Part shown: positions 1 to 64,000 of the stretch, piece by piece | Layout: each line of letters begins with the position of its first letter | How positions within the stretch are numbered: the first letter of the stretch is position 1 | Assembly (NCBI RefSeq): GCF_008017545.1 | Contig: NZ_VRTZ01000002.1 | Span: forward strand, 62,001 to 126,000 | DNA from: Homoserinibacter sp. GY 40078 | GTDB lineage: Bacteria > Actinomycetota > Actinomycetes > Actinomycetales > Microbacteriaceae | Length of the DNA stretch: 64,000 nucleotides | Direction: 5' to 3' | The notes under the pieces: generated by a model | The model's database searches: none | Told to the model about the DNA's origin: nothing | The model's input: only the letters and a program-made list of their open reading frames with translations | Translations under genes and position numbers: made by a program

Positions 1-695
1 TGCTTCTCGAGGGGATCCCCGGCACGGCGGGCGTGATCATGCCGCCGCCCGGGTGGTACGCGGGCGTGCGCGACCTCTGCGACCGCTACGGCATCCTGCT
101 GATCGTCGACGAGGTCATGTCGGGCTTCGGCCGCACGGGCGATTGGTTCGCCTGGCAGAACGCGGAGGTCAACCCGGATCGCGTCGTGCCCGATCTCATC
201 ACCTTCGCGAAGGGCGTGAACTCGGGCTACGTGCCGGTCGGCGGGGTCATCATCTCCGCCTCGATCGCGCAGGTCTTCGACGATCAGGTGTTCCCCGGCG
301 GCCTCACCTATTCCGGGCATCCGCTCGCGGCGGCGTCGATCGTCGCGTCGATGGATGCCATGGAGGAGGAGGGGATCATCGAGCATGCCGCCGAGATCGG
401 GCGCGATGTGCTGGGCCCGGGCCTCGCGGCCCTCGCCGATCAGCATCCCCTCATCGGCGAGGTGCGCGGGGTAGGGGTCTTCTGGGCGCTCGACCTCGTC
501 ACGGATCGCGAGACGCGCGAGCCGGTGCCGCCCGCGACGATCGGCGCGCTCAAGAAGGAGCTCCTCGGCCGCGGCTACCTGCCGTTCGTCATGGACAACC
601 GCCTCCACGTGGTGCCGCCGTGCACCGTCACGGCGGAGGAGTGCCTGCGTGCGCTGGCGATCCTCGACGAGGCGTTCACGGCGATCGAGCACTGA
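1..695 (+). CDS. class III aminotransferase, 5'-truncated by window edge
   Basis: C-terminal part of a PLP-dependent class III (omega-type) aminotransferase. The frame is open from base 3, so the true start lies outside the window. The segment IVDEVMSGFGRTG carries the conserved Asp that contacts the PLP pyridine nitrogen. The Lys in FAKGVNSGYVPVGG is the expected Schiff-base residue. The glycine-rich turn PGGLTYSGHPLAAA follows in the usual order. The family transfers amino groups from amines or omega-amino acids to pyruvate or 2-oxoglutarate; the substrate cannot be read here. It is followed 82 bases later by an independent promoter for the DUF177 gene, so it is probably not part of the ribosomal cluster. 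Confidence 0.93.
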   Translation, partial: LLEGIPGTAGVIMPPPGWYAGVRDLCDRYGILLIVDEVMSGFGRTGDWFAWQNAEVNPDRVVPDLITFAKGVNSGYVPVGGVIISASIAQVFDDQVFPGGLTYSGHPLAAASIVASMDAMEEEGIIEHAAEIGRDVLGPGLAALADQHPLIGEVRGVGVFWALDLVTDRETREPVPPATIGALKKELLGRGYLPFVMDNRLHVVPPCTVTAEECLRALAILDEAFTAIEH

Positions 696-777
696 CGCGG
701 AACGTGGATGCGCGGCCCCGGACGGGGGAGGCGCCGTCCAGGCAATCGGCAGCGGATGCGGCGTAGAATCGCTGACC

Positions 778-1305
778 GTGCCTGCACCCACCAGCCCGTT
801 CGTCGTGCCCGTCCACGACGTCATGCATCGACCCGGAGAGATGCGCGAGCGCGTCCTCGAGTTCGATGCGCCCGAGCGTCTGGGCGAGTCGGTGGCGTCC
901 GTGCACGCCGGTTCGCCGGTGCGGATCGACCTGCGTCTCGAGGGTCTGCACGACGGGATCCTCGTCACGGGCGACGTCGATGCGGTCGCGGATGCCGAGT
1001 GCGTCCGCTGCCTCGACCCCGTGAAGCTGCCGGTCGAGGTCGAATTCCAGGAGCTTTTCGCGTATTCTCCTGATGAAGCTTTCGACTTCGCGATTCGAGA
1101 TGATCACGTGGATCTCGAATCCGTCGTGCGGGACGCGGTAGTGCTGGCACTACCGTTCCAGCCGGTCTGCCGGCCGGACTGCCCCGGTCTCGACCCCGCC
1201 ACGGGGGAGAAACTGCCGGATGGCGCCGAGCCGAGCGACCGCGAGATGCTCGACCCCCGGTGGGCCGCGCTCGAGGGCTTCCGCCCCGACTCCCATACCG
1301 ACTGA
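778..1305 (+). CDS. DUF177 / YceD-family protein
   Basis: A 175-residue YceD-like protein, the family found directly upstream of rpmF in most bacteria and linked to 23S rRNA metabolism. Two cysteine pairs are visible, CVRC near residue 79 and CRPDC near residue 131, in the positions typical of actinobacterial members. The GTG start at 778 is chosen because a TAGAAT -10 element lies at 764-769, eight bases upstream, giving a leaderless or near-leaderless transcript; an upstream in-frame start at 649 would overlap the aminotransferase. rpmF follows after 44 bases, so co-transcription is likely. The exact biochemical role is not evident from the sequence. Confidence 0.9.
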
Positions 1306-1349
1306 CACAAGCCTCCGGCCCTGCGCCGAACACAGGAAGAGACACCATC

Positions 1350-1553
1350 ATGGCCGTTCCCAAGCGCCGCCAGTCGCGTGCCAACACGCACGCCCGCCGT
1401 TCGCAGTGGAAGGCATCCGTGCCGAACCTGGTGAAGACCGTCGAGAACGGCAAGGTCACCTACAGCCTCCCGCACCGCGCCAAGGTCGTCGAGGACTCGG
1501 CGGGCACCCCGCTGTACCTCGAGTACAAGGGCCGTAAGGTCGCCGACGTCTGA
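1350..1553 (+). CDS. rpmF: 50S ribosomal protein L32
   Basis: A 67-residue L32, a component of the large ribosomal subunit. The N-terminus [18 protein letters not shown] is the family hallmark. The zinc-ligand cysteines found in some L32 paralogues are absent, so this is the zinc-independent (C-minus) form. The ATG at 1350 is preceded by a purine-rich AGGAAGAGA ribosome-binding site. It sits between DUF177 and rnc, the common yceD-rpmF-rnc order. Confidence 0.97.
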
Positions 1554-1611
1554 GACGCGCCCGGCCGGCTCACCGCCGGTCGGTGCTGAGGTCCTCGCCG
1601 AGCTCAACTCG

Positions 1612-2271
1612 GTGCTGCAGCTCGAGATCGAACCCGAGCTGCTCACTCTTGCGCTCACGCACCGGTCCTACGCCTATGAGAACGGCGGTATCGGGCACAA
1701 CGAGCGACTCGAATTCCTGGGTGACTCGATCCTGGGGCAGGCCGTGACGGTCATGCTCTACCTCGAGAACCCGAACGTTGACGAGGGCGAGCTCGCGAAG
1801 CGCCGGGCAAGCCTCGTCAGCTCCGCCGCGCTCGCCGAGATCGCGGTGCACATCGAACTGGGTCGCTACATGCTGCTCGGCCGCGGTGAGGAGCTCACCG
1901 GGGGGCGCGAGAAGCAGTCGATCCTCGCGGACGCCGTCGAGGCGATCATCGGCGCCGCGTATCTGTCCGTCGGCCCGGATGCGGCGACCGCGCTCGTGCT
2001 GCGCCTCATTTCGCCGCTGCTCGCCGACCCGAACCGCTTCGGCGCCGCCATGGACCCGAAGACGAGCCTGCAGGAACTCTCCACGCGCCTCGGCAAGGGT
2101 CTGCCCCAGTACCGCGTCACCGACTCGGGCCCCGACCACTCCAAGCGCTTCCACGCCGAGGTCGCCCTCGGCGGCGACGCGATCGCCGCCGGCGACGGCA
2201 CGAGCAAGAAGCAGGCCGAGATGGCCGCCGCGCTCGCCGCCTGGGCGATCCTGCAGCGCCCCAAGCGCTAG
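1612..2271 (+). CDS. rnc: ribonuclease III
   Basis: Double-strand-specific endoribonuclease that processes rRNA precursors and structured mRNAs. The signature NERLEFLGDSILG lies near residues 35-47. The second acidic cluster (ILADAVEAIIGA, about residues 104-115) supplies metal-binding residues. The C-terminal dsRNA-binding domain begins at DPKTSLQELS and ends with KKQAEMAAALAAW. At 219 residues the length is usual. GTG at 1612 is the only plausible in-frame start after the rpmF stop; the frame is open further upstream but shows no ATG, GTG or TTG there. The mutM GTG follows 7 bases after the stop. Confidence 0.96.
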   Translation: MLQLEIEPELLTLALTHRSYAYENGGIGHNERLEFLGDSILGQAVTVMLYLENPNVDEGELAKRRASLVSSAALAEIAVHIELGRYMLLGRGEELTGGREKQSILADAVEAIIGAAYLSVGPDAATALVLRLISPLLADPNRFGAAMDPKTSLQELSTRLGKGLPQYRVTDSGPDHSKRFHAEVALGGDAIAAGDGTSKKQAEMAAALAAWAILQRPKR

Positions 2272-2277
2272 AGCACC

Positions 2278-3150
2278 GTGCCCGAGCTGCCCGAGGTCGA
2301 GGTGGTCCGCGCGGGTCTCGTGCCGGCGGTCACCTCCGCCCGTGTGACCTCCGTGGAGGTTCTCGATGAGCGCTCCCTGCGGCGGCATCCGGGCCCCTCG
2401 GAGGACTTCATCGAGCGTCTGACCGGTGCCCGGCTCGTGGCGCCCTCGCGTCGCGGCAAGTTCCTGTGGATCCCGGTGGCGGATGCCGACGAGGCGCTCG
2501 TCGTGCACCTCGGCATGAGCGGCCAGGTGCTGCTGCGTGATCCGGATGCGCCGGTGCAACGGCTCACGCGGATCGTCATCGGGCTCGACCAGCCCGGATA
2601 CGGCCCAGTGCGCATGGACTTCGTCGACCAGCGCATCTTCGGCTCCATGGCGCTCGACCGGCTCGCCCCCGCGGCCGACCGGCCCGAGGAGCGGATTCCG
2701 GCATCCGTCGCGCACATCGCCCGCGATCCGCTCGACCCTCACTTCGACGAGCGCCGCTTCCTCGACCGCCTTGCGCGCCGCGACACGACCGTGAAGCGCG
2801 CGCTGCTCGATCAGACCCTCGTCTCGGGCATCGGCAACATCTACGCGGACGAGGCGCTGTGGGCCTCGCGCATCCACTACGACCAGCCCACGCGCTCGCT
2901 CTCGAGGCCCCGCGCGCGGCGGCTGCTGTCCGAGGTGCGGGCGGTGCTCGGCCGTGCGCTCGAGGAGGGCGGCACGAGCTTCGACGCGCAGTACGTAAAC
3001 GTCAATGGGGCGTCGGGCTACTTCTCGCACTCGCTCAACGTGTACGGGCAGCAGGGGCGGCCGTGCCCGCGTTGCGGGCGTCCGATCGTGCGCGAGGTGT
3101 TCATGAACCGCGGTTCGCACCTCTGCACCCGCTGCCAGCGCATCCGCTGA
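2278..3150 (+). CDS. mutM: formamidopyrimidine-DNA glycosylase
   Basis: Bifunctional DNA glycosylase/AP lyase that removes 8-oxoguanine and formamidopyrimidines. After the initiator comes PELPEVE, giving the catalytic N-terminal Pro and adjacent Glu. A helix-two-turn-helix region contains SGIGNIYADEALW. The C-terminal zinc finger has four cysteines (CPRC near residue 262, and CTRC close to the end at residue 290). Length and motifs are complete, so the enzyme should be active. It follows rnc by 6 bases, the standard rnc-fpg pair. Confidence 0.97.
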   Translation: MPELPEVEVVRAGLVPAVTSARVTSVEVLDERSLRRHPGPSEDFIERLTGARLVAPSRRGKFLWIPVADADEALVVHLGMSGQVLLRDPDAPVQRLTRIVIGLDQPGYGPVRMDFVDQRIFGSMALDRLAPAADRPEERIPASVAHIARDPLDPHFDERRFLDRLARRDTTVKRALLDQTLVSGIGNIYADEALWASRIHYDQPTRSLSRPRARRLLSEVRAVLGRALEEGGTSFDAQYVNVNGASGYFSHSLNVYGQQGRPCPRCGRPIVREVFMNRGSHLCTRCQRIR

Positions 3151-3236
3151 TCGAGGCCCGCGCGCGGAAGATCCCCAGCCGCCGAGGCCCCAAGGCGCGT
3201 ATCCTCGGAACCAGGACCCCGACGTAAGGACCCGCC

Positions 3237-4049
3237 ATGGCCCTCAACAATCCCGCATTCTCGAACAGCCCCGCGTTCAACGGGAAGGGGGTGGCGCCCG
3301 TCCCGACCCCGACGGCCGAGGAGCTCCAGCAGCAGTTCAACCTGCCCTCGGCACCGCAGCGCTCGGCCGAGCCGATGACGATCGACGGCACCCTGCGTGT
3401 CTCGCTCGGCACCTTCGCCGTGCTCGTCGTCGCCGCCGCGATCGGCTGGGTCACGATGCCCGCCGTCCCGTTCCTGTGGATCGGCGCCGCCATCGTCGGC
3501 TTCGTGCTGGCCCTCGTCAACATCTTCAAGAAGGAGCCCTCGCCGGCGCTCATCCTCGCCTACGCGGCAGCGCAGGGCGTGTTCCTCGGCGGCATCTCCT
3601 CGTTCTACGAGGCGCAGTGGCCCGGCATCGTCAGCCAGGCGGTGCTCGCGACCCTCGCGGTCGTCGGCGTCACCCTCGCGCTCTTCGCGAGCGGCAAGAT
3701 CCGCGCGTCGAAGCGGGCCACGAAGGTGTTCCTCGTCGCGATGGTCGGGTACCTCGCCTTCTCGGTGATCAACGTCTTCGTGATGATCTTCGGCGGCGCG
3801 AACGCCAACCCGTGGGGCCTGCGCGGTGACATCGTCTTCTTCGACGTCATTCCGCTCGGACTCGTTCTCGGCGTCTTCGCCGTTCTGCTCGGTGCCTACT
3901 CGCTCGTGCTCGACTTCGACTTCATCCAGAAGGGCGTGCGTCAGGGTATCCCGAAGAAGTACGCCTGGACGGGTGCCTTCGGCATCATGGTCACCGTCAT
4001 CTGGCTGTACCTCGAGATCCTGCGGATGCTCGCCATCTCGCGCGACTGA
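3237..4049 (+). CDS. Bax inhibitor-1 / YccA family membrane protein
   Basis: A 270-residue polytopic inner-membrane protein of the BI-1 (TMBIM/YccA) superfamily. It has a roughly 60-residue polar N-terminal region followed by about seven hydrophobic segments. The FDFDFIQKGV-type loop with acidic residues before the last helices is typical of the family. Relatives act as pH-sensitive calcium leak channels or as modulators of FtsH; the role in actinobacteria is not established. A TATCCT -10-like hexamer at 3199-3204 would give a short leader. A strong hairpin at 4061-4095 ends the transcript. Confidence 0.88.
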   Translation: MALNNPAFSNSPAFNGKGVAPVPTPTAEELQQQFNLPSAPQRSAEPMTIDGTLRVSLGTFAVLVVAAAIGWVTMPAVPFLWIGAAIVGFVLALVNIFKKEPSPALILAYAAAQGVFLGGISSFYEAQWPGIVSQAVLATLAVVGVTLALFASGKIRASKRATKVFLVAMVGYLAFSVINVFVMIFGGANANPWGLRGDIVFFDVIPLGLVLGVFAVLLGAYSLVLDFDFIQKGVRQGIPKKYAWTGAFGIMVTVIWLYLEILRMLAISRD

Positions 4050-4060
4050 CCTCGTCATCC

Positions 4061-4095
4061 ACGACGGCCCACGGCACCGCGCCGTGGGCCGTCGT
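4061..4095. terminator. bidirectional hairpin terminator
   Basis: A perfect 15-bp stem (ACGACGGCCCACGGC paired with its complement) with a 5-base loop lies between the convergent BI-1 and GNAT genes. There is no clear T-tract, which is common for actinobacterial intrinsic terminators. It can serve both genes. Confidence 0.8.
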
Positions 4096-4100
4096 GCGTC

Positions 4101-5174
4101 TCACTGCAGTTCGCGGCGCCAGGCGCCCTCGCCGCCCATCCGCTCGAAGCCGATCCGCTCGTTGACGGCGAGCATGTGGGTGTTCTCCTCCGCGTTCCAG
4201 GTGAGGATCGACGGATGCCCGGGGCGCACTTGGGCGAGTAGCTCGAGGTTCGCGAGCTTCACGAGCATCCCGAGGCCGTGGCCGCGGTGCTCCCGCAGCA
4301 CGAGCGTGTCGTGCTGCTCGATGGGGCGGGTCACGTCGATCGGCGGGATCAGCTGCGTGTAGGCGATCAGTCGACCGCTCGGCACGTGCACCGCTCCCGC
4401 GGTGACCGGCGCGAGTCCCGCACGCACGCTCGCCGCGTCATCCTCGGCGATGCGGGCAGCGGTCCAGACGTCCTCCGGCTCGCCGAGCCCCGACTGCGGG
4501 GCGTCGGTGCTCATCCGGGTGTGGAGCACGGCGAGGTCGTCCCGCCACTCCTCGGGGGTGACGCCGACCCAGGACACAGCACGGTAGTCGTCGCCGGCGT
4601 GGCGATCGGCTGCGCCGAGCTGTTCGGGGAGCGCGACCGGATCGACGGGTAGTTCGAGCCTGCTCGCGCGCACCACTTGCTCCAGTTCGTATCCGCGAGC
4701 GATGAGGAAGCGGACCTCCGGATTGTGCGCGGGGAGGGCACCGACTCCGCTCGAGGGGGCGACGGTGTCGCCCGCGGCATCCGCGGAGGGCACGTACGCG
4801 ACCGCGTGGGTCGACCCGAGTGCGCGCGCCTCCGCCTCAGCGGCATCCGCGAGCGCTGTGCCGATGCCGCGCCCGCGGTGCTCCGGCAGCACGCGCGTCT
4901 CGAGCCACGACGCGGACGGGTCGGCGATGAGCGCCGAAGCGAGCGCGTACGCAACGATGCGTCCATCGATCCGCACGCCGAGCAGCCGGCTGTGCTCGTT
5001 CGGATCCGCCCAGTAGCGCTGCAGGTGGCCGACGCTGTGGCCGACATCCGGCGTGCCGTACGCGAGCTCCTCGCAGGTGTTGCGGACCTCGGCGACCTCG
5101 GCGAAGTCGCGGCTCGCGTCGTCATCACCGAGCCGCTCGGGTACCTCGAGTCGTATGACCTCGATGTCATCCAT
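4101..5174 (-). CDS. GNAT family N-acetyltransferase with two GNAT domains
   Basis: A 357-residue protein made of two tandem GNAT folds. The first acetyl-CoA pyrophosphate-binding loop is RGRGIG in VLPEHRGRGIGTALADA; the second is RGHGLG in VLREHRGHGLGMLVKLA. The duplicated layout resembles mycothiol synthase (MshD) and related acetyltransferases, but the acceptor cannot be assigned. The ATG at 5174 is preferred because a GGAGGG ribosome-binding site lies just upstream; an in-frame start ten codons earlier lacks one. It is convergent with the BI-1 gene and divergent from smc. Confidence 0.85.
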   Translation of the reverse strand: MDDIEVIRLEVPERLGDDDASRDFAEVAEVRNTCEELAYGTPDVGHSVGHLQRYWADPNEHSRLLGVRIDGRIVAYALASALIADPSASWLETRVLPEHRGRGIGTALADAAEAEARALGSTHAVAYVPSADAAGDTVAPSSGVGALPAHNPEVRFLIARGYELEQVVRASRLELPVDPVALPEQLGAADRHAGDDYRAVSWVGVTPEEWRDDLAVLHTRMSTDAPQSGLGEPEDVWTAARIAEDDAASVRAGLAPVTAGAVHVPSGRLIAYTQLIPPIDVTRPIEQHDTLVLREHRGHGLGMLVKLANLELLAQVRPGHPSILTWNAEENTHMLAVNERIGFERMGGEGAWRRELQ

Positions 5175-5210
5175 CCCTCCAGCATGGGGTGCGGCCGCCC
5201 GCACCGCACT

Positions 5211-5292
5211 CAGAAATGCAGGAGATATTCGCTCCGCCGCCCGTGATACCGCCGCTCCGCACGGGGGGAGGGGTCAATCTCCTGCATTTCTG
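5211..5292. repeat. palindromic element, copy 1 (intergenic, upstream of smc)
   Basis: Two perfect 16-base arms, CAGAAATGCAGGAGAT at 5211-5226 and its reverse complement at 5277-5292, enclose about 50 bases. A related element of nearly the same size occurs inside the smc coding sequence at 8218-8300. It occupies the divergent promoter region between the GNAT gene and smc, so it could also be part of a regulatory structure. Confidence 0.85.
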
Positions 5293-5363
5293 CACGTGCG
5301 TCGGGCCGCCGCCGCCGCGGGCGCTAGCGTAGAGCGACGCCGAAAGGGGATGGAGGTGGCCGG

Positions 5364-8300
5364 GTGCATCTGAAGAGCTTGACCCTGAAGGGGTTCAAGT
5401 CGTTCGCCCAGCCCACCAGCTTCGTCTTCGAACCGGGCGTGACGTGCGTCGTGGGCCCCAACGGATCCGGCAAGTCGAACGTGGTCGACGCCCTCGCCTG
5501 GGTGATGGGCGAGCAGGGAGCGAAGACGCTCCGCGGCGGCAAGATGGAGGACGTCATCTTCGCCGGCACCGCCACCCGCGGGCCGCTCGGCCGTGCCGAG
5601 GTGCTGCTCACGATCGACAACTCCGACGGCGCCCTCCCGATCGAGTACAGCGAGGTGACCATCTCGCGCACGCTCTTCCGCAACGGGGGCAGCGAGTACG
5701 CGATCAACGGAGAGCAGTGCCGCCTTCTCGACCTCCAGGAGTTGCTCTCCGACTCCGGGCTCGGCCGCGAGATGCACGTGATCGTGGGGCAGGGCCAGCT
5801 CGACCAGGTGCTGCACGCCACACCCGAGGACCGCCGCGGATTCATCGAAGAGGCCGCGGGCATCCTCAAGCATCGCCGTCGCAAGGAGAAGACGCTCCGC
5901 AAGCTCGACGCGATGCAGGCGAACCTCACGCGCCTCTCGGACCTCGCGGGCGAGATCCGCCGGCAGCTGAAGCCCCTCGGACAGCAGGCGCAGATCGCGC
6001 GCGAGGCGCAGACGATCGCCGCGATCGTGCGCGACGCGCGTGCGCGTCTGCTCGCCGATGAGGTGGTCGAGCTCCGCCGGGCGATCACGGATGTGACCCG
6101 CAGCGAGTCGGAGCGCAAGACCGAGCGGGTGGTGCTCCAGGAGCAGCTCGATCAGTCGAAGCTGCGTCAGAACCGCATCGAGCAGTCGTCGACCTCGAAC
6201 GCGGTCGACGAGGCGCGGCGCATCGCGTTCGGGCTCGAGCAGGTGCAAGACCACCTCCGTTCGCTCTTCACGCTCGCGAACCAGCGACTCTCGCTGCTGT
6301 CGCAGCAGGCGGAGCTTCCGGGGATGGCGTCGACGCTCAGCGAGTCGGCCGTCGCGGATGCGTTCGCGGAGGCGACCGCCCTGGAGGCGGGCATCGCCGC
6401 GGCTGAAGAGGTGCTGGGTCGCGCGAGCGCGGCGACCGCCACGGCGCGGGCGAGCCTCGACTCCCTCGACGAGGAGATCAGCGCGCAGTCGGCGCTCGTC
6501 AGCCAGCACGACCTCGAACAGGGGCGTCTCGTGGGCGCGGTGCGCGCCGCCGAAGAGCGCCGCGCGGCGACCGTCGCGCAGCTGGAACGCCAGCGGGCCG
6601 CACTCGCGGCGGCCGAGGAACGGCGCGAGGCGGCACGTGCCGAACTCGTCGCCCTCGAGGGCGACGACACCGGTGCGGTCCATGACACCGAGCTCGCCGC
6701 GGCCGTGACGAGTGCCGAGGAGTCCGTGCAGGCACTCCAGGTGCGGGTGGATGCCCTGCGCGACGAGCTCCACACCGCCGAACGCGAACGCGACGCCCTC
6801 GCCGCCCGGACGAGCGCCCTCACGCTTGCGACCGACCAGCGCGACGGATCGCAGCAGATCATCGGACTCGACGGCATCCGTGGGCTCCTCGCCGAGCACG
6901 TCAAGGTCGAGGCCGGTTACGAGGCCGCGATTGCCGCAGCTCTCGGCACCCTTGCGGACGCCGTGCTCGCCGACACCTGGGATGCCGCCGCCGCAGCTCT
7001 GGCGCACGCGCGCGGAGCCGAGGCCGGGCGGGTCGAGATCGTCGTCGCCGACGCGGCATCGCCGGAGATCGTGCAGGGGCTGCCATCGGGGGTGCGCGCG
7101 GCGGCATCGCTCGTGAGCGGGCCGGACGGCATCCGCGGCGTCCTCGCCGGAGTGGTCGTCGCGGACGACCTGGACGCGGCGCGATCCGCGTGGCCGGCGC
7201 TCGCGCGGATCGGCGGCATCACGGTGATCACGCGCGAGGGCGATGTGCTTGCGGAGCACGTCGTGCGCGGCGGCTCCGGCGGCTCCCGGAGCCGTATCGA
7301 GCTCCTGGCCGAGCGCGATGCGGCGCAGGAGCGCCTCGTCGGGGTCACCACCACGATCGAGCGCCTCGCGCACGAGCTCGCCGAGCACCGCGAGCGGCTC
7401 GACCTGGCGCGCATCGACCTCGTGCAGGCGCAGGGCGCGCTTAAGGAGTTCGAGACGCGGCTTGCGGAGCGCAGCGAGGCCCTCGGCCGGTCGCGCGTGC
7501 AGCTCGAGGCCGCGGCCGCCGAGAGCGAGCGCCTCGCGGAGGCCGTCGCCGGGCTCGGCGAGCAGGTCGCAGCCGCGGATGCCGCAGTCGAGCGGGCCTC
7601 ATCCGAGCGCGATGCACACGCCGCCACTCCGCGCCCCATGCTCGACGTCTCGGCTCGCGACGGGCTCGTCGCCGAGCTGGATCAGGCGCGCCAGACCGAG
7701 GTCGCCGCGCGGGTCGACCTCGAGACCGCGCGTGAGCGCGTGCGTGCCCAGCGCGAGCAGGCCGAGCAGTTGCGGAAGCGGCTCGACGCCGAGCGCCACG
7801 CGGCCGAGGAGGCGGCGCGCCTGGCCGTCATCCGCCGCCACCAGATCGAGGCGGCGCAGGGCGTCATCGACGCGCTTCCCGCCGTGCTCGACACCGCCGA
7901 CCGGTCGGTGTCGGAGGCGCGGCTCGGGCTCGCGACCGCCGAAGCGGAGCGCGCGAAGCAGAACGAGGAACTCACTGAACTGCGCCGTGCCGAGACCCAG
8001 CTGCGCGAGCGACTTCAGGCGCTCAACGAGAACGTGCACGGGCTCGAGATGCAGTCGTACGAGAAGAAGCTGCACCTGTCGTCCCTGCTCGAACGCGCCG
8101 CCGAAGAGCTGGGGCTCGTGGAGGACGTGCTGGTCGCCGAGTACGGCCCCCAGGTGCCCGTCCCCGTCGACGTCGTCGTGCCGCCCGCGCCCGCCGCGGC
8201 TCCTCTTGCTGCCACTTCAGAAGTGCAGGAGATCTTGCCGTCGGGCGCCGAAGACTCCAACGATCACGCCGCCGCATCCACGGAATCTCCTGTATTTCTG

Positions 8301-9029
8301 GAGGAAGAGGACCGCGCAGCCGCCGAATCCGAGCCCGATGACGCCCCCGAGGTGGCGACCGAGCCCTACGATCGCGCGCGGCAGAAGGCCCGCCTCGACC
8401 GCGCCGAGCGCAAGTACGCGCAGCTCGGCCGCGTGAACCCGCTCGCCCTCGAGGAGTTCGCGGCGCTCGAGCAGCGCCACAAGTTCCTCACCGAGCAGCT
8501 CGCCGACCTCCAGGCCACCCGCAAGGACCTCATCACGATCATCGGCGAGATCGACGAGAAGATGCAGGACATCTTCGCGGCGGCGTTCGACGACACCAAG
8601 GCCGCCTTCGACCAGGTGTTCCCGATGCTGTTCCCCGGCGGCACCGGATCGCTGCACCTCACGAACCCCGACGACATGCTCACCACCGGCATCGAGGTCA
8701 CCGTGAAGCCCGCCGGCAAGAAGATCGAGCGCCTGTCGCTGCTGTCCGGCGGCGAGCGCTCGCTCGCGGCGGTCGCGCTGCTGTTCGCGATCTTCACCGC
8801 CCGCCCGAGCCCGTTCTACATCCTCGACGAGGTGGAGGCGGCGCTCGACGACGCGAACCTCGGCCGCCTGCTGAGCGTCATCGAGCGCCTGCGTGAGAGC
8901 TCGCAGCTCATCGTCATCACGCACCAGAAGCGCACGATGGAGATCGCGGATGCGCTCTACGGCGTCTCGATGCGGCAGGACGGCGTGAGCGCCGTCGTCG
9001 GTCAGCGCGTCGCGGCCGAGGCCAGCTGA
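5364..9029 (+). CDS. smc: chromosome segregation protein SMC
   Basis: A 1221-residue ATPase of the condensin complex; with ScpA and ScpB it compacts and helps segregate the chromosome. The N-terminal head has Walker A GPNGSGKS at residues 31-38. Long coiled coils flank a hinge at roughly residues 490-660. The C-terminal head carries the ABC signature LSGGERS and Walker B FYILDEVEAALDD. GTG 5364 opens the family N-terminus HLKSLTLKGFKSF and is preceded by GGATGGAGG. The C-terminal coiled coil is interrupted by a Pro/Ala-rich and then acidic linker (about residues 930-1005) that contains the palindromic element at 8218-8300. The linker looks disordered and tolerant of insertion. Confidence 0.97.
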   Translation: MHLKSLTLKGFKSFAQPTSFVFEPGVTCVVGPNGSGKSNVVDALAWVMGEQGAKTLRGGKMEDVIFAGTATRGPLGRAEVLLTIDNSDGALPIEYSEVTISRTLFRNGGSEYAINGEQCRLLDLQELLSDSGLGREMHVIVGQGQLDQVLHATPEDRRGFIEEAAGILKHRRRKEKTLRKLDAMQANLTRLSDLAGEIRRQLKPLGQQAQIAREAQTIAAIVRDARARLLADEVVELRRAITDVTRSESERKTERVVLQEQLDQSKLRQNRIEQSSTSNAVDEARRIAFGLEQVQDHLRSLFTLANQRLSLLSQQAELPGMASTLSESAVADAFAEATALEAGIAAAEEVLGRASAATATARASLDSLDEEISAQSALVSQHDLEQGRLVGAVRAAEERRAATVAQLERQRAALAAAEERREAARAELVALEGDDTGAVHDTELAAAVTSAEESVQALQVRVDALRDELHTAERERDALAARTSALTLATDQRDGSQQIIGLDGIRGLLAEHVKVEAGYEAAIAAALGTLADAVLADTWDAAAAALAHARGAEAGRVEIVVADAASPEIVQGLPSGVRAAASLVSGPDGIRGVLAGVVVADDLDAARSAWPALARIGGITVITREGDVLAEHVVRGGSGGSRSRIELLAERDAAQERLVGVTTTIERLAHELAEHRERLDLARIDLVQAQGALKEFETRLAERSEALGRSRVQLEAAAAESERLAEAVAGLGEQVAAADAAVERASSERDAHAATPRPMLDVSARDGLVAELDQARQTEVAARVDLETARERVRAQREQAEQLRKRLDAERHAAEEAARLAVIRRHQIEAAQGVIDALPAVLDTADRSVSEARLGLATAEAERAKQNEELTELRRAETQLRERLQALNENVHGLEMQSYEKKLHLSSLLERAAEELGLVEDVLVAEYGPQVPVPVDVVVPPAPAAAPLAATSEVQEILPSGAEDSNDHAAASTESPVFLEEEDRAAAESEPDDAPEVATEPYDRARQKARLDRAERKYAQLGRVNPLALEEFAALEQRHKFLTEQLADLQATRKDLITIIGEIDEKMQDIFAAAFDDTKAAFDQVFPMLFPGGTGSLHLTNPDDMLTTGIEVTVKPAGKKIERLSLLSGGERSLAAVALLFAIFTARPSPFYILDEVEAALDDANLGRLLSVIERLRESSQLIVITHQKRTMEIADALYGVSMRQDGVSAVVGQRVAAEAS
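8218..8300. repeat. palindromic element, copy 2 (inside smc reading frame)
   Basis: Arms CAGAAGTGCAGGAGAT (8218-8233) and ATCTCCTGTATTTCTG (8285-8300) each differ by one base from the arms of the intergenic copy at 5211-5292; the spacing is 51 instead of 50 bases. The interior is only loosely alike. It keeps the smc frame open and encodes roughly residues 952-979, in the acidic linker of the C-terminal coiled coil. Confidence 0.75.
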
Positions 9030-9051
9030 CCCGGAGCCCCGGGCCCGAGGC

Positions 9052-9606
9052 TCAGGCGACCGCTTCGCCGTTGACGGTCAGCACGCGCCATCCGTCTCCG
9101 TCGCGCTCGATCGCCGAGACGGTGCCGTTGCCGATGACATCCACCGGGTAGCCGGTCAGGCGGATGATTGTGTACTTGAGGATCGTGCCGTGGCACACGA
9201 CGACCACGTTGCCGCCCGGGTAGTCGCGATCGATGTGGGCGAGCCCCTGCAGGCAGCGATCGACCACCGCGTCGAGCGGCTCGGCGCCCGGATAGTCCCG
9301 ATCCGGCCAACGCTCCATCGCGGCAGCGCTCGACGTGCCCTCGAGTGCGCCGTAGTCGCGTTCCACGAGCTCGTCGTAGGCCGGCCCGAGCGGCAGGCCG
9401 AGCCCGTCGGCGACGATCTGCGCGGTCTCCCGCGCGCGTGCGAGCGGCGAGCTCACGACCGCATCCCACGTCCACTCCTCGAGCATCTGCTCGACCTCCC
9501 GGGCCTGTTCGCGTCCGGTGTCGTTGAGGGGGATGTCGCTCGAGCCCTGGAGGAGGGCGTCACGATTCCAGTCGGTCTGGCCATGGCGGATGAAGGCGAG
9601 AGTCAC
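9052..9606 (-). CDS. histidine phosphatase family protein
   Basis: A 184-residue member of the phosphoglycerate-mutase-like histidine phosphatase superfamily. The phosphohistidine motif is RHGQTDWN at residues 7-14. The second catalytic histidine lies in VVVVCHGTILK, with the acidic general acid in ELVERDYGALEG. The GTG at 9606 places the motif at the usual distance from the N-terminus. Family members hydrolyse sugar phosphates, phosphoglycerate or other small phosphoesters; specificity is not readable. It is convergent with smc and divergent from ftsY. Confidence 0.9.
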   Translation of the reverse strand: MTLAFIRHGQTDWNRDALLQGSSDIPLNDTGREQAREVEQMLEEWTWDAVVSSPLARARETAQIVADGLGLPLGPAYDELVERDYGALEGTSSAAAMERWPDRDYPGAEPLDAVVDRCLQGLAHIDRDYPGGNVVVVCHGTILKYTIIRLTGYPVDVIGNGTVSAIERDGDGWRVLTVNGEAVA

Positions 9607-9702
9607 CCGTCCAGTCTCGCCCACCGTGGGGCAGCTGGCTGACGCGCGGGACGGTCGCGCCCACGTGATCCGGCCGCGGGCGCGCGCCGGTAGCCTGGGG
9701 GG

Positions 9703-10572
9703 ATGGCGGCATCCTGGTCTCTCGGCGGCGCACTGCGCGGGCTCTTCGCGAAGCCGACGATCGATGACTCGACGTGGGATGACCTCGAAGACGCGCTCAT
9801 CGGTGCGGACTTCGGACCGGACCTCACCGAGACGATCGTGGACGAGCTCCGGGCGAAGGTCGAGCGTTACCGCACCACCGATCCGGCCGACCTGCAGCGG
9901 ATGCTGCGCGAGACGATCGAGGAGCGCCTCGCGAAGCTCGATCCGACGCTGCGTCTCACCAACCGGCCGGCGGTCGTGCTCGTCGTGGGCGTGAACGGCG
10001 TCGGCAAGACCACGACGATCGGCAAGTTCGCCCGCTTCCTCGCCACCCACGGTCGTTCGGTTGTGGTCGGCGCCGCCGACACCTTCCGCGCGGCCGCGGT
10101 GGAACAGCTCGCGACGTGGGCGGAGCGAGCGGGAGCGCGCATCGTGCGCCCGCAGCAGCAGGGGCAGGATCCGGCGTCGGTCGCGTTCCAGACCGTCGAG
10201 CTCGCTCAGCGCGACGGTGTCGAGATCGTGCTGATCGACACGGCGGGCCGCCTGCAGACGAAGTCGGGGCTCATGGACGAGCTCTCGAAGGTGCGCCGCG
10301 TGGTCGAGAAGCTCGAGCCGATCGCCGAGGTGCTGCTCGTGCTCGACGCGACGACGGGCCAGAACGGGCTCGCGCAGGCGGATGCGTTCATCCAGCACGC
10401 CGGGGTGACCGGTCTCGTGCTCACGAAGCTCGACGGCTCGGCCAAGGGCGGATTCGTGCTCGCCGTGCAGGAGAAGACGGGCATCCCCGTGAAGCTCGTC
10501 GGTCAGGGTGAGGGCATCGGCGACTTGACGGGATTCACCCCGCACGTCTTCGCCCAGCAGCTCGTCGGCTGA
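9703..10572 (+). CDS. ftsY: signal recognition particle receptor FtsY
   Basis: SRP receptor GTPase that docks Ffh-ribosome complexes at the membrane. At 289 residues it is essentially the NG domain and lacks the acidic A domain of enterobacterial FtsY, as is usual in actinobacteria. The G1 loop is GVNGVGKTTT near residues 94-103. DTFRAAA, DTAGR (G3) and TKLDG (G4) follow in order. The ATG at 9703 has a TAGCCT -10 element at 9691-9696, so the mRNA is predicted to start at or next to the start codon. Its partner ffh lies 2.4 kb downstream. Confidence 0.96.
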   Translation: MAASWSLGGALRGLFAKPTIDDSTWDDLEDALIGADFGPDLTETIVDELRAKVERYRTTDPADLQRMLRETIEERLAKLDPTLRLTNRPAVVLVVGVNGVGKTTTIGKFARFLATHGRSVVVGAADTFRAAAVEQLATWAERAGARIVRPQQQGQDPASVAFQTVELAQRDGVEIVLIDTAGRLQTKSGLMDELSKVRRVVEKLEPIAEVLLVLDATTGQNGLAQADAFIQHAGVTGLVLTKLDGSAKGGFVLAVQEKTGIPVKLVGQGEGIGDLTGFTPHVFAQQLVG

Positions 10573-10613
10573 CCTCCCTGCCCCGCGCCCTCCGCGCCGC
10601 GCCCCTCTCTCTT

Positions 10614-10683
10614 CCCCGTGAGAGTACGCACTTTTGCGTGCTCTCACGCCCGAGAGCACGCAAAAGTGCGTACTCTCACGGGG
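10614..10683. repeat. 31-bp perfect inverted repeat
   Basis: Arms at 10614-10644 and 10653-10683 are exact reverse complements with an 8-base loop. The sequence is built around GAGAGTACGCACTTTTGCG. It lies 41 bases after the ftsY stop and 41 bases before the LLM oxidoreductase start. It could end ftsY transcription, but its length and exactness exceed ordinary terminators, so it may be a REP-like mobile palindrome. Confidence 0.9.
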
Positions 10684-10724
10684 CGTGCGGGGGCATGCGG
10701 CGCCCGGTGGGGCAGGATGGCACG

Positions 10725-11759
10725 GTGAGCGATGACGCGACCGGATTCCTGATCGACGCGGGGGGCGACGCGGGCACCGACCCGCGGGCGTTCGCGTCGG
10801 GAGCTGCCGACCTCGAAGCCGCCGGATACGACGGCATCTTCGCCGCGGAGACGAAGCACGATCCCTTCGTGGCGCTGACGGCCGCGGCGATGCGCACCGA
10901 GCGGGTCGACCTCATGACCGGCATCGCCGTCGCTTTCGCCCGCAGCCCCATGACGGTCGCCGAGACGGCCAACGATCTGCAGCTGGTCTCGGGCGGCCGA
11001 TTCATCCTGGGTCTGGGCTCGCAGGTGCGTCCTCACATCGAGCGGCGCTTCTCGATGCCCTGGTCCGCGCCGGCCGCCCGGATGCGTGAGTTCGTCGCCG
11101 CCATCCGCGCCATCTGGTCGTCGTGGGAGACCGGAGAGCGCCTCGCGTTCGAGGGCGAGCACTATCGCCACACCCTCATGACGCCCTTCTTCTCGCCGGG
11201 CCCCAACCCGTTCGGTCCGCCTCCGGTCTGGATCGCCGCCGTCGGGCCCCGGATGACCGAGACGGCCGGTGCCGTCGCTGACGGCCTCCTCGCCCACACC
11301 TTCACGACCCCGCGGTACCTGCGCGAGGTCACGCTGCCAGCGCTCGCCGCGGGCGCCGCATCCGCCGGGCGGGATGCGGGGCAGCTGGGTGTCTCGGTAC
11401 CCGCCTTCATCGCGGTCGGCGAGACGCCCGAGGAGCTCGACCGCGCCATCGAGGCGACCCGCGGCCAGATCGCGTTCTACGGCTCCACTCCGGACTACCT
11501 TCCTGTCCTCGAGCTGCACGGCTGGGAGGGCGTCCATGAGCGTCTCAACGCCGGTGCACGCCGTGGAGCCTGGCGTGAGATGGCGGCGGAGGTCGACGAC
11601 GACATGCTCGCCGCCTTCGCGGCCGTCGGATCCCCCGCAGAGGTCGCCGGTCAGCTGCGCGAGCGGTTCTCGGGCCTCGTCACGCGCCTGTCGTTCAGCG
11701 CGAGCTACCCGATCCCGCCGCAGACGGCCGCCGCGCTGCTCGCCGCGCTGCGCTCCTGA
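10725..11759 (+). CDS. LLM-class F420-dependent oxidoreductase
   Basis: A 344-residue TIM-barrel protein of the bacterial luciferase-like monooxygenase superfamily. Features are GIFAAETKHDPFVALTAAA near the N-terminus, TGIAVAFARSPM and SGGRFILGLGSQV. It resembles the F420-dependent branch common in actinobacteria, where reduced coenzyme F420 delivers hydride; the substrate is unknown. GTG 10725 is chosen over an in-frame start at 10638 because the latter lies inside the 31-bp palindrome. A second LLM protein is encoded at 14599. It is convergent with the next gene. Confidence 0.85.
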   Translation: MSDDATGFLIDAGGDAGTDPRAFASGAADLEAAGYDGIFAAETKHDPFVALTAAAMRTERVDLMTGIAVAFARSPMTVAETANDLQLVSGGRFILGLGSQVRPHIERRFSMPWSAPAARMREFVAAIRAIWSSWETGERLAFEGEHYRHTLMTPFFSPGPNPFGPPPVWIAAVGPRMTETAGAVADGLLAHTFTTPRYLREVTLPALAAGAASAGRDAGQLGVSVPAFIAVGETPEELDRAIEATRGQIAFYGSTPDYLPVLELHGWEGVHERLNAGARRGAWREMAAEVDDDMLAAFAAVGSPAEVAGQLRERFSGLVTRLSFSASYPIPPQTAAALLAALRS

Positions 11760-11768
11760 GCGGGAGGC

Positions 11769-12407
11769 TCAGCCCGCTGCGGGCAGCTGCAGCTCACCCG
11801 TCGCGATGAGCACGAGTGTCGTGATGACGAGCACGAGGAACATCGCGACGCCCGCGCTCGCGGCGAGCACGAGCGCCAACAGCCACGGGCGCACCGAGGT
11901 CCAGCCGACGGTGCCGGGGTAGCGCTCCTGGATCTCGCGCGCGGGCAGCCCCGGCGGTACCTCGTGCACGGGTGCGCCGATCGCGGCGGAGACTTCGTCG
12001 AGCGCCTCCCGCTCCCAGAACGTGCCCGAGAGCCAGAACAGCCGCTCGTTGAGCCGTGAGACCGCGTAGAGCGTCGCCGGTCGGACGGGGCCAGGCGGAC
12101 CCGGCAGCGGCACGAACACGACGGCCGCGATGTCGTGTCGGATCCACGAGCGCGTGAGGAACGGTCCGCGCACCCGCAACGTGTCGCCCTCCGCATCCAC
12201 CCGCACGCGCCCGAAGTAGATGGCGAGCGCGACGCCGCCGATCGTCAGGGTGGCGCCGAGCATCAGCAGGCCGAGACCGAGTGACGGCCACGACAGTACG
12301 AAGATCACGAGGATGAGCACGGGGCCGACGATAAGCATCCGTCCGAGCAGCCGCCGATGGAACACGGACCACGACGGCAGGAACGTGCGCGTCGGCGCGT
12401 CGGTCAC
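11769..12407 (-). CDS. hypothetical membrane protein, PH-like
   Basis: A 212-residue protein of unknown function. Two hydrophobic segments lie at roughly residues 22-65 and another near residues 180-203. The part in between (VDAEGDTLRVRGPFLTRSW, then IAAVVFVPLP) resembles the beta-rich bacterial PH-like domains of small membrane proteins. The GTG start at 12407 overlaps the stop of the upstream carbonic-anhydrase-like gene by 4 bases, so the two are translationally coupled. Confidence 0.7.
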   Translation of the reverse strand: MTDAPTRTFLPSWSVFHRRLLGRMLIVGPVLILVIFVLSWPSLGLGLLMLGATLTIGGVALAIYFGRVRVDAEGDTLRVRGPFLTRSWIRHDIAAVVFVPLPGPPGPVRPATLYAVSRLNERLFWLSGTFWEREALDEVSAAIGAPVHEVPPGLPAREIQERYPGTVGWTSVRPWLLALVLAASAGVAMFLVLVITTLVLIATGELQLPAAG

Positions 12408-12919
12408 TCGAGCTCCCGATGACGGGCGGTCAGCTCCCGGTAGGTGGCAGCGTTGCGGCGGATGCCCGCCACCTCGTCGTCGGACAGCTCGCGGCGCACC
12501 TTCGCGGGCACTCCCGCGACGAGGGAGCGGGGAGGTACGACCGTGCCCTCGAGCACGAGCGCGCCGGCCGCGACGAGCGATTCCTCGCCGATGACGGCAC
12601 CGTTGAGCACGGTCGCGTTCATGCCGATGAGGCAGTCGTCGCCGATGACGCTCCCGTGCACGACCGCGCCGTGACCCACCGAGACACCCGCGCCGATGAC
12701 GGTGGGGGAGCCCGGGTCGCCGTGCACCACCACGTTGTCCTGCAGGTTCGACCCCGCGCCCAGCTCGATCCGGTCGCGGTCGGCGCGCACGACCGCGCCG
12801 TAGAAGACGGAGGCGCCCGGATGCAGCACCGCGTCGCCGATGACCGTCGCGTTCGGCGCCACCCAGGCGGACGGATCGATGCGGGGGACTGCGTCGCCGA
12901 AGCCGAGGATCACGCTCAT
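12404..12919 (-). CDS. gamma-carbonic anhydrase-like protein (left-handed beta helix)
   Basis: A 171-residue protein built of hexapeptide repeats forming a left-handed beta helix. The candidate metal-binding histidines of gamma-class carbonic anhydrases are present in VVHGDP, VGHGAVVHG. Close relatives (YrdA, CaiE, PaaY) bind zinc, but not all hydrate CO2; some act as thioesterases. The ATG at 12919 is preceded on its strand by TAGCGT (12926-12931) six bases away, predicting a leaderless mRNA divergent from ffh. It overlaps the next membrane-protein gene by 4 bases. Confidence 0.85.
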   Translation of the reverse strand: MSVILGFGDAVPRIDPSAWVAPNATVIGDAVLHPGASVFYGAVVRADRDRIELGAGSNLQDNVVVHGDPGSPTVIGAGVSVGHGAVVHGSVIGDDCLIGMNATVLNGAVIGEESLVAAGALVLEGTVVPPRSLVAGVPAKVRRELSDDEVAGIRRNAATYRELTARHRELE

Positions 12920-12925
12920 CCCGCC

Positions 12926-12949
12926 ACGCTACCGCCCGGCATCTAGACT
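12926..12949. promoter_or_regulatory. divergent -10 elements for gamma-CA and ffh
   Basis: The minus-strand TAGCGT (12926-12931) lies six bases from the gamma-CA ATG. The plus-strand TAGACT (12944-12949) lies ten bases from the ffh ATG. Only 40 bases separate the two start codons. Neither shows a convincing -35 box. Confidence 0.55.
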
Positions 12950-12959
12950 TGAGCCCGTC

Positions 12960-14525
12960 ATGGCAACCTTCGGCACGCTCTCCGACCGGCTCACCCAGAC
13001 CTTCAAGAACCTCCGCACCAAGGGCAAGCTCAGCCCCGCGGATGTCGATGGCACGGTGCGCGAGATCCGTCGCGCCCTCCTCGACGCGGATGTGGCGCTC
13101 GAGGTCGTGAAGGACTTCACCGGGCGGGTGCGCGAGCGAGCCCTCTCCGACGAGGTCAACCGCGCGCTCAACCCGGCGCAGCAGGTCGTGCAGATCGTCA
13201 ACGAGGAGCTCGTGGGCATCCTCGGCGGTGAGCAGCGCCGCCTCGAGTTCGCGAAGAAGCCGCCGACCGTCATCATGCTCGCCGGCCTCCAGGGTGCCGG
13301 TAAGACGACGCTCGCCGGAAAGCTCGCCAAGTGGCTGAAGAAGGAGGGGCACACGCCCCTGCTCGTCGCCTCCGACCTCCAGCGTCCGAACGCCGTCACC
13401 CAGCTGCAGGTCGTGGGTGAGCAGGCCGGCGTGCCTGTCTTCGCTCCGGAGCCCGGCAACGGCGTCGGCGACCCCGTGAAGGTCGCGAAGAACGGTGTCG
13501 CCGAGGCGCAGCGTAAGCAGTACGACGTGGTCGTGGTCGACACGGCCGGTCGTCTCGGCATCGACGCCGAGCTTATGAAGCAGGCCGCGAACATCCGCAA
13601 GGCGGTCGACCCCGATGAGGTGTTGTTCGTCATCGACGCGATGATCGGCCAAGACGCGGTCACGACGGCGCGCGCCTTCCAGGAGGGCGTCGACTTCACG
13701 GGTGTCGTGCTCACGAAGCTCGATGGCGACGCGCGAGGCGGTGCGGCCCTCTCCGTCGCCTCCGTCACGGGGCGCCCGATCATCTTCGCCTCCACGGGCG
13801 AGGGTCTCGACGACTTCGAGCCGTTCTACCCGGACCGTATGGCGAGCCGCATCCTCGACCTCGGCGACATCCTGACGCTCATCGAGCAGGCGCAGGAGGC
13901 CTTCGACGAGGAGGAGGCACGCAAGGTCGCGGAGAAGTTCCGCACCGACAGCTTCACGCTCGACGACTTCCTCGCGCAGATGCAGCAGCTCAAGAAGATG
14001 GGCTCGCTGAAGGGCATGCTCGGGATGCTGCCCGGCGCCCGGGGCATGAAGGACCAGCTCGAGAACTTCGACGAGCGCGAACTCGTGCGCACGGAGGCGA
14101 TCATCCAGTCGATGACGCCCGCCGAGCGGCAGAACACGAAGCTGCTGAACGGCTCGCGCCGCCTCCGGATCGCGAAGGGCTCCGGCATGACGGTCACGGA
14201 CGTCAACCAACTCGTCGCCCGTTTCGAGCAGGCCGCGAAGATGATGAAGACCGTCGCGAAGGGCGGCATGCCGCAGGTCCCCGGGATGGGTCCGATGCCC
14301 GGCGCTCACGGCGGCAAGAAGCAGCAGGCGAAGAAGAAGGGCTCGCGCTCCGGCAACCCCGCGAAGCGCGCCGCCGAGAACGCGGCGCTTGCGCAGGGGT
14401 TGAAGCCGAGCGCCGGCGGTGGCGAGCCGGGAGGGTCCGGATTCGGGCTCGGCGCCGCGAAGGCTCCCCAGGAGGGCCCGAGCCCCGAGGAGCTGCAGGC
14501 GCTGCAGCGCTTCCTCGGCCGCTGA
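12960..14525 (+). CDS. ffh: signal recognition particle protein Ffh
   Basis: SRP54 GTPase that binds signal sequences and 4.5S RNA and delivers nascent membrane proteins to FtsY. The NG domain has GLQGAGKTT near residues 108-116, DTAGR and TKLDGDARGG. The methionine-rich M domain carries the RNA-binding motif SRRLRIAKGSG and hydrophobic Met clusters (MKTVAKGGMPQVPGM). The 521-residue length is at the long end of the family because of a Lys- then Gly/Pro-rich tail after about residue 440. No SRP RNA gene was seen in the window. Confidence 0.97.
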   Translation: MATFGTLSDRLTQTFKNLRTKGKLSPADVDGTVREIRRALLDADVALEVVKDFTGRVRERALSDEVNRALNPAQQVVQIVNEELVGILGGEQRRLEFAKKPPTVIMLAGLQGAGKTTLAGKLAKWLKKEGHTPLLVASDLQRPNAVTQLQVVGEQAGVPVFAPEPGNGVGDPVKVAKNGVAEAQRKQYDVVVVDTAGRLGIDAELMKQAANIRKAVDPDEVLFVIDAMIGQDAVTTARAFQEGVDFTGVVLTKLDGDARGGAALSVASVTGRPIIFASTGEGLDDFEPFYPDRMASRILDLGDILTLIEQAQEAFDEEEARKVAEKFRTDSFTLDDFLAQMQQLKKMGSLKGMLGMLPGARGMKDQLENFDERELVRTEAIIQSMTPAERQNTKLLNGSRRLRIAKGSGMTVTDVNQLVARFEQAAKMMKTVAKGGMPQVPGMGPMPGAHGGKKQQAKKKGSRSGNPAKRAAENAALAQGLKPSAGGGEPGGSGFGLGAAKAPQEGPSPEELQALQRFLGR

Positions 14526-14598
14526 CGCGCCGGGGTGTTCCGGCCCTCGCGGTGTGGATGCCAGCGCGCGGTCGGGCGTCTTCCCTAGTGTGAGGCGA

Positions 14599-15405
14599 GT
14601 GACTGTCTCCACTGCCGCCCGCCCCATCCGCATCGCCGCTCAGGTTCAGCCTCAGCACGCGACCTATCCGCAGATCCGCGACGCCGTGCGCCGCCTGGAG
14701 GACCTCGGCGTCGACGTGATCTTCAACTGGGATCACTTCTACCCGCTTTCGGGCGACCCCGATGGCCTCCACTTCGAGTCCTGGACGATGCTCGCCGCGA
14801 TCGCCGAGCAGACGAGCCGCGTCGAATTCGGTGCGCTCGTGAACTGCAACTCGTACCGCAACGCCGACCTGCAGGCCGACATGGCCCGCACGATCGATCA
14901 CATCTCGGCCCACAGCACCGGCACGGGACGCTTCATCCTGGGCACCGGGTCCGGCTGGTTCGAGAAGGACTACACCGAGTACGGGTACGACTTCGGGACG
15001 GTCGGCTCACGTCTCGACGCGCTCGCCGAGTCGTTGCCGCGCATCGAGGCGCGCTGGGCGAAGCTGAACCCCGCGCCGACCCGCGACATCCCGGTGCTCA
15101 TCGGCGGCGGCGGCGAGAAGAAGACGCTCCGACTCGTCGCCCAGCACGCCGACATCTGGCACTCGTTCCCCTCGCCCGAGGTGCTGCAGCGCAAGCTCGG
15201 CATCCTGGGTGAGCACTGCGACGCCGTCGGCCGGGACATCTCCGAGATCGAGATCTCGGTCGAGAACCGCGAGGGCGACGAGAAGATCGCCGACGAACTC
15301 CACGAGCTCGGCGCGACCCTCTTCACGGTCGGGATCTCGGGTCCCGACTACCCGGACGAGGCCCTCCGTCGCATGCTCGCGTGGCGCGACTCGGTCAACG
15401 GCTGA
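14599..15405 (+). CDS. LLM-class F420-dependent oxidoreductase, second paralogue
   Basis: A 268-residue luciferase-like TIM barrel, distinct in sequence from the protein at 10725. The N-terminus (AAQVQPQHATYPQIRDAV, then FNWDHFYPLSGDPDG) resembles the MSMEG_2906-type subfamily of F420-dependent enzymes; this subfamily call is from memory of the family and is tentative. GTGTGWFEKDY-like and IGGGGEKKTLRLVAQHAD segments are cofactor-binding regions. GTG 14599 is supported by TAGTGT at 14586-14591. It is convergent with the glutamate-cysteine ligase gene, only 6 bases apart. Confidence 0.85.
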   Translation: MTVSTAARPIRIAAQVQPQHATYPQIRDAVRRLEDLGVDVIFNWDHFYPLSGDPDGLHFESWTMLAAIAEQTSRVEFGALVNCNSYRNADLQADMARTIDHISAHSTGTGRFILGTGSGWFEKDYTEYGYDFGTVGSRLDALAESLPRIEARWAKLNPAPTRDIPVLIGGGGEKKTLRLVAQHADIWHSFPSPEVLQRKLGILGEHCDAVGRDISEIEISVENREGDEKIADELHELGATLFTVGISGPDYPDEALRRMLAWRDSVNG

Positions 15406-15411
15406 CGGCCG

Positions 15412-16545
15412 CTACGCACCGCCCCGGAACTCGCGGATGAGGTGGGCGGCGACCGCGCGCAGGTCGCCGCCCGCGTCGTCCGCGACCGCCAGTTGGCGTT
15501 GATAGCTCGCGCCCGTCGCGAGCGTCCGCCGGATGCCCTCGAGCTCCGCTCGGCAGCCGAGCTCGGCCGCGATCGGGAGCAGATCGTCGAGCAGCTCCTC
15601 GAGGTGTGCCCGCACCGGCCGTTCGACGCCTGCGCGGTCGACGATCAGCTCGGCGTCGAGACCGTATCGGGCCGCACGCCATTTGTTCTCGCGGTGGTAC
15701 CAGGGCTGGAGGGTCGGAAGTGGATGACCCGCGTCGAGCTCCCGGGAGAAGTGCTCGACGAGGCACTGCGCGAGCGCGGCGAGCGTGCCGAGTTCTTCGA
15801 TGGTCGAAACCCCGTCGCATGCGCGGATCTCGATGGTGCCCCAGCGCGGGGCGGGGCGGATGTCCCAGCGCACCTCGGTCGCATCCGCCATGATCCCGGT
15901 GCGGGTCATGTCGTCGAGGTAGCCCTCGTATCCGGCCCAGTCGTCGAGCGCCCACGGGAGCCCCGCGGTGGGAAGCTGCTGGAAGACCAGTGCGCGGTTG
16001 GACGCGTAGCCGGTGCGCTCGCCCGCCCAGAACGGACTCGACGCGCTCACGGACTGCAGGTGCGGCAAGTAGAGCGTCAGCGCGTTGATGAGCGGCATCA
16101 CCTTGCGCACATCCTCGACGCCGACGTGCACGTGCACGCCCCAGATCATCATGTTGCGTCCCCACCACTGGGTGCGCTCGATGAGGGTGTGGTAGCGGGT
16201 CTTGTCGGTGACCGCCTGGTCGTACCACTGCGCGAACGGATGGCTGCCCGCGCACATGAGCTCGAGGCCGCGCGGGTCGGTGGCGCGGCGCACATCGGAG
16301 ATCGCAGCTTCGATGTCGGCGATCGCTTCGGCCACGTCGCGCCCGACTCCGCTTGTCAGCTCGACCGTGTTCGTGAGGAGTTCGGCGGTCGCCGTGTGCC
16401 GAGTGTCGGAGGTACGCGCGGCGGTGACCTCGTCGATCACCTCCGGCCCGCGCCCGGCCAGCTCGCCCGTCGTGGGATCGACGAGCATGAGCTCCCATTC
16501 GACGCCGACGGTGCTGCGTCCCGAGGGGGCGAATGCGACCTGCAT
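15412..16545 (-). CDS. YbdK-type glutamate--cysteine ligase (GCS2 family)
   Basis: A 377-residue carboxylate-amine ligase of the GCS2 family. Features are VGVEWELMLVD at the N-terminus, AGSHPFAQW, and the HVHVGVEDVRKVMPLINAL block characteristic of YbdK proteins. RPAPRWGTIEIRACDG is the third conserved block. Members ligate glutamate to cysteine or other amines with ATP; in actinobacteria, which mostly use mycothiol, the physiological product is uncertain. The ATG at 16545 gives the family N-terminus. The gene is divergent from a DMT exporter. Confidence 0.87.
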   Translation of the reverse strand: MQVAFAPSGRSTVGVEWELMLVDPTTGELAGRGPEVIDEVTAARTSDTRHTATAELLTNTVELTSGVGRDVAEAIADIEAAISDVRRATDPRGLELMCAGSHPFAQWYDQAVTDKTRYHTLIERTQWWGRNMMIWGVHVHVGVEDVRKVMPLINALTLYLPHLQSVSASSPFWAGERTGYASNRALVFQQLPTAGLPWALDDWAGYEGYLDDMTRTGIMADATEVRWDIRPAPRWGTIEIRACDGVSTIEELGTLAALAQCLVEHFSRELDAGHPLPTLQPWYHRENKWRAARYGLDAELIVDRAGVERPVRAHLEELLDDLLPIAAELGCRAELEGIRRTLATGASYQRQLAVADDAGGDLRAVAAHLIREFRGGA

Positions 16546-16645
16546 GCGGCGAGTCTTCCACCATCGGGCGGACGATGGCCGGATTCGGTCGAACGCTGGC
16601 AGGAGACGGGGGTCGGGTGTCGTGGGTGGCGCGTAGCGTGAGGCC

Positions 16646-17563
16646 GTGCAACAGCCCTCGCCGCTTCGGCCGCTCGTCCTGATCGCCATCGGGTTCACCG
16701 TTCTGGCGTGGGCGAGCGCGTTCATCGTGATCCGCGGTGTCGCACCCGAGATCGGGGGAGGGGCGCTCGCGCTCGGCCGTCTTCTCGTCGGGGTCGTCGC
16801 GCTCGGCGTGCTCGTGCTCGTCACCCGCGGATGGGTGCGGCCGACGCGTCGGGAGTGGCTGCTGCTGGTGCTCTACGGACTGGCGTGGTTCGGGGCCTAC
16901 AACGTGGCGCTCAACCTGTCCGAGCACACGCTCGATGCGGGCACGACGGCCATGATCGTCAACATCGGCCCGATCCTCATCGCCATCGGCGCGGGTGTGC
17001 TGCTCGGCGAGGGTGTCCCGCGCTGGCTGGCGATCGGGGCGGGCGTGGCCTTCTCCGGCGTCGTGCTCATCGGACTGGGCGTCGGCGTTCTGAACGAGGG
17101 CGGCCATGTCGATGTGGCGGGTGTCCTCTGGGCGCTGCTGGCGGCTGTCACCTATGCGGCGGGTGTGCTGGCGCAGAAGCCGGTCGTCGCACGGATCCCT
17201 CCGGTGCAGGTCACGTTCCTCGGATGCGCGATCGGTGCCATCGCGTGCCTCCCGTTCGCCGGGCAGTTGATCACCGAGACGGCATCGGCATCCCCTGCGG
17301 CGGTCTGGGGAGTCGTGTATCTGGGCGTCGTGCCGACCGCGCTCGCGTTCACCACCTGGGGGTACGCGCTCGCGCGGGTCCCGGCAGGTCAGCTCGGGGT
17401 GTCGACCTACATCGTTCCGCCGCTGGCGATCCTCGCCGGGTGGGTGGTTTTCCAGGAGGCGCCGGGGGTGCTCGCGCTCGTCGGCGGCGCGCTCTGCCTC
17501 ACCGGTGTGGCGTTGTCACGGCGTCGCACGCGCGTCCCGGAGCCCGTCGCCGCCGTCGAGTAG
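16646..17563 (+). CDS. EamA/DMT superfamily transporter
   Basis: A 305-residue inner-membrane permease with ten predicted helices formed by two EamA repeats. The first has FTVLAWASAFIVIRGVAPE; the second ends with YALARVPAGQLGVSTYIVPPLAILAG, then PGVLALVGGALCLTGV. The family mostly exports amino acids, nucleobases or other metabolites. A TAGCGT -10 at 16634-16639 six bases before the GTG predicts a leaderless mRNA. There is a short Arg-rich C-terminus. Confidence 0.88.
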   Translation: MQQPSPLRPLVLIAIGFTVLAWASAFIVIRGVAPEIGGGALALGRLLVGVVALGVLVLVTRGWVRPTRREWLLLVLYGLAWFGAYNVALNLSEHTLDAGTTAMIVNIGPILIAIGAGVLLGEGVPRWLAIGAGVAFSGVVLIGLGVGVLNEGGHVDVAGVLWALLAAVTYAAGVLAQKPVVARIPPVQVTFLGCAIGAIACLPFAGQLITETASASPAAVWGVVYLGVVPTALAFTTWGYALARVPAGQLGVSTYIVPPLAILAGWVVFQEAPGVLALVGGALCLTGVALSRRRTRVPEPVAAVE

Positions 17564-17718
17564 CACCCACCCCTCGGGGCATGCCACAATAGGACGTTGG
17601 AGCCGCGCTGCCCGACCCTCTATCTGGCGCGACGGCTCACCCCTCAGAGCTTTCTGCCGAGTGTGCCCCCACGCGCACGGGAGCAGTTCGATCCCAACAC
17701 ACACGTCTCAGGAGAATT

Positions 17719-18189
17719 GTGGCTGTCAAGATCCGCCTCAAGCGGCTCGGCAAGATCCGTGCCCCGTACTACCGCATCGTCGTCGCCGACTCGCGCACCA
17801 AGCGCGATGGTCGCGTCATCGAGGAGATCGGCAAGTACCACCCCACCGAGGAGCCCTCGTTCATCGAGGTCGACTCCGACCGCGCGCAGTACTGGCTCTC
17901 CGTCGGCGCTCAGCCGACCGAGCAGGTCCGCGCGATCCTCAAGCTCACGGGCGACTGGGGAACCTTCAAGGGCGAGAAGGGTGCCAAGAGCACCGTCAAG
18001 ACCAAGGAAGCCCCCGAGGCGTTCGTCGCCGACGAGAAGAAGAAGCCGGTTCTGAAGCCCAAGGCCGAGAAGCCGGCGAAGGCCGAAGAGGCGGCGCCCG
18101 AGGCGCCGGCCGACGAGGCCCCCGTCGAGGAGCCGACCGCCGAGGCCGCCGAGTCGGCAGCCGACACGGCCGACGCCGACAAGGAGTAA
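17719..18189 (+). CDS. rpsP: 30S ribosomal protein S16 with long acidic tail
   Basis: Small-subunit ribosomal protein S16, first gene of the rpsP-khpA-rimM(-trmD) cluster. The core ([20 protein letters not shown] through about residue 90) is canonical. At 156 residues it is nearly twice the bacterial average because of a tail rich in Lys, Ala, Glu and Pro from about residue 95. The GTG at 17719 has a good AGGAGA ribosome-binding site. About 155 bases of leader lie between the DMT stop and the start; a CACAAT/TAGGAC area near 17583 is a possible promoter. Confidence 0.97.
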
Positions 18190-18192
18190 TCG

Positions 18193-18432
18193 GTGCTCGC
18201 CTCCGCCCTGGAGCATCTCGTCAAGGGGATCGTCGATCACCCGGATGACGTGAAGGTGGATTCGGCGAGCACCGCGCGCGGCGAGGTCCTCGAGGTGCGC
18301 GTGCACCCCGAGGACCTCGGTCGCGTCATCGGCCGCTCGGGCCGCACAGCGAAGGCCCTCCGGACCCTCGTCAACGCGCTCGCCGACGGCCGCCGCGTAC
18401 GCGTCGACGTCGTCGACACCGACGCGGCGTGA
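18193..18432 (+). CDS. khpA: KH-domain RNA-binding protein KhpA
   Basis: A 79-residue single KH-domain protein, the small RNA-binding partner of KhpB in other Gram-positive bacteria. The GxxG loop is in GRVIGRSGRTAKALRTL. It follows rpsP by 3 bases and overlaps rimM by 4, so all three are translationally coupled. Homologues influence cell-division and cell-length control through RNA binding. Confidence 0.94.
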   Translation: MLASALEHLVKGIVDHPDDVKVDSASTARGEVLEVRVHPEDLGRVIGRSGRTAKALRTLVNALADGRRVRVDVVDTDAA

Positions 18433-19079
18433 GCCGGGGGAAGCGCTCCGGCACCACCCAGCTGCGGGTCGGGCGGCTCGTCAAGGCGCACGGTCTCAAG
18501 GGCGCGCTGAAGCTCGAGCTCTACACCGACGACCCGGCGAAGCGTTTCGTGCCGGGTGCGACGTTCTCGTTGCAGGTTCCCTCCTCGTCGCCGTGGCACG
18601 GTAAGACCATCGAGCTCTCTGAGCTGCGCTGGTACAACGGGCATCCCGTCGCGTTCTTCGTGGATGTCGCGGACCGCACCGCCGCCGAGACCCTCGTCAA
18701 GGCGATCCTCTGGGTTGACGCCGATGTCTCTGACGACGACGAGCCGGACGCCTGGTACGACCACCAGCTGGTCGGGCTCCGCGCGATGCGCGACGGAGTC
18801 GAGGTGGGCACGGTGATCCGCGTGGACCACCTTCCGGCTCAGGACCTGCTGGTCGTGCGTGCCGGTGAGCGTGAGGTCCTCGTGCCGCTCGTTGCGGCGA
18901 TCGTGCCCGGGGTCGACATCGACGGCGGAACGGTGACTCTCACGCCGCCCCCCGGCCTCTTCGAGGACCTCGCCGAGCCCGACCCCGAGCCGGCCCCCGC
19001 CGCTGCTGCGGCCTCCGACCTGGCCCCGGAGCCGGCCCCCGACTCCCCGGGAGAGGATGACGCGCCGACTCAGGCGTAG
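18429..19079 (+). CDS. rimM: 16S rRNA processing protein RimM
   Basis: Assembly factor for the 30S head that binds S19. It has an N-terminal RimM domain (LRVGRLVKAHGLKGALKLEL) and a C-terminal PRC-barrel (GVEVGTVIRVDHLPAQDLLVV, then REVLVPLV). It starts at GTG within the khpA stop. A roughly 40-residue Glu/Pro/Ala-rich tail follows the barrel, like the tails on S16 and S2 in this window. Confidence 0.95.
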   Translation: MSRGKRSGTTQLRVGRLVKAHGLKGALKLELYTDDPAKRFVPGATFSLQVPSSSPWHGKTIELSELRWYNGHPVAFFVDVADRTAAETLVKAILWVDADVSDDDEPDAWYDHQLVGLRAMRDGVEVGTVIRVDHLPAQDLLVVRAGEREVLVPLVAAIVPGVDIDGGTVTLTPPPGLFEDLAEPDPEPAPAAAAASDLAPEPAPDSPGEDDAPTQA

Positions 19080-19088
19080 CAGCGCCGA

Positions 19089-19094
19089 TACGCT
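19089..19094 (+). promoter_or_regulatory. -10 element of trmD
   Basis: TACGCT ends six bases before the trmD GTG, predicting an independent leaderless trmD transcript inside the rpsP cluster. It lies in the 21-base gap after rimM. Confidence 0.5.
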
Positions 19095-19100
19095 CGATGG

Positions 19101-19811
19101 GTGCGCATCGACGTCGTGACGATCTTCCCCGAGTTCTTCTCGGTGCTGGATATCTCGCTTCTCGGCAGAGCCCGTCAGGCGGGCCTCATCGATGTCGCCG
19201 TGCACGACCTGCGGGAGTTCACCCACGATCGTCACCGCACGGTGGATGACACCCCCACCGGCGGGGGCGCGGGCATGGTGATGAAGCCGGAGCCGTGGGG
19301 GGAGGCGCTCGACGCGATCCTCGAGGGTGCGACGGATGCGGTGGTCGTGTTCCCGACGCCGGCGGGCGAGCTGTTCCGTCAGCCCGTCGCACGCGAGCTG
19401 GCCGAGTGCGGGCATCTCGTCTTCTGCTGCGGACGCTACGAGGGCATCGACTACCGCGTGGTCGAGCACACGCGATCCCGTCCGGAGGTCGCGGCCGTGC
19501 GTGAGCTGAGCCTCGGCGACTACGTGCTGAACGGCGGCGAGGTGGCGGTCATGGCGATGATCGAGGCGGCCGGTCGCCTGGTGCCGGGGATGGTCGGAAA
19601 TCCGGAGAGCCTCGTTGAGGAGAGCCACGAGGACGGCCTGCTGGAGTACCCGAGTTACACGAAGCCGGCCCTCTGGCGCGGTCTCGAGACCCCGCCCGTG
19701 CTGCTCTCCGGAAACCACGCCGCGATCGCCGCGTGGCGTCGGGAGCAGCAGCTGGAACGAACCCGCCGAACCCGTCCCGATCTCCTCCCCGACTCCGGCC
19801 CCAGCGCATAG
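19101..19811 (+). CDS. trmD: tRNA (guanine37-N1)-methyltransferase
   Basis: SPOUT methyltransferase that makes m1G37 in tRNAs with G36, preventing +1 frameshifting. The trefoil-knot motifs are present: [12 protein letters not shown] and [12 protein letters not shown], together with [13 protein letters not shown]. At 236 residues it is complete. GTG 19101 gives the family N-terminus [12 protein letters not shown]. It is followed by the palindromic region at 19807-19874 and the convergent map gene. Confidence 0.97.
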
Positions 19812-19874
19812 ACATGTCTACGACCGGCTAGACACCCGCGCGGCGGTGTCTGTCAGGCCATAGCCATGTCTATG
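19807..19874. repeat. nested palindromic element between trmD and map
   Basis: Outer arms CATAGACATG (19807-19816) and CATGTCTATG (19865-19874) enclose an inner stem AGACACC / GGTGTCT (19830-19836 with 19845-19851). The left end also contains the 12-base palindrome TAGACATGTCTA at 19809-19820. It lies between convergent genes and may end both transcripts; the reuse of the TAGACA word suggests a repetitive element. Confidence 0.7.
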
Positions 19875-19907
19875 GCGCAGGGAGCACCAGCGCAGGGCAG
19901 CGCAGCG

Positions 19908-20678
19908 TCAGGAGGTGCGCGCGGTCAGCACGAGAGGGCCGTCGGGCGTGACGGCCACGGTGTGCTCCGCGTGGGCGCCGCGGGATCCGTCGCGCGAGCG
20001 CAGAGTCCATCCGTCGCGGTCCGTGTAGATCTCGTCGGTGCTGCGCATGAACCAGGGCTCGATCGCGAACACCAGGCCAGCCCGCAGCGGGAGGCCGCGC
20101 TTGCGGCGCCCGTCGTTCGGGATGTGAGGATCGCCGTGCATCTCGCGGCCCACACCGTGACCGCCGAAGTCGAGGTTCACCCCGAGCCCGGCGGCGTGCG
20201 CCACATCTCCGATGGATGCCGAGATGTCGCCGATCCGGTTGCCGACCGTGGCGGCGGCGATCCCCGCCTCGAGTGCCCTCTCGCAGGTGGCGATGAGCTC
20301 CAGATCGGCCGGGTCCGCCTCGCCCACGACGATCGAGATCGCCGCGTCGGCCACCCATCCGTCGACGGATGCGGCGAAGTCGAGAGAGAGCAGGTCGCCG
20401 TCGCGCAGGCGGTAGTCGTGCGGCAGCCCGTGCAGCACGGCGTCGTTCACGGAGGTGCAGATCACCTTGCCGAACGGCGAGCCGCCGAACGAGGGGTGGT
20501 AGTCGATGTAGCAGCTCTCGGCCCCGGCGGCGCGGATCATGTCGTGGGCGAGTGCATCGAGGTCGAGGAGGTTCACGCCGACGTCCGCGGCATCCCGGGT
20601 CGCCTCGAGGACGCTCGCCACGAAGCGGCCGGCGCTCTTCATCTGCTCGATCTCAGCGGGCGTCCGGAGTTCTATCAC
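19908..20678 (-). CDS. map: type I methionine aminopeptidase
   Basis: Metalloenzyme that removes the initiator methionine. The five metal ligands can be traced in order: Asp in LSLDFAASVDGWVADAA (two Asp), His in GGHGVGREMHGDPHIPN, Glu in VFAIEPW, and Glu in GAHAEHTVAV. At 256 residues it is the short type Ia form without an N-terminal zinc extension. GTG 20678 is chosen because TACGCT lies exactly six bases upstream on the minus strand; an in-frame ATG at 20702 would run over the divergent gene. Confidence 0.95.
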   Translation of the reverse strand: MIELRTPAEIEQMKSAGRFVASVLEATRDAADVGVNLLDLDALAHDMIRAAGAESCYIDYHPSFGGSPFGKVICTSVNDAVLHGLPHDYRLRDGDLLSLDFAASVDGWVADAAISIVVGEADPADLELIATCERALEAGIAAATVGNRIGDISASIGDVAHAAGLGVNLDFGGHGVGREMHGDPHIPNDGRRKRGLPLRAGLVFAIEPWFMRSTDEIYTDRDGWTLRSRDGSRGAHAEHTVAVTPDGPLVLTARTS

Positions 20679-20684
20679 CCGAAA

Positions 20685-20694
20685 AGCGTAGCCT
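20685..20694. promoter_or_regulatory. overlapping divergent -10 elements (map and membrane protein)
   Basis: The ten bases AGCGTAGCCT read as TACGCT on the minus strand (six bases before the map GTG) and as TAGCCT on the plus strand (six bases before the ATG at 20701). The two hexamers share bases 20689-20690. RNA polymerase cannot occupy both at once, so the two leaderless transcripts should compete. Confidence 0.6.
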
Positions 20695-20700
20695 TGAGGC

Positions 20701-21204
20701 ATGGTCGTCCGCCGCGTGGTCTACCGCCTCCTCTTCCCTCTCGCCTTCGTGCTGCCCCTGTGGGTGCTGATCGGGCGGGGCATCCTGCTCGATGGCATCG
20801 GGTGGGACTTCCTGGTCTACCTGTTCGCGTGCCCGGTGCTGTTCGTCGCGCTCGTCGTGGTGGGCGCGCTGCTCGTGTGGCGCCCGGGTGCGCGCGAGCA
20901 GAAGGCGGTCTCGGGCTGGGGTTCCGCGGTCATGATCGCGCTCTGGGTCGCGCTCGTCGCATCCGGGTTCGTGGCCCATCCGGCGCTCGTCGCCGCATCC
21001 GTCGTGCTCGTGTTGGTCGCGTTCTGGCTGGCGGTCTGGGAGCTGATCGCCGAGGGCCGCCGTCGGCTGCAGGCCGTGATGGATGATGTGAACGCCACCA
21101 CTCGCGGTGCCCGCGCGTCCGTTCCTCCGCAGCGCACGGTCGATCTCGGCGAGGTGATCGTGGTGACGTCGGAGGATGTCACCGAGCGTCGCCCGGGGGA
21201 GTGA
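20701..21204 (+). CDS. hypothetical four-helix membrane protein
   Basis: A 167-residue protein with four hydrophobic segments at roughly residues 8-25, 34-60, 74-95 and 97-118. A cytoplasmic C-terminal tail contains a short amphipathic stretch (EGRRRLQAVMDDVNAT). No family is recognised. The predicted transcript starts at the ATG itself (see the overlapping -10 elements). It is followed by the rplS leader. Confidence 0.75.
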   Translation: MVVRRVVYRLLFPLAFVLPLWVLIGRGILLDGIGWDFLVYLFACPVLFVALVVVGALLVWRPGAREQKAVSGWGSAVMIALWVALVASGFVAHPALVAASVVLVLVAFWLAVWELIAEGRRRLQAVMDDVNATTRGARASVPPQRTVDLGEVIVVTSEDVTERRPGE

Positions 21205-21368
21205 CCGGCCCCTCAGGTCGCGGCACCGCCCGCGGTGTGGCAGAATTGCTCCTTGTGCTTCCGCACGACCCTGCCACAGGGGGGTCGTCGCCGCGAGAGG
21301 CGCATCCCATCTTCTGATATCCGTATACCCGCGGTCGACCTGTGGCGGGCGCAGAGAGCGAACATCCC

Positions 21369-21716
21369 ATGCACATCCTCGACGACGTCGACGCCGCATC
21401 CCTGCGTTCCGACATCCCCGAGTTCCGTCCCGGCGACACCGTCAAGGTGCACGTGAACATCATCGAGGGCAACCGCTCCCGTATCCAGGTCTTCCAGGGC
21501 GTCGTCATCGCCCGATCCGGTGAGGGCGTGCGCGAGACCTTCACGGTCCGCAAGGTCAGCTTCCAGGTCGGCGTCGAGCGCACCTTCCCGGTGCACTCGC
21601 CGGTCATCGACCACATCGAGCTCGTGACGCGCGGTGACGTTCGTCGCGCGAAGCTCTACTACCTGCGCGAGCTTCGCGGCAAGAAGGCGAAGATCAAGGA
21701 GAAGCGCGAGGCCTGA
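21369..21716 (+). CDS. rplS: 50S ribosomal protein L19
   Basis: Large-subunit protein at the 30S-50S interface. The 115-residue sequence has the family block [25 protein letters not shown] and ends with [20 protein letters not shown]. The ATG at 21369 gives a normal N-terminus; an in-frame start at 21342 would add nine residues. The 164 bases upstream contain GC-rich complementary stretches and probably hold the promoter and leader. It opens the rplS-lepB-rnhB order. Confidence 0.96.
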
Positions 21717-21734
21717 GCCCGCGTCCACGACATC

Positions 21735-21766
21735 GAGCCCGGTTCCCGCTTAGCGGGGCCGGGCTC
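21735..21766 (+). terminator. hairpin terminator after rplS
   Basis: The stem GAGCCCGG...CCGGGCTC encloses an inner CCCGC-TTA-GCGGG stem, giving a long GC-rich hairpin 18 bases after the rplS stop. No T-tract follows. It separates rplS from lepB, which has its own -10 (TATGCT, 21814-21819). Confidence 0.7.
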
Positions 21767-21840
21767 CGTCGTATCCGGGGCGTGGCACGGGGCTCGGCTT
21801 TCGCGGCGGCGCTTATGCTGACAAGGACTTCAGGGGAGAC

Positions 21841-22677
21841 ATGAGCGACAAGACCAACGCGGGCACCGATCAGGTGGATTCGGATGCCGAACGGCCGGAT
21901 GCCGAGGTGCAGCGCTCTCGCAAGCGCGGGTTCGGCCTGTTCTTGCGGGATGTCGCCATCATCATCGTCGCGGCGATCGTCATCTCGTTCCTCATCAAGA
22001 CGTTCCTGATCCGCTCGTTCTACATCCCGTCGGAATCGATGGAAGACACCCTCCTCGTGAACGACCGGATCATCGTGAACCAGCTCGAACCGGGCCTCAT
22101 GCCGCTCGAGCGCGGCGACATCGTCGTGTTCCGCGATCCCGGCGGCTGGCTCGACCCGCTGCCGCAGGTCGAGCAGAACCCGGTCGCGGCGGGGATCGAC
22201 TGGCTGCTCTCGGTGGTCGGGCTCACGGCCCCCGATTCGAACGATCACCTGATCAAGCGCGTGATCGGTCTTCCCGGTGACACGGTCGAGTGCTGCAACG
22301 ATTTCGGGCAGGTGAGCGTCAACGGTGTCGCCCTCGACGAGAGCCCCTACGTCAAGCTGCCGGACGGCGTCACGAAGGTGTCGCGCGACGACTTCGAGGT
22401 GACGGTTCCCGAGGGTTCGCTGTGGGTGATGGGCGACAACCGCTGGAACTCCCAGGACTCGCGCTACAACCGCGACAAGCCGGGCAACGGGTTCGTGCCG
22501 ATCGAGAACGTCGTGGGTCGCGCGATCCTCATCTCGTGGCCGGCGGATCGCTGGACGTGGCTCGACAACTACCCGGTCACGTTCCAGGATGTGCCGGATG
22601 CGGAGTCGACGCCGCCCGCGGTCGAGAACGAGGGAACGCCGACCCCTGACCCCGACACGACCGAGACCAGCGAGTAA
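21841..22677 (+). CDS. lepB: signal peptidase I
   Basis: Membrane-bound serine/lysine protease that removes Sec and Tat signal peptides. One N-terminal membrane segment lies at about residues 37-53. The catalytic Ser is S66 in IPSESMEDTL. The general-base Lys is in HLIKRVIGLPGD, and box E is GDNRWNSQDSR. At 278 residues it is complete, with a Pro/Thr-rich acidic tail. The ATG at 21841 has an AGGGGAG ribosome-binding site. The last base of its stop codon is the A of the rnhB ATG. Confidence 0.96.
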   Translation: MSDKTNAGTDQVDSDAERPDAEVQRSRKRGFGLFLRDVAIIIVAAIVISFLIKTFLIRSFYIPSESMEDTLLVNDRIIVNQLEPGLMPLERGDIVVFRDPGGWLDPLPQVEQNPVAAGIDWLLSVVGLTAPDSNDHLIKRVIGLPGDTVECCNDFGQVSVNGVALDESPYVKLPDGVTKVSRDDFEVTVPEGSLWVMGDNRWNSQDSRYNRDKPGNGFVPIENVVGRAILISWPADRWTWLDNYPVTFQDVPDAESTPPAVENEGTPTPDPDTTETSE

Positions 22678-23342
22678 TGGCCGTCGCCGATCCGACGCTC
22701 CGTTTCGAGCGCGCTCTGTTCCGGGAGGGCGCGGCACTCGTGATCGGATGCGACGAGGTCGGGCGTGGCGCGATTGCGGGGCCCGTGGCTGTGGGGCTCG
22801 GCGTCTTCCTCCCGGATGTGCGGCGCATGCCCGAGGGTCTGCGCGATTCGAAGCTGCTCTCCGAGGCGAGGCGCGAGGCGCTGCATCCGCTGGTCGCTTC
22901 GTGGGCACCGTTCTCGGCGGTCGGCATGGCCGACAACGCCGAGGTCGACCGCATCGGCATCGTCCCGGGTCTCGGCCTCGCGGCGATGCGGGGTCTCGAA
23001 ACGCTCGTGCTCGCAGGCGTTCCCGTCGAGGCGGCGGTCGTGGTGCTCGATGGCTCGCACGACTGGCTGACGCCCGCGCTCGCCGACTGGCCCGAGACGT
23101 CGCGGCCACGGGTGGTCACGCGCGTGAAGGCGGATCGCGACTGCGCCACGGTGGCCGCCGCGTCCGTGCTCGCCAAGGTGCAACGTGACCGGCTGATGGT
23201 CGAGGCGGATGCCGTGCACCCCGGATACGAGTGGACGAGCAACAAGGGGTACGCCTCGGCGTCGCACTATTCGGCGATCGAGCGGCTCGGCTCGAGCCCG
23301 CTGCATCGCTGGAGCTGGCTGAAGCAGCCCGCTCTCTTCTGA
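22677..23342 (+). CDS. rnhB: ribonuclease HII
   Basis: Removes ribonucleotides misincorporated into DNA and RNA in RNA-DNA hybrids. The catalytic acidic residues are in GCDEVGRGAIAGPV near residue 22 and in VVVLDGSHDW. The C-terminal block HPGYEWTSNKGYASASHYSAI is typical. At 221 residues it is complete and overlaps lepB by one base. Confidence 0.96.
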   Translation: MAVADPTLRFERALFREGAALVIGCDEVGRGAIAGPVAVGLGVFLPDVRRMPEGLRDSKLLSEARREALHPLVASWAPFSAVGMADNAEVDRIGIVPGLGLAAMRGLETLVLAGVPVEAAVVVLDGSHDWLTPALADWPETSRPRVVTRVKADRDCATVAAASVLAKVQRDRLMVEADAVHPGYEWTSNKGYASASHYSAIERLGSSPLHRWSWLKQPALF

Positions 23343-23370
23343 CCGCACTGCGACACCCGGGCAGCGCAAC

Positions 23371-23376
23371 TAGACT
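23371..23376 (+). promoter_or_regulatory. -10 element of the DUF2469 gene
   Basis: TAGACT lies seven bases before the ATG at 23384, predicting a leaderless transcript that starts separately from lepB-rnhB. Confidence 0.5.
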
Positions 23377-23383
23377 CGCACCG

Positions 23384-23707
23384 ATGGACGAAGACGAGTT
23401 CGACGACTACGACCGCGAGGTGGAGCTCGCGCTCTACCGCGAGTACCGCGACGTGGTCGGTCAGTTCCGGTACGTGGTCGAGACGGAGCGTCGGTTCTAT
23501 CTCGCCAACGAGGTGACGCTCGAGCGCCACGACACGGAGCACGACTTCTATTTCGAGCTCACCATGACCGACGTGTGGGTGTGGGACGTCTACCGGTCCG
23601 ACCGTTTCGTGAAGAGCGTGCGGGTGCTGACCTTCAAGGACGTCAACGTGGAGGTCCGCGGCGACAAGGATCTGGAGCTCCCCAAGGAGCTCGCCCTCGA
23701 CGAGTAG
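23384..23707 (+). CDS. DUF2469 family protein
   Basis: A 107-residue acidic protein of a family confined to actinobacteria and found next to rnhB and yraN across the phylum. Features are DDYDREVELALYREYRDVV and TERRFYLANEV, then DVWVWDVYR. No catalytic motif is visible and the function is unknown. An in-frame start at 23231 would overlap rnhB and is rejected. Confidence 0.9.
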   Translation: MDEDEFDDYDREVELALYREYRDVVGQFRYVVETERRFYLANEVTLERHDTEHDFYFELTMTDVWVWDVYRSDRFVKSVRVLTFKDVNVEVRGDKDLELPKELALDE

Positions 23708-23711
23708 TCGC

Positions 23712-24092
23712 GTGAGCGTCGAGCCGTGCCCCTGCGGTTCGGGGCGTGCGTTCGCCGTGTGCTGCGGCGCGATCCTCTCCGGTGGAGCGGCGGTGACCGC
23801 GGAGGCGCTCATGCGTTCGCGGTTCACGGCCTTCGCGCGGGGAGATGCCGCGTATCTGCTGCGCTCGTGGCATCCGTCGACCCGTCCTGGATCACTCGAT
23901 GTCGATCCGGAGGTGCAGTGGCGCCGCCTGCAGATCGTCGACACGGTGCGCGGTGGCGAGCATGACGAGGACGGCGTGGTGGAGTTCCGGGCGTCGTTCC
24001 GTGGCCCGGAGGGCGCGGGGCTCCTGCACGAGCGTTCCCGCTTCGTGCGCGTCGGCGGTCGCTGGGTCTACGTCGACGGGGAGGTGTCGTAG
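23712..24092 (+). CDS. YchJ family (UPF0225) protein
   Basis: A 126-residue protein with an N-terminal SEC-C-like zinc motif, CPCGSGRAFAVCC, followed by the YchJ block (EALMRSRFTAFARGDAAYLLRSWHP, SFRGPEG, LHERSRFVR, WVYVDG). The family has a cystatin-like fold and no proven function. It starts 4 bases after the DUF2469 stop. It is often found elsewhere in related genomes, so its place in this conserved series is a local feature. Confidence 0.88.
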   Translation: MSVEPCPCGSGRAFAVCCGAILSGGAAVTAEALMRSRFTAFARGDAAYLLRSWHPSTRPGSLDVDPEVQWRRLQIVDTVRGGEHDEDGVVEFRASFRGPEGAGLLHERSRFVRVGGRWVYVDGEVS

Positions 24093-24128
24093 CGCCGTCG
24101 CGCCGGTCGGGCATCGCCTTGCGCATCC

Positions 24129-24149
24129 AAATGTTAGTGGCTAACATTT
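24129..24149. promoter_or_regulatory. palindromic operator of the TetR-ABC operon
   Basis: AAATGTTAG-TGG-CTAACATTT is a perfect 9-3-9 inverted repeat ending six bases before the TetR ATG. Its AT-richness stands out in this GC-rich sequence. Its position over the start of the operon fits autorepression by the TetR protein. Confidence 0.85.
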
Positions 24150-24154
24150 CGAGC

Positions 24155-24724
24155 ATGACAGTCACTGAGGCGCCCATAGGGCGTGCCGCGCGCACCCGAG
24201 TGCGCATCCTCGAGACGGCGCTCACGCTCTTCGCCGAGCACGGATACGACCAGGTCACGGTCTCGCGGATCGCGGCAGCCGTCGGCATCAGCGAGATGAC
24301 CTTCTTCAGGCACTTCCCGAGCAAGGAGTCGCTCGTGGTCGACGACCCGTATGACCCGCTCATGGCGGAGCATGTCGCAGGGCAGCCGTCGTCTCTTCCC
24401 CTCCTCGCGCGGGTCGCAGGCGGGATCCGCGAGGCGTGGGTCGCGGTGCCGCAGCCTGAAGCGGGAGTGGTACGGACGCGGCTGCGCATCGCCGCAGCCT
24501 CGCCGACCCTGCGCGCGGCGACTCGTCAGGCGAACGAGGCGTCGGCCGACGCGATCGCATCCGCTCTTGTCGACGCGGGGGCCGACCCGGTCGATTCGCG
24601 CATCGCCGCGGGAGCCGCGATGGCGGGGATCACCGAGACGTTGCTCGCGTGGGCCGTGAGCGATGACGGCTCCCTCGGCGAGGCGCTCGAGCGGGCTCTC
24701 CGCGTGATCGAAGGTGCCCGATGA
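24155..24724 (+). CDS. TetR family transcriptional regulator
   Basis: A 189-residue repressor-type regulator. The N-terminal HTH is in ILETALTLFAEHGYDQVTVSRIAAAVGISEMTFFRHFPSK, the standard TetR pattern with the recognition helix near residues 40-50. The C-terminal ligand-binding part is all-helical. It heads an operon with an ABC exporter: the last four bases (ATGA) overlap the ATPase start. It probably represses itself and the transporter through the palindrome at 24129-24149. The inducer is unknown. The ATG at 24155 follows the operator; the TTG at 24119 would lie upstream of it. Confidence 0.92.
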   Translation: MTVTEAPIGRAARTRVRILETALTLFAEHGYDQVTVSRIAAAVGISEMTFFRHFPSKESLVVDDPYDPLMAEHVAGQPSSLPLLARVAGGIREAWVAVPQPEAGVVRTRLRIAAASPTLRAATRQANEASADAIASALVDAGADPVDSRIAAGAAMAGITETLLAWAVSDDGSLGEALERALRVIEGAR

Positions 24725-25452
24725 GCGGCATCGAGATGGCCGGCGCCACTCGGGTATTCGCAGGCGGGGCGGGAGTGCGGGGTATCGACCTCGAGGTGCG
24801 AGAGGGACGCATCCACGCGCTCGTCGGGTTGAACGGTGCGGGCAAATCCACGCTCATGCGCCTGCTGCTCGGCATGCTCGCGCCGCAGTCCGGATCCGTG
24901 CGGATCGCCGGGTTCGATCCGCGGCAGGCGGGGACCGCCCTCGGCCCGCTCGTCGGCCACCTGATCGAATATCCGCTCGCCTATGGCGAGCTGACGGGCC
25001 GCGCCAACCTGGAGTTGGGCGCGCGACTGCACGGCGTGCGTGCTTCGCGCATCCGGGAGACGGTTGACGGCGTGCTCGATGAGCTGGGCCTGGCACGTTA
25101 CGCGGAGGTGCGTGCCCGCCGGATGTCGCTCGGAAATCGTCAGCGGCTGGGGCTCGCGTCGGCACTTCAGCACGACCCGCGCGTGGTGGTGCTTGACGAA
25201 CCGACCAATGCGCTCGACCCGGCCGGGGTGATCCTGCTGCGGGAGGCGCTCTTGCGTCGCGCCGCCGCGGGTGCTGCCGTGCTGGTGTCGAGCCACCACC
25301 TGGATGAAGTGGCACGAATCGCCGACGACATCACCGTGATCAATGCGGGCCGCGTGATCGGGTCGTTGCCGCCGGGTGAGCGCGACCTTGAGCACACGTT
25401 CTTCGAACTCGTCCGTGCTGACGACCTGAACCGAGAGGAGGTACCGGTATGA
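24721..25452 (+). CDS. ABC transporter ATP-binding protein
   Basis: A 243-residue ATPase of the ABC-2/drug-exporter type. Walker A is GLNGAGKST at residues 36-44. The signature region is the non-canonical MSLGNRQRLGLASAL. Walker B is VVVLDEPTNALDP and the switch His is in SSHHLDE. It overlaps TetR upstream and the permease downstream by 4 bases each. With the permease it forms a half-transporter pair, most likely for export. Confidence 0.92.
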   Translation: MSGIEMAGATRVFAGGAGVRGIDLEVREGRIHALVGLNGAGKSTLMRLLLGMLAPQSGSVRIAGFDPRQAGTALGPLVGHLIEYPLAYGELTGRANLELGARLHGVRASRIRETVDGVLDELGLARYAEVRARRMSLGNRQRLGLASALQHDPRVVVLDEPTNALDPAGVILLREALLRRAAAGAAVLVSSHHLDEVARIADDITVINAGRVIGSLPPGERDLEHTFFELVRADDLNREEVPV

Positions 25453-26210
25453 ACGCCATGTCGACAGCGCTCCGGGTGGAGTGGTCGAAGACCCGCGCTT
25501 CGCGGGTCGTTGCGGCGACCACCGGATTGACCGTGGCGGGGATCGCGGCCATTGTGCTGGCGTTCCGTGCGGTGGCTGCGGGAGGCGACCCAGACCTTCT
25601 CGCGAAGCTCGGCGAGGCCGGTGCAGCTCCCGGATGGCCGGGGCTGACGGCCACCGCTCTGCAGGTGTCCGGGCCGGCTCTCTTGCTCGGGATCACTGTG
25701 CTCGTCAGCTGGTTCATGGGGCGCGAATTCGCGGACGGCACCGTCACCGGCCTCTATGCCCTCTCGGTGGGGCGCGGGCAGCTGGCGGCGGCGAAACTCG
25801 TGCTCGCCGTGCTCGTCTCGGCGGTCATGGGCGCGGTGCTCGCGCTCGTGCTGCTCGTGGGCGGGGTGATCCTCGGCTACGGACTGCCCTCGGCGGATGA
25901 TGCCGCCGTGCTCGTACGCCTCGCCGTGCTCGCCCCGTTCTCGGCCGTGGTGGCCACGCCGGTGGCGCTCGCGGCGACAATCGGGCGGGGTCTGCTCGCC
26001 GGGGTCGCGACGGGGTTCGTGCTCGTCGCCGCCGCGCAGGTGCTCGTGGTCGCGGGTGCCGGGCCGTGGTTCCCCACTGCGGCGCCGCCCCTCTGGGCCC
26101 TCATGCCGGATGCGGTGGCGCCTCTCGCGGTCGTCGTCGCGCTCGCGGTCGGCGTGCTCGTCGGGGTGATCACCGGCTGGATGTGGCGGCGGCTGCAGCT
26201 CGATCGGTGA
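25449..26210 (+). CDS. ABC-2 type permease
   Basis: A 253-residue membrane protein with about six helices, starting at ATG in the stop of the ATPase gene. SWFMGREFADGTVTGLYALSVGRGQ is the conserved cytoplasmic loop of ABC-2 permeases, where the ATPase docks. It is the membrane partner of the ATPase at 24721 and the last gene of the TetR-controlled operon. The substrate is unknown; drug, peptide or lipid export are the usual roles. Confidence 0.88.
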   Translation: MNAMSTALRVEWSKTRASRVVAATTGLTVAGIAAIVLAFRAVAAGGDPDLLAKLGEAGAAPGWPGLTATALQVSGPALLLGITVLVSWFMGREFADGTVTGLYALSVGRGQLAAAKLVLAVLVSAVMGAVLALVLLVGGVILGYGLPSADDAAVLVRLAVLAPFSAVVATPVALAATIGRGLLAGVATGFVLVAAAQVLVVAGAGPWFPTAAPPLWALMPDAVAPLAVVVALAVGVLVGVITGWMWRRLQLDR

Positions 26211-26229
26211 CCCGTGCGAGGCTGGACCG

Positions 26230-27090
26230 GTGGGGTTCCCGGGTCGGCGAGGTGTCGTGGTGGTCGCCGCGGCCGCGGCTGCGCTTGTGGCGCTGAGCGG
26301 ATGCGCCACGGCGCAGACGCAAGGTGCGGGGGATCCTGTGGACTCGACCGCGCCGGTCGTCGCTGACTTCCCGGTCGGCGCGGGGGTCGACTACCAGCTC
26401 GGGGGTGCGTATCCGCCGCCGGATGGTGTGGGAATCGTCGCCCGCGACAGCACCGCCGAGCCGGCATCCGGTGTCTGGTCGATCTGCTACGTGAACGGGT
26501 TCCAGTCGCAGCCGGGCGACGAGGCCCGCTTCGAGGAGGTGCTGCTGCGGGATGCCGCGGGGGCCCCGGTGGCCGACCCCGATTGGCCCGACGAGTATCT
26601 CTTCGACACCTCGACAGACGGAAACCGCGCGCTCATCGCCGCGCAGCTGGACACGGAGCTCACGCGGTGCGCCGATGCGGGGTTCGACGCCGTGGAGTTC
26701 GACAACCTCGACACCTTCACCCGGGATCCGCGGGTCACGTTCGAGGGCAACCTCGCGCTCGCAGCGGAGCTGGTGGCCCGCGCCCACGAGCTGGGGCTCG
26801 CCGCCGGTCAGAAGAACACCTCCGAGTTCACCCGCGAGCTGCACGAGAGAGCAGGATTCGACTTCGCAGTGGTCGAGGAGTGCGTCGCGTACGAGGAGTG
26901 CGGCAGCTACACGAGCGTTTACGGCGACGCGGTGGTGGCGATCGAGTACACGGATAGCGGCGCCACGATCGACGAGATCTGCGCATCGCCCGGGCATCCG
27001 GCGTCGCTCGTGCTCCGCGACCGCGACCTGGTGCCTGCGGGGGAGGCGGGGTATGCATTCGCCCTGTGCCCCGCGCCACCCGCCTCGTAG
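26230..27090 (+). CDS. GH114-type (endo-alpha-1,4-polygalactosaminidase-like) lipoprotein
   Basis: A 286-residue secreted lipoprotein. The signal sequence ends in the lipobox LSGC with Cys at residue 25. The mature part is a GH114/TM1410-type TIM barrel: VDYQLGGAYPPPDGVGIVARD, GFDAVEFDNLDTF (acidic catalytic region) and LGLAAGQKNTSEF. Characterised relatives cleave alpha-1,4-linked galactosamine polymers, so a role in exopolysaccharide turnover is plausible. The GTG at 26230 follows the ABC operon by 19 bases with no obvious promoter. Confidence 0.83.
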   Translation: MGFPGRRGVVVVAAAAAALVALSGCATAQTQGAGDPVDSTAPVVADFPVGAGVDYQLGGAYPPPDGVGIVARDSTAEPASGVWSICYVNGFQSQPGDEARFEEVLLRDAAGAPVADPDWPDEYLFDTSTDGNRALIAAQLDTELTRCADAGFDAVEFDNLDTFTRDPRVTFEGNLALAAELVARAHELGLAAGQKNTSEFTRELHERAGFDFAVVEECVAYEECGSYTSVYGDAVVAIEYTDSGATIDEICASPGHPASLVLRDRDLVPAGEAGYAFALCPAPPAS

Positions 27091-27093
27091 CAT
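27088..27093 (+). promoter_or_regulatory. -10 element of the VOC gene
   Basis: TAGCAT includes the TAG stop of the GH114 gene and lies six bases before the ATG at 27100. This placement decides between the two possible VOC starts (27094 GTG or 27100 ATG) in favour of the ATG. Confidence 0.5.
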
Positions 27094-27099
27094 GTGGCG

Positions 27100-27495
27100 A
27101 TGACCAACCTCGTTCCGTACCTGTTGTTCCCGGGAACCGCGGCTGATGCGCTCGAGTTCTATCGGCGCGTGTTCGGAGGCGAGCTCGTCGCGCACAGCTA
27201 CGCGGAGTTCGGGCGTGATGACGGCCCCGCCGACGCGGTCGCGCACGGGATGCTGCGCGGCACGGTGACCCTCTTCGCGGCCGACGCGGGGGAGGGGGAG
27301 GCGCCGTTCGCGATGTCGGGGATGCTGTTCTCGCTGCTCGGGGCTGCCGAACCGGCCACCCTTCGGGAGTGGTTCGCGCAGCTCGGCGAGGGTGGCGAGG
27401 TGTTGGCGCCGCTCGAGGTGCGCGAGTGGGGCGACGTGGACGGTCAGGTGATTGACCGGTTCGGGGTGCGTTGGCTGATCGGGTTCCAGGACTGA
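27100..27495 (+). CDS. VOC (glyoxalase-like, PhnB-type) protein
   Basis: A 131-residue member of the vicinal-oxygen-chelate superfamily. YLLFPGTAADALEFYRRVFGGELV is the classic N-terminal VOC block, followed by HGMLRGTVTLFAAD and a C-terminal DRFGVRWLIGF. PhnB/YdcP-like relatives are small proteins without firmly known substrates; metal-dependent enzyme or antibiotic-binding roles both occur. It is convergent with the MazF-like gene, 15 bases apart. Confidence 0.88.
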   Translation: MTNLVPYLLFPGTAADALEFYRRVFGGELVAHSYAEFGRDDGPADAVAHGMLRGTVTLFAADAGEGEAPFAMSGMLFSLLGAAEPATLREWFAQLGEGGEVLAPLEVREWGDVDGQVIDRFGVRWLIGFQD

Positions 27496-27510
27496 GGGGT
27501 TCTGGGGTAG

Positions 27511-27879
27511 CTATAGGGCCAGTTGCACGCGGATCGCGTCGTCGAGTTGTCGCATCAGGTCCTCCGGCATCCATCCCGCAGCGTCGCGGATGCGGGTGAC
27601 CGACACCGATCGCAGCTGTTCGGCTTGGGCTTTGGAGTCCTTGGGGAGGCCCGTCTGCGCGGCGGGAACTAGCACCTGAAACGGGTACACCCGGCGGGTG
27701 TTGCTCGTGAGAGGTATCACCGTGATCACGCCGCCAGTTCGCGCGGCCGCAGCGTTCGCGGTGTTGTTGCTGACGATCACGGCCGGACGCACCTTGGCGA
27801 CCTCGGATCCGGTCGAGGGGTCGAACGAGATCGCTACGATGGCGCCGCGCCTGAGGAGCGTCGTGACGGTGTCGCTCAC
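27511..27879 (-). CDS. MazF/PemK-type toxin (endoribonuclease)
   Basis: A 122-residue MazF-fold protein. Family motifs are RRGAIVAISFDPSTGSEVAKVRPAVIVSNN near residues 10-39 and VITVIPLTSN, where the Arg and Ser/Thr positions of the RNA-cleavage site lie. The C-terminus (KAQAEQLRSVSVTRI) is the usual helix-strand unit. It follows and overlaps the antitoxin gene by 4 bases, the normal order of a type II module. Likely function is sequence-specific mRNA cleavage under stress. Confidence 0.9.
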   Translation of the reverse strand: MSDTVTTLLRRGAIVAISFDPSTGSEVAKVRPAVIVSNNTANAAAARTGGVITVIPLTSNTRRVYPFQVLVPAAQTGLPKDSKAQAEQLRSVSVTRIRDAAGWMPEDLMRQLDDAIRVQLAL

Positions 27880-28094
27880 GCGGTAAGCCCGTCACCGAGC
27901 GCGTCATCCCAGACGTCGTCGTGCCACTCGGCGAACGCCTCGGCATATGCATCCGCGAGCTCGCTCTCGCGGAGCTTGCGGATCGCGTCCTGCAGCGCCG
28001 CCGACCTGCTCCCGTAGCGCCCCGCGAGCGTCTGCGCGTCGAGGTAAGAGATATCGGCGTCACTCAAGCTGACACTCACCTTGGTCATGGGCAT
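27876..28094 (-). CDS. ribbon-helix-helix-type antitoxin
   Basis: A 72-residue protein beginning with a beta-strand and two helices (KVSVSLSDADISYLDAQTLAGRYGSRSAALQDAIRKL), a MetJ/Arc-like DNA-binding unit. The C-terminal tail is acidic (EWHDDVWDDALGDG), which is where MazE-type antitoxins wrap the toxin. An alternative start is the ATG three codons further in, at 28085. It should repress its own operon through the palindrome just upstream. Confidence 0.86.
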   Translation of the reverse strand: MPMTKVSVSLSDADISYLDAQTLAGRYGSRSAALQDAIRKLRESELADAYAEAFAEWHDDVWDDALGDGLTA

Positions 28095-28101
28095 GCGTCG
28101 A

Positions 28102-28117
28102 TGCTACTTGAGTAGCA
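28102..28117. promoter_or_regulatory. toxin-antitoxin operator palindrome
   Basis: TGCTACT-TG-AGTAGCA is an inverted repeat seven bases upstream of the antitoxin ATG. A further half-site, TTGCTAC, follows at 28124-28130. Arrays of short half-sites are typical for ribbon-helix-helix antitoxin binding. Confidence 0.75.
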
Positions 28118-28256
28118 ATGAGCTTGCTACCGGTCCTGCGCCAGGAGGGTCGCGGGTGCCCTCGACTTCTCGTCCACATGTGGTCGGATGCGCGAGCTTT
28201 CCCCGGATGTCGTGGTCAGCGGTCGAGGCTGCACGTGTTCCCGCAACCCTGGGGGC

Positions 28257-28613
28257 ATGGCGGCGAAAGACGATCTTGGCAGGCGTGGCGAGCGGATCGC
28301 GGAGCGGCATCTGACCGCACGCGGGTTTCGGGTGCTGGCGCGGAATTGGCGGTGTCGACACGGCGAGCTGGATCTCGTGATGCGCGATGGCGAATCGCTG
28401 GTGTTCGTGGAGGTGAAGACGCGCGCGTCGACGCTGTTCGGGCATCCGTTCGAGGCGATCACCCCGGCGAAGCTCGCGCGCCTTCGGCGACTCGCCGGGC
28501 TCTGGCGGGAGGAGCATCCCGGGGAGCCCGGGCGGATGCGCATCGACGCGGTCTCGGTGCTGGCGCCCGTGGGAGATGATCCCGTGGTCGAGCATCTCGT
28601 GGGGGTGTTCTGA
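28257..28613 (+). CDS. YraN family (UPF0102) nuclease-like protein
   Basis: A 118-residue protein with a restriction-endonuclease-like fold. GRRGERIAERHLTARGFRVLARNWR is followed by GELDLVMRD and VFVEVKTR, giving the D-ExK catalytic arrangement. Function is unproven. ATG 28257 is chosen to match the family N-terminus; an upstream in-frame start at 28188 adds a non-conserved stretch. It resumes the conserved actinobacterial series (yraN-yifB-dprA) and its TGATG stop overlaps the next gene start. Confidence 0.93.
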   Translation: MAAKDDLGRRGERIAERHLTARGFRVLARNWRCRHGELDLVMRDGESLVFVEVKTRASTLFGHPFEAITPAKLARLRRLAGLWREEHPGEPGRMRIDAVSVLAPVGDDPVVEHLVGVF

Positions 28614-30142
28614 TGGGGGTGGGTCGCGCGCGGTCGATCGCGCTGCAGGGGCTCGAAGGGGCGCCCGTCGAGATCGAGGCGGACACCGCGAGCGGGTTGC
28701 CTGCGTTCGCGTTGGTCGGCCTGCCCGACACGGCGCTCGGCGAGGCGAAGGCCCGCGTCCGATCCGCCATCGGCAACTCGGGCTTCGATTTCCCGGCAGG
28801 TCGGGTGACGGTCAATCTCTCGCCCGCGTCGCTCCCGAAGACGGGCGCTGGGTTCGACCTCGGCATCGCGATCGCCTTGCTCGCCGCTGATGGGCTCGTC
28901 GATCCGGAGCGCGCCGCGCGCGCCGTCCATCTCGGCGAGCTGGGGCTAGACGGGCGGCTGCGCCCCTCGCGCGGCATCCTGCCGATGGTTCTCGCCGCGG
29001 CACGCGCCGGATTCGAGTCGGTCATCGTGCCCGCGGGCAACGCCGGTGAGGCTGCCCTCGTGCCCGGCATCCGGGTCGTTCCGATCGCGAGCCTCCGTGG
29101 CGTTGCGATCCACCTCGGCGCGGAGCTCGACCCGATCGACGTCGACCCGCTGCTGCCGCCTGCGGTCGCCGAATCTCCAGACGAATCGGGCGATCTGGCG
29201 GATGTCGTGGGCAACCGCGACGCGGTTGAGGCCGTGCAGATCGCGGCCGCGGGCGGCCACCACATGTTCCTGTTGGGGCCACCCGGCGCGGGCAAGACGA
29301 TGGTCGCCGCGCGCCTGCCGGGCATCCTCCCAGACCTCGACGAGCACGCGGCGCTCGAGGTGAGCTGCGTGCGATCCCTGTCCGGGCTCCCGGTGGGTGG
29401 CGCACTCGCGACCCGGCCACCCCTCGAGGCTCCGCACCATTCCGCGTCGCCCGCCGCGATCGTCGGCGGCGGAAGCGGCGTGATCCGCCCCGGCGCCGCC
29501 GCGCGAGCGGCCCACGGCATCCTTTTCCTCGACGAGGCTCCCGAGTTCGCCCCGTCGGCGCTCGACAGCCTGCGCCAGCCTCTCGAGTCGGGCGTGATCT
29601 CGATCTCGCGGGTGACTGGCACCGCCACCTTCCCCGCGCGTTTCCAGCTGCTGCTCGCCGCGAACCCCTGCCCGTGCGGTAACGCGGGAGTGCGCGAGGC
29701 CGAATGCAGCTGCACCCCCTCCGCCCGGCGGCGTTACCTCGGTCGGCTGTCGGGACCGCTGCTCGACCGAGTCGACATCCGCCTCAATGTGCCGCGGGTC
29801 ACCGCGGCGCAGCTGAGGCTCGCAGGCGACGGCCCCGTCACGACGAGTGCAGAAGCCCGGACGCGCGTCGTCGCCGCGCGCGAAAGAGCGGCACGACGGT
29901 TGCGAGGGCGCTCGTGGCGGCTGAACGCGCACGCCCCGGGGAGGTGGCTGAGAGGTGACGGCGCACCGTCGCCCGGATCCGCAACGACCCTCGACCGCGC
30001 ACTCGAACGCGGCGCACTCAGCATGCGTGGCTACGACCGCGTGCTGCGTGTCGCCTGGACGCTCGCCGACCTCGACGGCGTCGACCGACCGGGGCTCGAC
30101 CAGATCGGCCGCGCCCTTTACCTCAGGACGGCGGGAGCATGA
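28613..30142 (+). CDS. YifB/ComM family Mg-chelatase-like AAA ATPase
   Basis: A 509-residue protein: N-terminal Lon-protease-like ChlI domain (GLPAFALVGLPDTALGEAKARVRSAI), central AAA ATPase with Walker A GPPGAGKTM near residues 220-228 and Walker B ILFLDEAPEF, and a C-terminal helical domain with a CPCG...CSCTP cysteine cluster. ComM in other bacteria is a helicase that promotes branch migration during natural transformation. It overlaps yraN by one base and dprA by four. Confidence 0.94.
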   Translation: MGVGRARSIALQGLEGAPVEIEADTASGLPAFALVGLPDTALGEAKARVRSAIGNSGFDFPAGRVTVNLSPASLPKTGAGFDLGIAIALLAADGLVDPERAARAVHLGELGLDGRLRPSRGILPMVLAAARAGFESVIVPAGNAGEAALVPGIRVVPIASLRGVAIHLGAELDPIDVDPLLPPAVAESPDESGDLADVVGNRDAVEAVQIAAAGGHHMFLLGPPGAGKTMVAARLPGILPDLDEHAALEVSCVRSLSGLPVGGALATRPPLEAPHHSASPAAIVGGGSGVIRPGAAARAAHGILFLDEAPEFAPSALDSLRQPLESGVISISRVTGTATFPARFQLLLAANPCPCGNAGVREAECSCTPSARRRYLGRLSGPLLDRVDIRLNVPRVTAAQLRLAGDGPVTTSAEARTRVVAARERAARRLRGRSWRLNAHAPGRWLRGDGAPSPGSATTLDRALERGALSMRGYDRVLRVAWTLADLDGVDRPGLDQIGRALYLRTAGA

Positions 30143-31395
30143 GAATCCTCGGAATCCCGGCGGCCACGCTCGCTTCCCTTATAAAGCCCCTGGGCGGAGC
30201 CGTCGATGATCGTGGGGCCGTGGCGGAGCGCTTCGCCCGCGCCACCTGGACCCTGCTGGCGGAACCCGGCGATCGCATCGCGCGCCTCGTGATCGCCGCG
30301 CTCGGAGCCGAGGATGCGCTCGCCGCGCTGCTCGACGATCACGGAGGTGGGGGCCTCGTGCGCGCGCTCGCGAGTGCCGGTCACGAGCACGATGCCGATG
30401 ACATCGTCGAGGCGGCCACCCGATGGGCACCGCGCATCTCGCGAGAGTCCGCGACCCTGTCGCTCACTCAGGCCGCGAGATTCGGCATCCAGCTCGTGAT
30501 CCCCGGCGATCCCGAGTGGCCGTGCGGTCTCGACGACCTGGGCGAACATGCACCCCTCGCTATGTGGATGCGGGGCAGGCGCGAGACGCTCCACCGCCTC
30601 GCGGACTCGATCGCGATCGTGGGCGCACGCGCCGCCAGTGGGTACGGGGAGCACGTGACGGTCGAGGCATCGGCGGGGCTCGTCGATCGCGGGTACGCGA
30701 TCGTCTCCGGAGCCGCCTACGGGATCGACGGGGCCGCACATCGATCCGCACTCGCGAGTCGCGGCATCACCGTCGCCGTGCTCGCCGGGGGACTCGATCG
30801 GTTCTACCCGTCCGGCCACGACGAGCTCATCACCCGGATCGCCGAGCATGGCGCGGTGCTCTCCGAGGTGCCATGTGGGGTTGCGCCCACGCGCTGGAGA
30901 TTCCTGCAACGCAACAGGATCATCGCCGCGATCAGCCGCGCGACCGTCGTGGTCGAGGCGGGAGCCCGATCCGGTTCGCTCAACACCGCCGGCCACGCCG
31001 CAGCCTTGGGCAGACCGCTCGGCGCGGTGCCGGGGCCCGTCACGAGCACGGCCTCCGCCGGATGCCACCGACTGCTGCGCGAATACGACGCGATCTGCGT
31101 GACCTCCGCCCAGGAGATGGCGGAACTTGCGCCCCGCGAGACACCGGAATTTGCGGTCACGAGCGAGACGGAATCGCGCGGCGGGAGTGCGGACGACCGC
31201 TCGCTGCTCGACGACCCGTCCGGTGTCAGGCTGCGGCTGCTCGACGCCCTCTCGACCCGAACTTCTCGCACCGCCGAGAAGGTCGCGGCCATCGCGGGAC
31301 TCGCACTCGACCGCACTCGTGCGGAGCTCGGCCTCCTCGCCCTCGACGGACTCGTCAAGGAACGAGGGGAAGGGTGGGTGCGTGTGAGCGGATAG
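30139..31395 (+). CDS. dprA: DNA-processing protein DprA
   Basis: A 418-residue DprA/Smf protein that protects incoming single-stranded DNA and loads RecA. The Rossmann core includes AIVGARAASGYGEHVT, GAAYGIDGAAHRSAL, GGLDRFYPSGH and the RFLQRNRIIAAIS helix. The C-terminal winged helix is RTAEKVAAIAGLALDRTRAELGLLALDGLV. Together with YifB it suggests DNA uptake or recombination capacity, but no uptake machinery is in this window. It ends before an independent cpdA promoter. Confidence 0.95.
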   Translation: MRILGIPAATLASLIKPLGGAVDDRGAVAERFARATWTLLAEPGDRIARLVIAALGAEDALAALLDDHGGGGLVRALASAGHEHDADDIVEAATRWAPRISRESATLSLTQAARFGIQLVIPGDPEWPCGLDDLGEHAPLAMWMRGRRETLHRLADSIAIVGARAASGYGEHVTVEASAGLVDRGYAIVSGAAYGIDGAAHRSALASRGITVAVLAGGLDRFYPSGHDELITRIAEHGAVLSEVPCGVAPTRWRFLQRNRIIAAISRATVVVEAGARSGSLNTAGHAAALGRPLGAVPGPVTSTASAGCHRLLREYDAICVTSAQEMAELAPRETPEFAVTSETESRGGSADDRSLLDDPSGVRLRLLDALSTRTSRTAEKVAAIAGLALDRTRAELGLLALDGLVKERGEGWVRVSG

Positions 31396-31457
31396 CGTCT
31401 CCCCGCTCGCCGCGGCGGCTCCGCGACGGCGACGGAGGCCCGGGATACCCTCACACC

Positions 31458-32399
31458 ATGATCCAGCTGGGCAGGTACGGGGCGCCGCGGCACACCATCG
31501 CGCACCTCAGCGACACCCACCTGCTCGCCGGAGGTCGCCCCCTCCACGGCTCCCTCGACACCGACGCCACCGTGTCGGGCGCGCTCGGCCAACTCGAGCG
31601 CAGCGGCATCCGCCCCGACGCGATCGTCATCACCGGTGACCTCACCGACCTCGGCGAACCCGACGCGTACGAACGACTCAAGAACCTCATCGAACCCGCC
31701 GCTGCGCGCATGGGCTCCCAGCTCATCTGGGTGATGGGCAACCACGACGAACGCGAACCCTTCGCCACCGTGCTCCTCGGAGACGCCCCCAACACCCAGC
31801 CCCAGGACCGCGTCTACGACCTCGACGGGCTACGGATCATCGTGCTCGACACCACCGTCCCCGGCTACCACCACGGCGACCTCGACCCCGACCAGCTCGA
31901 CTGGCTCCACGAACAACTCGACACGGCCGCCCCCCACGGAACGCTCCTCGCACTCCACCACCCGCCCATCCCCACACCCCTCGAGCTCATGGCGATCCTC
32001 GAACTCGACCACCAGACCGAACTCGCCGACGTCATCCGCGACACCGACGTCCGCGGAATCCTCGCCGGGCACCTCCACTACTCCACCAGCGGCAGCTTCG
32101 CCGGCATCCCCGTCAACGTCGCCTCAGCCACCTGCTACACCCTCGACGCGAACTCCCCGCCCCACACCATGAACGGCGTCGACGGCGGCCAGAGCTTCAG
32201 CCTCGTCCACATCTACGACGACCAGATCGTGCACTCCGTCGTCCCCATCGGCGACCCGCCCCAAGTCGCCCACTTCAGCGACGACGTGCTCAACGCGTTT
32301 GCCGCCATGACCCCGCATGAGCGACGCGAAGCCTTCTCCAACAAGCGTTCCACCGTCACCCTCGACGACCTCCTCCGCCCCAGAGCCGAACGCGGATGA
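31458..32399 (+). CDS. metallophosphoesterase (CpdA-like 3',5'-cyclic nucleotide phosphodiesterase)
   Basis: A 313-residue calcineurin-like phosphoesterase. The binuclear metal site is complete: HLSDTHL, GDLTDLG, GNHDER, ALHHPP and GHLHYST, in order. The overall layout matches class III cyclic-nucleotide phosphodiesterases of the CpdA/Rv0805 type. ATG 31458 is backed by TACCCT at 31446-31451, six bases upstream (leaderless). It overlaps xerC by four bases. Between dprA and xerC this gene is not part of the standard series. Confidence 0.9.
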
Positions 32400-33310
32400 C
32401 CCGGATGCAGCTGCACGCCGCCGTCGACGCCTACCTCACCGAACTCGACACCGAGCGCGGCTACTCACGCCACACCATCCGCGCCTACCGCAACGACCTC
32501 ACCGACCTCGTCACCTTCGCCGAAGCCCTCGGCGAGACCGACGCCGCCACCCTCGACCTCGAAACCCTGCGCGACTGGCTCTGGCGGGCCTCCCAAGCAG
32601 GACTCGCCGCCACCACCCTCGGCAGGCGGGTCTCCTCCGCGCGATCCTTCACCGCATGGCTCGCCCGAGAAGGCATCGCCGCCACTGACCCCGGCCTCCG
32701 CCTCCGCACCCCCCGCGCCGGTCGCCGCCTGCCCCGGGTGCTCACCCGCACGCAGATCGACGCGATCCTCGAACGACTCCACACCTCCGCGGCCGACGGC
32801 GATCCGGGTGCCCTCCGCGACCTCGCTGTGCTCGAACTCCTCTACGCGGCGGCCGTCCGAGTCAGTGAACTCGTCGGCCTCGACCTCACCGACGTCGACC
32901 CGAGCGCCCGCACCATCCGCGTCCTCGGAAAGGGCGCCAAGGAACGAGTCGTGCCGTTCGGCGCGCCCGCCGCGCGTGCGATCGACGAGTACCTCCACCT
33001 CGGCCGGCCCGCACTCGTCACCGAGCAGACAGGCTCAGCCCTCTTCGTCGGAACCCGCGGCGGACGCCTCGGCACCCGCGCCGTCTACGAACTGGTCGCC
33101 CGCGAACTCGCCGACATCCCCGGCTCCGGACCCGCCGGGCCCCACGCCCTGAGGCACACGGCCGCGACACACCTGCTCGACGGCGGAGCCGACCTCCGCA
33201 TCGTGCAAGAACTCCTCGGGCACGCGAGCCTCGCCACGACCCAGCTCTACACGCACGTGTCGGCCGAGCGCCTGCGCGAGAGCTACCGTCTCGCGCACCC
33301 CCGCGCCTGA
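32396..33310 (+). CDS. xerC: tyrosine recombinase XerC-like
   Basis: A 304-residue tyrosine recombinase, the chromosome-dimer-resolution type found after dprA in actinobacteria. It has an N-terminal SAM-like core-binding domain to about residue 95 and a catalytic domain with R155, K179, H250-x-x-R253, H276 and the nucleophile Y285. Length and position speak for the housekeeping Xer protein and not for a phage or integron integrase. It overlaps the cpdA-like gene by four bases. Confidence 0.93.
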
Positions 33311-33327
33311 GAACGAGCCCCCTCTCA

Positions 33328-33810
33328 TCAGGGCGGTAGCAGTACTGCTCGCGGCTGACCTCCGAGGAACAGCAGCGGCGACACGTACGCGCCATCCACC
33401 CTCACCCCGAGGTGCAGGCACGTCTCCACACAGTGCGACGCATCGGAGGTGACCCGCCCGACCGTCTGCCCCCGGCTCACGACATCGCCCGCGGCGAGGT
33501 CCGACTCCACCGGCTCGACACTCGAGACGACGCCGTCGCCGTGGTCGATCGTCAGCACAGGGCGATCGACCACCCACCCCGAGAACCGCACCACGCCATC
33601 CGCCGGTGCCCGCACTTCCGCATCCGCTGCCGCGAACAGGTCGACACCGCGGTGCCCGGCGGCGTAAGCATCCGCTGGCGCGACGAAGGGGCGCACGACG
33701 GCATGCGGCGACCCGGCGACCGGCCAGCCCCAGAGCGTCGCGGTGAGCACCAGAGCCGCCACGCGCCCGACACCGGAAGGCCGAAGGGGTGGAGCCCGAT
33801 GGATGCGCAT
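33328..33810 (-). CDS. M23 (LytM-like) peptidase family protein, degenerate site
   Basis: A 160-residue secreted protein with a signal sequence at about residues 14-33. The M23 fold shows GHRGVDLFA (HxxxD zinc ligands) and APADGVV. The final HxH motif reads C-L-H, as in many actinobacterial proteins encoded next to rpsB. Loss of the first histidine suggests a weakly active or non-catalytic peptidoglycan-binding protein or activator. It is convergent with xerC. Confidence 0.87.
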   Translation of the reverse strand: MRIHRAPPLRPSGVGRVAALVLTATLWGWPVAGSPHAVVRPFVAPADAYAAGHRGVDLFAAADAEVRAPADGVVRFSGWVVDRPVLTIDHGDGVVSSVEPVESDLAAGDVVSRGQTVGRVTSDASHCVETCLHLGVRVDGAYVSPLLFLGGQPRAVLLPP

Positions 33811-33900
33811 CCGTCCACACTCGCGGAACCGGAGCGCCCGAGACCCCGTGGACCGGGAACCTGGGCAGAGTCGCCCCCGATCAGTGCCGGGGAGGAGCTG

Positions 33901-34728
33901 TCAGAACATCACCCCCATCGCATCCGCGAACAGCTCGCCGGCATCTGCATCGAGACCGCGCCTCGCGAACCAGTCGCACACGTTGCGGCAGTCCCGCTCG
34001 AGCAGTGCGAACCCGTTCGGATTCGACGCCACATCGACCAGCTGTGGCAGGTCGATGACCACCACGCGCCCGTCGTGCACGAGCAGGTTGTACGCGGAGA
34101 GATCGCCGTGCGCGCATCCCGCCCGAGCGAATCCGAGCAGGATCTCGCGCACCTGATCGAACAGCGCCCGAAGCTCCGCGCCCGTGGCGCGCGACGCCGC
34201 CAGCCGCGGAGCCGCGGTCGTGCCATCCCCGATGAACTCGAGCAGCAGCTCCGTGCCGTTCACCTGCACGGGATACGGCACCGCGACTCCCAGCTCCCAC
34301 ATCCGCGAGAGCGCCGCGAACTCGGCGTACGACCACGAGACCGCAGCGACCGTGCGGCCATAGGCGGTGCCGCGTTCCACCGCCCGGCGATCGCGCGTCC
34401 GGCGCTCGACTCTGCCTTCGCGGTAGAGGTCCGATCTCTGGAAGTCGCGGTGCTCGGTCGAGCGGTACCGCTTCGCGGCGAGGAACACCCCCGGCGGACC
34501 CGCGGGCACGGCACGCTCGATCAGGAAGACGTCGGCCTCCTTGCCGGTCTTGAGGATGCCGAGTTCCGTGTCGAGGGCGGCCGCCGAGGTGACCACCCAG
34601 TCGGGCCACGGACGGGGTCCGCGTTCCGAGGGTGTGATGGCCGGCCACGTCGACCAGCGCTGACCCGCGCCGGGCTCGACGTCGGCGAAGGTGGGGACGA
34701 CGAAGTCGTCGCCGAAGAAGTTGTCCAT
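33901..34728 (-). CDS. RIO-type atypical protein kinase
   Basis: A 275-residue RIO kinase. The ATP-binding loop is KTGKEADVF at residues 60-68 with the catalytic Lys K86. The catalytic loop is HGDLSAYN with D209 and N214, and the metal-binding loop is VVVIDLPQ with D226. In archaea and eukaryotes RIO proteins mature the small ribosomal subunit; in bacteria their substrates are unknown. Its place next to rpsB is suggestive. The ATG follows a GGAG site. A 20-codon ORF lies 32 bases upstream. Confidence 0.9.
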   Translation of the reverse strand: MDNFFGDDFVVPTFADVEPGAGQRWSTWPAITPSERGPRPWPDWVVTSAAALDTELGILKTGKEADVFLIERAVPAGPPGVFLAAKRYRSTEHRDFQRSDLYREGRVERRTRDRRAVERGTAYGRTVAAVSWSYAEFAALSRMWELGVAVPYPVQVNGTELLLEFIGDGTTAAPRLAASRATGAELRALFDQVREILLGFARAGCAHGDLSAYNLLVHDGRVVVIDLPQLVDVASNPNGFALLERDCRNVCDWFARRGLDADAGELFADAMGVMF

Positions 34729-34760
34729 GGTGGGCTCCGGATGAGGAGGCCACCGCGGGA

Positions 34761-34823
34761 TCAGCGGGCGGCGGCCTCGAGGATGTCGGTCGGGGTTCCG
34801 AACACGACGGAATCGATGCGCAT
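34761..34823 (-). CDS. possible 20-residue leader peptide upstream of RIO kinase
   Basis: A short ORF (MRIDSVVFGTPTDILEAAAR) is preceded by a strong GGAAGGGAGG ribosome-binding site. It lies on the same strand and 32 bases ahead of the RIO kinase start. It could be a translated leader or chance. No attenuator hairpin was found between it and the kinase. Confidence 0.45.
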   Translation of the reverse strand: MRIDSVVFGTPTDILEAAAR

Positions 34824-34912
34824 CGGATGCCTCCCTTCCTCTCGAAGCCGCGGACCACCCGTGGCGCCGTCAGCATAGACCAGCCGCGCATGCCCCGGCA
34901 CCCCCGCGCTGC

Positions 34913-35108
34913 TACACTGACGGCAGCACCCGCTTCGGCGGGTGACTTCGCGTGCCCATCGCACACGGCTCAATTCCTTCGGTCCGCCTCGAACGAGGCG
35001 GCGGATGCGCGCCGGGGCACCAGGGTTCGCGGCCGACCGGCCGCAACACACAACTGAGAAACCGCAAGGTATGGCACTGCCGTGCCCTGCGAGGAAAGGA
35101 ATGCGGCC
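34913..35108 (+). promoter_or_regulatory. rpsB promoter and structured 5' leader
   Basis: TGC-TACACT (the -10 hexamer at 34913-34918) begins a leader of about 185 bases. Three perfect or near-perfect hairpins follow: CACCCGC/GCGGGTG at 34927-34944, CCGCCTC/GAGGCGG at 34984-35001 and GCGGCC/GGCCGC at 35029-35044. The start codon is preceded by GAGGAAAGGA. Such structured leaders often bind S2 or other ribosomal proteins for autoregulation; that is inferred here. Confidence 0.65.
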
Positions 35109-36161
35109 ATGGCCGTCGTCACCATCCGCCAGCTGCTCGACAGCGGCGTTCACTTCGGACACCAGACCCGTCGCTGGAACCCGAAGGTCAAGCGTTTCAT
35201 CCTCACCGAGCGCTCCGGCATCCACATCATCGACCTGCAGCAGTCGCTCGCCTACATCGACAAGGCGTACGAGTTCGTCAAGGAGACGGTCGCCCACGGC
35301 GGCACCGTGCTCTTCGTCGGCACCAAGAAGCAGGCCCAGGAGGCCATCGCCGAGCAGGCGACCCGCGTGGGTCAGCCGTACGTGAACCAGCGCTGGCTCG
35401 GCGGTCTGCTCACCAACTTCCAGACGGTCTCCAAGCGCCTCGCGCGCATGAAGGAGCTGGAGGAGATCGACTTCGACGACACGACGAAGGGCTTCACCAA
35501 GAAGGAGCTCCTCATCAAGAAGCGCGAGCTCGACAAGCTGCACAAGACGCTCGGCGGTATCCGCAACCTCACCAAGACCCCGAGCGCCATCTGGGTCGTC
35601 GACGCCAAGCGCGAGCACCTCGCGGTCGACGAGGCCACGAAGCTCGGCATCCCGGTGATCGGAATCCTCGACACCAACGCCGACCCCGACGAGCTGCAGT
35701 ACCCGATCCCGGGCAACGACGACGCGATCCGCTCGGTGGGCCTGCTCACCCGCATCATCGCCGACGCCGCCGCCGAGGGCCTCATCCAGCGCCACCAGAA
35801 GCCGGAGGCCGAGGGCAACGTGTCGGCCGTCGAGCCGCTCGCCGAGTGGGAGCGCGAGCTTCTCGAGGCCTCGAGCAACCCGCAGTCGGTTGCCGAGCAG
35901 ATCGAGTCCGTCGACGAGCGTGTCGAGGGCGATGTGGCCGAGGGTGCCGAGAAGGTCGCCGAGGTCGTCGAGGCCGAGACCCCCGTCGAGCAGAACGACG
36001 CGGATGCGGTCGTCGCCGAGCACGAGGCCGAGGCCGACGCCACGCTCGTCCCCGAGCACGCCCCCGAGTCGGATGAGCTGACCGAGGCGAAGATCGAGGC
36101 CGAGGCCGAGAAGCCGGCTCCCGCCAAGAAGCCCGCGGCCAAGAAGACCGCCGCGAAGTAA
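35109..36161 (+). CDS. rpsB: 30S ribosomal protein S2 with long acidic tail
   Basis: Small-subunit protein S2. The core has [30 protein letters not shown] and [13 protein letters not shown], typical through about residue 240. At 350 residues it is about 80-100 longer than usual because of an Ala/Glu/Asp/Val-rich C-terminal tail that turns Lys/Pro-rich at the very end. ATG 35109 is preferred over 35082 because it matches the family N-terminus and its ribosome-binding site. tsf follows after 40 bases. Confidence 0.97.
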
Positions 36162-36201
36162 TCAACACGAACCCACACACGAACAGCTAAGGAACACATC
36201 C

Positions 36202-37029
36202 ATGGCCAACTTCAGCCTGGAAGACGTCAAGGTCCTGCGCGAGCGCCTCGGCACCGGCATGGTCGACACCAAGAACGCACTCGTCGAGGCCGAGGGCGAC
36301 ATCGAGAAGGCCGTCGAGATCCTGCGCCTCAAGGGTGCGAAGGGCAACGCGAAGCGTGCCGACCGTTCCACCAGCGAGGGTCTCGTGGCGGTTGTCGAGT
36401 CGGCGACCGCGGTGACGCTCATCGAGCTCGCCTGCGAGACCGACTTCGTCGCCAAGAACGACAAGTTCGGCGCCCTCGCCGAGAAGATCGTCGGCGCCCT
36501 CGCCGACTCCGGCGCGGAGACCGTCGACGCGGCGCTCGCGGTCCCGGTGGACGGCGGCACCATCGCCTCCCTCATCGAGGACCAGGCGGCCACCATCGGC
36601 GAGAAGATCGAGCTGCGTCGCGTGGCCCGCATCGCCGGTGACCAGTTCGCCGTGTACCTGCACCGCACGAGCAAGGACCTCCCGCCCCAGATCGGCGTGG
36701 TCGTCGCCTACACCGGCGACGACGCGGAGACCGCCCGCTCGATCGCGCAGCACATCTCGTTCGCCGACCCGAGCTACCTCTCGCGCGACGACGTGCCGGA
36801 GGCTCAGGTCGAGAACGAGCGCCGCATCGTCGAGGAGATCAGCCGCAACGAGGGCAAGCCCGAGGCCGCGCTCCCGAAGATCGTCGAGGGTCGTCTCGGC
36901 GCCTTCTTCAAGCAGGTCGCACTGCTCGAGCAGGACTACGCGCGCGACAACAAGCTGAGCGTCGGCAAGGTGCTCGCCGACGCGGGCCTCACCGTGACGG
37001 GCTTCGCCCGCTTCAAGGTCGGCGCCTGA
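36202..37029 (+). CDS. tsf: translation elongation factor Ts
   Basis: Guanine-nucleotide exchange factor for EF-Tu. The N-terminal UBA-like domain (VKVLRERLGTGMVDTKNALVEA) is followed by the exchange motif CETDFVAKND near residue 75 and the core subdomains. At 275 residues it is complete. It is the second gene of the rpsB-tsf operon and is closed by the hairpin at 37056-37093. Confidence 0.97.
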   Translation: MANFSLEDVKVLRERLGTGMVDTKNALVEAEGDIEKAVEILRLKGAKGNAKRADRSTSEGLVAVVESATAVTLIELACETDFVAKNDKFGALAEKIVGALADSGAETVDAALAVPVDGGTIASLIEDQAATIGEKIELRRVARIAGDQFAVYLHRTSKDLPPQIGVVVAYTGDDAETARSIAQHISFADPSYLSRDDVPEAQVENERRIVEEISRNEGKPEAALPKIVEGRLGAFFKQVALLEQDYARDNKLSVGKVLADAGLTVTGFARFKVGA

Positions 37030-37055
37030 CCTCCAGGTCGCAGCCAGCAACCGCG

Positions 37056-37093
37056 CGAAGGGCCCGGTCTCGCCATTGAGACCGGGCCCTTCG
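37056..37093 (+). terminator. strong hairpin terminator after tsf
   Basis: Perfect 16-bp stem (CGAAGGGCCCGGTCTC with its complement) and a 6-base loop, starting 26 bases after the tsf stop. It closes the rpsB-tsf operon. The 240 bases from here to pyrH hold no gene and show only a possible TAACCT -10-like hexamer near 37289. Confidence 0.85.
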
Positions 37094-37333
37094 GCGTCTC
37101 ACACCCCAGCGGATGCGGGGCGGCTCGCGACGTCTCGCGAGTGTTCGGGCACGCCCGACATGTTCGTCGCCTGTGCCGCGCACAGCAACCGCGGATCGTC
37201 GATCGTTGCAGAGCTGTTGCCTGCACGGGACGAATCCGGCGAGCCGCACGGTTGACGAACCCGCGGCGTCGGCGTCCCGAGCGGGTAACCTGTACCCGGC
37301 CCACTCGGCCGCAGCCTCCCCGGAAGGACCCCC

Positions 37334-38062
37334 ATGTCGAAGCGCCGCCGCGTCCTGCTCAAGCTCTCGGGTGAGGCGTTCGGCGGTGGTCAGCTGGGCG
37401 TGAATCCTGATGTCGTCGGCGGCATCGCCCGCGAGATCGCGGAGGCGACCCCGAAGGGCGAAGACGATGAGGGCGGCGTCGAGGTTGCGGTCGTCGTCGG
37501 CGGCGGCAACTTCTTCCGGGGCGCGGAGCTCAGCCAGCGGGGCATGGACCGCGGACGCGCCGACTACATGGGCATGCTCGGCACCGTGATGAACGCGCTC
37601 GCTCTCCAGGACTTCCTCGAGCAGGCGGGCGCACAGGTGCGCGTGCAGTCGGCGATCTCGATGACGCAGGTCGCCGAGCCGTACATCCCTCTCCGTGCCG
37701 AGCGGCACCTCGAGAAGGGTCGCGTCGTGATCTTCGGTGCGGGTGCCGGGCTCCCGTACTTCTCCACCGACACCGTGAGCGCCCAGCGTGCGCTCGAGAT
37801 CGGTGCGGATGCGGTGCTCGTGGCCAAGAACGGCGTCGACGGCGTCTACACCGCCGACCCCCGCAAGGATCCGACCGCCACGAAGCTCGACCGCATCAGC
37901 TACCAGGAGGCGCTCGTGAAGGGCCTCAAGGTGGTCGACTCGACTGCCTTCAGCCTCTGCATGGACAACGGCATGCCGATGCTCGTGTTCGGCATGGAGC
38001 CGGAGGGGAACATCACCAAGGCGCTCCAGGGCGACCACATCGGCACCCTCGTCACCGCGTGA
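37334..38062 (+). CDS. pyrH: uridylate (UMP) kinase
   Basis: Phosphorylates UMP to UDP in pyrimidine synthesis; bacterial-type amino-acid-kinase fold. Features are [13 protein letters not shown] (phosphate loop), [13 protein letters not shown], and the [15 protein letters not shown] block. At 242 residues it is complete. The ATG at 37334 follows AAGGACC. It normally precedes frr directly; here DUF3097 and a CHAP-protein gene lie between them. Confidence 0.97.
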
Positions 38063-38072
38063 GCGCTCGCGC

Positions 38073-38888
38073 ATGAGCGATCGGTACGGCGAGGACGTCC
38101 TCGCGGGTGATTGGCGCGCCCGGGGCCGCGTGAGCGTGCCGACCGTCGAGGCCGCGCGCGACCTGGTCGTCGAGCTCGCCGACGGTTTCGTGGGAGCAGT
38201 CGTCGGCGTCGAGAAGGGGAACGTGGGCCTCGAGGACCGCCACGGGCGGGTGCGGTGGTTCCCACTGGGCGGCGGGTTCCTTGTGGACGGCGCTCCGGTC
38301 GTGCTCGCGGCGCCCCGGGTGGCGGATCGCGGGCGCGCCTATACGGCATCCGGATCCCGGGCCGTGGCGGGGCAGAGGGCACGGGTAGCCCGAGCGAGCC
38401 GGATCCTCGTCGAGGGGCGGCATGACGCCGAGCTGGTCGAGAAGGTCTGGGGCTCGGATCTGCGCGTCGAAGGCGTCGTGGTCGAGTACCTGGAGGGCGT
38501 CGACCATCTGGCTGAGACGCTCGTCGATCTGCAGCCGGGGCCGGACCGCCGCATCGGCGTGCTCGTCGACCACCTCGTCGCGGGCTCGAAGGAGTCGCGG
38601 ATCGCGGAGCGGGTGCAGGGTGAGCACGTGCTGGTGGTCGGGCATCCGTACATCGACATCTGGCAGGCGGTGAAGCCCGAGCGGGTCGGCATCCGGGCTT
38701 GGCCCGCGGTGCCGCGGGGCATCGAGTGGAAGCACGGCGTGTGCGAGGCGCTCGGCTGGCCGCACGACGACCAGGCGGACATCGCGGCGGCCTGGCAGCG
38801 CATCCTCGCCTCCGTGCGCACCTACGCCGACCTGGAGCCCCCGCTCCTCGCCTCCGTCGAGCGCCTCATCGACCACACCACCACCTGA
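38073..38888 (+). CDS. DUF3097 family protein
   Basis: A 271-residue protein of an actinobacterial family of unknown function. RILVEGRHDAELVEKVWG resembles a TOPRIM start (conserved Glu), and IGVLVDHLVAGSKESRI supplies a later Asp, so a TOPRIM-like metal site is possible. It follows pyrH by 10 bases and probably shares its transcript. The stop is 9 bases before the hairpin element at 38897. Confidence 0.85.
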   Translation: MSDRYGEDVLAGDWRARGRVSVPTVEAARDLVVELADGFVGAVVGVEKGNVGLEDRHGRVRWFPLGGGFLVDGAPVVLAAPRVADRGRAYTASGSRAVAGQRARVARASRILVEGRHDAELVEKVWGSDLRVEGVVVEYLEGVDHLAETLVDLQPGPDRRIGVLVDHLVAGSKESRIAERVQGEHVLVVGHPYIDIWQAVKPERVGIRAWPAVPRGIEWKHGVCEALGWPHDDQADIAAAWQRILASVRTYADLEPPLLASVERLIDHTTT

Positions 38889-38896
38889 CTGGTCCG

Positions 38897-38953
38897 TGAG
38901 GGGTCGCAAACTGCTCGAGACACGGCGTGTTGGGCGCAGTTTGCGACCCCTCA
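38897..38953. repeat. 57-nt hairpin element, copy 1
   Basis: 18-base arms TGAGGGGTCGCAAACTGC (38897-38914) and its complement (38936-38953) enclose a 21-base loop that itself contains ACAC-GGC-GTGT. Copy 2 at 40350-40406 is its reverse complement with one mismatch. The pair brackets the CHAP-protein gene. Confidence 0.92.
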
Positions 38954-39000
38954 AAAACGAGCATCTCGCGCGATTGAGGCGGGGACGCTACGCTCCGGTC

Positions 39001-40275
39001 ATGAAGAAACCTCTGCGAATCTCTGCTGTTGCGGTGGCGATGGTCGCCACGGCGACGCTCATCCCCGCGGCACCCGCCGCGGCGTACAACGGGTACTGTG
39101 TCAACTCCGAGTGCAATGCGCTGTACAACGATACGTACTCGATCTGGCAGGACAACTGGGAGCCGACACCGGGGCGGGGTTGGTGGGGTACGACGGCTGG
39201 TCACAATTGCACCAACTACGTGGCGTGGAGGTTGACTCGCGATGGTGTGCCTGCCAAAAGCGGACTTGGCAACGCAAAGGACTGGGACAACAATCTCGGC
39301 GCGAGTGGCCATGTGTATTCGCAATCAGCGTCCGCGAACCATGTCGTCGTCGGCGCGGTCGCACAGTGGAATGAAACTTCGGTACCTCCAAAGGGCCACG
39401 TTGCCTACATCCAAGAAGTAGTCGCGAACTCGTACATCGTCCTTTGGGAGGACGGAACCGGTGGCAACTTCCGGATCAAGAAGGTGCTGTGGAACAGCTC
39501 GGGCTGGCCCGACAACATCCTCCATTTCAACGGCTCGGAGCCCGCACCCCCGCCGGGGTTCGAGGAGGAAGAGGAAGAGGCGCCGTCGAACGAGATGGTG
39601 CTGGCTGACTGGCGCTTGAACAATGCCAACGACTCAAGTTCCGCAGACCTCTCTTATTCGCACGGACTGCCGGGAGACGTGCCGCTCATGGGTGACTGGG
39701 ACGGCGATGGAATCGACACCGAGGGCGTTTTCCGCAACGGTCGATGGATCCTGACGAACGTGCAGGGTGGCGGTGCGAGCTTCCAGAGCTACATCTTCGG
39801 CAACGGGTCGGACACACCGCTCGTCGGCGACTGGGATGGCGATGGGATCGACACCCCGGCGCTCTGGCGGGAGGGTAAGTGGTACATCTCGAACGAATTC
39901 GGGGCATCGGCGCCGTATACGATCCACGTCTACGGAAAGAAGACAGACAAGCCCGTCGTCGGTGACTGGGATGGCGACGGCGTCGACAGCTTCGGCGTCG
40001 TGCGCAAGGACATTTGGATCCTGACCGACACCCAGTCCAGTGATCAGGCGTACGACGGGTTCCTGTACGGAAAGCCCGGCGACATCCCTGTCGCCGGTGA
40101 CTGGGATGGGGACGGAGTCGACACCATCGGGGTCAAGCGCGATGACAAGTGGATCCTCACCAACACCTGGTCAAGTGCCCAGTCGTGGCCCTTCCTCTAC
40201 GGACGTGATCACGACATCCCTCTCGTCGGTGACTGGGACGGGAACGGTACCGACACGATCGGAATCGCCCGCTGA
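39001..40275 (+). CDS. secreted CHAP-domain protein with five DWDGDG repeats
   Basis: A 424-residue secreted protein. The signal peptide is about residues 1-28 (MKKPLRISAV..., cleavage after AAA). A CHAP (cysteine/histidine amidase-peptidase) domain spans about residues 55-178, with Cys70 in HNCTNYVAWRL and His133 in KGHVAYI; such domains cut peptidoglycan. A Glu-rich linker (187-193) leads to five repeats of about 44 residues, each with the core GDWDGDGxDT, a calcium-binding FG-GAP/VCBS-like unit. Base composition is visibly less GC-rich than its neighbours. TACGCT at 38989-38994 suggests a leaderless mRNA. Confidence 0.88.
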   Translation: MKKPLRISAVAVAMVATATLIPAAPAAAYNGYCVNSECNALYNDTYSIWQDNWEPTPGRGWWGTTAGHNCTNYVAWRLTRDGVPAKSGLGNAKDWDNNLGASGHVYSQSASANHVVVGAVAQWNETSVPPKGHVAYIQEVVANSYIVLWEDGTGGNFRIKKVLWNSSGWPDNILHFNGSEPAPPPGFEEEEEEAPSNEMVLADWRLNNANDSSSADLSYSHGLPGDVPLMGDWDGDGIDTEGVFRNGRWILTNVQGGGASFQSYIFGNGSDTPLVGDWDGDGIDTPALWREGKWYISNEFGASAPYTIHVYGKKTDKPVVGDWDGDGVDSFGVVRKDIWILTDTQSSDQAYDGFLYGKPGDIPVAGDWDGDGVDTIGVKRDDKWILTNTWSSAQSWPFLYGRDHDIPLVGDWDGNGTDTIGIAR

Positions 40276-40278
40276 TCC

Positions 40279-40308
40279 GATGGGGGCGCTCAGATGGGCG
40301 CCCCCATC
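40279..40308 (+). terminator. hairpin terminator after the CHAP gene
   Basis: GATGGGGGCGC and its complement form an 11-bp stem with an 8-base loop, 3 bases after the stop codon. Confidence 0.75.
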
Positions 40309-40349
40309 TCCCACGCGCTGCACCCCCCGCGAGATGTTCCTCTCTCCCG

Positions 40350-40406
40350 TGAGGGGTCGCAAACTGCGCTCAACACGCCGTGTCTCGAGCAGTTTGCGAC
40401 CCCTCA
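40350..40406. repeat. 57-nt hairpin element, copy 2 (inverted)
   Basis: Same 18-base arms as copy 1 at 38897-38953. The 21-base loop is the reverse complement of the copy-1 loop with one difference, so the two copies stand in opposite orientation about 1.4 kb apart. Confidence 0.92.
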
Positions 40407-40480
40407 ACGACCGAGCTCTCGCGGGGGGTCAGTAAGCTTGGGCGTTGGATCAACCGCGCAGCACCGAAGGAGCCACTCCC

Positions 40481-41032
40481 GTGATCAGTGACGTTCTCGC
40501 CGAGGCGAAGGAGAAGATGGGCCGAGCGGTCGAGGTTGCGAAGGACGACTTCGCGACGGTGCGCACCGGCCGCGCCAACCCGGCGCTCTTCCAGAAGATC
40601 CTCGTCGACTACTACGGCACCCCGACTCCGCTCGCGCAGCTCGCGAGCCTCCAGAACCCCGAGGCGCGCACTCTCGTCATCACGCCCTACGACAAGTCGG
40701 CGCTCAAGGAGATCGAGAAGGCCATCGTCAACTACCCGAACCTCGGGGCGAACCCGAGCAACGACGGCAACATCGTGCGCGTCACGATGCCCGAGCTCAC
40801 CGAGGAGCGCCGCAAGGAGTACGTGAAGATCGTGCGCCAGAAGGGCGAGGACGCGAAGATCGCGATCCGCAACGTGCGCCGCAAGGCGAAGGACGATCTC
40901 GACGCCACGAAGGAGGTCGGCGAGGACGAGATCGCCCGCGCCGAGAAGGAGCTCGACCAGATCACGAAGTCGTACGTCGACGCGATCGACGAGGCTTTGA
41001 AGCGCAAGGAAGCCGAGCTTCTCGAGGTCTGA
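40481..41032 (+). CDS. frr: ribosome recycling factor
   Basis: Releases ribosomes from mRNA with EF-G after termination. The 183-residue sequence has [24 protein letters not shown] and the C-terminal [27 protein letters not shown] helix. GTG 40481 has a GAAGGAGCC ribosome-binding site; TAAGCT at 40433-40438 is a candidate -10. The ATG of cdsA shares the last base of the stop. Confidence 0.97.
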
Positions 41033-42042
41033 TGGACGACGACCCCGGCGCGAGCGCGACGCGGAAGCGCACCGCACGCGAGGAGTTCGAGGTGCGGGCG
41101 CAGCAGAGACGCGCCGATCTCGAACAGCATGCTCAGCACGCGCGCGAAGAGTTCGAAGCCCAGGTGCGGCACGCCCGTGATCAGTTCGACGCGACGCAGG
41201 AGCGGATCCGAGAACGTACGGGACGCAACCTGCTCGCCGCGATCGCGATCGGCGTGGTCCTCGGCGGCACGCTGCTCGCGAGCCTGCTGTTCTCCACCTG
41301 GATCTTCATGCCGTTCGCGGCGGTGTTGCTCGGATTCACGGTGTTCGAACTCGCGACGGCGTTGCGCCATGCGGGCCGGGACGTCCCGCGGGTCGCGTCG
41401 ATCGTCGTCGGCATCGCCGCCGTACCCGCCGCGTTCTTCTTCCATGTGCCGGGGCTCTGGCTGGCGACTCTGGCCGGGGTGCTCGTCATCACACTCTGGC
41501 GGCTCGGCGAGCTCGTCCGTCCCAGCCACCGCGGCTCCGCCCGCGACGTGTTGGCGGATATCGGCGCCGGCCTGTTCGTGCAGCTCTACGTCACCTTCTT
41601 CGCGGGCTTCTACGTGGTCCTCGCAGGTGAGGTCGCCAACGGCGGGCAGTGGTGGCTGCTCGCGTCGCTCATCGTGGTCGTCACGACTGACGTCGGTGCG
41701 TATGCGAGCGGACTCGCGTTCGGCCGGCATCCGATGGCCCCCAAGATCAGCCCGAAGAAGACCTGGGAGGGCTTCGCGGGGTCGGCGCTCGCGGCGATGA
41801 CGGCAGGAACTCTGCTCGCCTGGCTGATGCTGGGCCAGCCGTGGTGGGTGGGCACCCTGATGGGTGCCGTGCTGATGCTCGTCGGCACGATGGGCGACCT
41901 GATCGAGTCGCTCATCAAGCGCGAGCTGGGCATCAAGGACATCTCGGGGTGGTTGCCCGGTCACGGCGGATTCCTCGACCGGCTCGATTCGATCCTCCCG
42001 TCGGCGGCAGTCGCCTACGCGTTCTTCCTGATCTTCCATTGA
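41032..42042 (+). CDS. cdsA: phosphatidate cytidylyltransferase
   Basis: Makes CDP-diacylglycerol from phosphatidic acid and CTP, the branch point to phosphatidylglycerol, cardiolipin and phosphatidylinositol. About eight membrane segments follow, and the family signature is SPKKTWEGFAGS, then KRELGIKDISGWLPGHGGFLDRLDSI near residues 300-325. A charged coiled-coil-like N-terminal extension of about 60 residues precedes the first helix and is not part of the catalytic family core. It overlaps frr by one base. Confidence 0.95.
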   Translation: MDDDPGASATRKRTAREEFEVRAQQRRADLEQHAQHAREEFEAQVRHARDQFDATQERIRERTGRNLLAAIAIGVVLGGTLLASLLFSTWIFMPFAAVLLGFTVFELATALRHAGRDVPRVASIVVGIAAVPAAFFFHVPGLWLATLAGVLVITLWRLGELVRPSHRGSARDVLADIGAGLFVQLYVTFFAGFYVVLAGEVANGGQWWLLASLIVVVTTDVGAYASGLAFGRHPMAPKISPKKTWEGFAGSALAAMTAGTLLAWLMLGQPWWVGTLMGAVLMLVGTMGDLIESLIKRELGIKDISGWLPGHGGFLDRLDSILPSAAVAYAFFLIFH

Positions 42043-42062
42043 GCCGTCGGTAGCATGTCGGG

Positions 42063-42611
42063 GTGAGCATGACCTTTCCCCGGTCCCGCAAGGGGCGCCT
42101 CGGCTACGACATCGACGAGGTCGAGGAGTTCCTCGAAGACGCCCGGCGGGCGTACACGGGTGATCAGCCGGGTGAGGTCATCACGGCCGACAGCATCCGC
42201 ACCACGGCCTTCTCGATGCGCAAGACCGGCTACTCCACCTCCCACGTCGATGCCGCCCTCGAGCGTCTCGAGGACGCGTTCGCCGCACGTGAACGCGAGC
42301 GCGAGATTGCCGAGGTCGGAGAAGAGGCCTGGTACGCGACCGCTCGCGAGACCGCGCAGGAGATCCTCGATCGCACCGTCCGCCCGCGCGGCAAGAAGTT
42401 CCAGCGAGTGAGCCTGCTGACCCTCGGCTATTCGACGCGCGATGTGGACGCCTTCGCCGATCGCATCGCCGAGTACTTCCAGTCGGGCGGCGAGCTGACC
42501 CCCGCCGACGTGCGGACCGTAGCCTTCCGCCCCCAGCGCGGCGGCTACCGCGAGGCGCAGGTCGATCTGCTCCTCGACGTCGTGACGCGGGTCATGCTGT
42601 CGGTGCGCTGA
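42063..42611 (+). CDS. DivI1A-type repeat protein (DivIVA-like)
   Basis: A 182-residue protein containing four copies of a Gly-Tyr...Val-Asp/Glu motif: GYDIDEVEEFL, GYSTSHVDAAL, GYSTRDVDAFA and GYREAQVDLLL. This pattern matches the actinobacterial DivIVA-domain repeat (DivI1A) family, related to the N-terminal membrane-binding part of DivIVA/Wag31. It lacks the long coiled-coil tail. TAGCAT at 42051-42056 six bases before the GTG predicts a leaderless mRNA. Role: probably polar growth or division, by inference. Confidence 0.85.
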   Translation: MSMTFPRSRKGRLGYDIDEVEEFLEDARRAYTGDQPGEVITADSIRTTAFSMRKTGYSTSHVDAALERLEDAFAAREREREIAEVGEEAWYATARETAQEILDRTVRPRGKKFQRVSLLTLGYSTRDVDAFADRIAEYFQSGGELTPADVRTVAFRPQRGGYREAQVDLLLDVVTRVMLSVR

Positions 42612-42693
42612 ACGGCCGCCTACCTGTCGGATCCCCGGGAACCCGCCCCTCGTCCATGACCTTCCCGGAATCCGCCGTTACACTGTCGTTACT

Positions 42694-43356
42694 GTGAGCG
42701 GAATTCGGCGCAGCGGCACCCACGCCGCGACCACTCAGGCGGTGGTTGCGGTGCCCGTGGGCACCCCTCGCCGTGCCCGGAGTCCTCGATTCCACTGGCT
42801 TCTGGGCGTGTTCGCCTATCTCGTCTCCACCGGGCTCGTCGCGGTGCTGCTCGTCGAGCCCACGGGCCTCAGTTCCGCCGCCTCTGTCGCGGCATCGGGG
42901 GATATCGCCGAGGTCGCGGCGATCGAGGGGCAGGAGCTCCTGGTCGACGACGCGGACGGCGCCGCTCGCGCCCGTGACGAGTTCACCGTGACCGCGAAGC
43001 CCGCTCCGGTCCGCCCTGCGGCCGTGAGCGCCCCCGCGGCGGGCACCCCGGATCCCGGATCCGCGAAGGCCATTGCACTCGAGCTGGTGACGGCCCGCGG
43101 TTGGTCCTCGGCGGAGTACGACTGCCTCGTCGCGCTCTGGAACAAGGAGTCCGGCTGGAACGTCTACGCGCACAACGCGAGCTCCGGCGCCTACGGCATC
43201 CCGCAAGCGGTCCCGGGTAACAAGATGGCCTCCGCCGGGGCAGACTGGGCGACGAGCGCTCGCACCCAGATCGTATGGGGCCTCGGGTATGTGCAGGGAC
43301 GCTACGGCACGCCCTGCGGTGCCTGGTCGCATTCTCAGATCAAGGGTTGGTACTGA
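42694..43356 (+). CDS. transglycosylase SLT-like secreted protein
   Basis: A 220-residue protein with a membrane or signal segment at about residues 32-52, a linker and a C-terminal lysozyme-like domain. WNKESGWNVYAHNASSGAYGIPQA holds the catalytic Glu and the goose-lysozyme/SLT signature. The domain is small, about 75 residues, as in many Microbacteriaceae cell-wall proteins. TACACT at 42679-42684 is the likely -10, nine bases before the GTG start. Confidence 0.85.
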   Translation: MSGIRRSGTHAATTQAVVAVPVGTPRRARSPRFHWLLGVFAYLVSTGLVAVLLVEPTGLSSAASVAASGDIAEVAAIEGQELLVDDADGAARARDEFTVTAKPAPVRPAAVSAPAAGTPDPGSAKAIALELVTARGWSSAEYDCLVALWNKESGWNVYAHNASSGAYGIPQAVPGNKMASAGADWATSARTQIVWGLGYVQGRYGTPCGAWSHSQIKGWY

Positions 43357-43407
43357 GCCGCTGATCGGCCCCGGACCTGACGGTTCGCTCGCTCGTTACG
43401 ATCGAGT

Positions 43408-45165
43408 ATGGAATACGCGCTCGTGGCCGTTGCGGGCATCGTCGTCATCGTCGCGGCCGCGGCGTGGGCACCGCGTCTCGGGGTCGCCGCCCCGCTGATC
43501 CTGGTGGTCGTGGGCGTCGGCTACAGCCTGATCCCCGGCGTGCCTCCGATCGAGCTCGAGCCTGACGTCATCCTCTACGGGGTGCTGCCGCCCCTGCTGT
43601 ATGCGGCGGCGATTACCGTGCCCTTCGTCGACTTCCGTCGCAACCTCTCGACGATCACGCTGCTCTCGGTCGTGCTCGTGGTCGCGAGCGCGTTGATCAC
43701 CGGATTCCTGCTGCACCTGATCCTCCCGGGGCTCGGGCTCGCCGCAGCGATCGCGCTGGGCGCGGTTATCTCGCCGCCGGATGTCGTCGCCGCCACGTCG
43801 ATCGCCAAGCGGATGGGGCTTCCCGCGCGGCTCGTGTCGATCCTCGAGGGCGAGGGGCTCGTGAACGATGCCACCGCCCTTGTGCTGCTTCGCGCGGCGA
43901 TCGCCGCCAGCGCCCTCGTGGCTCGCGGAGAGACCTTCGTGGTGTGGAGCGCACTCGGCGACTTCGCCTATGCGCTGTCGGTCGCGGTCGTCATCGGCCT
44001 GGTCACGGGCGTCATCGCGGTGTGGGTGCGGCGCAAGCTCGACAACCCCATGCTCGACACGGCGATCTCGTTCGCGGTGCCCTTCATCGCCTTCCTCCCC
44101 GCCGAAGAGTTGCACGGCTCGGGTGTGATCTCGGTCGTGGTCGCGGGACTCTACAGCGGCCACCAGAGTGCGAAGGCTCTCACTCCGCAGTCCCGTATCT
44201 CGGAGCGCTTCAATTGGCGCACGCTGCAGTTCGTGCTCGAGAACGGGGTCTTCCTGCTGATGGGTGCGCAGATCTCGACGATCATCTCGAACGTGCACGC
44301 CGACGACCTCTCGGTCGACAAGGCGATCCTCTTGGGCGTCGTCCTCACGGGTGTGCTGATCGTCGTGCGGTATGCGTTCGTCATCCCGCTCGTGTTCGTC
44401 ATGCGTGGTCAGGTGCGCAACTTCGACGCGCGCGACTCGATGCTGCAGAAGGCCCTCGAGCGCATGCGGGCGATGGCCGGGATGGGCGAGCGTTTCGAGC
44501 GCCGACGGGAGGGGGTCGAGCGGCGCATCGATCGGCGGCGCAACGACCTCGCGCAGCTGCGCGCCGAGGGCCTGGGGCTCCGCGGCGGCGTCATCCTCGG
44601 ATGGGCGGGTATGCGCGGGGTGGTGACGCTCGCGGCCGCACAGTCGCTTCCGCGATCGACCCCGTACTACGAGCAGCTCGTGCTCATCGCGTTCACGGTC
44701 GCGATCTCGACGTTGCTCCTGCAGGGCAGCACCCTGCCGATCCTCATCCGGGCTGTCGGGATCCGTGGAACGGATCGGGCGTCGGATCGCCGCGAGCTCG
44801 CAGCGCTGCTCGAAGAGATGTCGGTCGCGGGCATCGCGGTGCTCGACCGCAGCGAGGTCGAGGTCGAGGGCGTGGAGGTGGGTCGCAGTGTCGTCGCGCG
44901 AGTTCGGGAGGACACCCTGCTCGCCGTGTCGTCCGCGTGGGAGCGCGCCGAACACGCCGACGAGGAGGACGGCCTGCAGCGCTCGCCCCATCAGCAGTAC
45001 CGGTCGCTTCGGCGCGAGGTGCTCGCCGCGGAGCGCGACGTTCTGCTCGAGGCCCGTGCCCAGGGCACGTATCCGTCGCGCATCCTTCAACGCGCCCAGT
45101 CGCTCCTCGACCTCGAGCAGGCGCGACTGGAGCAGCTCGACACCGGCGGACGCGTCGAGGAGTAG
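43408..45165 (+). CDS. CPA1-family Na+/H+ antiporter
   Basis: A 585-residue monovalent cation/proton antiporter with about twelve membrane segments. GEGLVNDATALVLLRAAIAA carries the transport Asp of the CPA1 family, and AVISPPDVVAATSIAKRMG is the conserved unwound helix. A charged loop (about residues 340-390) and a cytoplasmic tail of about 130 residues ending in RLEQLDTGG are regulatory candidates. TACGAT at 43397-43402 five bases before the ATG suggests a leaderless mRNA. Confidence 0.92.
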   Translation: MEYALVAVAGIVVIVAAAAWAPRLGVAAPLILVVVGVGYSLIPGVPPIELEPDVILYGVLPPLLYAAAITVPFVDFRRNLSTITLLSVVLVVASALITGFLLHLILPGLGLAAAIALGAVISPPDVVAATSIAKRMGLPARLVSILEGEGLVNDATALVLLRAAIAASALVARGETFVVWSALGDFAYALSVAVVIGLVTGVIAVWVRRKLDNPMLDTAISFAVPFIAFLPAEELHGSGVISVVVAGLYSGHQSAKALTPQSRISERFNWRTLQFVLENGVFLLMGAQISTIISNVHADDLSVDKAILLGVVLTGVLIVVRYAFVIPLVFVMRGQVRNFDARDSMLQKALERMRAMAGMGERFERRREGVERRIDRRRNDLAQLRAEGLGLRGGVILGWAGMRGVVTLAAAQSLPRSTPYYEQLVLIAFTVAISTLLLQGSTLPILIRAVGIRGTDRASDRRELAALLEEMSVAGIAVLDRSEVEVEGVEVGRSVVARVREDTLLAVSSAWERAEHADEEDGLQRSPHQQYRSLRREVLAAERDVLLEARAQGTYPSRILQRAQSLLDLEQARLEQLDTGGRVEE

Positions 45166-45183
45166 TTCCGTAGACTCGACGGC

Positions 45184-45483
45184 ATGCCCCGATCGCATCG
45201 TCCTCGCCGACGGGGCCACGAGGATGAGCCGGAGCCGCTGGACCTGGAGCGCATTCTCGGCGGGGCCCGGCGCACGGAGGCGAAGCGCGACGGAGTCTGG
45301 AACGTGCAGCCTCAGAGCGCCGCGAGCGCGGTCAAGGAGTACATCTGCCCCGGATGCGCGCTGGCGATCTCCCCGGGAACACCCCACCTCGTCACGTGGC
45401 AGGCGGATGGCATGTTCGGCGACGAGGCTGCGCTCGCCGATCGACGACATTGGCACACCCACTGCTGGAGGATCCGAGCGTGA
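45184..45483 (+). CDS. small zinc-ribbon-like protein
   Basis: A 99-residue protein resembling the actinobacterial family usually labelled ATP/GTP-binding protein, although no nucleotide-binding motif is present. It has a basic N-terminus and a likely zinc site, YICPGCALAISPGTPH...HWHTHCW. TAGACT at 45171-45176 lies seven bases upstream of the ATG. It overlaps the hydrolase start by four bases, so the two are translated together. Confidence 0.8.
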   Translation: MPRSHRPRRRGHEDEPEPLDLERILGGARRTEAKRDGVWNVQPQSAASAVKEYICPGCALAISPGTPHLVTWQADGMFGDEAALADRRHWHTHCWRIRA

Positions 45484-46193
45484 GCACCCGCATCTCCGGA
45501 GGCACCGAACTGCCGGCGTTCCGGGAGGACATCGAGCTGGCGACCGCCGACGGGCTGACCCTCGTGGGCGAGCTCGCTCTGCCGGAGACCGCCGATCCGG
45601 TCGCGACGCTCGTCTGCCTGCATCCGCTCCCGACCCACGGCGGCTTCATGGACTCGCACATCATCCGGAAGGCTGCCGCGCGTCTGCCGGCGCTTGCGGA
45701 GCTCGCGGTGCTGCGGTTCAACTTCCGCGGGGTCACCTCGCCGCGGGGCACGAGCGAGGGTGAGTTCGGTCACGGCGTCGACGAGCGGCTCGACCTCGCC
45801 GCGGCGATGGCGTTCGTCGCCCAGCGCGCGCTCCCCAACCCCTGGCTCGTGGGGTGGTCGTTCGGCACGGAGGTTGCGCTTAAGTACGGCCTCGAGCATC
45901 CGATCGAGGGGGCGATTCTGCTCTCACCGCCGCTCCACCGCACCTCGCCGGAGGAGGTGGCCGCGTGGGCGGGCAGCGGCAAGCGCCTCGTCGCGGTGGT
46001 TCCCGAGCTCGACGACTACCTGCGCCCCGCGGAAGCGGCCGAGCGTTTCGCTTCCGTGCCCGAGGCGGAGCTCGTCGCGGTCGAGGAGGGCAAGCACCTC
46101 TGGGTGGGGGAGAAGCAGACCTACCGCGTGCTCAGCGAGATCGTGCGCCAGGTGAACCCGGAGGCGCTTCCCCTGCCGACGGAGTGGCCCTAG
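45480..46193 (+). CDS. alpha/beta hydrolase family protein
   Basis: A 237-residue alpha/beta-fold protein. LVCLHPLPTHGGFMDSHI holds the oxyanion region, and GWSFGTE is the nucleophile elbow (Ser in G-x-S-x-G). A C-terminal His in EEGKHLWVGE completes a plausible triad. It resembles YqhB/Dienelactone-hydrolase-like proteins of unknown substrate. GTG 45480 overlaps the previous stop; it overlaps the convergent AI-2E gene by four bases. Confidence 0.85.
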   Translation: MSTRISGGTELPAFREDIELATADGLTLVGELALPETADPVATLVCLHPLPTHGGFMDSHIIRKAAARLPALAELAVLRFNFRGVTSPRGTSEGEFGHGVDERLDLAAAMAFVAQRALPNPWLVGWSFGTEVALKYGLEHPIEGAILLSPPLHRTSPEEVAAWAGSGKRLVAVVPELDDYLRPAEAAERFASVPEAELVAVEEGKHLWVGEKQTYRVLSEIVRQVNPEALPLPTEWP

Positions 46194-47251
46194 AGCTCGT
46201 TCTGACGCGGGATCACGACCTGCTTGATGATCAGCAGGATCGACGCGGCGACGGGGATCGCGACGAGCGCCCCGAGGATGCCGAGCAGTGTGCCTCCCGC
46301 GAGGGCGGCGATCACGACGACGACCCCTGGCACCTTCACCGCGCGGTTCATGATGTTGGGGCTCAGCAGGTATGCCTCGAGTTGCATGTATACGAGATAC
46401 CAGATGCCGACGATGATCACGGCGGGGGAGCCGTTGAAGAGCCACACCGCTGCCGTGATGATGACGGAGCCGGTCACGGTACCCACGAGCGGCACGAGCG
46501 AGAACAGGAAGGCGATGAACGCGAGCAGCGCCGTGTACTCGATCGGCGTGCCGAGGATCCACCCGAGCACCGTCATGAAGAGGAGCGTCTGCACGCCGTT
46601 GATGGCGCCGAGCGTGCCCTGGCCGATCACGTAGCGGCCGACGGAGGTCGAGATCTGCTCCGAGATGTCGATGAACTTCTCACGCTTGCTCGCCGGGATC
46701 AGCTGGTAGAGCGCCCGCTTGATCGAGCCGAGCGAGGCGACGAAGTAGAGCGTGAGGATGAGCACGATGAGGCCGCCGAAGACACCGCTGGCCACCGTGA
46801 TGACGGTCGCGAAGACTCCCGTGGTGATCGTCTCGATATTGTCCGTGAACCAGTTCTGGACGTTCTTGACGACCTCGGAGTAGTCGAGCCAGGGGAGGGT
46901 TGTCTGCCACCATTCCTTGATCGCAGCCTGGTTCGTGAGCGTGTCGATGAGGTTCGGCACCTGCTGGATCAGTGTGCCGACCTGGTCGGCGATCACCGGG
47001 ATGACGGCGAAGATGAAGCCGGCGAACACGCCGAGGATCACCGCGAGCACGATGAGAATCGCGCCGGACCGTGGGATTTTGCGGCGCTCGAGGAACGACA
47101 CGGCCGGATCGACGCCGAGCGCGAGGAAGAGGGCCGCACCGACATAGGTGAGGATCGTCGCGAGGGTCGAAAGCCCGGTGCCGATCACGACCGCGACGAG
47201 CACGCCGATTCCGCCGAACAAGCCCAGGCGGAATGCGTTCTGGATCTTCAT
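46190..47251 (-). CDS. AI-2E family transporter
   Basis: A 353-residue membrane protein with about eight helices. The family block is in the C-terminal part: GTLGAINGVQTLLFMTVLGWILGTPI, LVPLVGTVTGSVIITAA and NRAVKVPGVVVVIAALAGGTLLGILGALVAIPVAA. Members have been linked to autoinducer-2 export or to Na+/H+ exchange; the substrate here is unknown. The ATG at 47251 has a GGAGGAG ribosome-binding site. It follows the coiled-coil gene by 50 bases on the same strand. Confidence 0.9.
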   Translation of the reverse strand: MKIQNAFRLGLFGGIGVLVAVVIGTGLSTLATILTYVGAALFLALGVDPAVSFLERRKIPRSGAILIVLAVILGVFAGFIFAVIPVIADQVGTLIQQVPNLIDTLTNQAAIKEWWQTTLPWLDYSEVVKNVQNWFTDNIETITTGVFATVITVASGVFGGLIVLILTLYFVASLGSIKRALYQLIPASKREKFIDISEQISTSVGRYVIGQGTLGAINGVQTLLFMTVLGWILGTPIEYTALLAFIAFLFSLVPLVGTVTGSVIITAAVWLFNGSPAVIIVGIWYLVYMQLEAYLLSPNIMNRAVKVPGVVVVIAALAGGTLLGILGALVAIPVAASILLIIKQVVIPRQNEL

Positions 47252-47301
47252 GCCGTCTCCTCCGCGCCCCGCCTGATGCGGGGCGTAGGGAAAGGCTAGC
47301 G

Positions 47302-49518
47302 TCAGGCGTCGGCGGGGGCGTGCGCCTCGCGACGGGTGTTCCCGCTCTCGTCGGCGGCGTCAGCGTCGTCGCCGTCAGCGTCGTCGGCCGCGTCCGCCTC
47401 GCCCGCGGGCTCGGTGTCGTCAGCCGACGTCTCCGACGGCTCCGCTGCGGCGTCGTCGCCTGTCTCGTCGAAATCGTCGTCGCCCGGGCCGGGGAAGTCT
47501 CCGAGGGCCCCCGACAGACGATCGGCGCCCGCGATGAGCCCGCGCAGGCTCTCGAAGTAGCCGGCGACGGCCTCGCGCTCGACGCGCAGCTGCTGCAGCC
47601 GCTCCTCGGCGTCGGCGATCAGCTTCGACGCGCGCTTCTCGGCGTCGTCGACGATGCGCGCGGCCGTGGCCTCGGCGTCGCGCGTGGTCTGCTCGGCGGC
47701 GACGCGGGCATCCTCGGTGAGACGCTTGGCCTCGGCGACACCCTCGGTCTCGAGCTGTTCGATCTCCGCACGACGTTCGGCGGCACGGGCGTTCGCCTGC
47801 TCGAGCTGGGCGGTGGCCTCGTCGAGGTACTTCTGGGTATCGGCGGCGGCCTCCTGCTGGGTGCTCAGGTACTCCTTCTCGGCCGCGTCCCGGCGAGCGG
47901 CGAGCTCGACGTCGAGGTCGGCGCGCGCCTGCTCCGCGTCTGCGGCGAGGCGCGACGCGAGCTCCGAGGTCTCGTGCTCGATCCGGGCACGGCTCGCCTC
48001 CTGCTCGGCGGCGATCTCGCTCCGGATGCGGGCGGCATCGCGCTCGGTGTCGGCGCGCAGCTTGTCGGTCTCGACGGAGGCGGTGTGCCGCAGCTGCGCC
48101 ACCTCCTGCTCCGCCTCGGCGCGTGCGGCGGCGAGCTCGGCCTCGAGGCCCTCACGCGCGGCCTGCTGCTCCGCGGCCCATCCGGATCGCTCGGCCGCCT
48201 CCTGGGCTTCCCAGGCGCTGCGTGCGGCGGCGAGATCGGCTTCCTCCGCCGAACGACGCTCGGCGAGCTCGACCTCCACCGACCGGCGAAGCGCCGCGGT
48301 CTCGGTGTCGGCGACAGATCGTGCGCCCGCGAGCTCGGTCTCCTGGCGCTCGCGTGCGGCGGCGAGCTCGGCCTCGAGCGTCGCGCGCGCGGCTGCCGTC
48401 TCGGCCTCGAGCGCGGCGCGGGCCGTGGCCAGCTCGCTCTCCCACGCGGTTCGCGCGGCCGTGAGCTCGGTCTCGGCAGCCCCGCGCCTCTCGGCCAGGG
48501 TCGTGTCGGTCTGGGCGGTGCGCTCGGCGAGCTCGCCGTCGACCGCCGCGCGGCGCTCTGCCAGCTCGGTCTCGAGCGCGGCGCGAGCGGCGGCGGTCTC
48601 GGTCTCGAGCGCGGCGCGTGCGGCCGCGGTGTCGGACTCCAGCGCGGAGCGGTCGCGGGCGATGGCGGCGTCGAGTTCTGCCTTCGCCTTGGCGGTCGCG
48701 GCGGCGAGTTCGGCGGCGGCGGCCTCGGAATCGATGCGCAGAGCCTCGCGCTTCTCGGCGATCTCGCGTTCGAGGTCGGTCCGGCCCTGTTCCAGGTCCG
48801 AGGCGAGTTCTGCTCGCAGGCTGGCGTCTTCGGCGGCGAACTCGGCGCGGCTCCGTTCGGTGTCGCGCGCGAGCGCCGCGGCGGCCTCGCGTGCCTCGGC
48901 GACTTCGCGCTGCACGACGACGCGCAGTTCTGCCACCTCGCGCTCGGCCTCGGCCCGCAGTGCGGCGACCTCGCGGCGTCCCGCGGCACGGGTCTCCGCG
49001 ACCTCCGTCGCCACCGCTCCCCGGATCGCGGATGCCTCCCGCAGGGCCTCCTGCGTGGCCGACTCGGCGTCCTGAGCAGAGCGCGAGACGAGCGACTCGG
49101 CCTCCTCGCGAGCACCGGTCAGGATGCGGTCGGCCTGCGCCTGGGCGTCCTCGACCAGCCGCCTCGCGGTGTCCGTGCTGCTCTGACGGAGGGCGTCCGC
49201 CTCCTGCTGCACCGAGGTGCGCATGCGCTCGGCGTCGATGTCAGCCTGGGCGATGAGGCGCGTCGACTGCTCCTCCGCCATCCGCAGGGTGCTCTCGAGC
49301 TTGGTACCGAGACCCGAGTAGGTGGGGCTGCCGACCTCGTGCAGCTCCGCTTGGAGGTCGTCGGCCAACGCCTGCAGGCGCTTGACCTCTTTGAGGGCCT
49401 CGGTGCGGTCACTCGTGGCCTTGATGAGGTCGCGGCGAAGGCTACCGACCTCCTGGTCGACCTCGTCCTTCTTGTAGCCGCGAAGCTCGGTGCTGAAACC
49501 CGCGTCGTCTGCCGCCAC
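47302..49518 (-). CDS. giant hendecad coiled-coil protein, DivIVA/Scy-like
   Basis: A 738-residue Ala/Glu/Arg-rich protein. The N-terminus has a DivIVA-like motif (FSTELRGYKKDEVDQEV, residues 8-24). From about residue 127, and clearly from 182 to 643, the sequence reads as uninterrupted 11-residue units such as ALETELAERRA, ALEAETAAARA and GLEAELAAARA. After a short hydrophobic-rich stretch (VAGYFESLRGLIAGADRL) the tail is acidic. Hendecads mark a straight or right-handed coiled coil, as in the Streptomyces polarisome protein Scy. It probably acts as a polar or envelope scaffold; this is inference. GTG 49518 follows GAGGAG. Confidence 0.85.
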   Translation of the reverse strand: MAADDAGFSTELRGYKKDEVDQEVGSLRRDLIKATSDRTEALKEVKRLQALADDLQAELHEVGSPTYSGLGTKLESTLRMAEEQSTRLIAQADIDAERMRTSVQQEADALRQSSTDTARRLVEDAQAQADRILTGAREEAESLVSRSAQDAESATQEALREASAIRGAVATEVAETRAAGRREVAALRAEAEREVAELRVVVQREVAEAREAAAALARDTERSRAEFAAEDASLRAELASDLEQGRTDLEREIAEKREALRIDSEAAAAELAAATAKAKAELDAAIARDRSALESDTAAARAALETETAAARAALETELAERRAAVDGELAERTAQTDTTLAERRGAAETELTAARTAWESELATARAALEAETAAARATLEAELAAARERQETELAGARSVADTETAALRRSVEVELAERRSAEEADLAAARSAWEAQEAAERSGWAAEQQAAREGLEAELAAARAEAEQEVAQLRHTASVETDKLRADTERDAARIRSEIAAEQEASRARIEHETSELASRLAADAEQARADLDVELAARRDAAEKEYLSTQQEAAADTQKYLDEATAQLEQANARAAERRAEIEQLETEGVAEAKRLTEDARVAAEQTTRDAEATAARIVDDAEKRASKLIADAEERLQQLRVEREAVAGYFESLRGLIAGADRLSGALGDFPGPGDDDFDETGDDAAAEPSETSADDTEPAGEADAADDADGDDADAADESGNTRREAHAPADA

Positions 49519-49818
49519 GTGCGCTCCTCAATCGGGAAGTCGTCGGGACCGACCCGAAGCTACGGGTCGCGGAACCTTCACGAGTGTAATCGGCGCGAGC
49601 CGCTTTCGTCGCCCGAAGGGCAGCAGGTGCCGCCTGAGGGAGGTCAGCGTACTCCCAGGCGGCTCCCGGGGGTCGTCCGGGACGCGAGCCGACTCGTCCG
49701 CTAATCTTGGGTGTCTTTGCCTGCTGCCTCCTCGCGCCCCCGGCGAGGTCCGATCCGCCGGAGGCGGTGTCGGATTGCGTGGAATTCCCCCGCGGGCGGC
49801 TCGAGAGGAGATTCATCC
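49519..49818. other. divergent intergenic region
   Basis: 300 bases without a supported gene. TAATCT at 49702-49707 is a good -10 for the rightward gene, giving a leader of about 105 bases. A GTGTAATCGG stretch near 49583 may serve on either strand. No palindrome stands out. Confidence 0.5.
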
Positions 49819-51552
49819 GTGAGATTCGTACTCGCGATCGTGCTGTTCGTCGTCGCTGTGGCGACCGCGGGGCTTGGTGTCGCCCAGCGGACCGTTCTCC
49901 AGGGCCCCGACCACATCACGGCGTCTGTGCAACTGGCGGGTGACGCGCCCTTCGTGATCCTCGACGGGTCCGTGTTGAACTCCCATCCCGGCACTCAGAT
50001 GGTGAAGATCGAGGGCGAAGGCCCCCTCTTCATGGCCTATGGCCGGTCCGACGACATCACCGCGTGGGTCGGCGAGGCGTCTGCGGATGTCATCGGATAC
50101 GACGCGGATGCGGTCGAGCTGACGGCCGATGCCCGACCGGGCACCGAGGAGGAATCGCCGTCGCCGGCGGGCAGCGACCTCTGGATCCAGGAGTTCAGCG
50201 GCGAGGGCGAACTCGTCCGCAACATCAACGTGCCGACCGACGTCTCGGTGCTCATCGCATCCGACGGCACCGCGGCGGCACCCGCTCAGATCTCCGTGAC
50301 CTGGCCGCTCGACAACTCCACTCCGTGGTCGGGTCCTCTCATCGTCGGCGGGATCGCCATCCTGCTCCTGGGGCTCGTCGCGCTCATCTGGGCTCTCGTC
50401 CACGCTCGCCGCCGCCACGGACCCCGGCGCAAGACCCCGAAGATGCCGAAAGCCCCGCGCCCGGCGCAGCTGAAGCCGGCCCCGCGCCGGTCCGCCATCA
50501 CCGCGGGTGCGGGTGACACGGGTGCGCGAGGTCGCCGTCGTGCCGCGGTCGCCGCGCCGATCGCGCTCGTGGGGGTGCTGGCGTTCACCGCGTGTACCGC
50601 CGACGGGGGCGCGGTGCCGAGCGCCACCCCATCCTCAACGGATGCGATCGCGGCGGCCGAGATCGATCCGCCCGTCGTCACCCAGCAGCAGTTCGAGCGC
50701 ATCGTGTCGCAGGTCTCGTCGGCCGTTGCGAAGGCGGACGAGGCATCCAGCGCCAGGACGGCGGGGACTCGTCTCGCCGGCCCCGCGCTCGAGCTGCGCA
50801 CCGCGAACTACAAGGCCCGCAAGGAGAACAGCAAGGTGGCGGCGCTGCCCGCCTTCCCCGCGGGCGAGGCTCAGCTGATCCTCCCGCAGCAGCGACACGA
50901 GTGGCCCCGTGTGGTCTTCGCGACCATCTCGGGCGACGAGAACGCCGAGTACGGTGCCATGTTCGTGCAGGAGACCCCGCGCTCCGATTACAAGGTGCAC
51001 TACATCATGCGACTCACGCAGTCGATCCCCGAGGTCGCGCCGGTCGATCTCGGCGCCGCGAGGCTCGCGCCCGACAACAAGCTGCTCGCGTACACGCCCG
51101 AGCAGCTCGCCACCGAGTACGGTGACGTCCTTCTGAAGGGCGACGAGTCGGAGTTCGCCACGCACTTCGACGCAGAGAACGACCTGCTCCGGTCGACCTT
51201 CGGCGTGGAGTATAAGGAGCAACGCCGCAAGGATCTGCCGACAGCGTCGCTCAAGTTCTCGAGTTCCGTTGGCGACGAGGAGCCCTACGCGTTCGCGACG
51301 AACGACACGGGCGCGATCGTCGCTGTCGACCTGCAGGAGACCGAGACGGTCAAGCCGAAGGAGACGGGCGCGGCGATCAACCCGACAGGTGCGGTGAAGG
51401 CGCTGTCCGGCAAGCAGACCACCACGAAGGGGATCGCGGCCACGTATGGGATGCAGGTGCTGTTCTACGTGCCGCCTGCGACGGCCGACGATCAGACGGT
51501 GCGGGTGCTGGGCTTCACGCAGGGTCTGATCTCCGCGCGCGAAGTAGCGTAG
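49819..51552 (+). CDS. large membrane protein with internal lipobox-like export segment
   Basis: A 577-residue protein with no recognised family. The first hydrophobic segment is residues 3-22. An extracellular part follows, then a second segment at 172-194 and a cytoplasmic Arg/Lys/Pro-rich linker (197-241). A third segment (243-258) ends in LAFTACTADG, which looks like a lipobox with C259. The remaining roughly 318 residues form a soluble extracytoplasmic domain. The architecture looks like a membrane protein joined to a lipoprotein. GTG 49819 is chosen to begin directly with the membrane segment. A YbbN-like gene follows. Confidence 0.75.
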   Translation: MRFVLAIVLFVVAVATAGLGVAQRTVLQGPDHITASVQLAGDAPFVILDGSVLNSHPGTQMVKIEGEGPLFMAYGRSDDITAWVGEASADVIGYDADAVELTADARPGTEEESPSPAGSDLWIQEFSGEGELVRNINVPTDVSVLIASDGTAAAPAQISVTWPLDNSTPWSGPLIVGGIAILLLGLVALIWALVHARRRHGPRRKTPKMPKAPRPAQLKPAPRRSAITAGAGDTGARGRRRAAVAAPIALVGVLAFTACTADGGAVPSATPSSTDAIAAAEIDPPVVTQQQFERIVSQVSSAVAKADEASSARTAGTRLAGPALELRTANYKARKENSKVAALPAFPAGEAQLILPQQRHEWPRVVFATISGDENAEYGAMFVQETPRSDYKVHYIMRLTQSIPEVAPVDLGAARLAPDNKLLAYTPEQLATEYGDVLLKGDESEFATHFDAENDLLRSTFGVEYKEQRRKDLPTASLKFSSSVGDEEPYAFATNDTGAIVAVDLQETETVKPKETGAAINPTGAVKALSGKQTTTKGIAATYGMQVLFYVPPATADDQTVRVLGFTQGLISAREVA

Positions 51553-51556
51553 ACGC

Positions 51557-52486
51557 GTGAGCGATCTGTCCCCGTCGAACCTGCGCGGTGCCGTCGACCT
51601 GTCCGGACTGGTGAATCGGGCGAACCGCCCCACGCCGTCCCCAGGGGCCGCCCCCGCGTCCGCACCCGCCTCGGGGCTCGTCTTCGACAGCTCCGATGCG
51701 GAGTTCCAGAGCGTCCTCGAGCTGTCGGCGCGCGTGCCCGTCGTGGTCGAGTTCATCGCCCCCGGACTCGCCTCGGCGCTCGGCCCGATCGTCGAGTCGT
51801 ACCAGGGGCGCCTCGTGCTCGCGGTCGTCGACGGGTCGGCGAACCCGCAGCTCGCGCAGGCCTTCCAGGTGCGCGAGGTGCCCGCGGTCGCCGCGGTCGT
51901 GGGTGGACGCCCGGTCAACCTCTTCCTCGGCATCCCGTCGGACGCCGAGGTTCGGCAGGTGTTCGACGAGCTGCTCCAGCTCGCCGCCGAGAACGGCGTC
52001 ACCGGGCGGGTTCCCACCGCGGAGGGGGAGGACGCACCGGACGGCGCTGAGGCCGAGCCCGTCGAGGAGCCATTGCCCCCGCACCACCAGGAGGCGTACG
52101 ACGCGATCGAGCGGGGCGACTACCCTGCTGCCATCGCCGCCTACCGCTCGGCCCTCGCCGAGAACCCGCGCGACCAGCTCGCCGTGGCGGGGCTCGCGCA
52201 GGTCTCGCTCCTCGATCGTCTCTCGGGAGCCGGTGTCGCCGAGATCCGCGATGCGGCGGCGGCGCGTCCCACGGATGTCGACGCACAGCTCGCCGTCGCC
52301 GACCTCGATGTCAGCGGCGGTCACCTCGATGACGCGTTCGGACGCCTGCTCGAACTCTTCGCGCAGTCGGCCGCGCCCGAGCGCGACCGGATCCGCGCGC
52401 GTCTGCTCGATTACTTCGAGATCGCGGGAGGCGACGACCCTCGCGTCGTGACCGCCCGGCGTTCTCTCGCGACGCTGCTGTACTGA
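51557..52486 (+). CDS. YbbN-like thioredoxin-fold/TPR protein
   Basis: A 309-residue protein with an N-terminal thioredoxin fold (about residues 35-150) and C-terminal TPR-like helices. The redox CxxC is missing: the expected position reads EFIAPGLASALGPI, so it is not a redox enzyme. This is the CnoX/YbbN layout; relatives act as chaperedoxins or co-chaperones. TAGCGT at 51545-51550 lies six bases before the GTG. The GGDEF-EAL gene follows 4 bases after the stop. Confidence 0.85.
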   Translation: MSDLSPSNLRGAVDLSGLVNRANRPTPSPGAAPASAPASGLVFDSSDAEFQSVLELSARVPVVVEFIAPGLASALGPIVESYQGRLVLAVVDGSANPQLAQAFQVREVPAVAAVVGGRPVNLFLGIPSDAEVRQVFDELLQLAAENGVTGRVPTAEGEDAPDGAEAEPVEEPLPPHHQEAYDAIERGDYPAAIAAYRSALAENPRDQLAVAGLAQVSLLDRLSGAGVAEIRDAAAARPTDVDAQLAVADLDVSGGHLDDAFGRLLELFAQSAAPERDRIRARLLDYFEIAGGDDPRVVTARRSLATLLY

Positions 52487-52490
52487 GCCG

Positions 52491-54821
52491 ATGGCCGTGG
52501 CGCGGATGAGCCGCCGAGATCTGTTCCTCGCAACGGGAGAGGTCGTCGTCGCGGCGGTCGTCGTGGTCATCGTGCTGCTCCAGCCGCAGTCGCCGCAGTG
52601 GCCGCTGAACGTGACCTTGTTGTTGCTCGTTGCGTGCACCGCTGCGGCATCGGCCGTGCGCATCCGCGTCTCCCGTGCGCCGTCCGGGCAGGTCACGCTG
52701 GGGATCTCGGCCGCGCTGCTGAGCATCGGCCTCGTGCCGGGCAGCGAGTGGGTGACCCTGCTCTTCTGGGCGGTGGGGATGGGCATCGGTTGGGGAGTGA
52801 TCCAGCGCGGGTTCATCGCGGGTCTTCGCGCTGCCAGCCGGTCGGTGGTGCTGGGGGCGGCGTTCGTCGCCGTGTGGTTGCCGCTCGGGATGGAGATCGC
52901 GCTTCCTCTCGTGGCGATCACTGCGACCTCCGCGTACGTCGCGCTGGCGGTTCTCGTTCACATCTCAGTTCAGCTGGTCCGGGGAGTGCGGTTCGCGACC
53001 ATCATGCGCGAGCTCATCGTTCGGCGGATCATCGCTGCATTCGCGTTGAACACGGCCATCATGCTTGTGGTGATCCGGGTGCGCACCCAGGTCCTCGACG
53101 CGGGACCGGAGTCGCAGGTCGAGCTCGGCATCATCATCTCCCTCACCGCGACCACGGCCATCATCTCGGCCGTGTCGATGCTGGTCACCGCCCGCGATGC
53201 GCGGCGTCGGCTGGATGGCGTGTTCGCGGCCGCCGAGGCTCTCCCGTGGCCGGCGGATCGAGAGCCCTTCGACCTCATGCGCGAGTTCGCCACTCGTGCG
53301 CTCGGTACCGCTCGGGTGGAGGTGCGTGAGGTGCCGCCGGACCCTCGGATCGAGATCGGCGCCCGGGTGCGCACACCGACCGCCGAGACCGCGTACCTCG
53401 TCGCCCGCCGTCAGCCGGGCCAGTCGCCGTTCCTCGACCGCGACGTACAGACGCTCGCCGCCATCGCCAGAATCGGCGAGGAGACCGTTCGGGCGCGAGT
53501 GGAGACGATGGGCCTCATCGAAGAGGCGCAGACGGATCCGCTGACCGGCCTGCGCAACTACCGCGCGTTCCAGTCGGCCCTCACGACCGCGTTGCGCGCG
53601 GGCCCCGTCGCCGTCGTCTACCTCGACGTCGACAACTTCAAGTCGATCAACGACGCTCACGGTCACGAGGCGGGCAACCGCGTGCTGCAGGTTGTCGCCG
53701 CCCGACTCGGGCGCGCCGTGCGCCCGAGCGACATCGTCGCGCGCGTCGGCGGCGACGAGTTCGTCGTGATCCTCACCGAGGTCGTCGATCTCGCCCACGC
53801 CGAGCGGATCGCGGCGCGCATCACCCGGACGGTCAGTCCGCCGATCGACGTCGGAGGCGGCGTCATCGCCCTCACCCTGTCCACCGGACTCAGCTTCTCC
53901 GACGGCGACTCGGCCATCGACGCCGCAGCGCTCGTGGAGCAGGCGGATGCGCGGATGTACGCGAGTCGCGGGCGCGCATCCGGCGGGCTCCGCGCGGACG
54001 TCGATCAGGTGACGCTCGTCGGTGAAGCGGGCGACACCGTGCGCGCCGCGGCGGAGGTCATCGACCAGAAGCTCATCACCGTGGAATATCAGCCCATCGT
54101 CGACAACGTTCTCGGCGCGATCATCGGTCTCGAGGCTCTCGTGCGCGCTACGCACCCGACGGCCGGTGCGATCACGCCGAGCCTCCTGATTCACGAGGCG
54201 CGCCGCACGGGGCGGCTCGACATGCTGACCGATCAGGTGCTCGACCTGGTTCTGCGCGATGCCCCGCGGATTCGGGAGGTCGCCCCCGATCTCGCCGAGA
54301 TGCACGTGAACGTCGAGGTTGATCAGCTGGTGCCGGCGCGGCTGCTTCCCCGCCTCGAGGCGATCATCGGCGAAACCGGGGACATGATCCTCACGCTCGA
54401 GATGACCGAGAATTCGCTCAACAAGGCCACCGAGGCGCAGTTGTCGGACCTCAGGGAGTTGCGATCCGCGGGGATGCACTTCGCCCTCGACGACTTCGGG
54501 CAGGCTTACTCGACGATGCTCGCGATCGTGCAGTACCCGTTCGACACGCTCAAAGTCGACCGGGTGCTCGTGGAGGAGTCACCCGATTCGCAGAAGTCGC
54601 GGCAGGTGATGCGCTCACTCGTGACGCTCTCGCGCAAGCTCGGCGTCACGATGGTGGTCGAGGGTGTCGAGACCTTCGAAGAGCGCGATCGCCTCGCGAG
54701 CCTCGGCGTACGGTACATGCAGGGCTTCCTGTTCGGCAGGCCGGAGCCCATCGACGTGCTCCTCGCCCGGTTCGCCGCGCACGGTACGGACGTCGCCAAC
54801 GCGACGCGCCCCGAGCTCTGA
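52491..54821 (+). CDS. membrane-bound GGDEF-EAL c-di-GMP enzyme
   Basis: A 776-residue c-di-GMP synthase/phosphodiesterase. An N-terminal membrane region has about six helices to residue 233, followed by a short GAF-like part. The GGDEF motif is intact at 420-424, and the inhibitory I-site R-x-x-D is intact at 411-414. The EAL domain is also intact: EAL at 548-550, N607, E637, DDFG at 667-670 and the EGVET motif. Both activities may be present. Position next to a GH18 protein and a GT2 synthase suggests control of an exopolysaccharide. Confidence 0.92.
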   Translation: MAVARMSRRDLFLATGEVVVAAVVVVIVLLQPQSPQWPLNVTLLLLVACTAAASAVRIRVSRAPSGQVTLGISAALLSIGLVPGSEWVTLLFWAVGMGIGWGVIQRGFIAGLRAASRSVVLGAAFVAVWLPLGMEIALPLVAITATSAYVALAVLVHISVQLVRGVRFATIMRELIVRRIIAAFALNTAIMLVVIRVRTQVLDAGPESQVELGIIISLTATTAIISAVSMLVTARDARRRLDGVFAAAEALPWPADREPFDLMREFATRALGTARVEVREVPPDPRIEIGARVRTPTAETAYLVARRQPGQSPFLDRDVQTLAAIARIGEETVRARVETMGLIEEAQTDPLTGLRNYRAFQSALTTALRAGPVAVVYLDVDNFKSINDAHGHEAGNRVLQVVAARLGRAVRPSDIVARVGGDEFVVILTEVVDLAHAERIAARITRTVSPPIDVGGGVIALTLSTGLSFSDGDSAIDAAALVEQADARMYASRGRASGGLRADVDQVTLVGEAGDTVRAAAEVIDQKLITVEYQPIVDNVLGAIIGLEALVRATHPTAGAITPSLLIHEARRTGRLDMLTDQVLDLVLRDAPRIREVAPDLAEMHVNVEVDQLVPARLLPRLEAIIGETGDMILTLEMTENSLNKATEAQLSDLRELRSAGMHFALDDFGQAYSTMLAIVQYPFDTLKVDRVLVEESPDSQKSRQVMRSLVTLSRKLGVTMVVEGVETFEERDRLASLGVRYMQGFLFGRPEPIDVLLARFAAHGTDVANATRPEL

Positions 54822-54824
54822 GTC

Positions 54825-56390
54825 TCAGCCGTCGGCGGAGTCGGCGTCAGCGAGCAGGCGGGTGACCTCGTCATCCGACAGACGCTCCCACGGCGAATCG
54901 CCGGGGGAAGCGAGCGCCACTTCCGGGCTCGCGGTCTGGTTCCACCAGCGCGCCTGGTAGGCGATGCCTTCGTACAGGATCCGGTCGCCGGCCTCGTAGA
55001 TCGCCTCGGGATCCCACGTCGGGTAGAAGCCCTCCGGGAGCGTCGGCACCGCGATCGGTGTCTCGCCATCGAGCACAGGGCCGATGTAGCGCCACGGGGT
55101 GCTCGACTCCTCCGCCACGGGATCGTCCGGCAGGTCGCCCTGGGTCCACCACTTCGCCTCGTACACGTTGCGGTGCCACACGATCTTCGTTCCGGCCGGG
55201 TAGGAGGCGCTCTCGTTCCAGATCGGGTACGGGCTCGTCTCGGGGTCGTCCTCGTCGGAGCCCGACTCCACCGGTTCGGCGGTCGTGGCGACCGCGGAGG
55301 CGTCCGGTGAGGCGTCGAAGCCGTCCGCGAGGAGTTCGGCGTAGGTCGTGTCGCCCTGGTCGACGCCGCTGCAGGCGTCGCTCACGCGTGTCGTGTCGCC
55401 GTAGTTGACGCTGCAGGTCTTGTCGCGGTTCAACGACCACATCGACATGCGCCCGAGTTCCGTCTCGATGCCGAACGCGTTGAGCGCCTTCGCGTCGGCG
55501 AGGGTGAAGATGTCGGTCGAGACGTCGTTCTGACCGATCATCGGGGTCGCGCCGATCTTGCGCCAGAGCGAGCGATCGCCGAGCTGGATCCCCGCCGAGC
55601 GGTAGAGGCCGGCCAGCTGATCGTGCGTGCTCTGCAGGGCGCGGATCGACGCATCCGACATCGACTCGCTGCTGCTCCGACTCTCGCCGAAGTTCATCGT
55701 CATCGCGTTGACACCCGCCAGGTCGACCCCGGCGGCAAGGAACCGGGCGACGGTAGCCGAGCCGTCCGCGGTGAGGCCGTCAGGGGAGACGGGCAGGGTG
55801 AGCCACACGGCCAGCTGGTCGCCCGCGTCGCGTCGGGACTGCTGCAGTGCGGCGACGGCCTCGGCCCTCAGCTCTCCGCTTGCTGTGTCGGCGAGCGCGG
55901 TCCCCTCGATGTCGAAGTCGATCGTCGTGAGGTCGTACCGCTCGACCACGGCGCGGTATGCATCCTCGAGCTCCGATGCGGAGTCGCAATCGAGCGCGAG
56001 CTCGTCGTTCGCCTGACCGCCGAACGAGACGATGACGTCGCGGTCCTGGTCGCGCATGCGGGCGATCCTGCGGTCGAGATCGAGGCTCGCGGCGGCCTCC
56101 GTGAGGCTGTAGGCGCCGCCCCAGCTGGGGGAGCAGGCGCCATTGGAGACGACGAACGCGAGCGTCACGTTCTCGGTGCCGTCGGATGTCTCCGTCTCGA
56201 CGGCATAGCTCGGAGTCGCCGTGATGTCGACGTATCCGGCGAACCACGGGGCAGCCTCGGAATCCACCTCGGCGGTGTCCTGCACCCAACGCACGCCGAC
56301 GAACGCGGAATAGCCCAGCGCGCCGACGACGACGAGCAGGATGGTGAGCCGGAGCCAGGAGAAGCGGCGACCGGCGAAGCGTGACGACAT
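54825..56390 (-). CDS. membrane-anchored GH18 (chitinase-like) protein with two chitin-binding modules
   Basis: A 521-residue protein with an N-terminal membrane anchor (about residues 13-31). A GH18 barrel follows, with the VSFGG motif near 121-125 and catalytic DFDIE (D158, D160, E162); the usual first Asp of DxxDxDxE is replaced. Two C-terminal CBM5/12-like modules (about residues 388-440 and 450-500) carry the aromatic set Y..G..V/I..YEAKWWTQ. Substrate is probably chitin or another GlcNAc polymer. It is divergent from the GT2 synthase. Confidence 0.88.
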   Translation of the reverse strand: MSSRFAGRRFSWLRLTILLVVVGALGYSAFVGVRWVQDTAEVDSEAAPWFAGYVDITATPSYAVETETSDGTENVTLAFVVSNGACSPSWGGAYSLTEAAASLDLDRRIARMRDQDRDVIVSFGGQANDELALDCDSASELEDAYRAVVERYDLTTIDFDIEGTALADTASGELRAEAVAALQQSRRDAGDQLAVWLTLPVSPDGLTADGSATVARFLAAGVDLAGVNAMTMNFGESRSSSESMSDASIRALQSTHDQLAGLYRSAGIQLGDRSLWRKIGATPMIGQNDVSTDIFTLADAKALNAFGIETELGRMSMWSLNRDKTCSVNYGDTTRVSDACSGVDQGDTTYAELLADGFDASPDASAVATTAEPVESGSDEDDPETSPYPIWNESASYPAGTKIVWHRNVYEAKWWTQGDLPDDPVAEESSTPWRYIGPVLDGETPIAVPTLPEGFYPTWDPEAIYEAGDRILYEGIAYQARWWNQTASPEVALASPGDSPWERLSDDEVTRLLADADSADG

Positions 56391-56569
56391 GACGGGGCGG
56401 GAGGTCCCTCTGTGCGGGTGAACGGGTCCCGACGCCCCTGAACGGGGGCGGGGGCACGCGTGTGTGCGGATGTTATCCTACTGGGCGTTCTTCGGAACTC
56501 CCCGAGACCTGCGGCTCCCACTCGACCCTGAGGACCCAGGTTCCCCTGCTGCCCACGATGGGACCCTGA
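56391..56569 (+). promoter_or_regulatory. divergent promoter region; extended -10 for GT2 gene
   Basis: TGT-TATCCT at 56471-56479 is a perfect extended -10 (TGn-TATnnT) for the rightward gene, giving a leader of about 85 bases. The leftward GH18 gene must start within the same 179 bases. Confidence 0.55.
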
Positions 56570-58855
56570 GTGACGTCTGCCAAGTCGGCCGCTGCTCGTC
56601 GGCGCCAATGGGGCGCTGAACGCCGACCTGAGCCGCTGGCGATCCTCCATGAGAGGCCGAGCTCCACGAAGGTCACTCTGGGGCGTCTGTCGATCGTGTT
56701 CACGGTCTTCGCATGGGCGATGTACGTGATCACCACGGTCATCCGCGAATTCTTCGACAACGACGACCTCGACTTCCGGTTCGCGGCCGAAGCCACGTCC
56801 TACCTGCTGGTCGTCACGGGTCTCACCTTCTCGGCGCTCATGTATCTGCTCGCCCGACAAGGCGCTCTCTACCGCTTCCGTGATCATCGGCGCTCGCCGC
56901 GCGCGGTCGTCGACCGCCACTACGCGGCCGACTATGACGAGCGGGTCACCGTGCTCGTGCCCTCGTACATCGAGGAGCTCCAGGTCGTGCGCAAGACCCT
57001 GTGGTCGGCAGCGCTCCAGGAGTTCCCGGACGTGCGGGTCGTGCTGCTGATCGACGACCCGCCGTATCCGACCGACCCCGAGCGCCTCGCGGAGCTCGAG
57101 GAGACCCGGCGGATCCCGCAGGAGATCGAAGCGACTCTCGCGCCGATCGCACAGCGCATGGAGAAGTTCTCCCGGAAGCAGGCGAAGCGCATCGCCGAAC
57201 GTGGTCGGGTGACCGTCGACGACGTCGAAGCGCTCGCCGATCAGTATCGCTACGCGGTTCACTGGCTCGAGCGCCGCGCAGACGCGTGGCCGCTCGAGGA
57301 CCACACCGACGTGTTCTTCATCGACCGCGTGCTGCTCGGTCTCGCGAGCGAGCTGCGGTTGACGACACTCGCGCTCGACGCCGCGCTCGACCAGGGCGGA
57401 ACCCCGGACGCGGAGCGCATGGCGGAGCTCGTGCGACGACTCGTGTGGACCTTCCGCGCGAGCCTCACCTCGTTCGAGCGCAAGACCTACGCCTCGGTCT
57501 CGCACGAGGCGAACAAGGCGATGAACCTCAACGCCTACATCGCTCTGATCGGCAAGCGCTGGCGCACCGAGCACAACTCGGACGGCGTCGTGCTCGTCGA
57601 GGCGGAGGCCGACGAGCCCGCCGACCTCGACATCCCCGACTCGACCTACTTGCTCACCCTCGATGCCGACTCGATGCTGCTGCGCGACTACTGCCTGCGC
57701 CTCGTCGAGCACCTCGAGCAGGAGGGCAACGAGCGCATCGCGGTCATCCAGACCCCGTACTCCGCCTATCGCGGCGCCCCCACCCGCATCGAGCGGATCG
57801 CGGGCGCGACGACCGACGTGCAGCACATCCTGCACCAGGGGCTCACGTATTACGGGGCGACCTTCTGGGTGGGTGCCAACGCGGTCATCCGCAAGCGCGC
57901 GCTCGAGGACATCGTCGAGGTCGAGAACGTCGGCGGGTACGTGATCCGCACGTACATCCAGGACCGCACCGTCATCGAGGACACCGAGTCGTCGATCGAC
58001 ATCGCGACCCACGGATGGACGCTCTACAACTACCCCGAACGACTCAGCTACTCGTCGACGCCGCCCGACTTCGGATCTCTCATCGTGCAGCGCCGCCGCT
58101 GGGCGAACGGCGGTCTGCTGATCCTCCCGAAGCTCTCGCAGCAGCTGCGCGAGCGCCGGCTGCGGCGGGAGCCGATCCTGCTGCGCGAGACGCTCCTGCG
58201 CATCAACTACATGGCATCGATCTCGTGGGCGAGCTTCGGGCTCATCTTCCTGCTCGCCTATCCGTACGACGGGCGGTTGCTGAGCCCCTGGATCCTCGCC
58301 GCCGCGATCCCGTACTTCCTCTCGCAGGCGTCCGATCTGCGGCTCTCGGGCTACCGACGCCTCGACATCTTCCGCATCTACGGCTTCAACCTCGTGCTGC
58401 TCGCCGTGAACCTCGCGGGTGTCGTGAAGTCGGTGCAGCAGGCCGTCACGGGCGAGAAGATCCCCTTCGCCCGCACTCCGAAGGTCGCCAACCGGACCGC
58501 GGCGCCGGGCCTGTACGTGTTCGTTCCGTACTTCATCGTCGGATTCTCGATCCTCACCTTCTGGCGCGACTTCTCGGCGCAGAACTGGGGAAACGCGACC
58601 TTCGCCGCCTTCAACGCCGTGATGTGCGTGTGGGCGATCCTCGCGTACATCGGGGTGTTGAACTCGATCACCGACATGGTGCTCGGCGTCGTCAACTGGC
58701 TGTGGGTCGAGCGCAAGCCCGCTCCCGTCGAGCAGACCCGCGACCCGAAGGCGCCGATCAACTGGGAGGGCATCCTCTACAACGGCGAGCGACGGCTCGG
58801 ACGCGACCTCCGGCGCGATCTGGACCGACGGCGCCGGGTGGGCATCCGGTTCTGA
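56570..58855 (+). CDS. processive GT2 glycosyltransferase (cellulose/chitin synthase-like)
   Basis: A 761-residue membrane glycosyltransferase. Two N-terminal helices lie at about 38-60 and 76-95. The GT-A core has VLVPSYIEE near 128-136, the donor-binding DAD at 365-367, the TVIEDTES region near 467-474 and Q-R-R-R-W at 507-511, matching the processive QxxRW motif. A charged insertion of about 170 residues precedes the DAD. Five or more helices follow. No PilZ domain was seen. The product may be a beta-linked polymer, GlcNAc-based to judge from the divergent GH18-CBM neighbour. Confidence 0.87.
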   Translation: MTSAKSAAARRRQWGAERRPEPLAILHERPSSTKVTLGRLSIVFTVFAWAMYVITTVIREFFDNDDLDFRFAAEATSYLLVVTGLTFSALMYLLARQGALYRFRDHRRSPRAVVDRHYAADYDERVTVLVPSYIEELQVVRKTLWSAALQEFPDVRVVLLIDDPPYPTDPERLAELEETRRIPQEIEATLAPIAQRMEKFSRKQAKRIAERGRVTVDDVEALADQYRYAVHWLERRADAWPLEDHTDVFFIDRVLLGLASELRLTTLALDAALDQGGTPDAERMAELVRRLVWTFRASLTSFERKTYASVSHEANKAMNLNAYIALIGKRWRTEHNSDGVVLVEAEADEPADLDIPDSTYLLTLDADSMLLRDYCLRLVEHLEQEGNERIAVIQTPYSAYRGAPTRIERIAGATTDVQHILHQGLTYYGATFWVGANAVIRKRALEDIVEVENVGGYVIRTYIQDRTVIEDTESSIDIATHGWTLYNYPERLSYSSTPPDFGSLIVQRRRWANGGLLILPKLSQQLRERRLRREPILLRETLLRINYMASISWASFGLIFLLAYPYDGRLLSPWILAAAIPYFLSQASDLRLSGYRRLDIFRIYGFNLVLLAVNLAGVVKSVQQAVTGEKIPFARTPKVANRTAAPGLYVFVPYFIVGFSILTFWRDFSAQNWGNATFAAFNAVMCVWAILAYIGVLNSITDMVLGVVNWLWVERKPAPVEQTRDPKAPINWEGILYNGERRLGRDLRRDLDRRRRVGIRF

Positions 58856-58856
58856 G

Positions 58857-61049
58857 TCAGCCGCGGGCGAGCAATAGCGCCGCGAGCGGCGGCAGGGTGA
58901 GCTCGACGGATGCCGGTTGGCCGTGCCACGGCTCGTCGCTCGCCGTCACCCGACCGAGGTTGCCGACGCCCGATCCGCCGAACTCGACGGCGTCGGTGTT
59001 GAGCAGTTCCCGCCACGTGCCGGATGCCGGCAATCCGATGCGGTATGGGCCGACGGGGTTGCCGCCGAAGTTCACGATGCAGGCGATCTCCTCGCCCGAG
59101 CGCGAGCGGCGCAGGAACGCCACGACGTTGGATCCGGGATCGCTCGTGATCCAGGTGAAACCCGCTGGGTCGGAATCGAGCTCCCAGAGGGCGGGGGTCT
59201 CGCGGTAGATCCGCCCCAGCTGGCCGACGAGCCTCTGGAGGCCCTGGTGCGCCGGCTGATCGAGGATCCACCAGTCGAGTCCGCGTTGCTCGGACCATTC
59301 CGAGGGCTGGCCGAACTCCGACCCCATGAACAGCAGCTGCTTGCCCGGATGCGCCCACATGAAGCCGAGGTAGGCGCGCACATTGGCGAGCTTCTGCCAC
59401 TGGTCGCCCGGCATCTTCGCGAGCAGCGACCCCTTGCCGTGCACGACCTCGTCGTGGCTGATCGGCAGCAGGAAGCTCTCGCTGAACGCGTACAGGAACG
59501 AGAAGGTGATGTCGCCGTGGTGATCGCCGCGCCACATCGGGTCTTCGTGGATGTACTGCAGCGAGTCGTGCATCCAGCCCATGTTCCACTTGAGGCCGAA
59601 GCCCAGGCCGCCGTCGCTGGTGGGGCGGGTGACGCCGGGCCACGAGGTGGACTCCTCGGCGATCATCACGATGCCGGCGTTCCGCTTATAGGCGGTGGCG
59701 TTGACCTCCTGGAGGAACGAGATCGCCTCGAGGTTCTCGCGGCCGCCGTGGATGTTGGGAACCCACTCGCCGTCCTTGCGGGAGTAGTCCCGGTAGAGCA
59801 TGCTCGCCACCGCGTCGACGCGCAGACCGTCGATGTGGAAATCCTCGAGCCAGTACAGCGCGTTCGCCACGAGGAAGTTGCGGACCTGCGAGTTGCCGAA
59901 GTCGAACACGAGCGTGCCCCAGTCGGGGTGCTCGCCGATGCGAGGATCGCTGTGCTCGTAGAGCGGCTCGCCGTCGAAGCGGGCGAGCGCCCATTCGTCC
60001 TTCGGGAAGTGCGCGGGAACCCAGTCCATGATCACGCCGATGCCCGCCGCGTGGAGCCGGTCGACGAGGTGACGGAAGTCGTCGGGGTGACCGAAGCGGC
60101 TGGTGGGCGCGTAGTAGCCCGTGACCTGGTACCCCCACGACCCGCCGAACGGATGCTCGGCGAGGGGCATGAACTCCACGTGGGTGAAGCCGAGCTCGGT
60201 CACGTAGGCGATGAGCTCGTCGGCGATGTCACGGTAGCCGAGCCCCGGCCGCCAGGAGCCGAGGTGCAGTTCGTAGACCGACATCGGGCCCTGGTGCGGG
60301 TCGGTCGTCGCGCGGCGTTCCATCCACTCCGAGTCGCCCCAGGTGTACGAACTCGTGCCCACCACCGATCCGGTGGACGGCGGCACCTCGGTGTAGCGAG
60401 CCATCGGGTCGGCGCGGGTGACCCATCCGGAGGAGGGGCTGAGCAGCTGGAACTTGTAGACCCCGCCCGCGCCGACTCCGGGCACGAAGAGCTCCCAGAC
60501 GCCGGAGTCGTCGAGGCGGCGCATCGCGTGGCCGGTGCCGTCCCAGCTGTTGAAGTCTCCGACCACGCGGGCCGCCTGGGCGTGCGGTGCCCACACCACG
60601 AAGCCCGTGCCGGCGACACCCTCGTGCTCCTTCACCTGGGCGCCGAAGACGTGCCAGAGCTGCTCGTGGCGCCCCTCGCCCCACAGGAACAGGTCGACCT
60701 CGCCGATCGAGGGCCCGAAGCGGTACGGGTCCTCGACGATCCAGTCCGGGCCCTCGGGATAGCTCGTGCGGATGCGGTACGCGCCGGGAGCCGAGGTGCG
60801 CGCCTGCCACAGTCCCCGGTCGACATGCGCGAGCTCGACCTCGCTGCCGTCGCCGAGCATCGCCGTCACGGATCGAGCGAGCGGCCGCAGGGCGCGGATC
60901 ACCCATCCGTCGGCGTCCTCGTGGGCGCCGAGCCAGTCGTGCGGACGCGGATGCCGGGCCTCGGCGAGGCTCGCTACGAGACCCCCGTCGAGCGGTGGGA
61001 GGCCATCGTCCTGCGCTGCGGCTCCTTCGGGGGTGCGACGGCGAGGCAT
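58857..61049 (-). CDS. glgB: 1,4-alpha-glucan branching enzyme GlgB
   Basis: GH13 enzyme that introduces alpha-1,6 branches in glycogen. An N-terminal CBM48 part (FVVWAPHAQAARVVGDFNSWDG) precedes the barrel. Catalytic groups are Asp in DGLRVDAVASMLYRDY, Glu in IAEESTSWPGV and Asp in ISHDEVVHGKGSL. At 730 residues it is complete. The ATG at 61049 lies one base after the glgE stop (TGA-G-ATG), so the two are one operon. Confidence 0.96.
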   Translation of the reverse strand: MPRRRTPEGAAAQDDGLPPLDGGLVASLAEARHPRPHDWLGAHEDADGWVIRALRPLARSVTAMLGDGSEVELAHVDRGLWQARTSAPGAYRIRTSYPEGPDWIVEDPYRFGPSIGEVDLFLWGEGRHEQLWHVFGAQVKEHEGVAGTGFVVWAPHAQAARVVGDFNSWDGTGHAMRRLDDSGVWELFVPGVGAGGVYKFQLLSPSSGWVTRADPMARYTEVPPSTGSVVGTSSYTWGDSEWMERRATTDPHQGPMSVYELHLGSWRPGLGYRDIADELIAYVTELGFTHVEFMPLAEHPFGGSWGYQVTGYYAPTSRFGHPDDFRHLVDRLHAAGIGVIMDWVPAHFPKDEWALARFDGEPLYEHSDPRIGEHPDWGTLVFDFGNSQVRNFLVANALYWLEDFHIDGLRVDAVASMLYRDYSRKDGEWVPNIHGGRENLEAISFLQEVNATAYKRNAGIVMIAEESTSWPGVTRPTSDGGLGFGLKWNMGWMHDSLQYIHEDPMWRGDHHGDITFSFLYAFSESFLLPISHDEVVHGKGSLLAKMPGDQWQKLANVRAYLGFMWAHPGKQLLFMGSEFGQPSEWSEQRGLDWWILDQPAHQGLQRLVGQLGRIYRETPALWELDSDPAGFTWITSDPGSNVVAFLRRSRSGEEIACIVNFGGNPVGPYRIGLPASGTWRELLNTDAVEFGGSGVGNLGRVTASDEPWHGQPASVELTLPPLAALLLARG

Positions 61050-61050
61050 C

Positions 61051-63060
61051 TCAACGTCCCTTCTGCGGCTCGACCGCGAGGATATGGACGGGCTCGTCGA
61101 ACGCATCCAGCCGGACGTAGTTCGAGGAGCCCCACGTCCACCGGGCATCGGTGACGAGGTCGTGCACGGTGAACGATGCGTCCGGGTCGAGACCGATCGC
61201 CTCGAGGTCGAGATGCACCATCGTCTCGCGCACCGAGTGCGGGTCGACGTTGGCGACGACGATGAGGGTGTCGGCGCGTCCCGAGGGGGTGAAGGCGCCG
61301 TCGAGGTGCTTCGAGTACACGAGCACGGAGTCGTCATCGCTCCAGTGGATGCGCAGGTTGCGCAGCTGCTGCAGGGCCGGGTGGGCGCTCCTGATCCCGT
61401 TGAGCATCGTCAAATACGGCGCGAGGCTGCGCCCGGCGGCCTCGGAGCCCGCCCAGTCGCGATGCTTGTACTCGTACTTCTCGTTGTCGATGTTCTCTTC
61501 GGAGCCCGGCCGCGCGACATCCTCGAACAGCTCGTATCCGGCGTAGACGCCCCAGGAGGGCGAACCGGTCGCGGCGATCGCTGCGCGCACCTTGTAAGCG
61601 GGTCGGCCGCCGAACTGCAGGTACTCGGTCAGGATGTCGGGCGTGTTCACGAACAGGTTCGGGCGCAGATAGTCGGCCGATTCGCCCGCGATTCCGGTGA
61701 GGAACTCCTCGAGCTCGTCTTTCGTGTTCCGCCAGGTGAAGTACGTGTACGACTGGTGGAACCCGGCTCCCGCGAGCGAGTGGAGCATCGCGGGCCGAGT
61801 GAACGCCTCGGCGAGGAACACGACCTCCGGATGCCGGTCGGCGATCTCGCCGAGCAACCACTCCCAGAAGTCGAGGGGCTTCGTGTGGGGGTTGTCGACG
61901 CGGAAGATGCGCACGCCCCGCGAGATCCAGAGCTCGACGATCCGCAGGATCTCGGCGCGGATGCCCTCGGGGTCGTCGTCGAAGTTCAGGGGGTAGATGT
62001 CCTGGTACTTCTTCGGCGGGTTCTCGGCGTAGGCGATCGACCCGTCGGGGCGCCGGGTGAACCACTCCGGGTGCTCGGTGACCCAGGGGTGGTCGGGAGA
62101 GCACTGGAGGGCGAGGTCGAGAGCGACCTCGAGACCGTTGGCTTCGGCCTGCCGGACGAAGAACCGGAAGTCGGCGAGGCCGCCGAGGTCCGGGTGGATG
62201 GCGTCGTGCCCGCCCTCTGCTGCACCGATCGCCCAGGGGCTGCCGGGATCTTGGGGGCCGGCGACTGTGGAGTTGTTCGGACCCTTGCGGTGTGCGCGAC
62301 CGATCGGGTGGATGGGCGGCAGGTAGATCACGTCGAATCCCATGGCGGCGACGCCGGGCAGCCGCTTCGCGGCGGTGCGGAAGGTTCCCGACACCCAGGT
62401 GCCATCGCGCTTCAGACGCGCCCCCTCGGAGCGCGGGAAGAATTCGTACCAGCTGCCGACGGCGGCGCGGGCGGTCTCGACGATGAGCTCGACGGACTCC
62501 GACCAGGTGGTGAGCGAGCGCACGGGATGGCGCGCGAGCATCGCGACGAGCCGTCGGTCGTGCGCGACCTTCAGCCGATCTGCCGCAGAGAGGGAGGAGT
62601 CGAGGAAGGCGGTGCGCGCATCGGCCGCCGTCTTTCCGGCGATGCCCTCCAGCAGCTCGGCACCCATCGCGAACACGAGCGCCGGATCGTCGCCCGCACC
62701 GATCTTGATCTCCGCCGCATGCAGCCAGGTTGCCCAGTCGTCGCTGTAGGCGTGCACGCGGTAGCTGTGGGCACCCAGGGCGTCGGCTCGCACCTCCGCT
62801 CGCCAGCGATCGGTGCCGGGGGCGACCAGCGTCATGGGGTGCAGCGTCACGGAGCCATCGGGATGCGTCAGCTCGACCTCGGCGCCGATGATCCCGTGAC
62901 CCTCGCGGAAGACGGTCGCCTCGAAGGGCACCACCTCGCCCAGGTAGCTCTTCGCGGGCCATCGTCCCTCCGGCTGCTGGGGCGCGAGATGCCGGATCGG
63001 GATCCTCCCGATCCGGGCCGGCCGCGGGTTGGTGGCGGGGGGAGTGTGGTCGGTGGGCAC
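61051..63060 (-). CDS. glgE: maltosyltransferase GlgE
   Basis: GH13_3 alpha-1,4-glucan:maltose-1-phosphate maltosyltransferase. It extends alpha-glucans from maltose-1-phosphate made from trehalose or by GlgM. The block FDVIYLPPIHPIGRAHRKGPNN is typical of GlgE. Nucleophile and acid/base residues are in FRVDNPHTKPL and FLAEAFTRP. At 669 residues it is complete. GTG 63060 is supported by TACGGT six bases upstream on its strand (63067-63072), a leaderless start. Confidence 0.96.
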   Translation of the reverse strand: MPTDHTPPATNPRPARIGRIPIRHLAPQQPEGRWPAKSYLGEVVPFEATVFREGHGIIGAEVELTHPDGSVTLHPMTLVAPGTDRWRAEVRADALGAHSYRVHAYSDDWATWLHAAEIKIGAGDDPALVFAMGAELLEGIAGKTAADARTAFLDSSLSAADRLKVAHDRRLVAMLARHPVRSLTTWSESVELIVETARAAVGSWYEFFPRSEGARLKRDGTWVSGTFRTAAKRLPGVAAMGFDVIYLPPIHPIGRAHRKGPNNSTVAGPQDPGSPWAIGAAEGGHDAIHPDLGGLADFRFFVRQAEANGLEVALDLALQCSPDHPWVTEHPEWFTRRPDGSIAYAENPPKKYQDIYPLNFDDDPEGIRAEILRIVELWISRGVRIFRVDNPHTKPLDFWEWLLGEIADRHPEVVFLAEAFTRPAMLHSLAGAGFHQSYTYFTWRNTKDELEEFLTGIAGESADYLRPNLFVNTPDILTEYLQFGGRPAYKVRAAIAATGSPSWGVYAGYELFEDVARPGSEENIDNEKYEYKHRDWAGSEAAGRSLAPYLTMLNGIRSAHPALQQLRNLRIHWSDDDSVLVYSKHLDGAFTPSGRADTLIVVANVDPHSVRETMVHLDLEAIGLDPDASFTVHDLVTDARWTWGSSNYVRLDAFDEPVHILAVEPQKGR

Positions 63061-63066
63061 GTTCCG

Positions 63067-63072
63067 ACCGTA
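63067..63072 (-). promoter_or_regulatory. -10 element of glgE
   Basis: TACGGT on the minus strand, separated from the glgE GTG by six bases. It decides the start codon in favour of 63060 over longer in-frame starts up to 63447. Confidence 0.55.
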
Positions 63073-63453
63073 TCGCGTCGATTCGCGTCCCCCGAGGTTG
63101 GCGGCGGGGGTTGCGCGTGACTCCCGTTTGGGGGAGGGGACAACACGGTCGTCCCCCATATGTACCCCAGTGAGAAATGCGCAAGACTCCGCAACAAATA
63201 AGAAACCCCTGGTCAGAACGATTGTGAACGTGAACACCCGATTGTTCATCTGCCCCTCGCAGTGGGGGGCGGTTGTGCCCTTGTCCTCCACATGGAGGAC
63301 ACAAGAATGGGATGCGGGGCACAGAGCTCCGCCGAATGCCACTCGAAGGCAACGGCACCAACCCGAACAACACAAAACCCGAAACCCGCCAGCGCCACGC
63401 GCCTCATCTACTTGCGCGCGCTTACTCGCAGGCGCTCGAAAGGACAATCCGAA
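63073..63453. other. intergenic region between glgE and the SipW-type protein
   Basis: About 380 bases without a supported gene. It contains AT-richer stretches (AACAAATAAGAAACC near 63190; GATTGTGAACGTGAAC near 63220) that probably hold the rightward promoter, and the palindrome at 63282-63301. A ribosome-binding site GAAAGGA precedes the next ATG. Confidence 0.5.
63282..63301. promoter_or_regulatory. palindrome upstream of the SipW-type gene
   Basis: TGTCCTCC-ACAT-GGAGGACA, a perfect 8-4-8 inverted repeat 152 bases upstream of the ATG. It may be a regulator-binding site or a transcript hairpin. Confidence 0.5.
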
Positions 63454-64000
63454 ATGAACAAGGTCGCCAAGGGCACCATCGCTGCAGCCGCCGGCGTCAT
63501 CCTGCTCATGGGTGGCGCGGGTTCGCTCGCCTACTGGAACGACACCGCGAACGCCGGCCCCGCCAGCGGGAGCAACACCATCACCGCGGGAACCCTCTCG
63601 GTCGCCGCCGTCAACAACGGCACCTGGACCAAGGGCTTCTACAACAACGCCGGCACGCAGGTCACGGCTCCGGCCGCCGTCACGAGCCTCGCGAACGTGC
63701 GCCTCGTTCCCGGCAACCGCCTCGTCTACACGCAGACGTTCAACGTGAGCGCGAGCGGTGACGACCTCTACTTCACGATCGGCAGCACCTCGGGCGCCGT
63801 CACCGCGGCCTCCGTTGCCGCGGCCGACACCGCCCTCGCCGCGCAGATCAACGCCTCCGGCACCACCGCCTTCTCGGTCGCCTCGGTGACCGGCGGCAAC
63901 GTGGTCGCTTCCGGTGTCACCTCCGGCGTCTACAAGGTCAGCTCGAACACCGGCGGCCCGTCGACCATCACGGTCACCTGGACCATCGACTTCCCGTTCG
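63454..64000 (+). CDS. SipW-type signal peptide secreted protein (TasA/camelysin-like), 3'-truncated
   Basis: The first 182 residues of a secreted protein cut by the window end. The N-terminus (KVAKGTIAAAAGVILLMGG, then GSLAYWNDTANA) is the alternate-type signal peptide recognised by SipW-like signal peptidases, with the W-N-D-T segment after the hydrophobic core. The mature part is Ala/Ser/Thr/Val/Gly-rich with beta-strand character, as in TasA/camelysin fibre proteins. A SipW-type peptidase is expected downstream, outside the window. Confidence 0.8.
   Translation, partial: MNKVAKGTIAAAAGVILLMGGAGSLAYWNDTANAGPASGSNTITAGTLSVAAVNNGTWTKGFYNNAGTQVTAPAAVTSLANVRLVPGNRLVYTQTFNVSASGDDLYFTIGSTSGAVTAASVAAADTALAAQINASGTTAFSVASVTGGNVVASGVTSGVYKVSSNTGGPSTITVTWTIDFPF

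Follow-up and report, generated by a model that had tools for sequence, protein, structure and literature searches.

In the genome that carries the analysed stretch of DNA (the window, 64,000 nucleotides; genome G000 with 2.98 Mb on three contigs), a gene for a CHAP-domain protein lies between two inverted copies of a dispersed palindrome, designated family A, and a second inverted pair of the same family brackets the gene of a 302-aa protein with a predicted nuclease fold (A nuclease). Many relatives of this nuclease in other bacteria are flanked by matching repeats as well, and different nuclease genes are accompanied by different hairpins. This suggests that actinobacteria contain a type of self-spreading repeat system that had not been recognised so far. 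We consider it rather probable that both hairpins at the CHAP gene are members of family A which belong to the A-bracketed nuclease, and that this nuclease recognises, cuts and spreads them.

The CHAP locus and its empty site

Both elements at the CHAP locus comprise 57 nt. Element 1 (38897..38953, forward strand) contains a directional core, CGGCGTGT, which is read forward, while element 2 (40350..40406, reverse strand) is its inverted sister copy. The 18-nt arms of both elements, TGAGGGGTCGCAAACTGC and its reverse complement, are exact, and with one of the two 57-mers reversed they differ at only one position, the inverted similarity amounting to 95% across 63 nt. A search with the arm yielded 4 matches compared to 0.05 expected from shuffles. 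Single-strand folding of the elements 1 and 2 was strong with z values of -6.6 and -7.0, respectively. The two inverted hairpins with identical 18-base arms and a single mismatch, as described by an earlier reading of the sequence alone (the sequence-only reading), were thus confirmed by alignment and folding. In Rfam, no match was found for the window positions 38000-41500.

As this reading had also stated, the elements enclose one CHAP gene (39001..40275, forward strand) together with its terminator, a terminator-like hairpin with 14-nt arms (40279..40308, forward strand), which lies 3' of the gene and is separate from the elements. The gene codes for a 424-aa protein with a CHAP domain at residues 62-147 (Pfam CHAP, E 3e-10) and a repeat region at the C-terminus. 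The coding sequence of the C-terminal half (window 39651-40255) consists of five repeats of 132-135 nt with a DWDGDG-like motif, and matches to this half at 36-42% identity were found in four other genomes of the order. The gene had been described as less GC-rich than its surroundings, and it showed a GC content of 61.3% compared to a window mean of 69.6%; among stretches of 1275 nt taken from the window every 255 nt, the lowest reached 61.7%. Hence, the CHAP gene is compositionally foreign. The DUF3097 gene upstream (38073..38888, forward strand) and frr downstream (40481..41032, forward strand), as well as pyrH, were placed correctly from the beginning.

In all eight genus mates, DUF3097 and frr are separated by only 51-128 nt (aligned ends), and no match to the CHAP protein was found in any of these eight genomes, neither at this site nor elsewhere. 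Accordingly, the empty site that had been proposed for the pyrH-frr interval of relatives exists. Since the gene is absent from all eight mates and shows the lowest GC content of the window, it was most likely gained in the lineage of G000. It may have arrived by carriage between the hairpins or by the use of a hairpin as homology for integration, or the hairpin may have been copied to both sides later.

In one of the mates, G002, the gap holds a different hairpin with family-B-like arms (CGAGATGTC...GACATCTCG). Similar arms are found outside element 2, which is enclosed by a left arm at 40322..40334 (ACCCCCCGCGAGA) and a right arm at 40417..40429 (TCTCGCGGGGGGT). Since these short arms resemble the hairpin of G002, they suggest that element 2 was inserted into an older hairpin of this type. 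A short stretch similar to a family-B arm (GAGCATCTCGCG, 38959..38970) is also located directly past element 1.

Predicted AbiEi-Vsr nucleases and the palindromes at their genes

Family A comprises 23 copies in G000, which are mostly single, intergenic and without cargo. GAGGGG and CCCCTC near the ends are present in all 23 copies, and an off-centre CGGCG.GT is common to the 22 copies that were oriented by their core; the consensus of these 22 omits the degenerate copy C2:137641. Another gene flanked by the element, of the kind that the sequence-only reading had proposed to search for but could not see from the window, is the one coding for the A nuclease (L023:2149-3057).

The predicted structure of the A nuclease consists of an AbiEi-like N-terminal part and a C-terminal part similar to Vsr and homing endonucleases. 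Foldseek gave no match at E <= 0.001, the best one being mitoribosomal proteins with 1.3e-3; Vsr was found with an E value of 0.024 and I-Bth0305I, a homing endonuclease of the Vsr (EDxHD) family, with 0.032. The assignment of the fold as AbiEi-like plus Vsr-like is based on a second look at the predicted structure. AbiEi models of PADLOC match the N-terminal part. Among 21 members of the nuclease family, 16 matched MTES_1575 and 5 matched DUF559, while for the three nucleases of G000 no match was obtained in NCBIfam at E <= 0.01. Among the genes adjacent to the A nuclease (locus L023), which were read as translations only, no AbiEii-type partner was noticed. Homologues of the nuclease are present in all nine genomes of the genus, in 115 of 150 Microbacteriaceae genomes (E <= 1e-10) and in 85 of 296 Actinomycetota genomes (E <= 1e-15).

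For the bracket test, the 350 nt to the left of a gene were aligned to the 350 nt to its right, and scores >= 20 were accepted, a cut-off that was picked after the null distribution was known. Matching repeats, mostly hairpins of gene-specific sequence, flank 96 of 134 distinct nuclease genes, and the remaining 38 score below 20. Compared to this, only 2 of 131 control genes (one of them CHAP) and 0.6% of 685 cross-locus pairings reached the cut-off, the pairings including the contig-end loci L101 and L115, both with wrong gene bounds. Bracketed nucleases were determined for 19 of 21 genes in the genus, 43 of 66 in the family (taken from the top of the homologue list, not drawn at random), 23 of 33 in the named genomes and 11 of 14 in other families and orders. 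In the set of 134 genes, the bounds of L101 were corrected and L115 was left out. The set also omits the fragments L082, L083, L089, L090, L092 and L093 as well as further entries for a gene already counted (L094-L096, L164, L169, L170, L183), and it keeps L179, whose frame is not open, and the partial match L185. A few of the 96 matches are simple repeats without a hairpin, as for example L141, L290 and L294.

The palindromes flanking the nucleases differ between nuclease genes. Some homologues sharing 35-45% identity with the A nuclease still have related hairpin arms, e.g. GAGGGGTCGCAAA in Cryobacterium psychrotolerans or GAGGGGTGGCAAA with the core AACACGCCG in Leifsonia poae. For 90 nuclease loci, however, hairpin similarity was not significantly related to protein identity (rho 0.05, with permutations reaching 0.11), and an increase is seen only where the nuclease proteins are more than about 50-60% identical. 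The hairpins apparently diverge quickly.

The favoured reading can be described as follows. The AbiEi-like N-terminal part would recognise the cognate hairpin, and the Vsr-like C-terminal part would cut the DNA at or near it. Repair or copying could then leave copies of the hairpin in tolerated intergenic slots, where new copies would often appear just past stop codons and often near an existing copy. In its behaviour, such a system would resemble REP/RAYT or free-standing homing, with another enzyme in charge. The CHAP gene, most likely gained in the G000 lineage, would now be situated between two such sister copies.

Further bracketed genes and comparison with known systems

The two other nucleases of G000 have hairpin families of their own, B and C. 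Family B was found at about 18 places in G000, some of them partial, and family C at 21; both numbers are minimum values, as the scoring covered 40 of 48 candidates. The window contains a single copy of family C (10613..10683), a family which also brackets the nuclease gene G000:C1:11187. In addition, six more single genes of G000 (L280-L285) lie between hairpins of the same family, either B or C. According to their translations, the products are MpaB-like, DUF899-like, a GNAT protein, esterase-like, GIY-YIG-like and a 94-aa protein. The hairpin partners are mutually closest copies in L282, L283, L284 and L285; in the case of L280, a further copy is equally close to one of the partners, and in L281 the partners are not the closest copies. 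Close pairs of the same family were more frequent than at random, with 5 compared to 0.22 for B, 3 compared to 0.31 for C and 2 compared to 0.37 for A (P 0.05), where each count includes one nuclease-flanking pair and the expectation assumes uniform instead of intergenic positions.

A tentative possibility would be a new class of mobile DNA in actinobacteria, in which the AbiEi-Vsr nuclease mobilises its own palindrome not only as solo copies but also as hairpin-gene-hairpin units, so that single genes like CHAP could be captured and inserted between conserved genes. Transposition of a cassette, with hairpin-gene-hairpin as one unit, the hairpin pair as the ends used by the nuclease and CHAP as the cargo, appears unlikely. 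The absence of CHAP from all mates, its low GC content, its sister brackets, the six further single-gene brackets and the excess of close pairs (with P 0.05 for A) would be in line with it, and so would the patchy occurrence of two bracketed genes, which were found in 4 (L281) and 3 (L284) of the eight mates. However, the L280 gene adjoins its right-hand neighbour in all eight mates, the L282 gene lies about 2 kb or less from its right-hand neighbour in all eight, and the L283 gene is present in all eight and adjoins the right-hand neighbour in seven. Three of the five tested bracketed genes are consequently resident in relatives, and mobility does not hold for the class. Furthermore, no bracketing pair was found in relatives at 18 orthologue loci of L280, L282 and L283 (six mates), nor at two of L281; a single palindrome was present at six of the orthologue loci of these four genes. 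The best bracket orientation of the 96 nucleases, finally, was inverted in 53 and direct in 43 cases, which is unlike the ends of a transposon, although the orientation is blurred by the palindrome.

Since the genes of L280, L282 and L283 are resident in relatives, a bracket can form around a gene that never moved. Brackets as a general marker of moved cargo were ruled out by these three genes, and bracketing alone is no evidence for the carriage of CHAP. Local copying or the exchange of a flanked allele could place hairpins on both sides of a resident gene. Of the gene cassette originally proposed, the empty site, the sister brackets and the foreign GC content have endured, whereas the 23 mostly single copies and the resident bracketed genes stand against it. 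The cassette is thus partly supported, while the result that was to speak against it, scattered single copies of the hairpin without cargo, was largely obtained.

To our knowledge, no case of a dedicated enzyme for dispersed bacterial palindromes is better known than REP/RAYT. By behaviour alone, the present system would be classified as REP/RAYT type. The likeness to REP/REPIN elements and their RAYT genes (REPtrons) comprises short intergenic palindromes dispersed in many copies, palindromes that bracket the enzyme gene, and the presence of several palindrome families in one genome, each of which lies next to an enzyme gene of its own. Publications on REP/RAYT describe the closest behaviour (PMC3733652, PMC3116915, PMC8049555). 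In contrast to REP/RAYT, the bracketed protein is AbiEi-like plus Vsr-like and not a HUH tyrosine transposase, the family-A consensus contains no GTAG tag, and a single palindrome of about 55-70 nt forms the unit, in family A with a directional core. Having no enzyme and no repeat in common with REP/RAYT, the system is counted as new. We regard it as a REP/RAYT-like system that is probably operated by an unrelated nuclease. Among the literature matches listed, no paper dealt with AbiEi-Vsr nucleases and cognate palindromes, with most subscription papers and all preprints lying outside the scope of the search.

Another explanation would be that the hairpins are moved by a different transposase, for example a RAYT or a DDE element, with the AbiEi-Vsr nuclease as a passenger or as a hairpin-binding defence gene. 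According to two publications, RAYT transposases are the probable movers of REPs (PMC3733652, PMC3116915), and the PADLOC matches of the N-terminal part would suit a defence gene. Nonetheless, this explanation is quite improbable, given that the brackets accompany the nuclease across genera, families and orders, that distinct nuclease genes have distinct hairpins, and that the A consensus lacks the tag.

Other known systems show partial similarities. The homing endonuclease I-Bth0305I and free-standing homing endonucleases share the predicted fold of the catalytic domain and a nuclease gene in intergenic DNA, but here cognate palindromes are found on both sides of the gene and genome-wide, and an AbiEi-like part precedes the nuclease. 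The AbiE type IV toxin-antitoxin system also comprises an AbiEi-like protein, the antitoxin AbiEi, which in the present case is fused to a nuclease-fold domain. MITEs and composite transposons have in common short non-coding repeats and inverted copies around genes. Unlike these, the elements described here are nearly perfect palindromes, the CHAP bracket contains no transposase gene, and no constant target-site duplication was seen in the flanks of the 23 A copies, which were inspected by eye only.

If the nuclease indeed spreads its own palindromes, REP/RAYT would be joined by another class of enzyme that is unrelated to it and tied to palindromes of its own. This would explain many hairpins in high-GC actinobacterial genomes, and a function could be proposed for a common family of genes that has no specific name. 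It would also become possible to test by which route a repeat could be spread by a nuclease of the homing type.

Distribution and turnover of family A

Based on our own gene calls, the stop codon of a neighbouring gene lies at most 60 nt from 17 of the 23 A copies, and in 6 of the 23 the terminal TGA of the element is the stop codon itself. Two copies are located between divergent genes (L024, L038). One copy of the 23 lies inside a gene end (L021:2030-2086), where the 57 nt correspond to 19 codons in frame at the 3' end; the gene reads through the element and stops just after it. At L037 (G000:C3:110662 and 110723), one intergenic gap contains two A hairpins in direct tandem, separated by 4 nt; at L032 (C1:1459558 and 1459659), the two A hairpins in the gap are inverted, with a distance of 44 nt.

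Across the nine genomes of the genus, the numbers of family A track the cognate nuclease. The three genomes with the A nuclease, which is L067 itself or 64-69% identical to L067, contain 23 (G000), 10 (G005) and at least 9 (G007) copies. In the six genomes whose best homologue has an identity of 43% or less, 5, 5, 0, 0, 0 and 0 copies were determined, and the two with five hairpins each and no A nuclease are G002 and G004. Since a copy from G000 served as query, diverged A copies may be missed in these numbers.

A comparison of 11 solo A sites with 2 to 7 mates each showed that, among the matches listed, the orthologous gaps are empty, contain an A hairpin or contain an unrelated hairpin; at the L031 site, for instance, the hairpin is absent in G001, G003, G005 and G007. 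Differences between A copies were calculated for a set of 43 (23 of G000, 6 of 10 of G005, 7 of G007, 4 of 5 of G002 and 3 of 5 of G004). Copies at orthologous sites differ at 14.1 of 55 positions and copies at other sites of different genomes at 14.2, compared to 8.1 within G000 and 9.0-12.0 within the other four genomes. For 38 of the 43 copies, covering five genomes, stem covariation amounted to 33 cells compared to 10.3 in shuffled data (reached in 0 of 500) and to at most 9 in slid versions, an excess that can be inflated by related sequences. Inside G000 alone (22 of 23 copies, without C2:137641), no excess over shuffles was found.

It is very improbable that the hairpins are terminators or regulatory sites useful to the host, with AbiEi-like proteins binding inverted repeats and dispersed terminators being kept near stop codons: the proximity to stop codons and the high stability of the two window hairpins would fit, but two copies lie between divergent genes, the orthologous slots of other species are empty or hold unrelated hairpin families, and CHAP has its own terminator-like hairpin.

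Among the genus mates (L201-L254), the slot of a solo A copy often contains an unrelated hairpin in another species, as if these slots acted as hot spots or one hairpin displaced another. At six orthologues of the L029 site (L201, L202, L204, L205, L206 and L220), a short inverted repeat of the type GATTGT..GACAATC is located just upstream of the next gene and is perhaps the operator of this gene.
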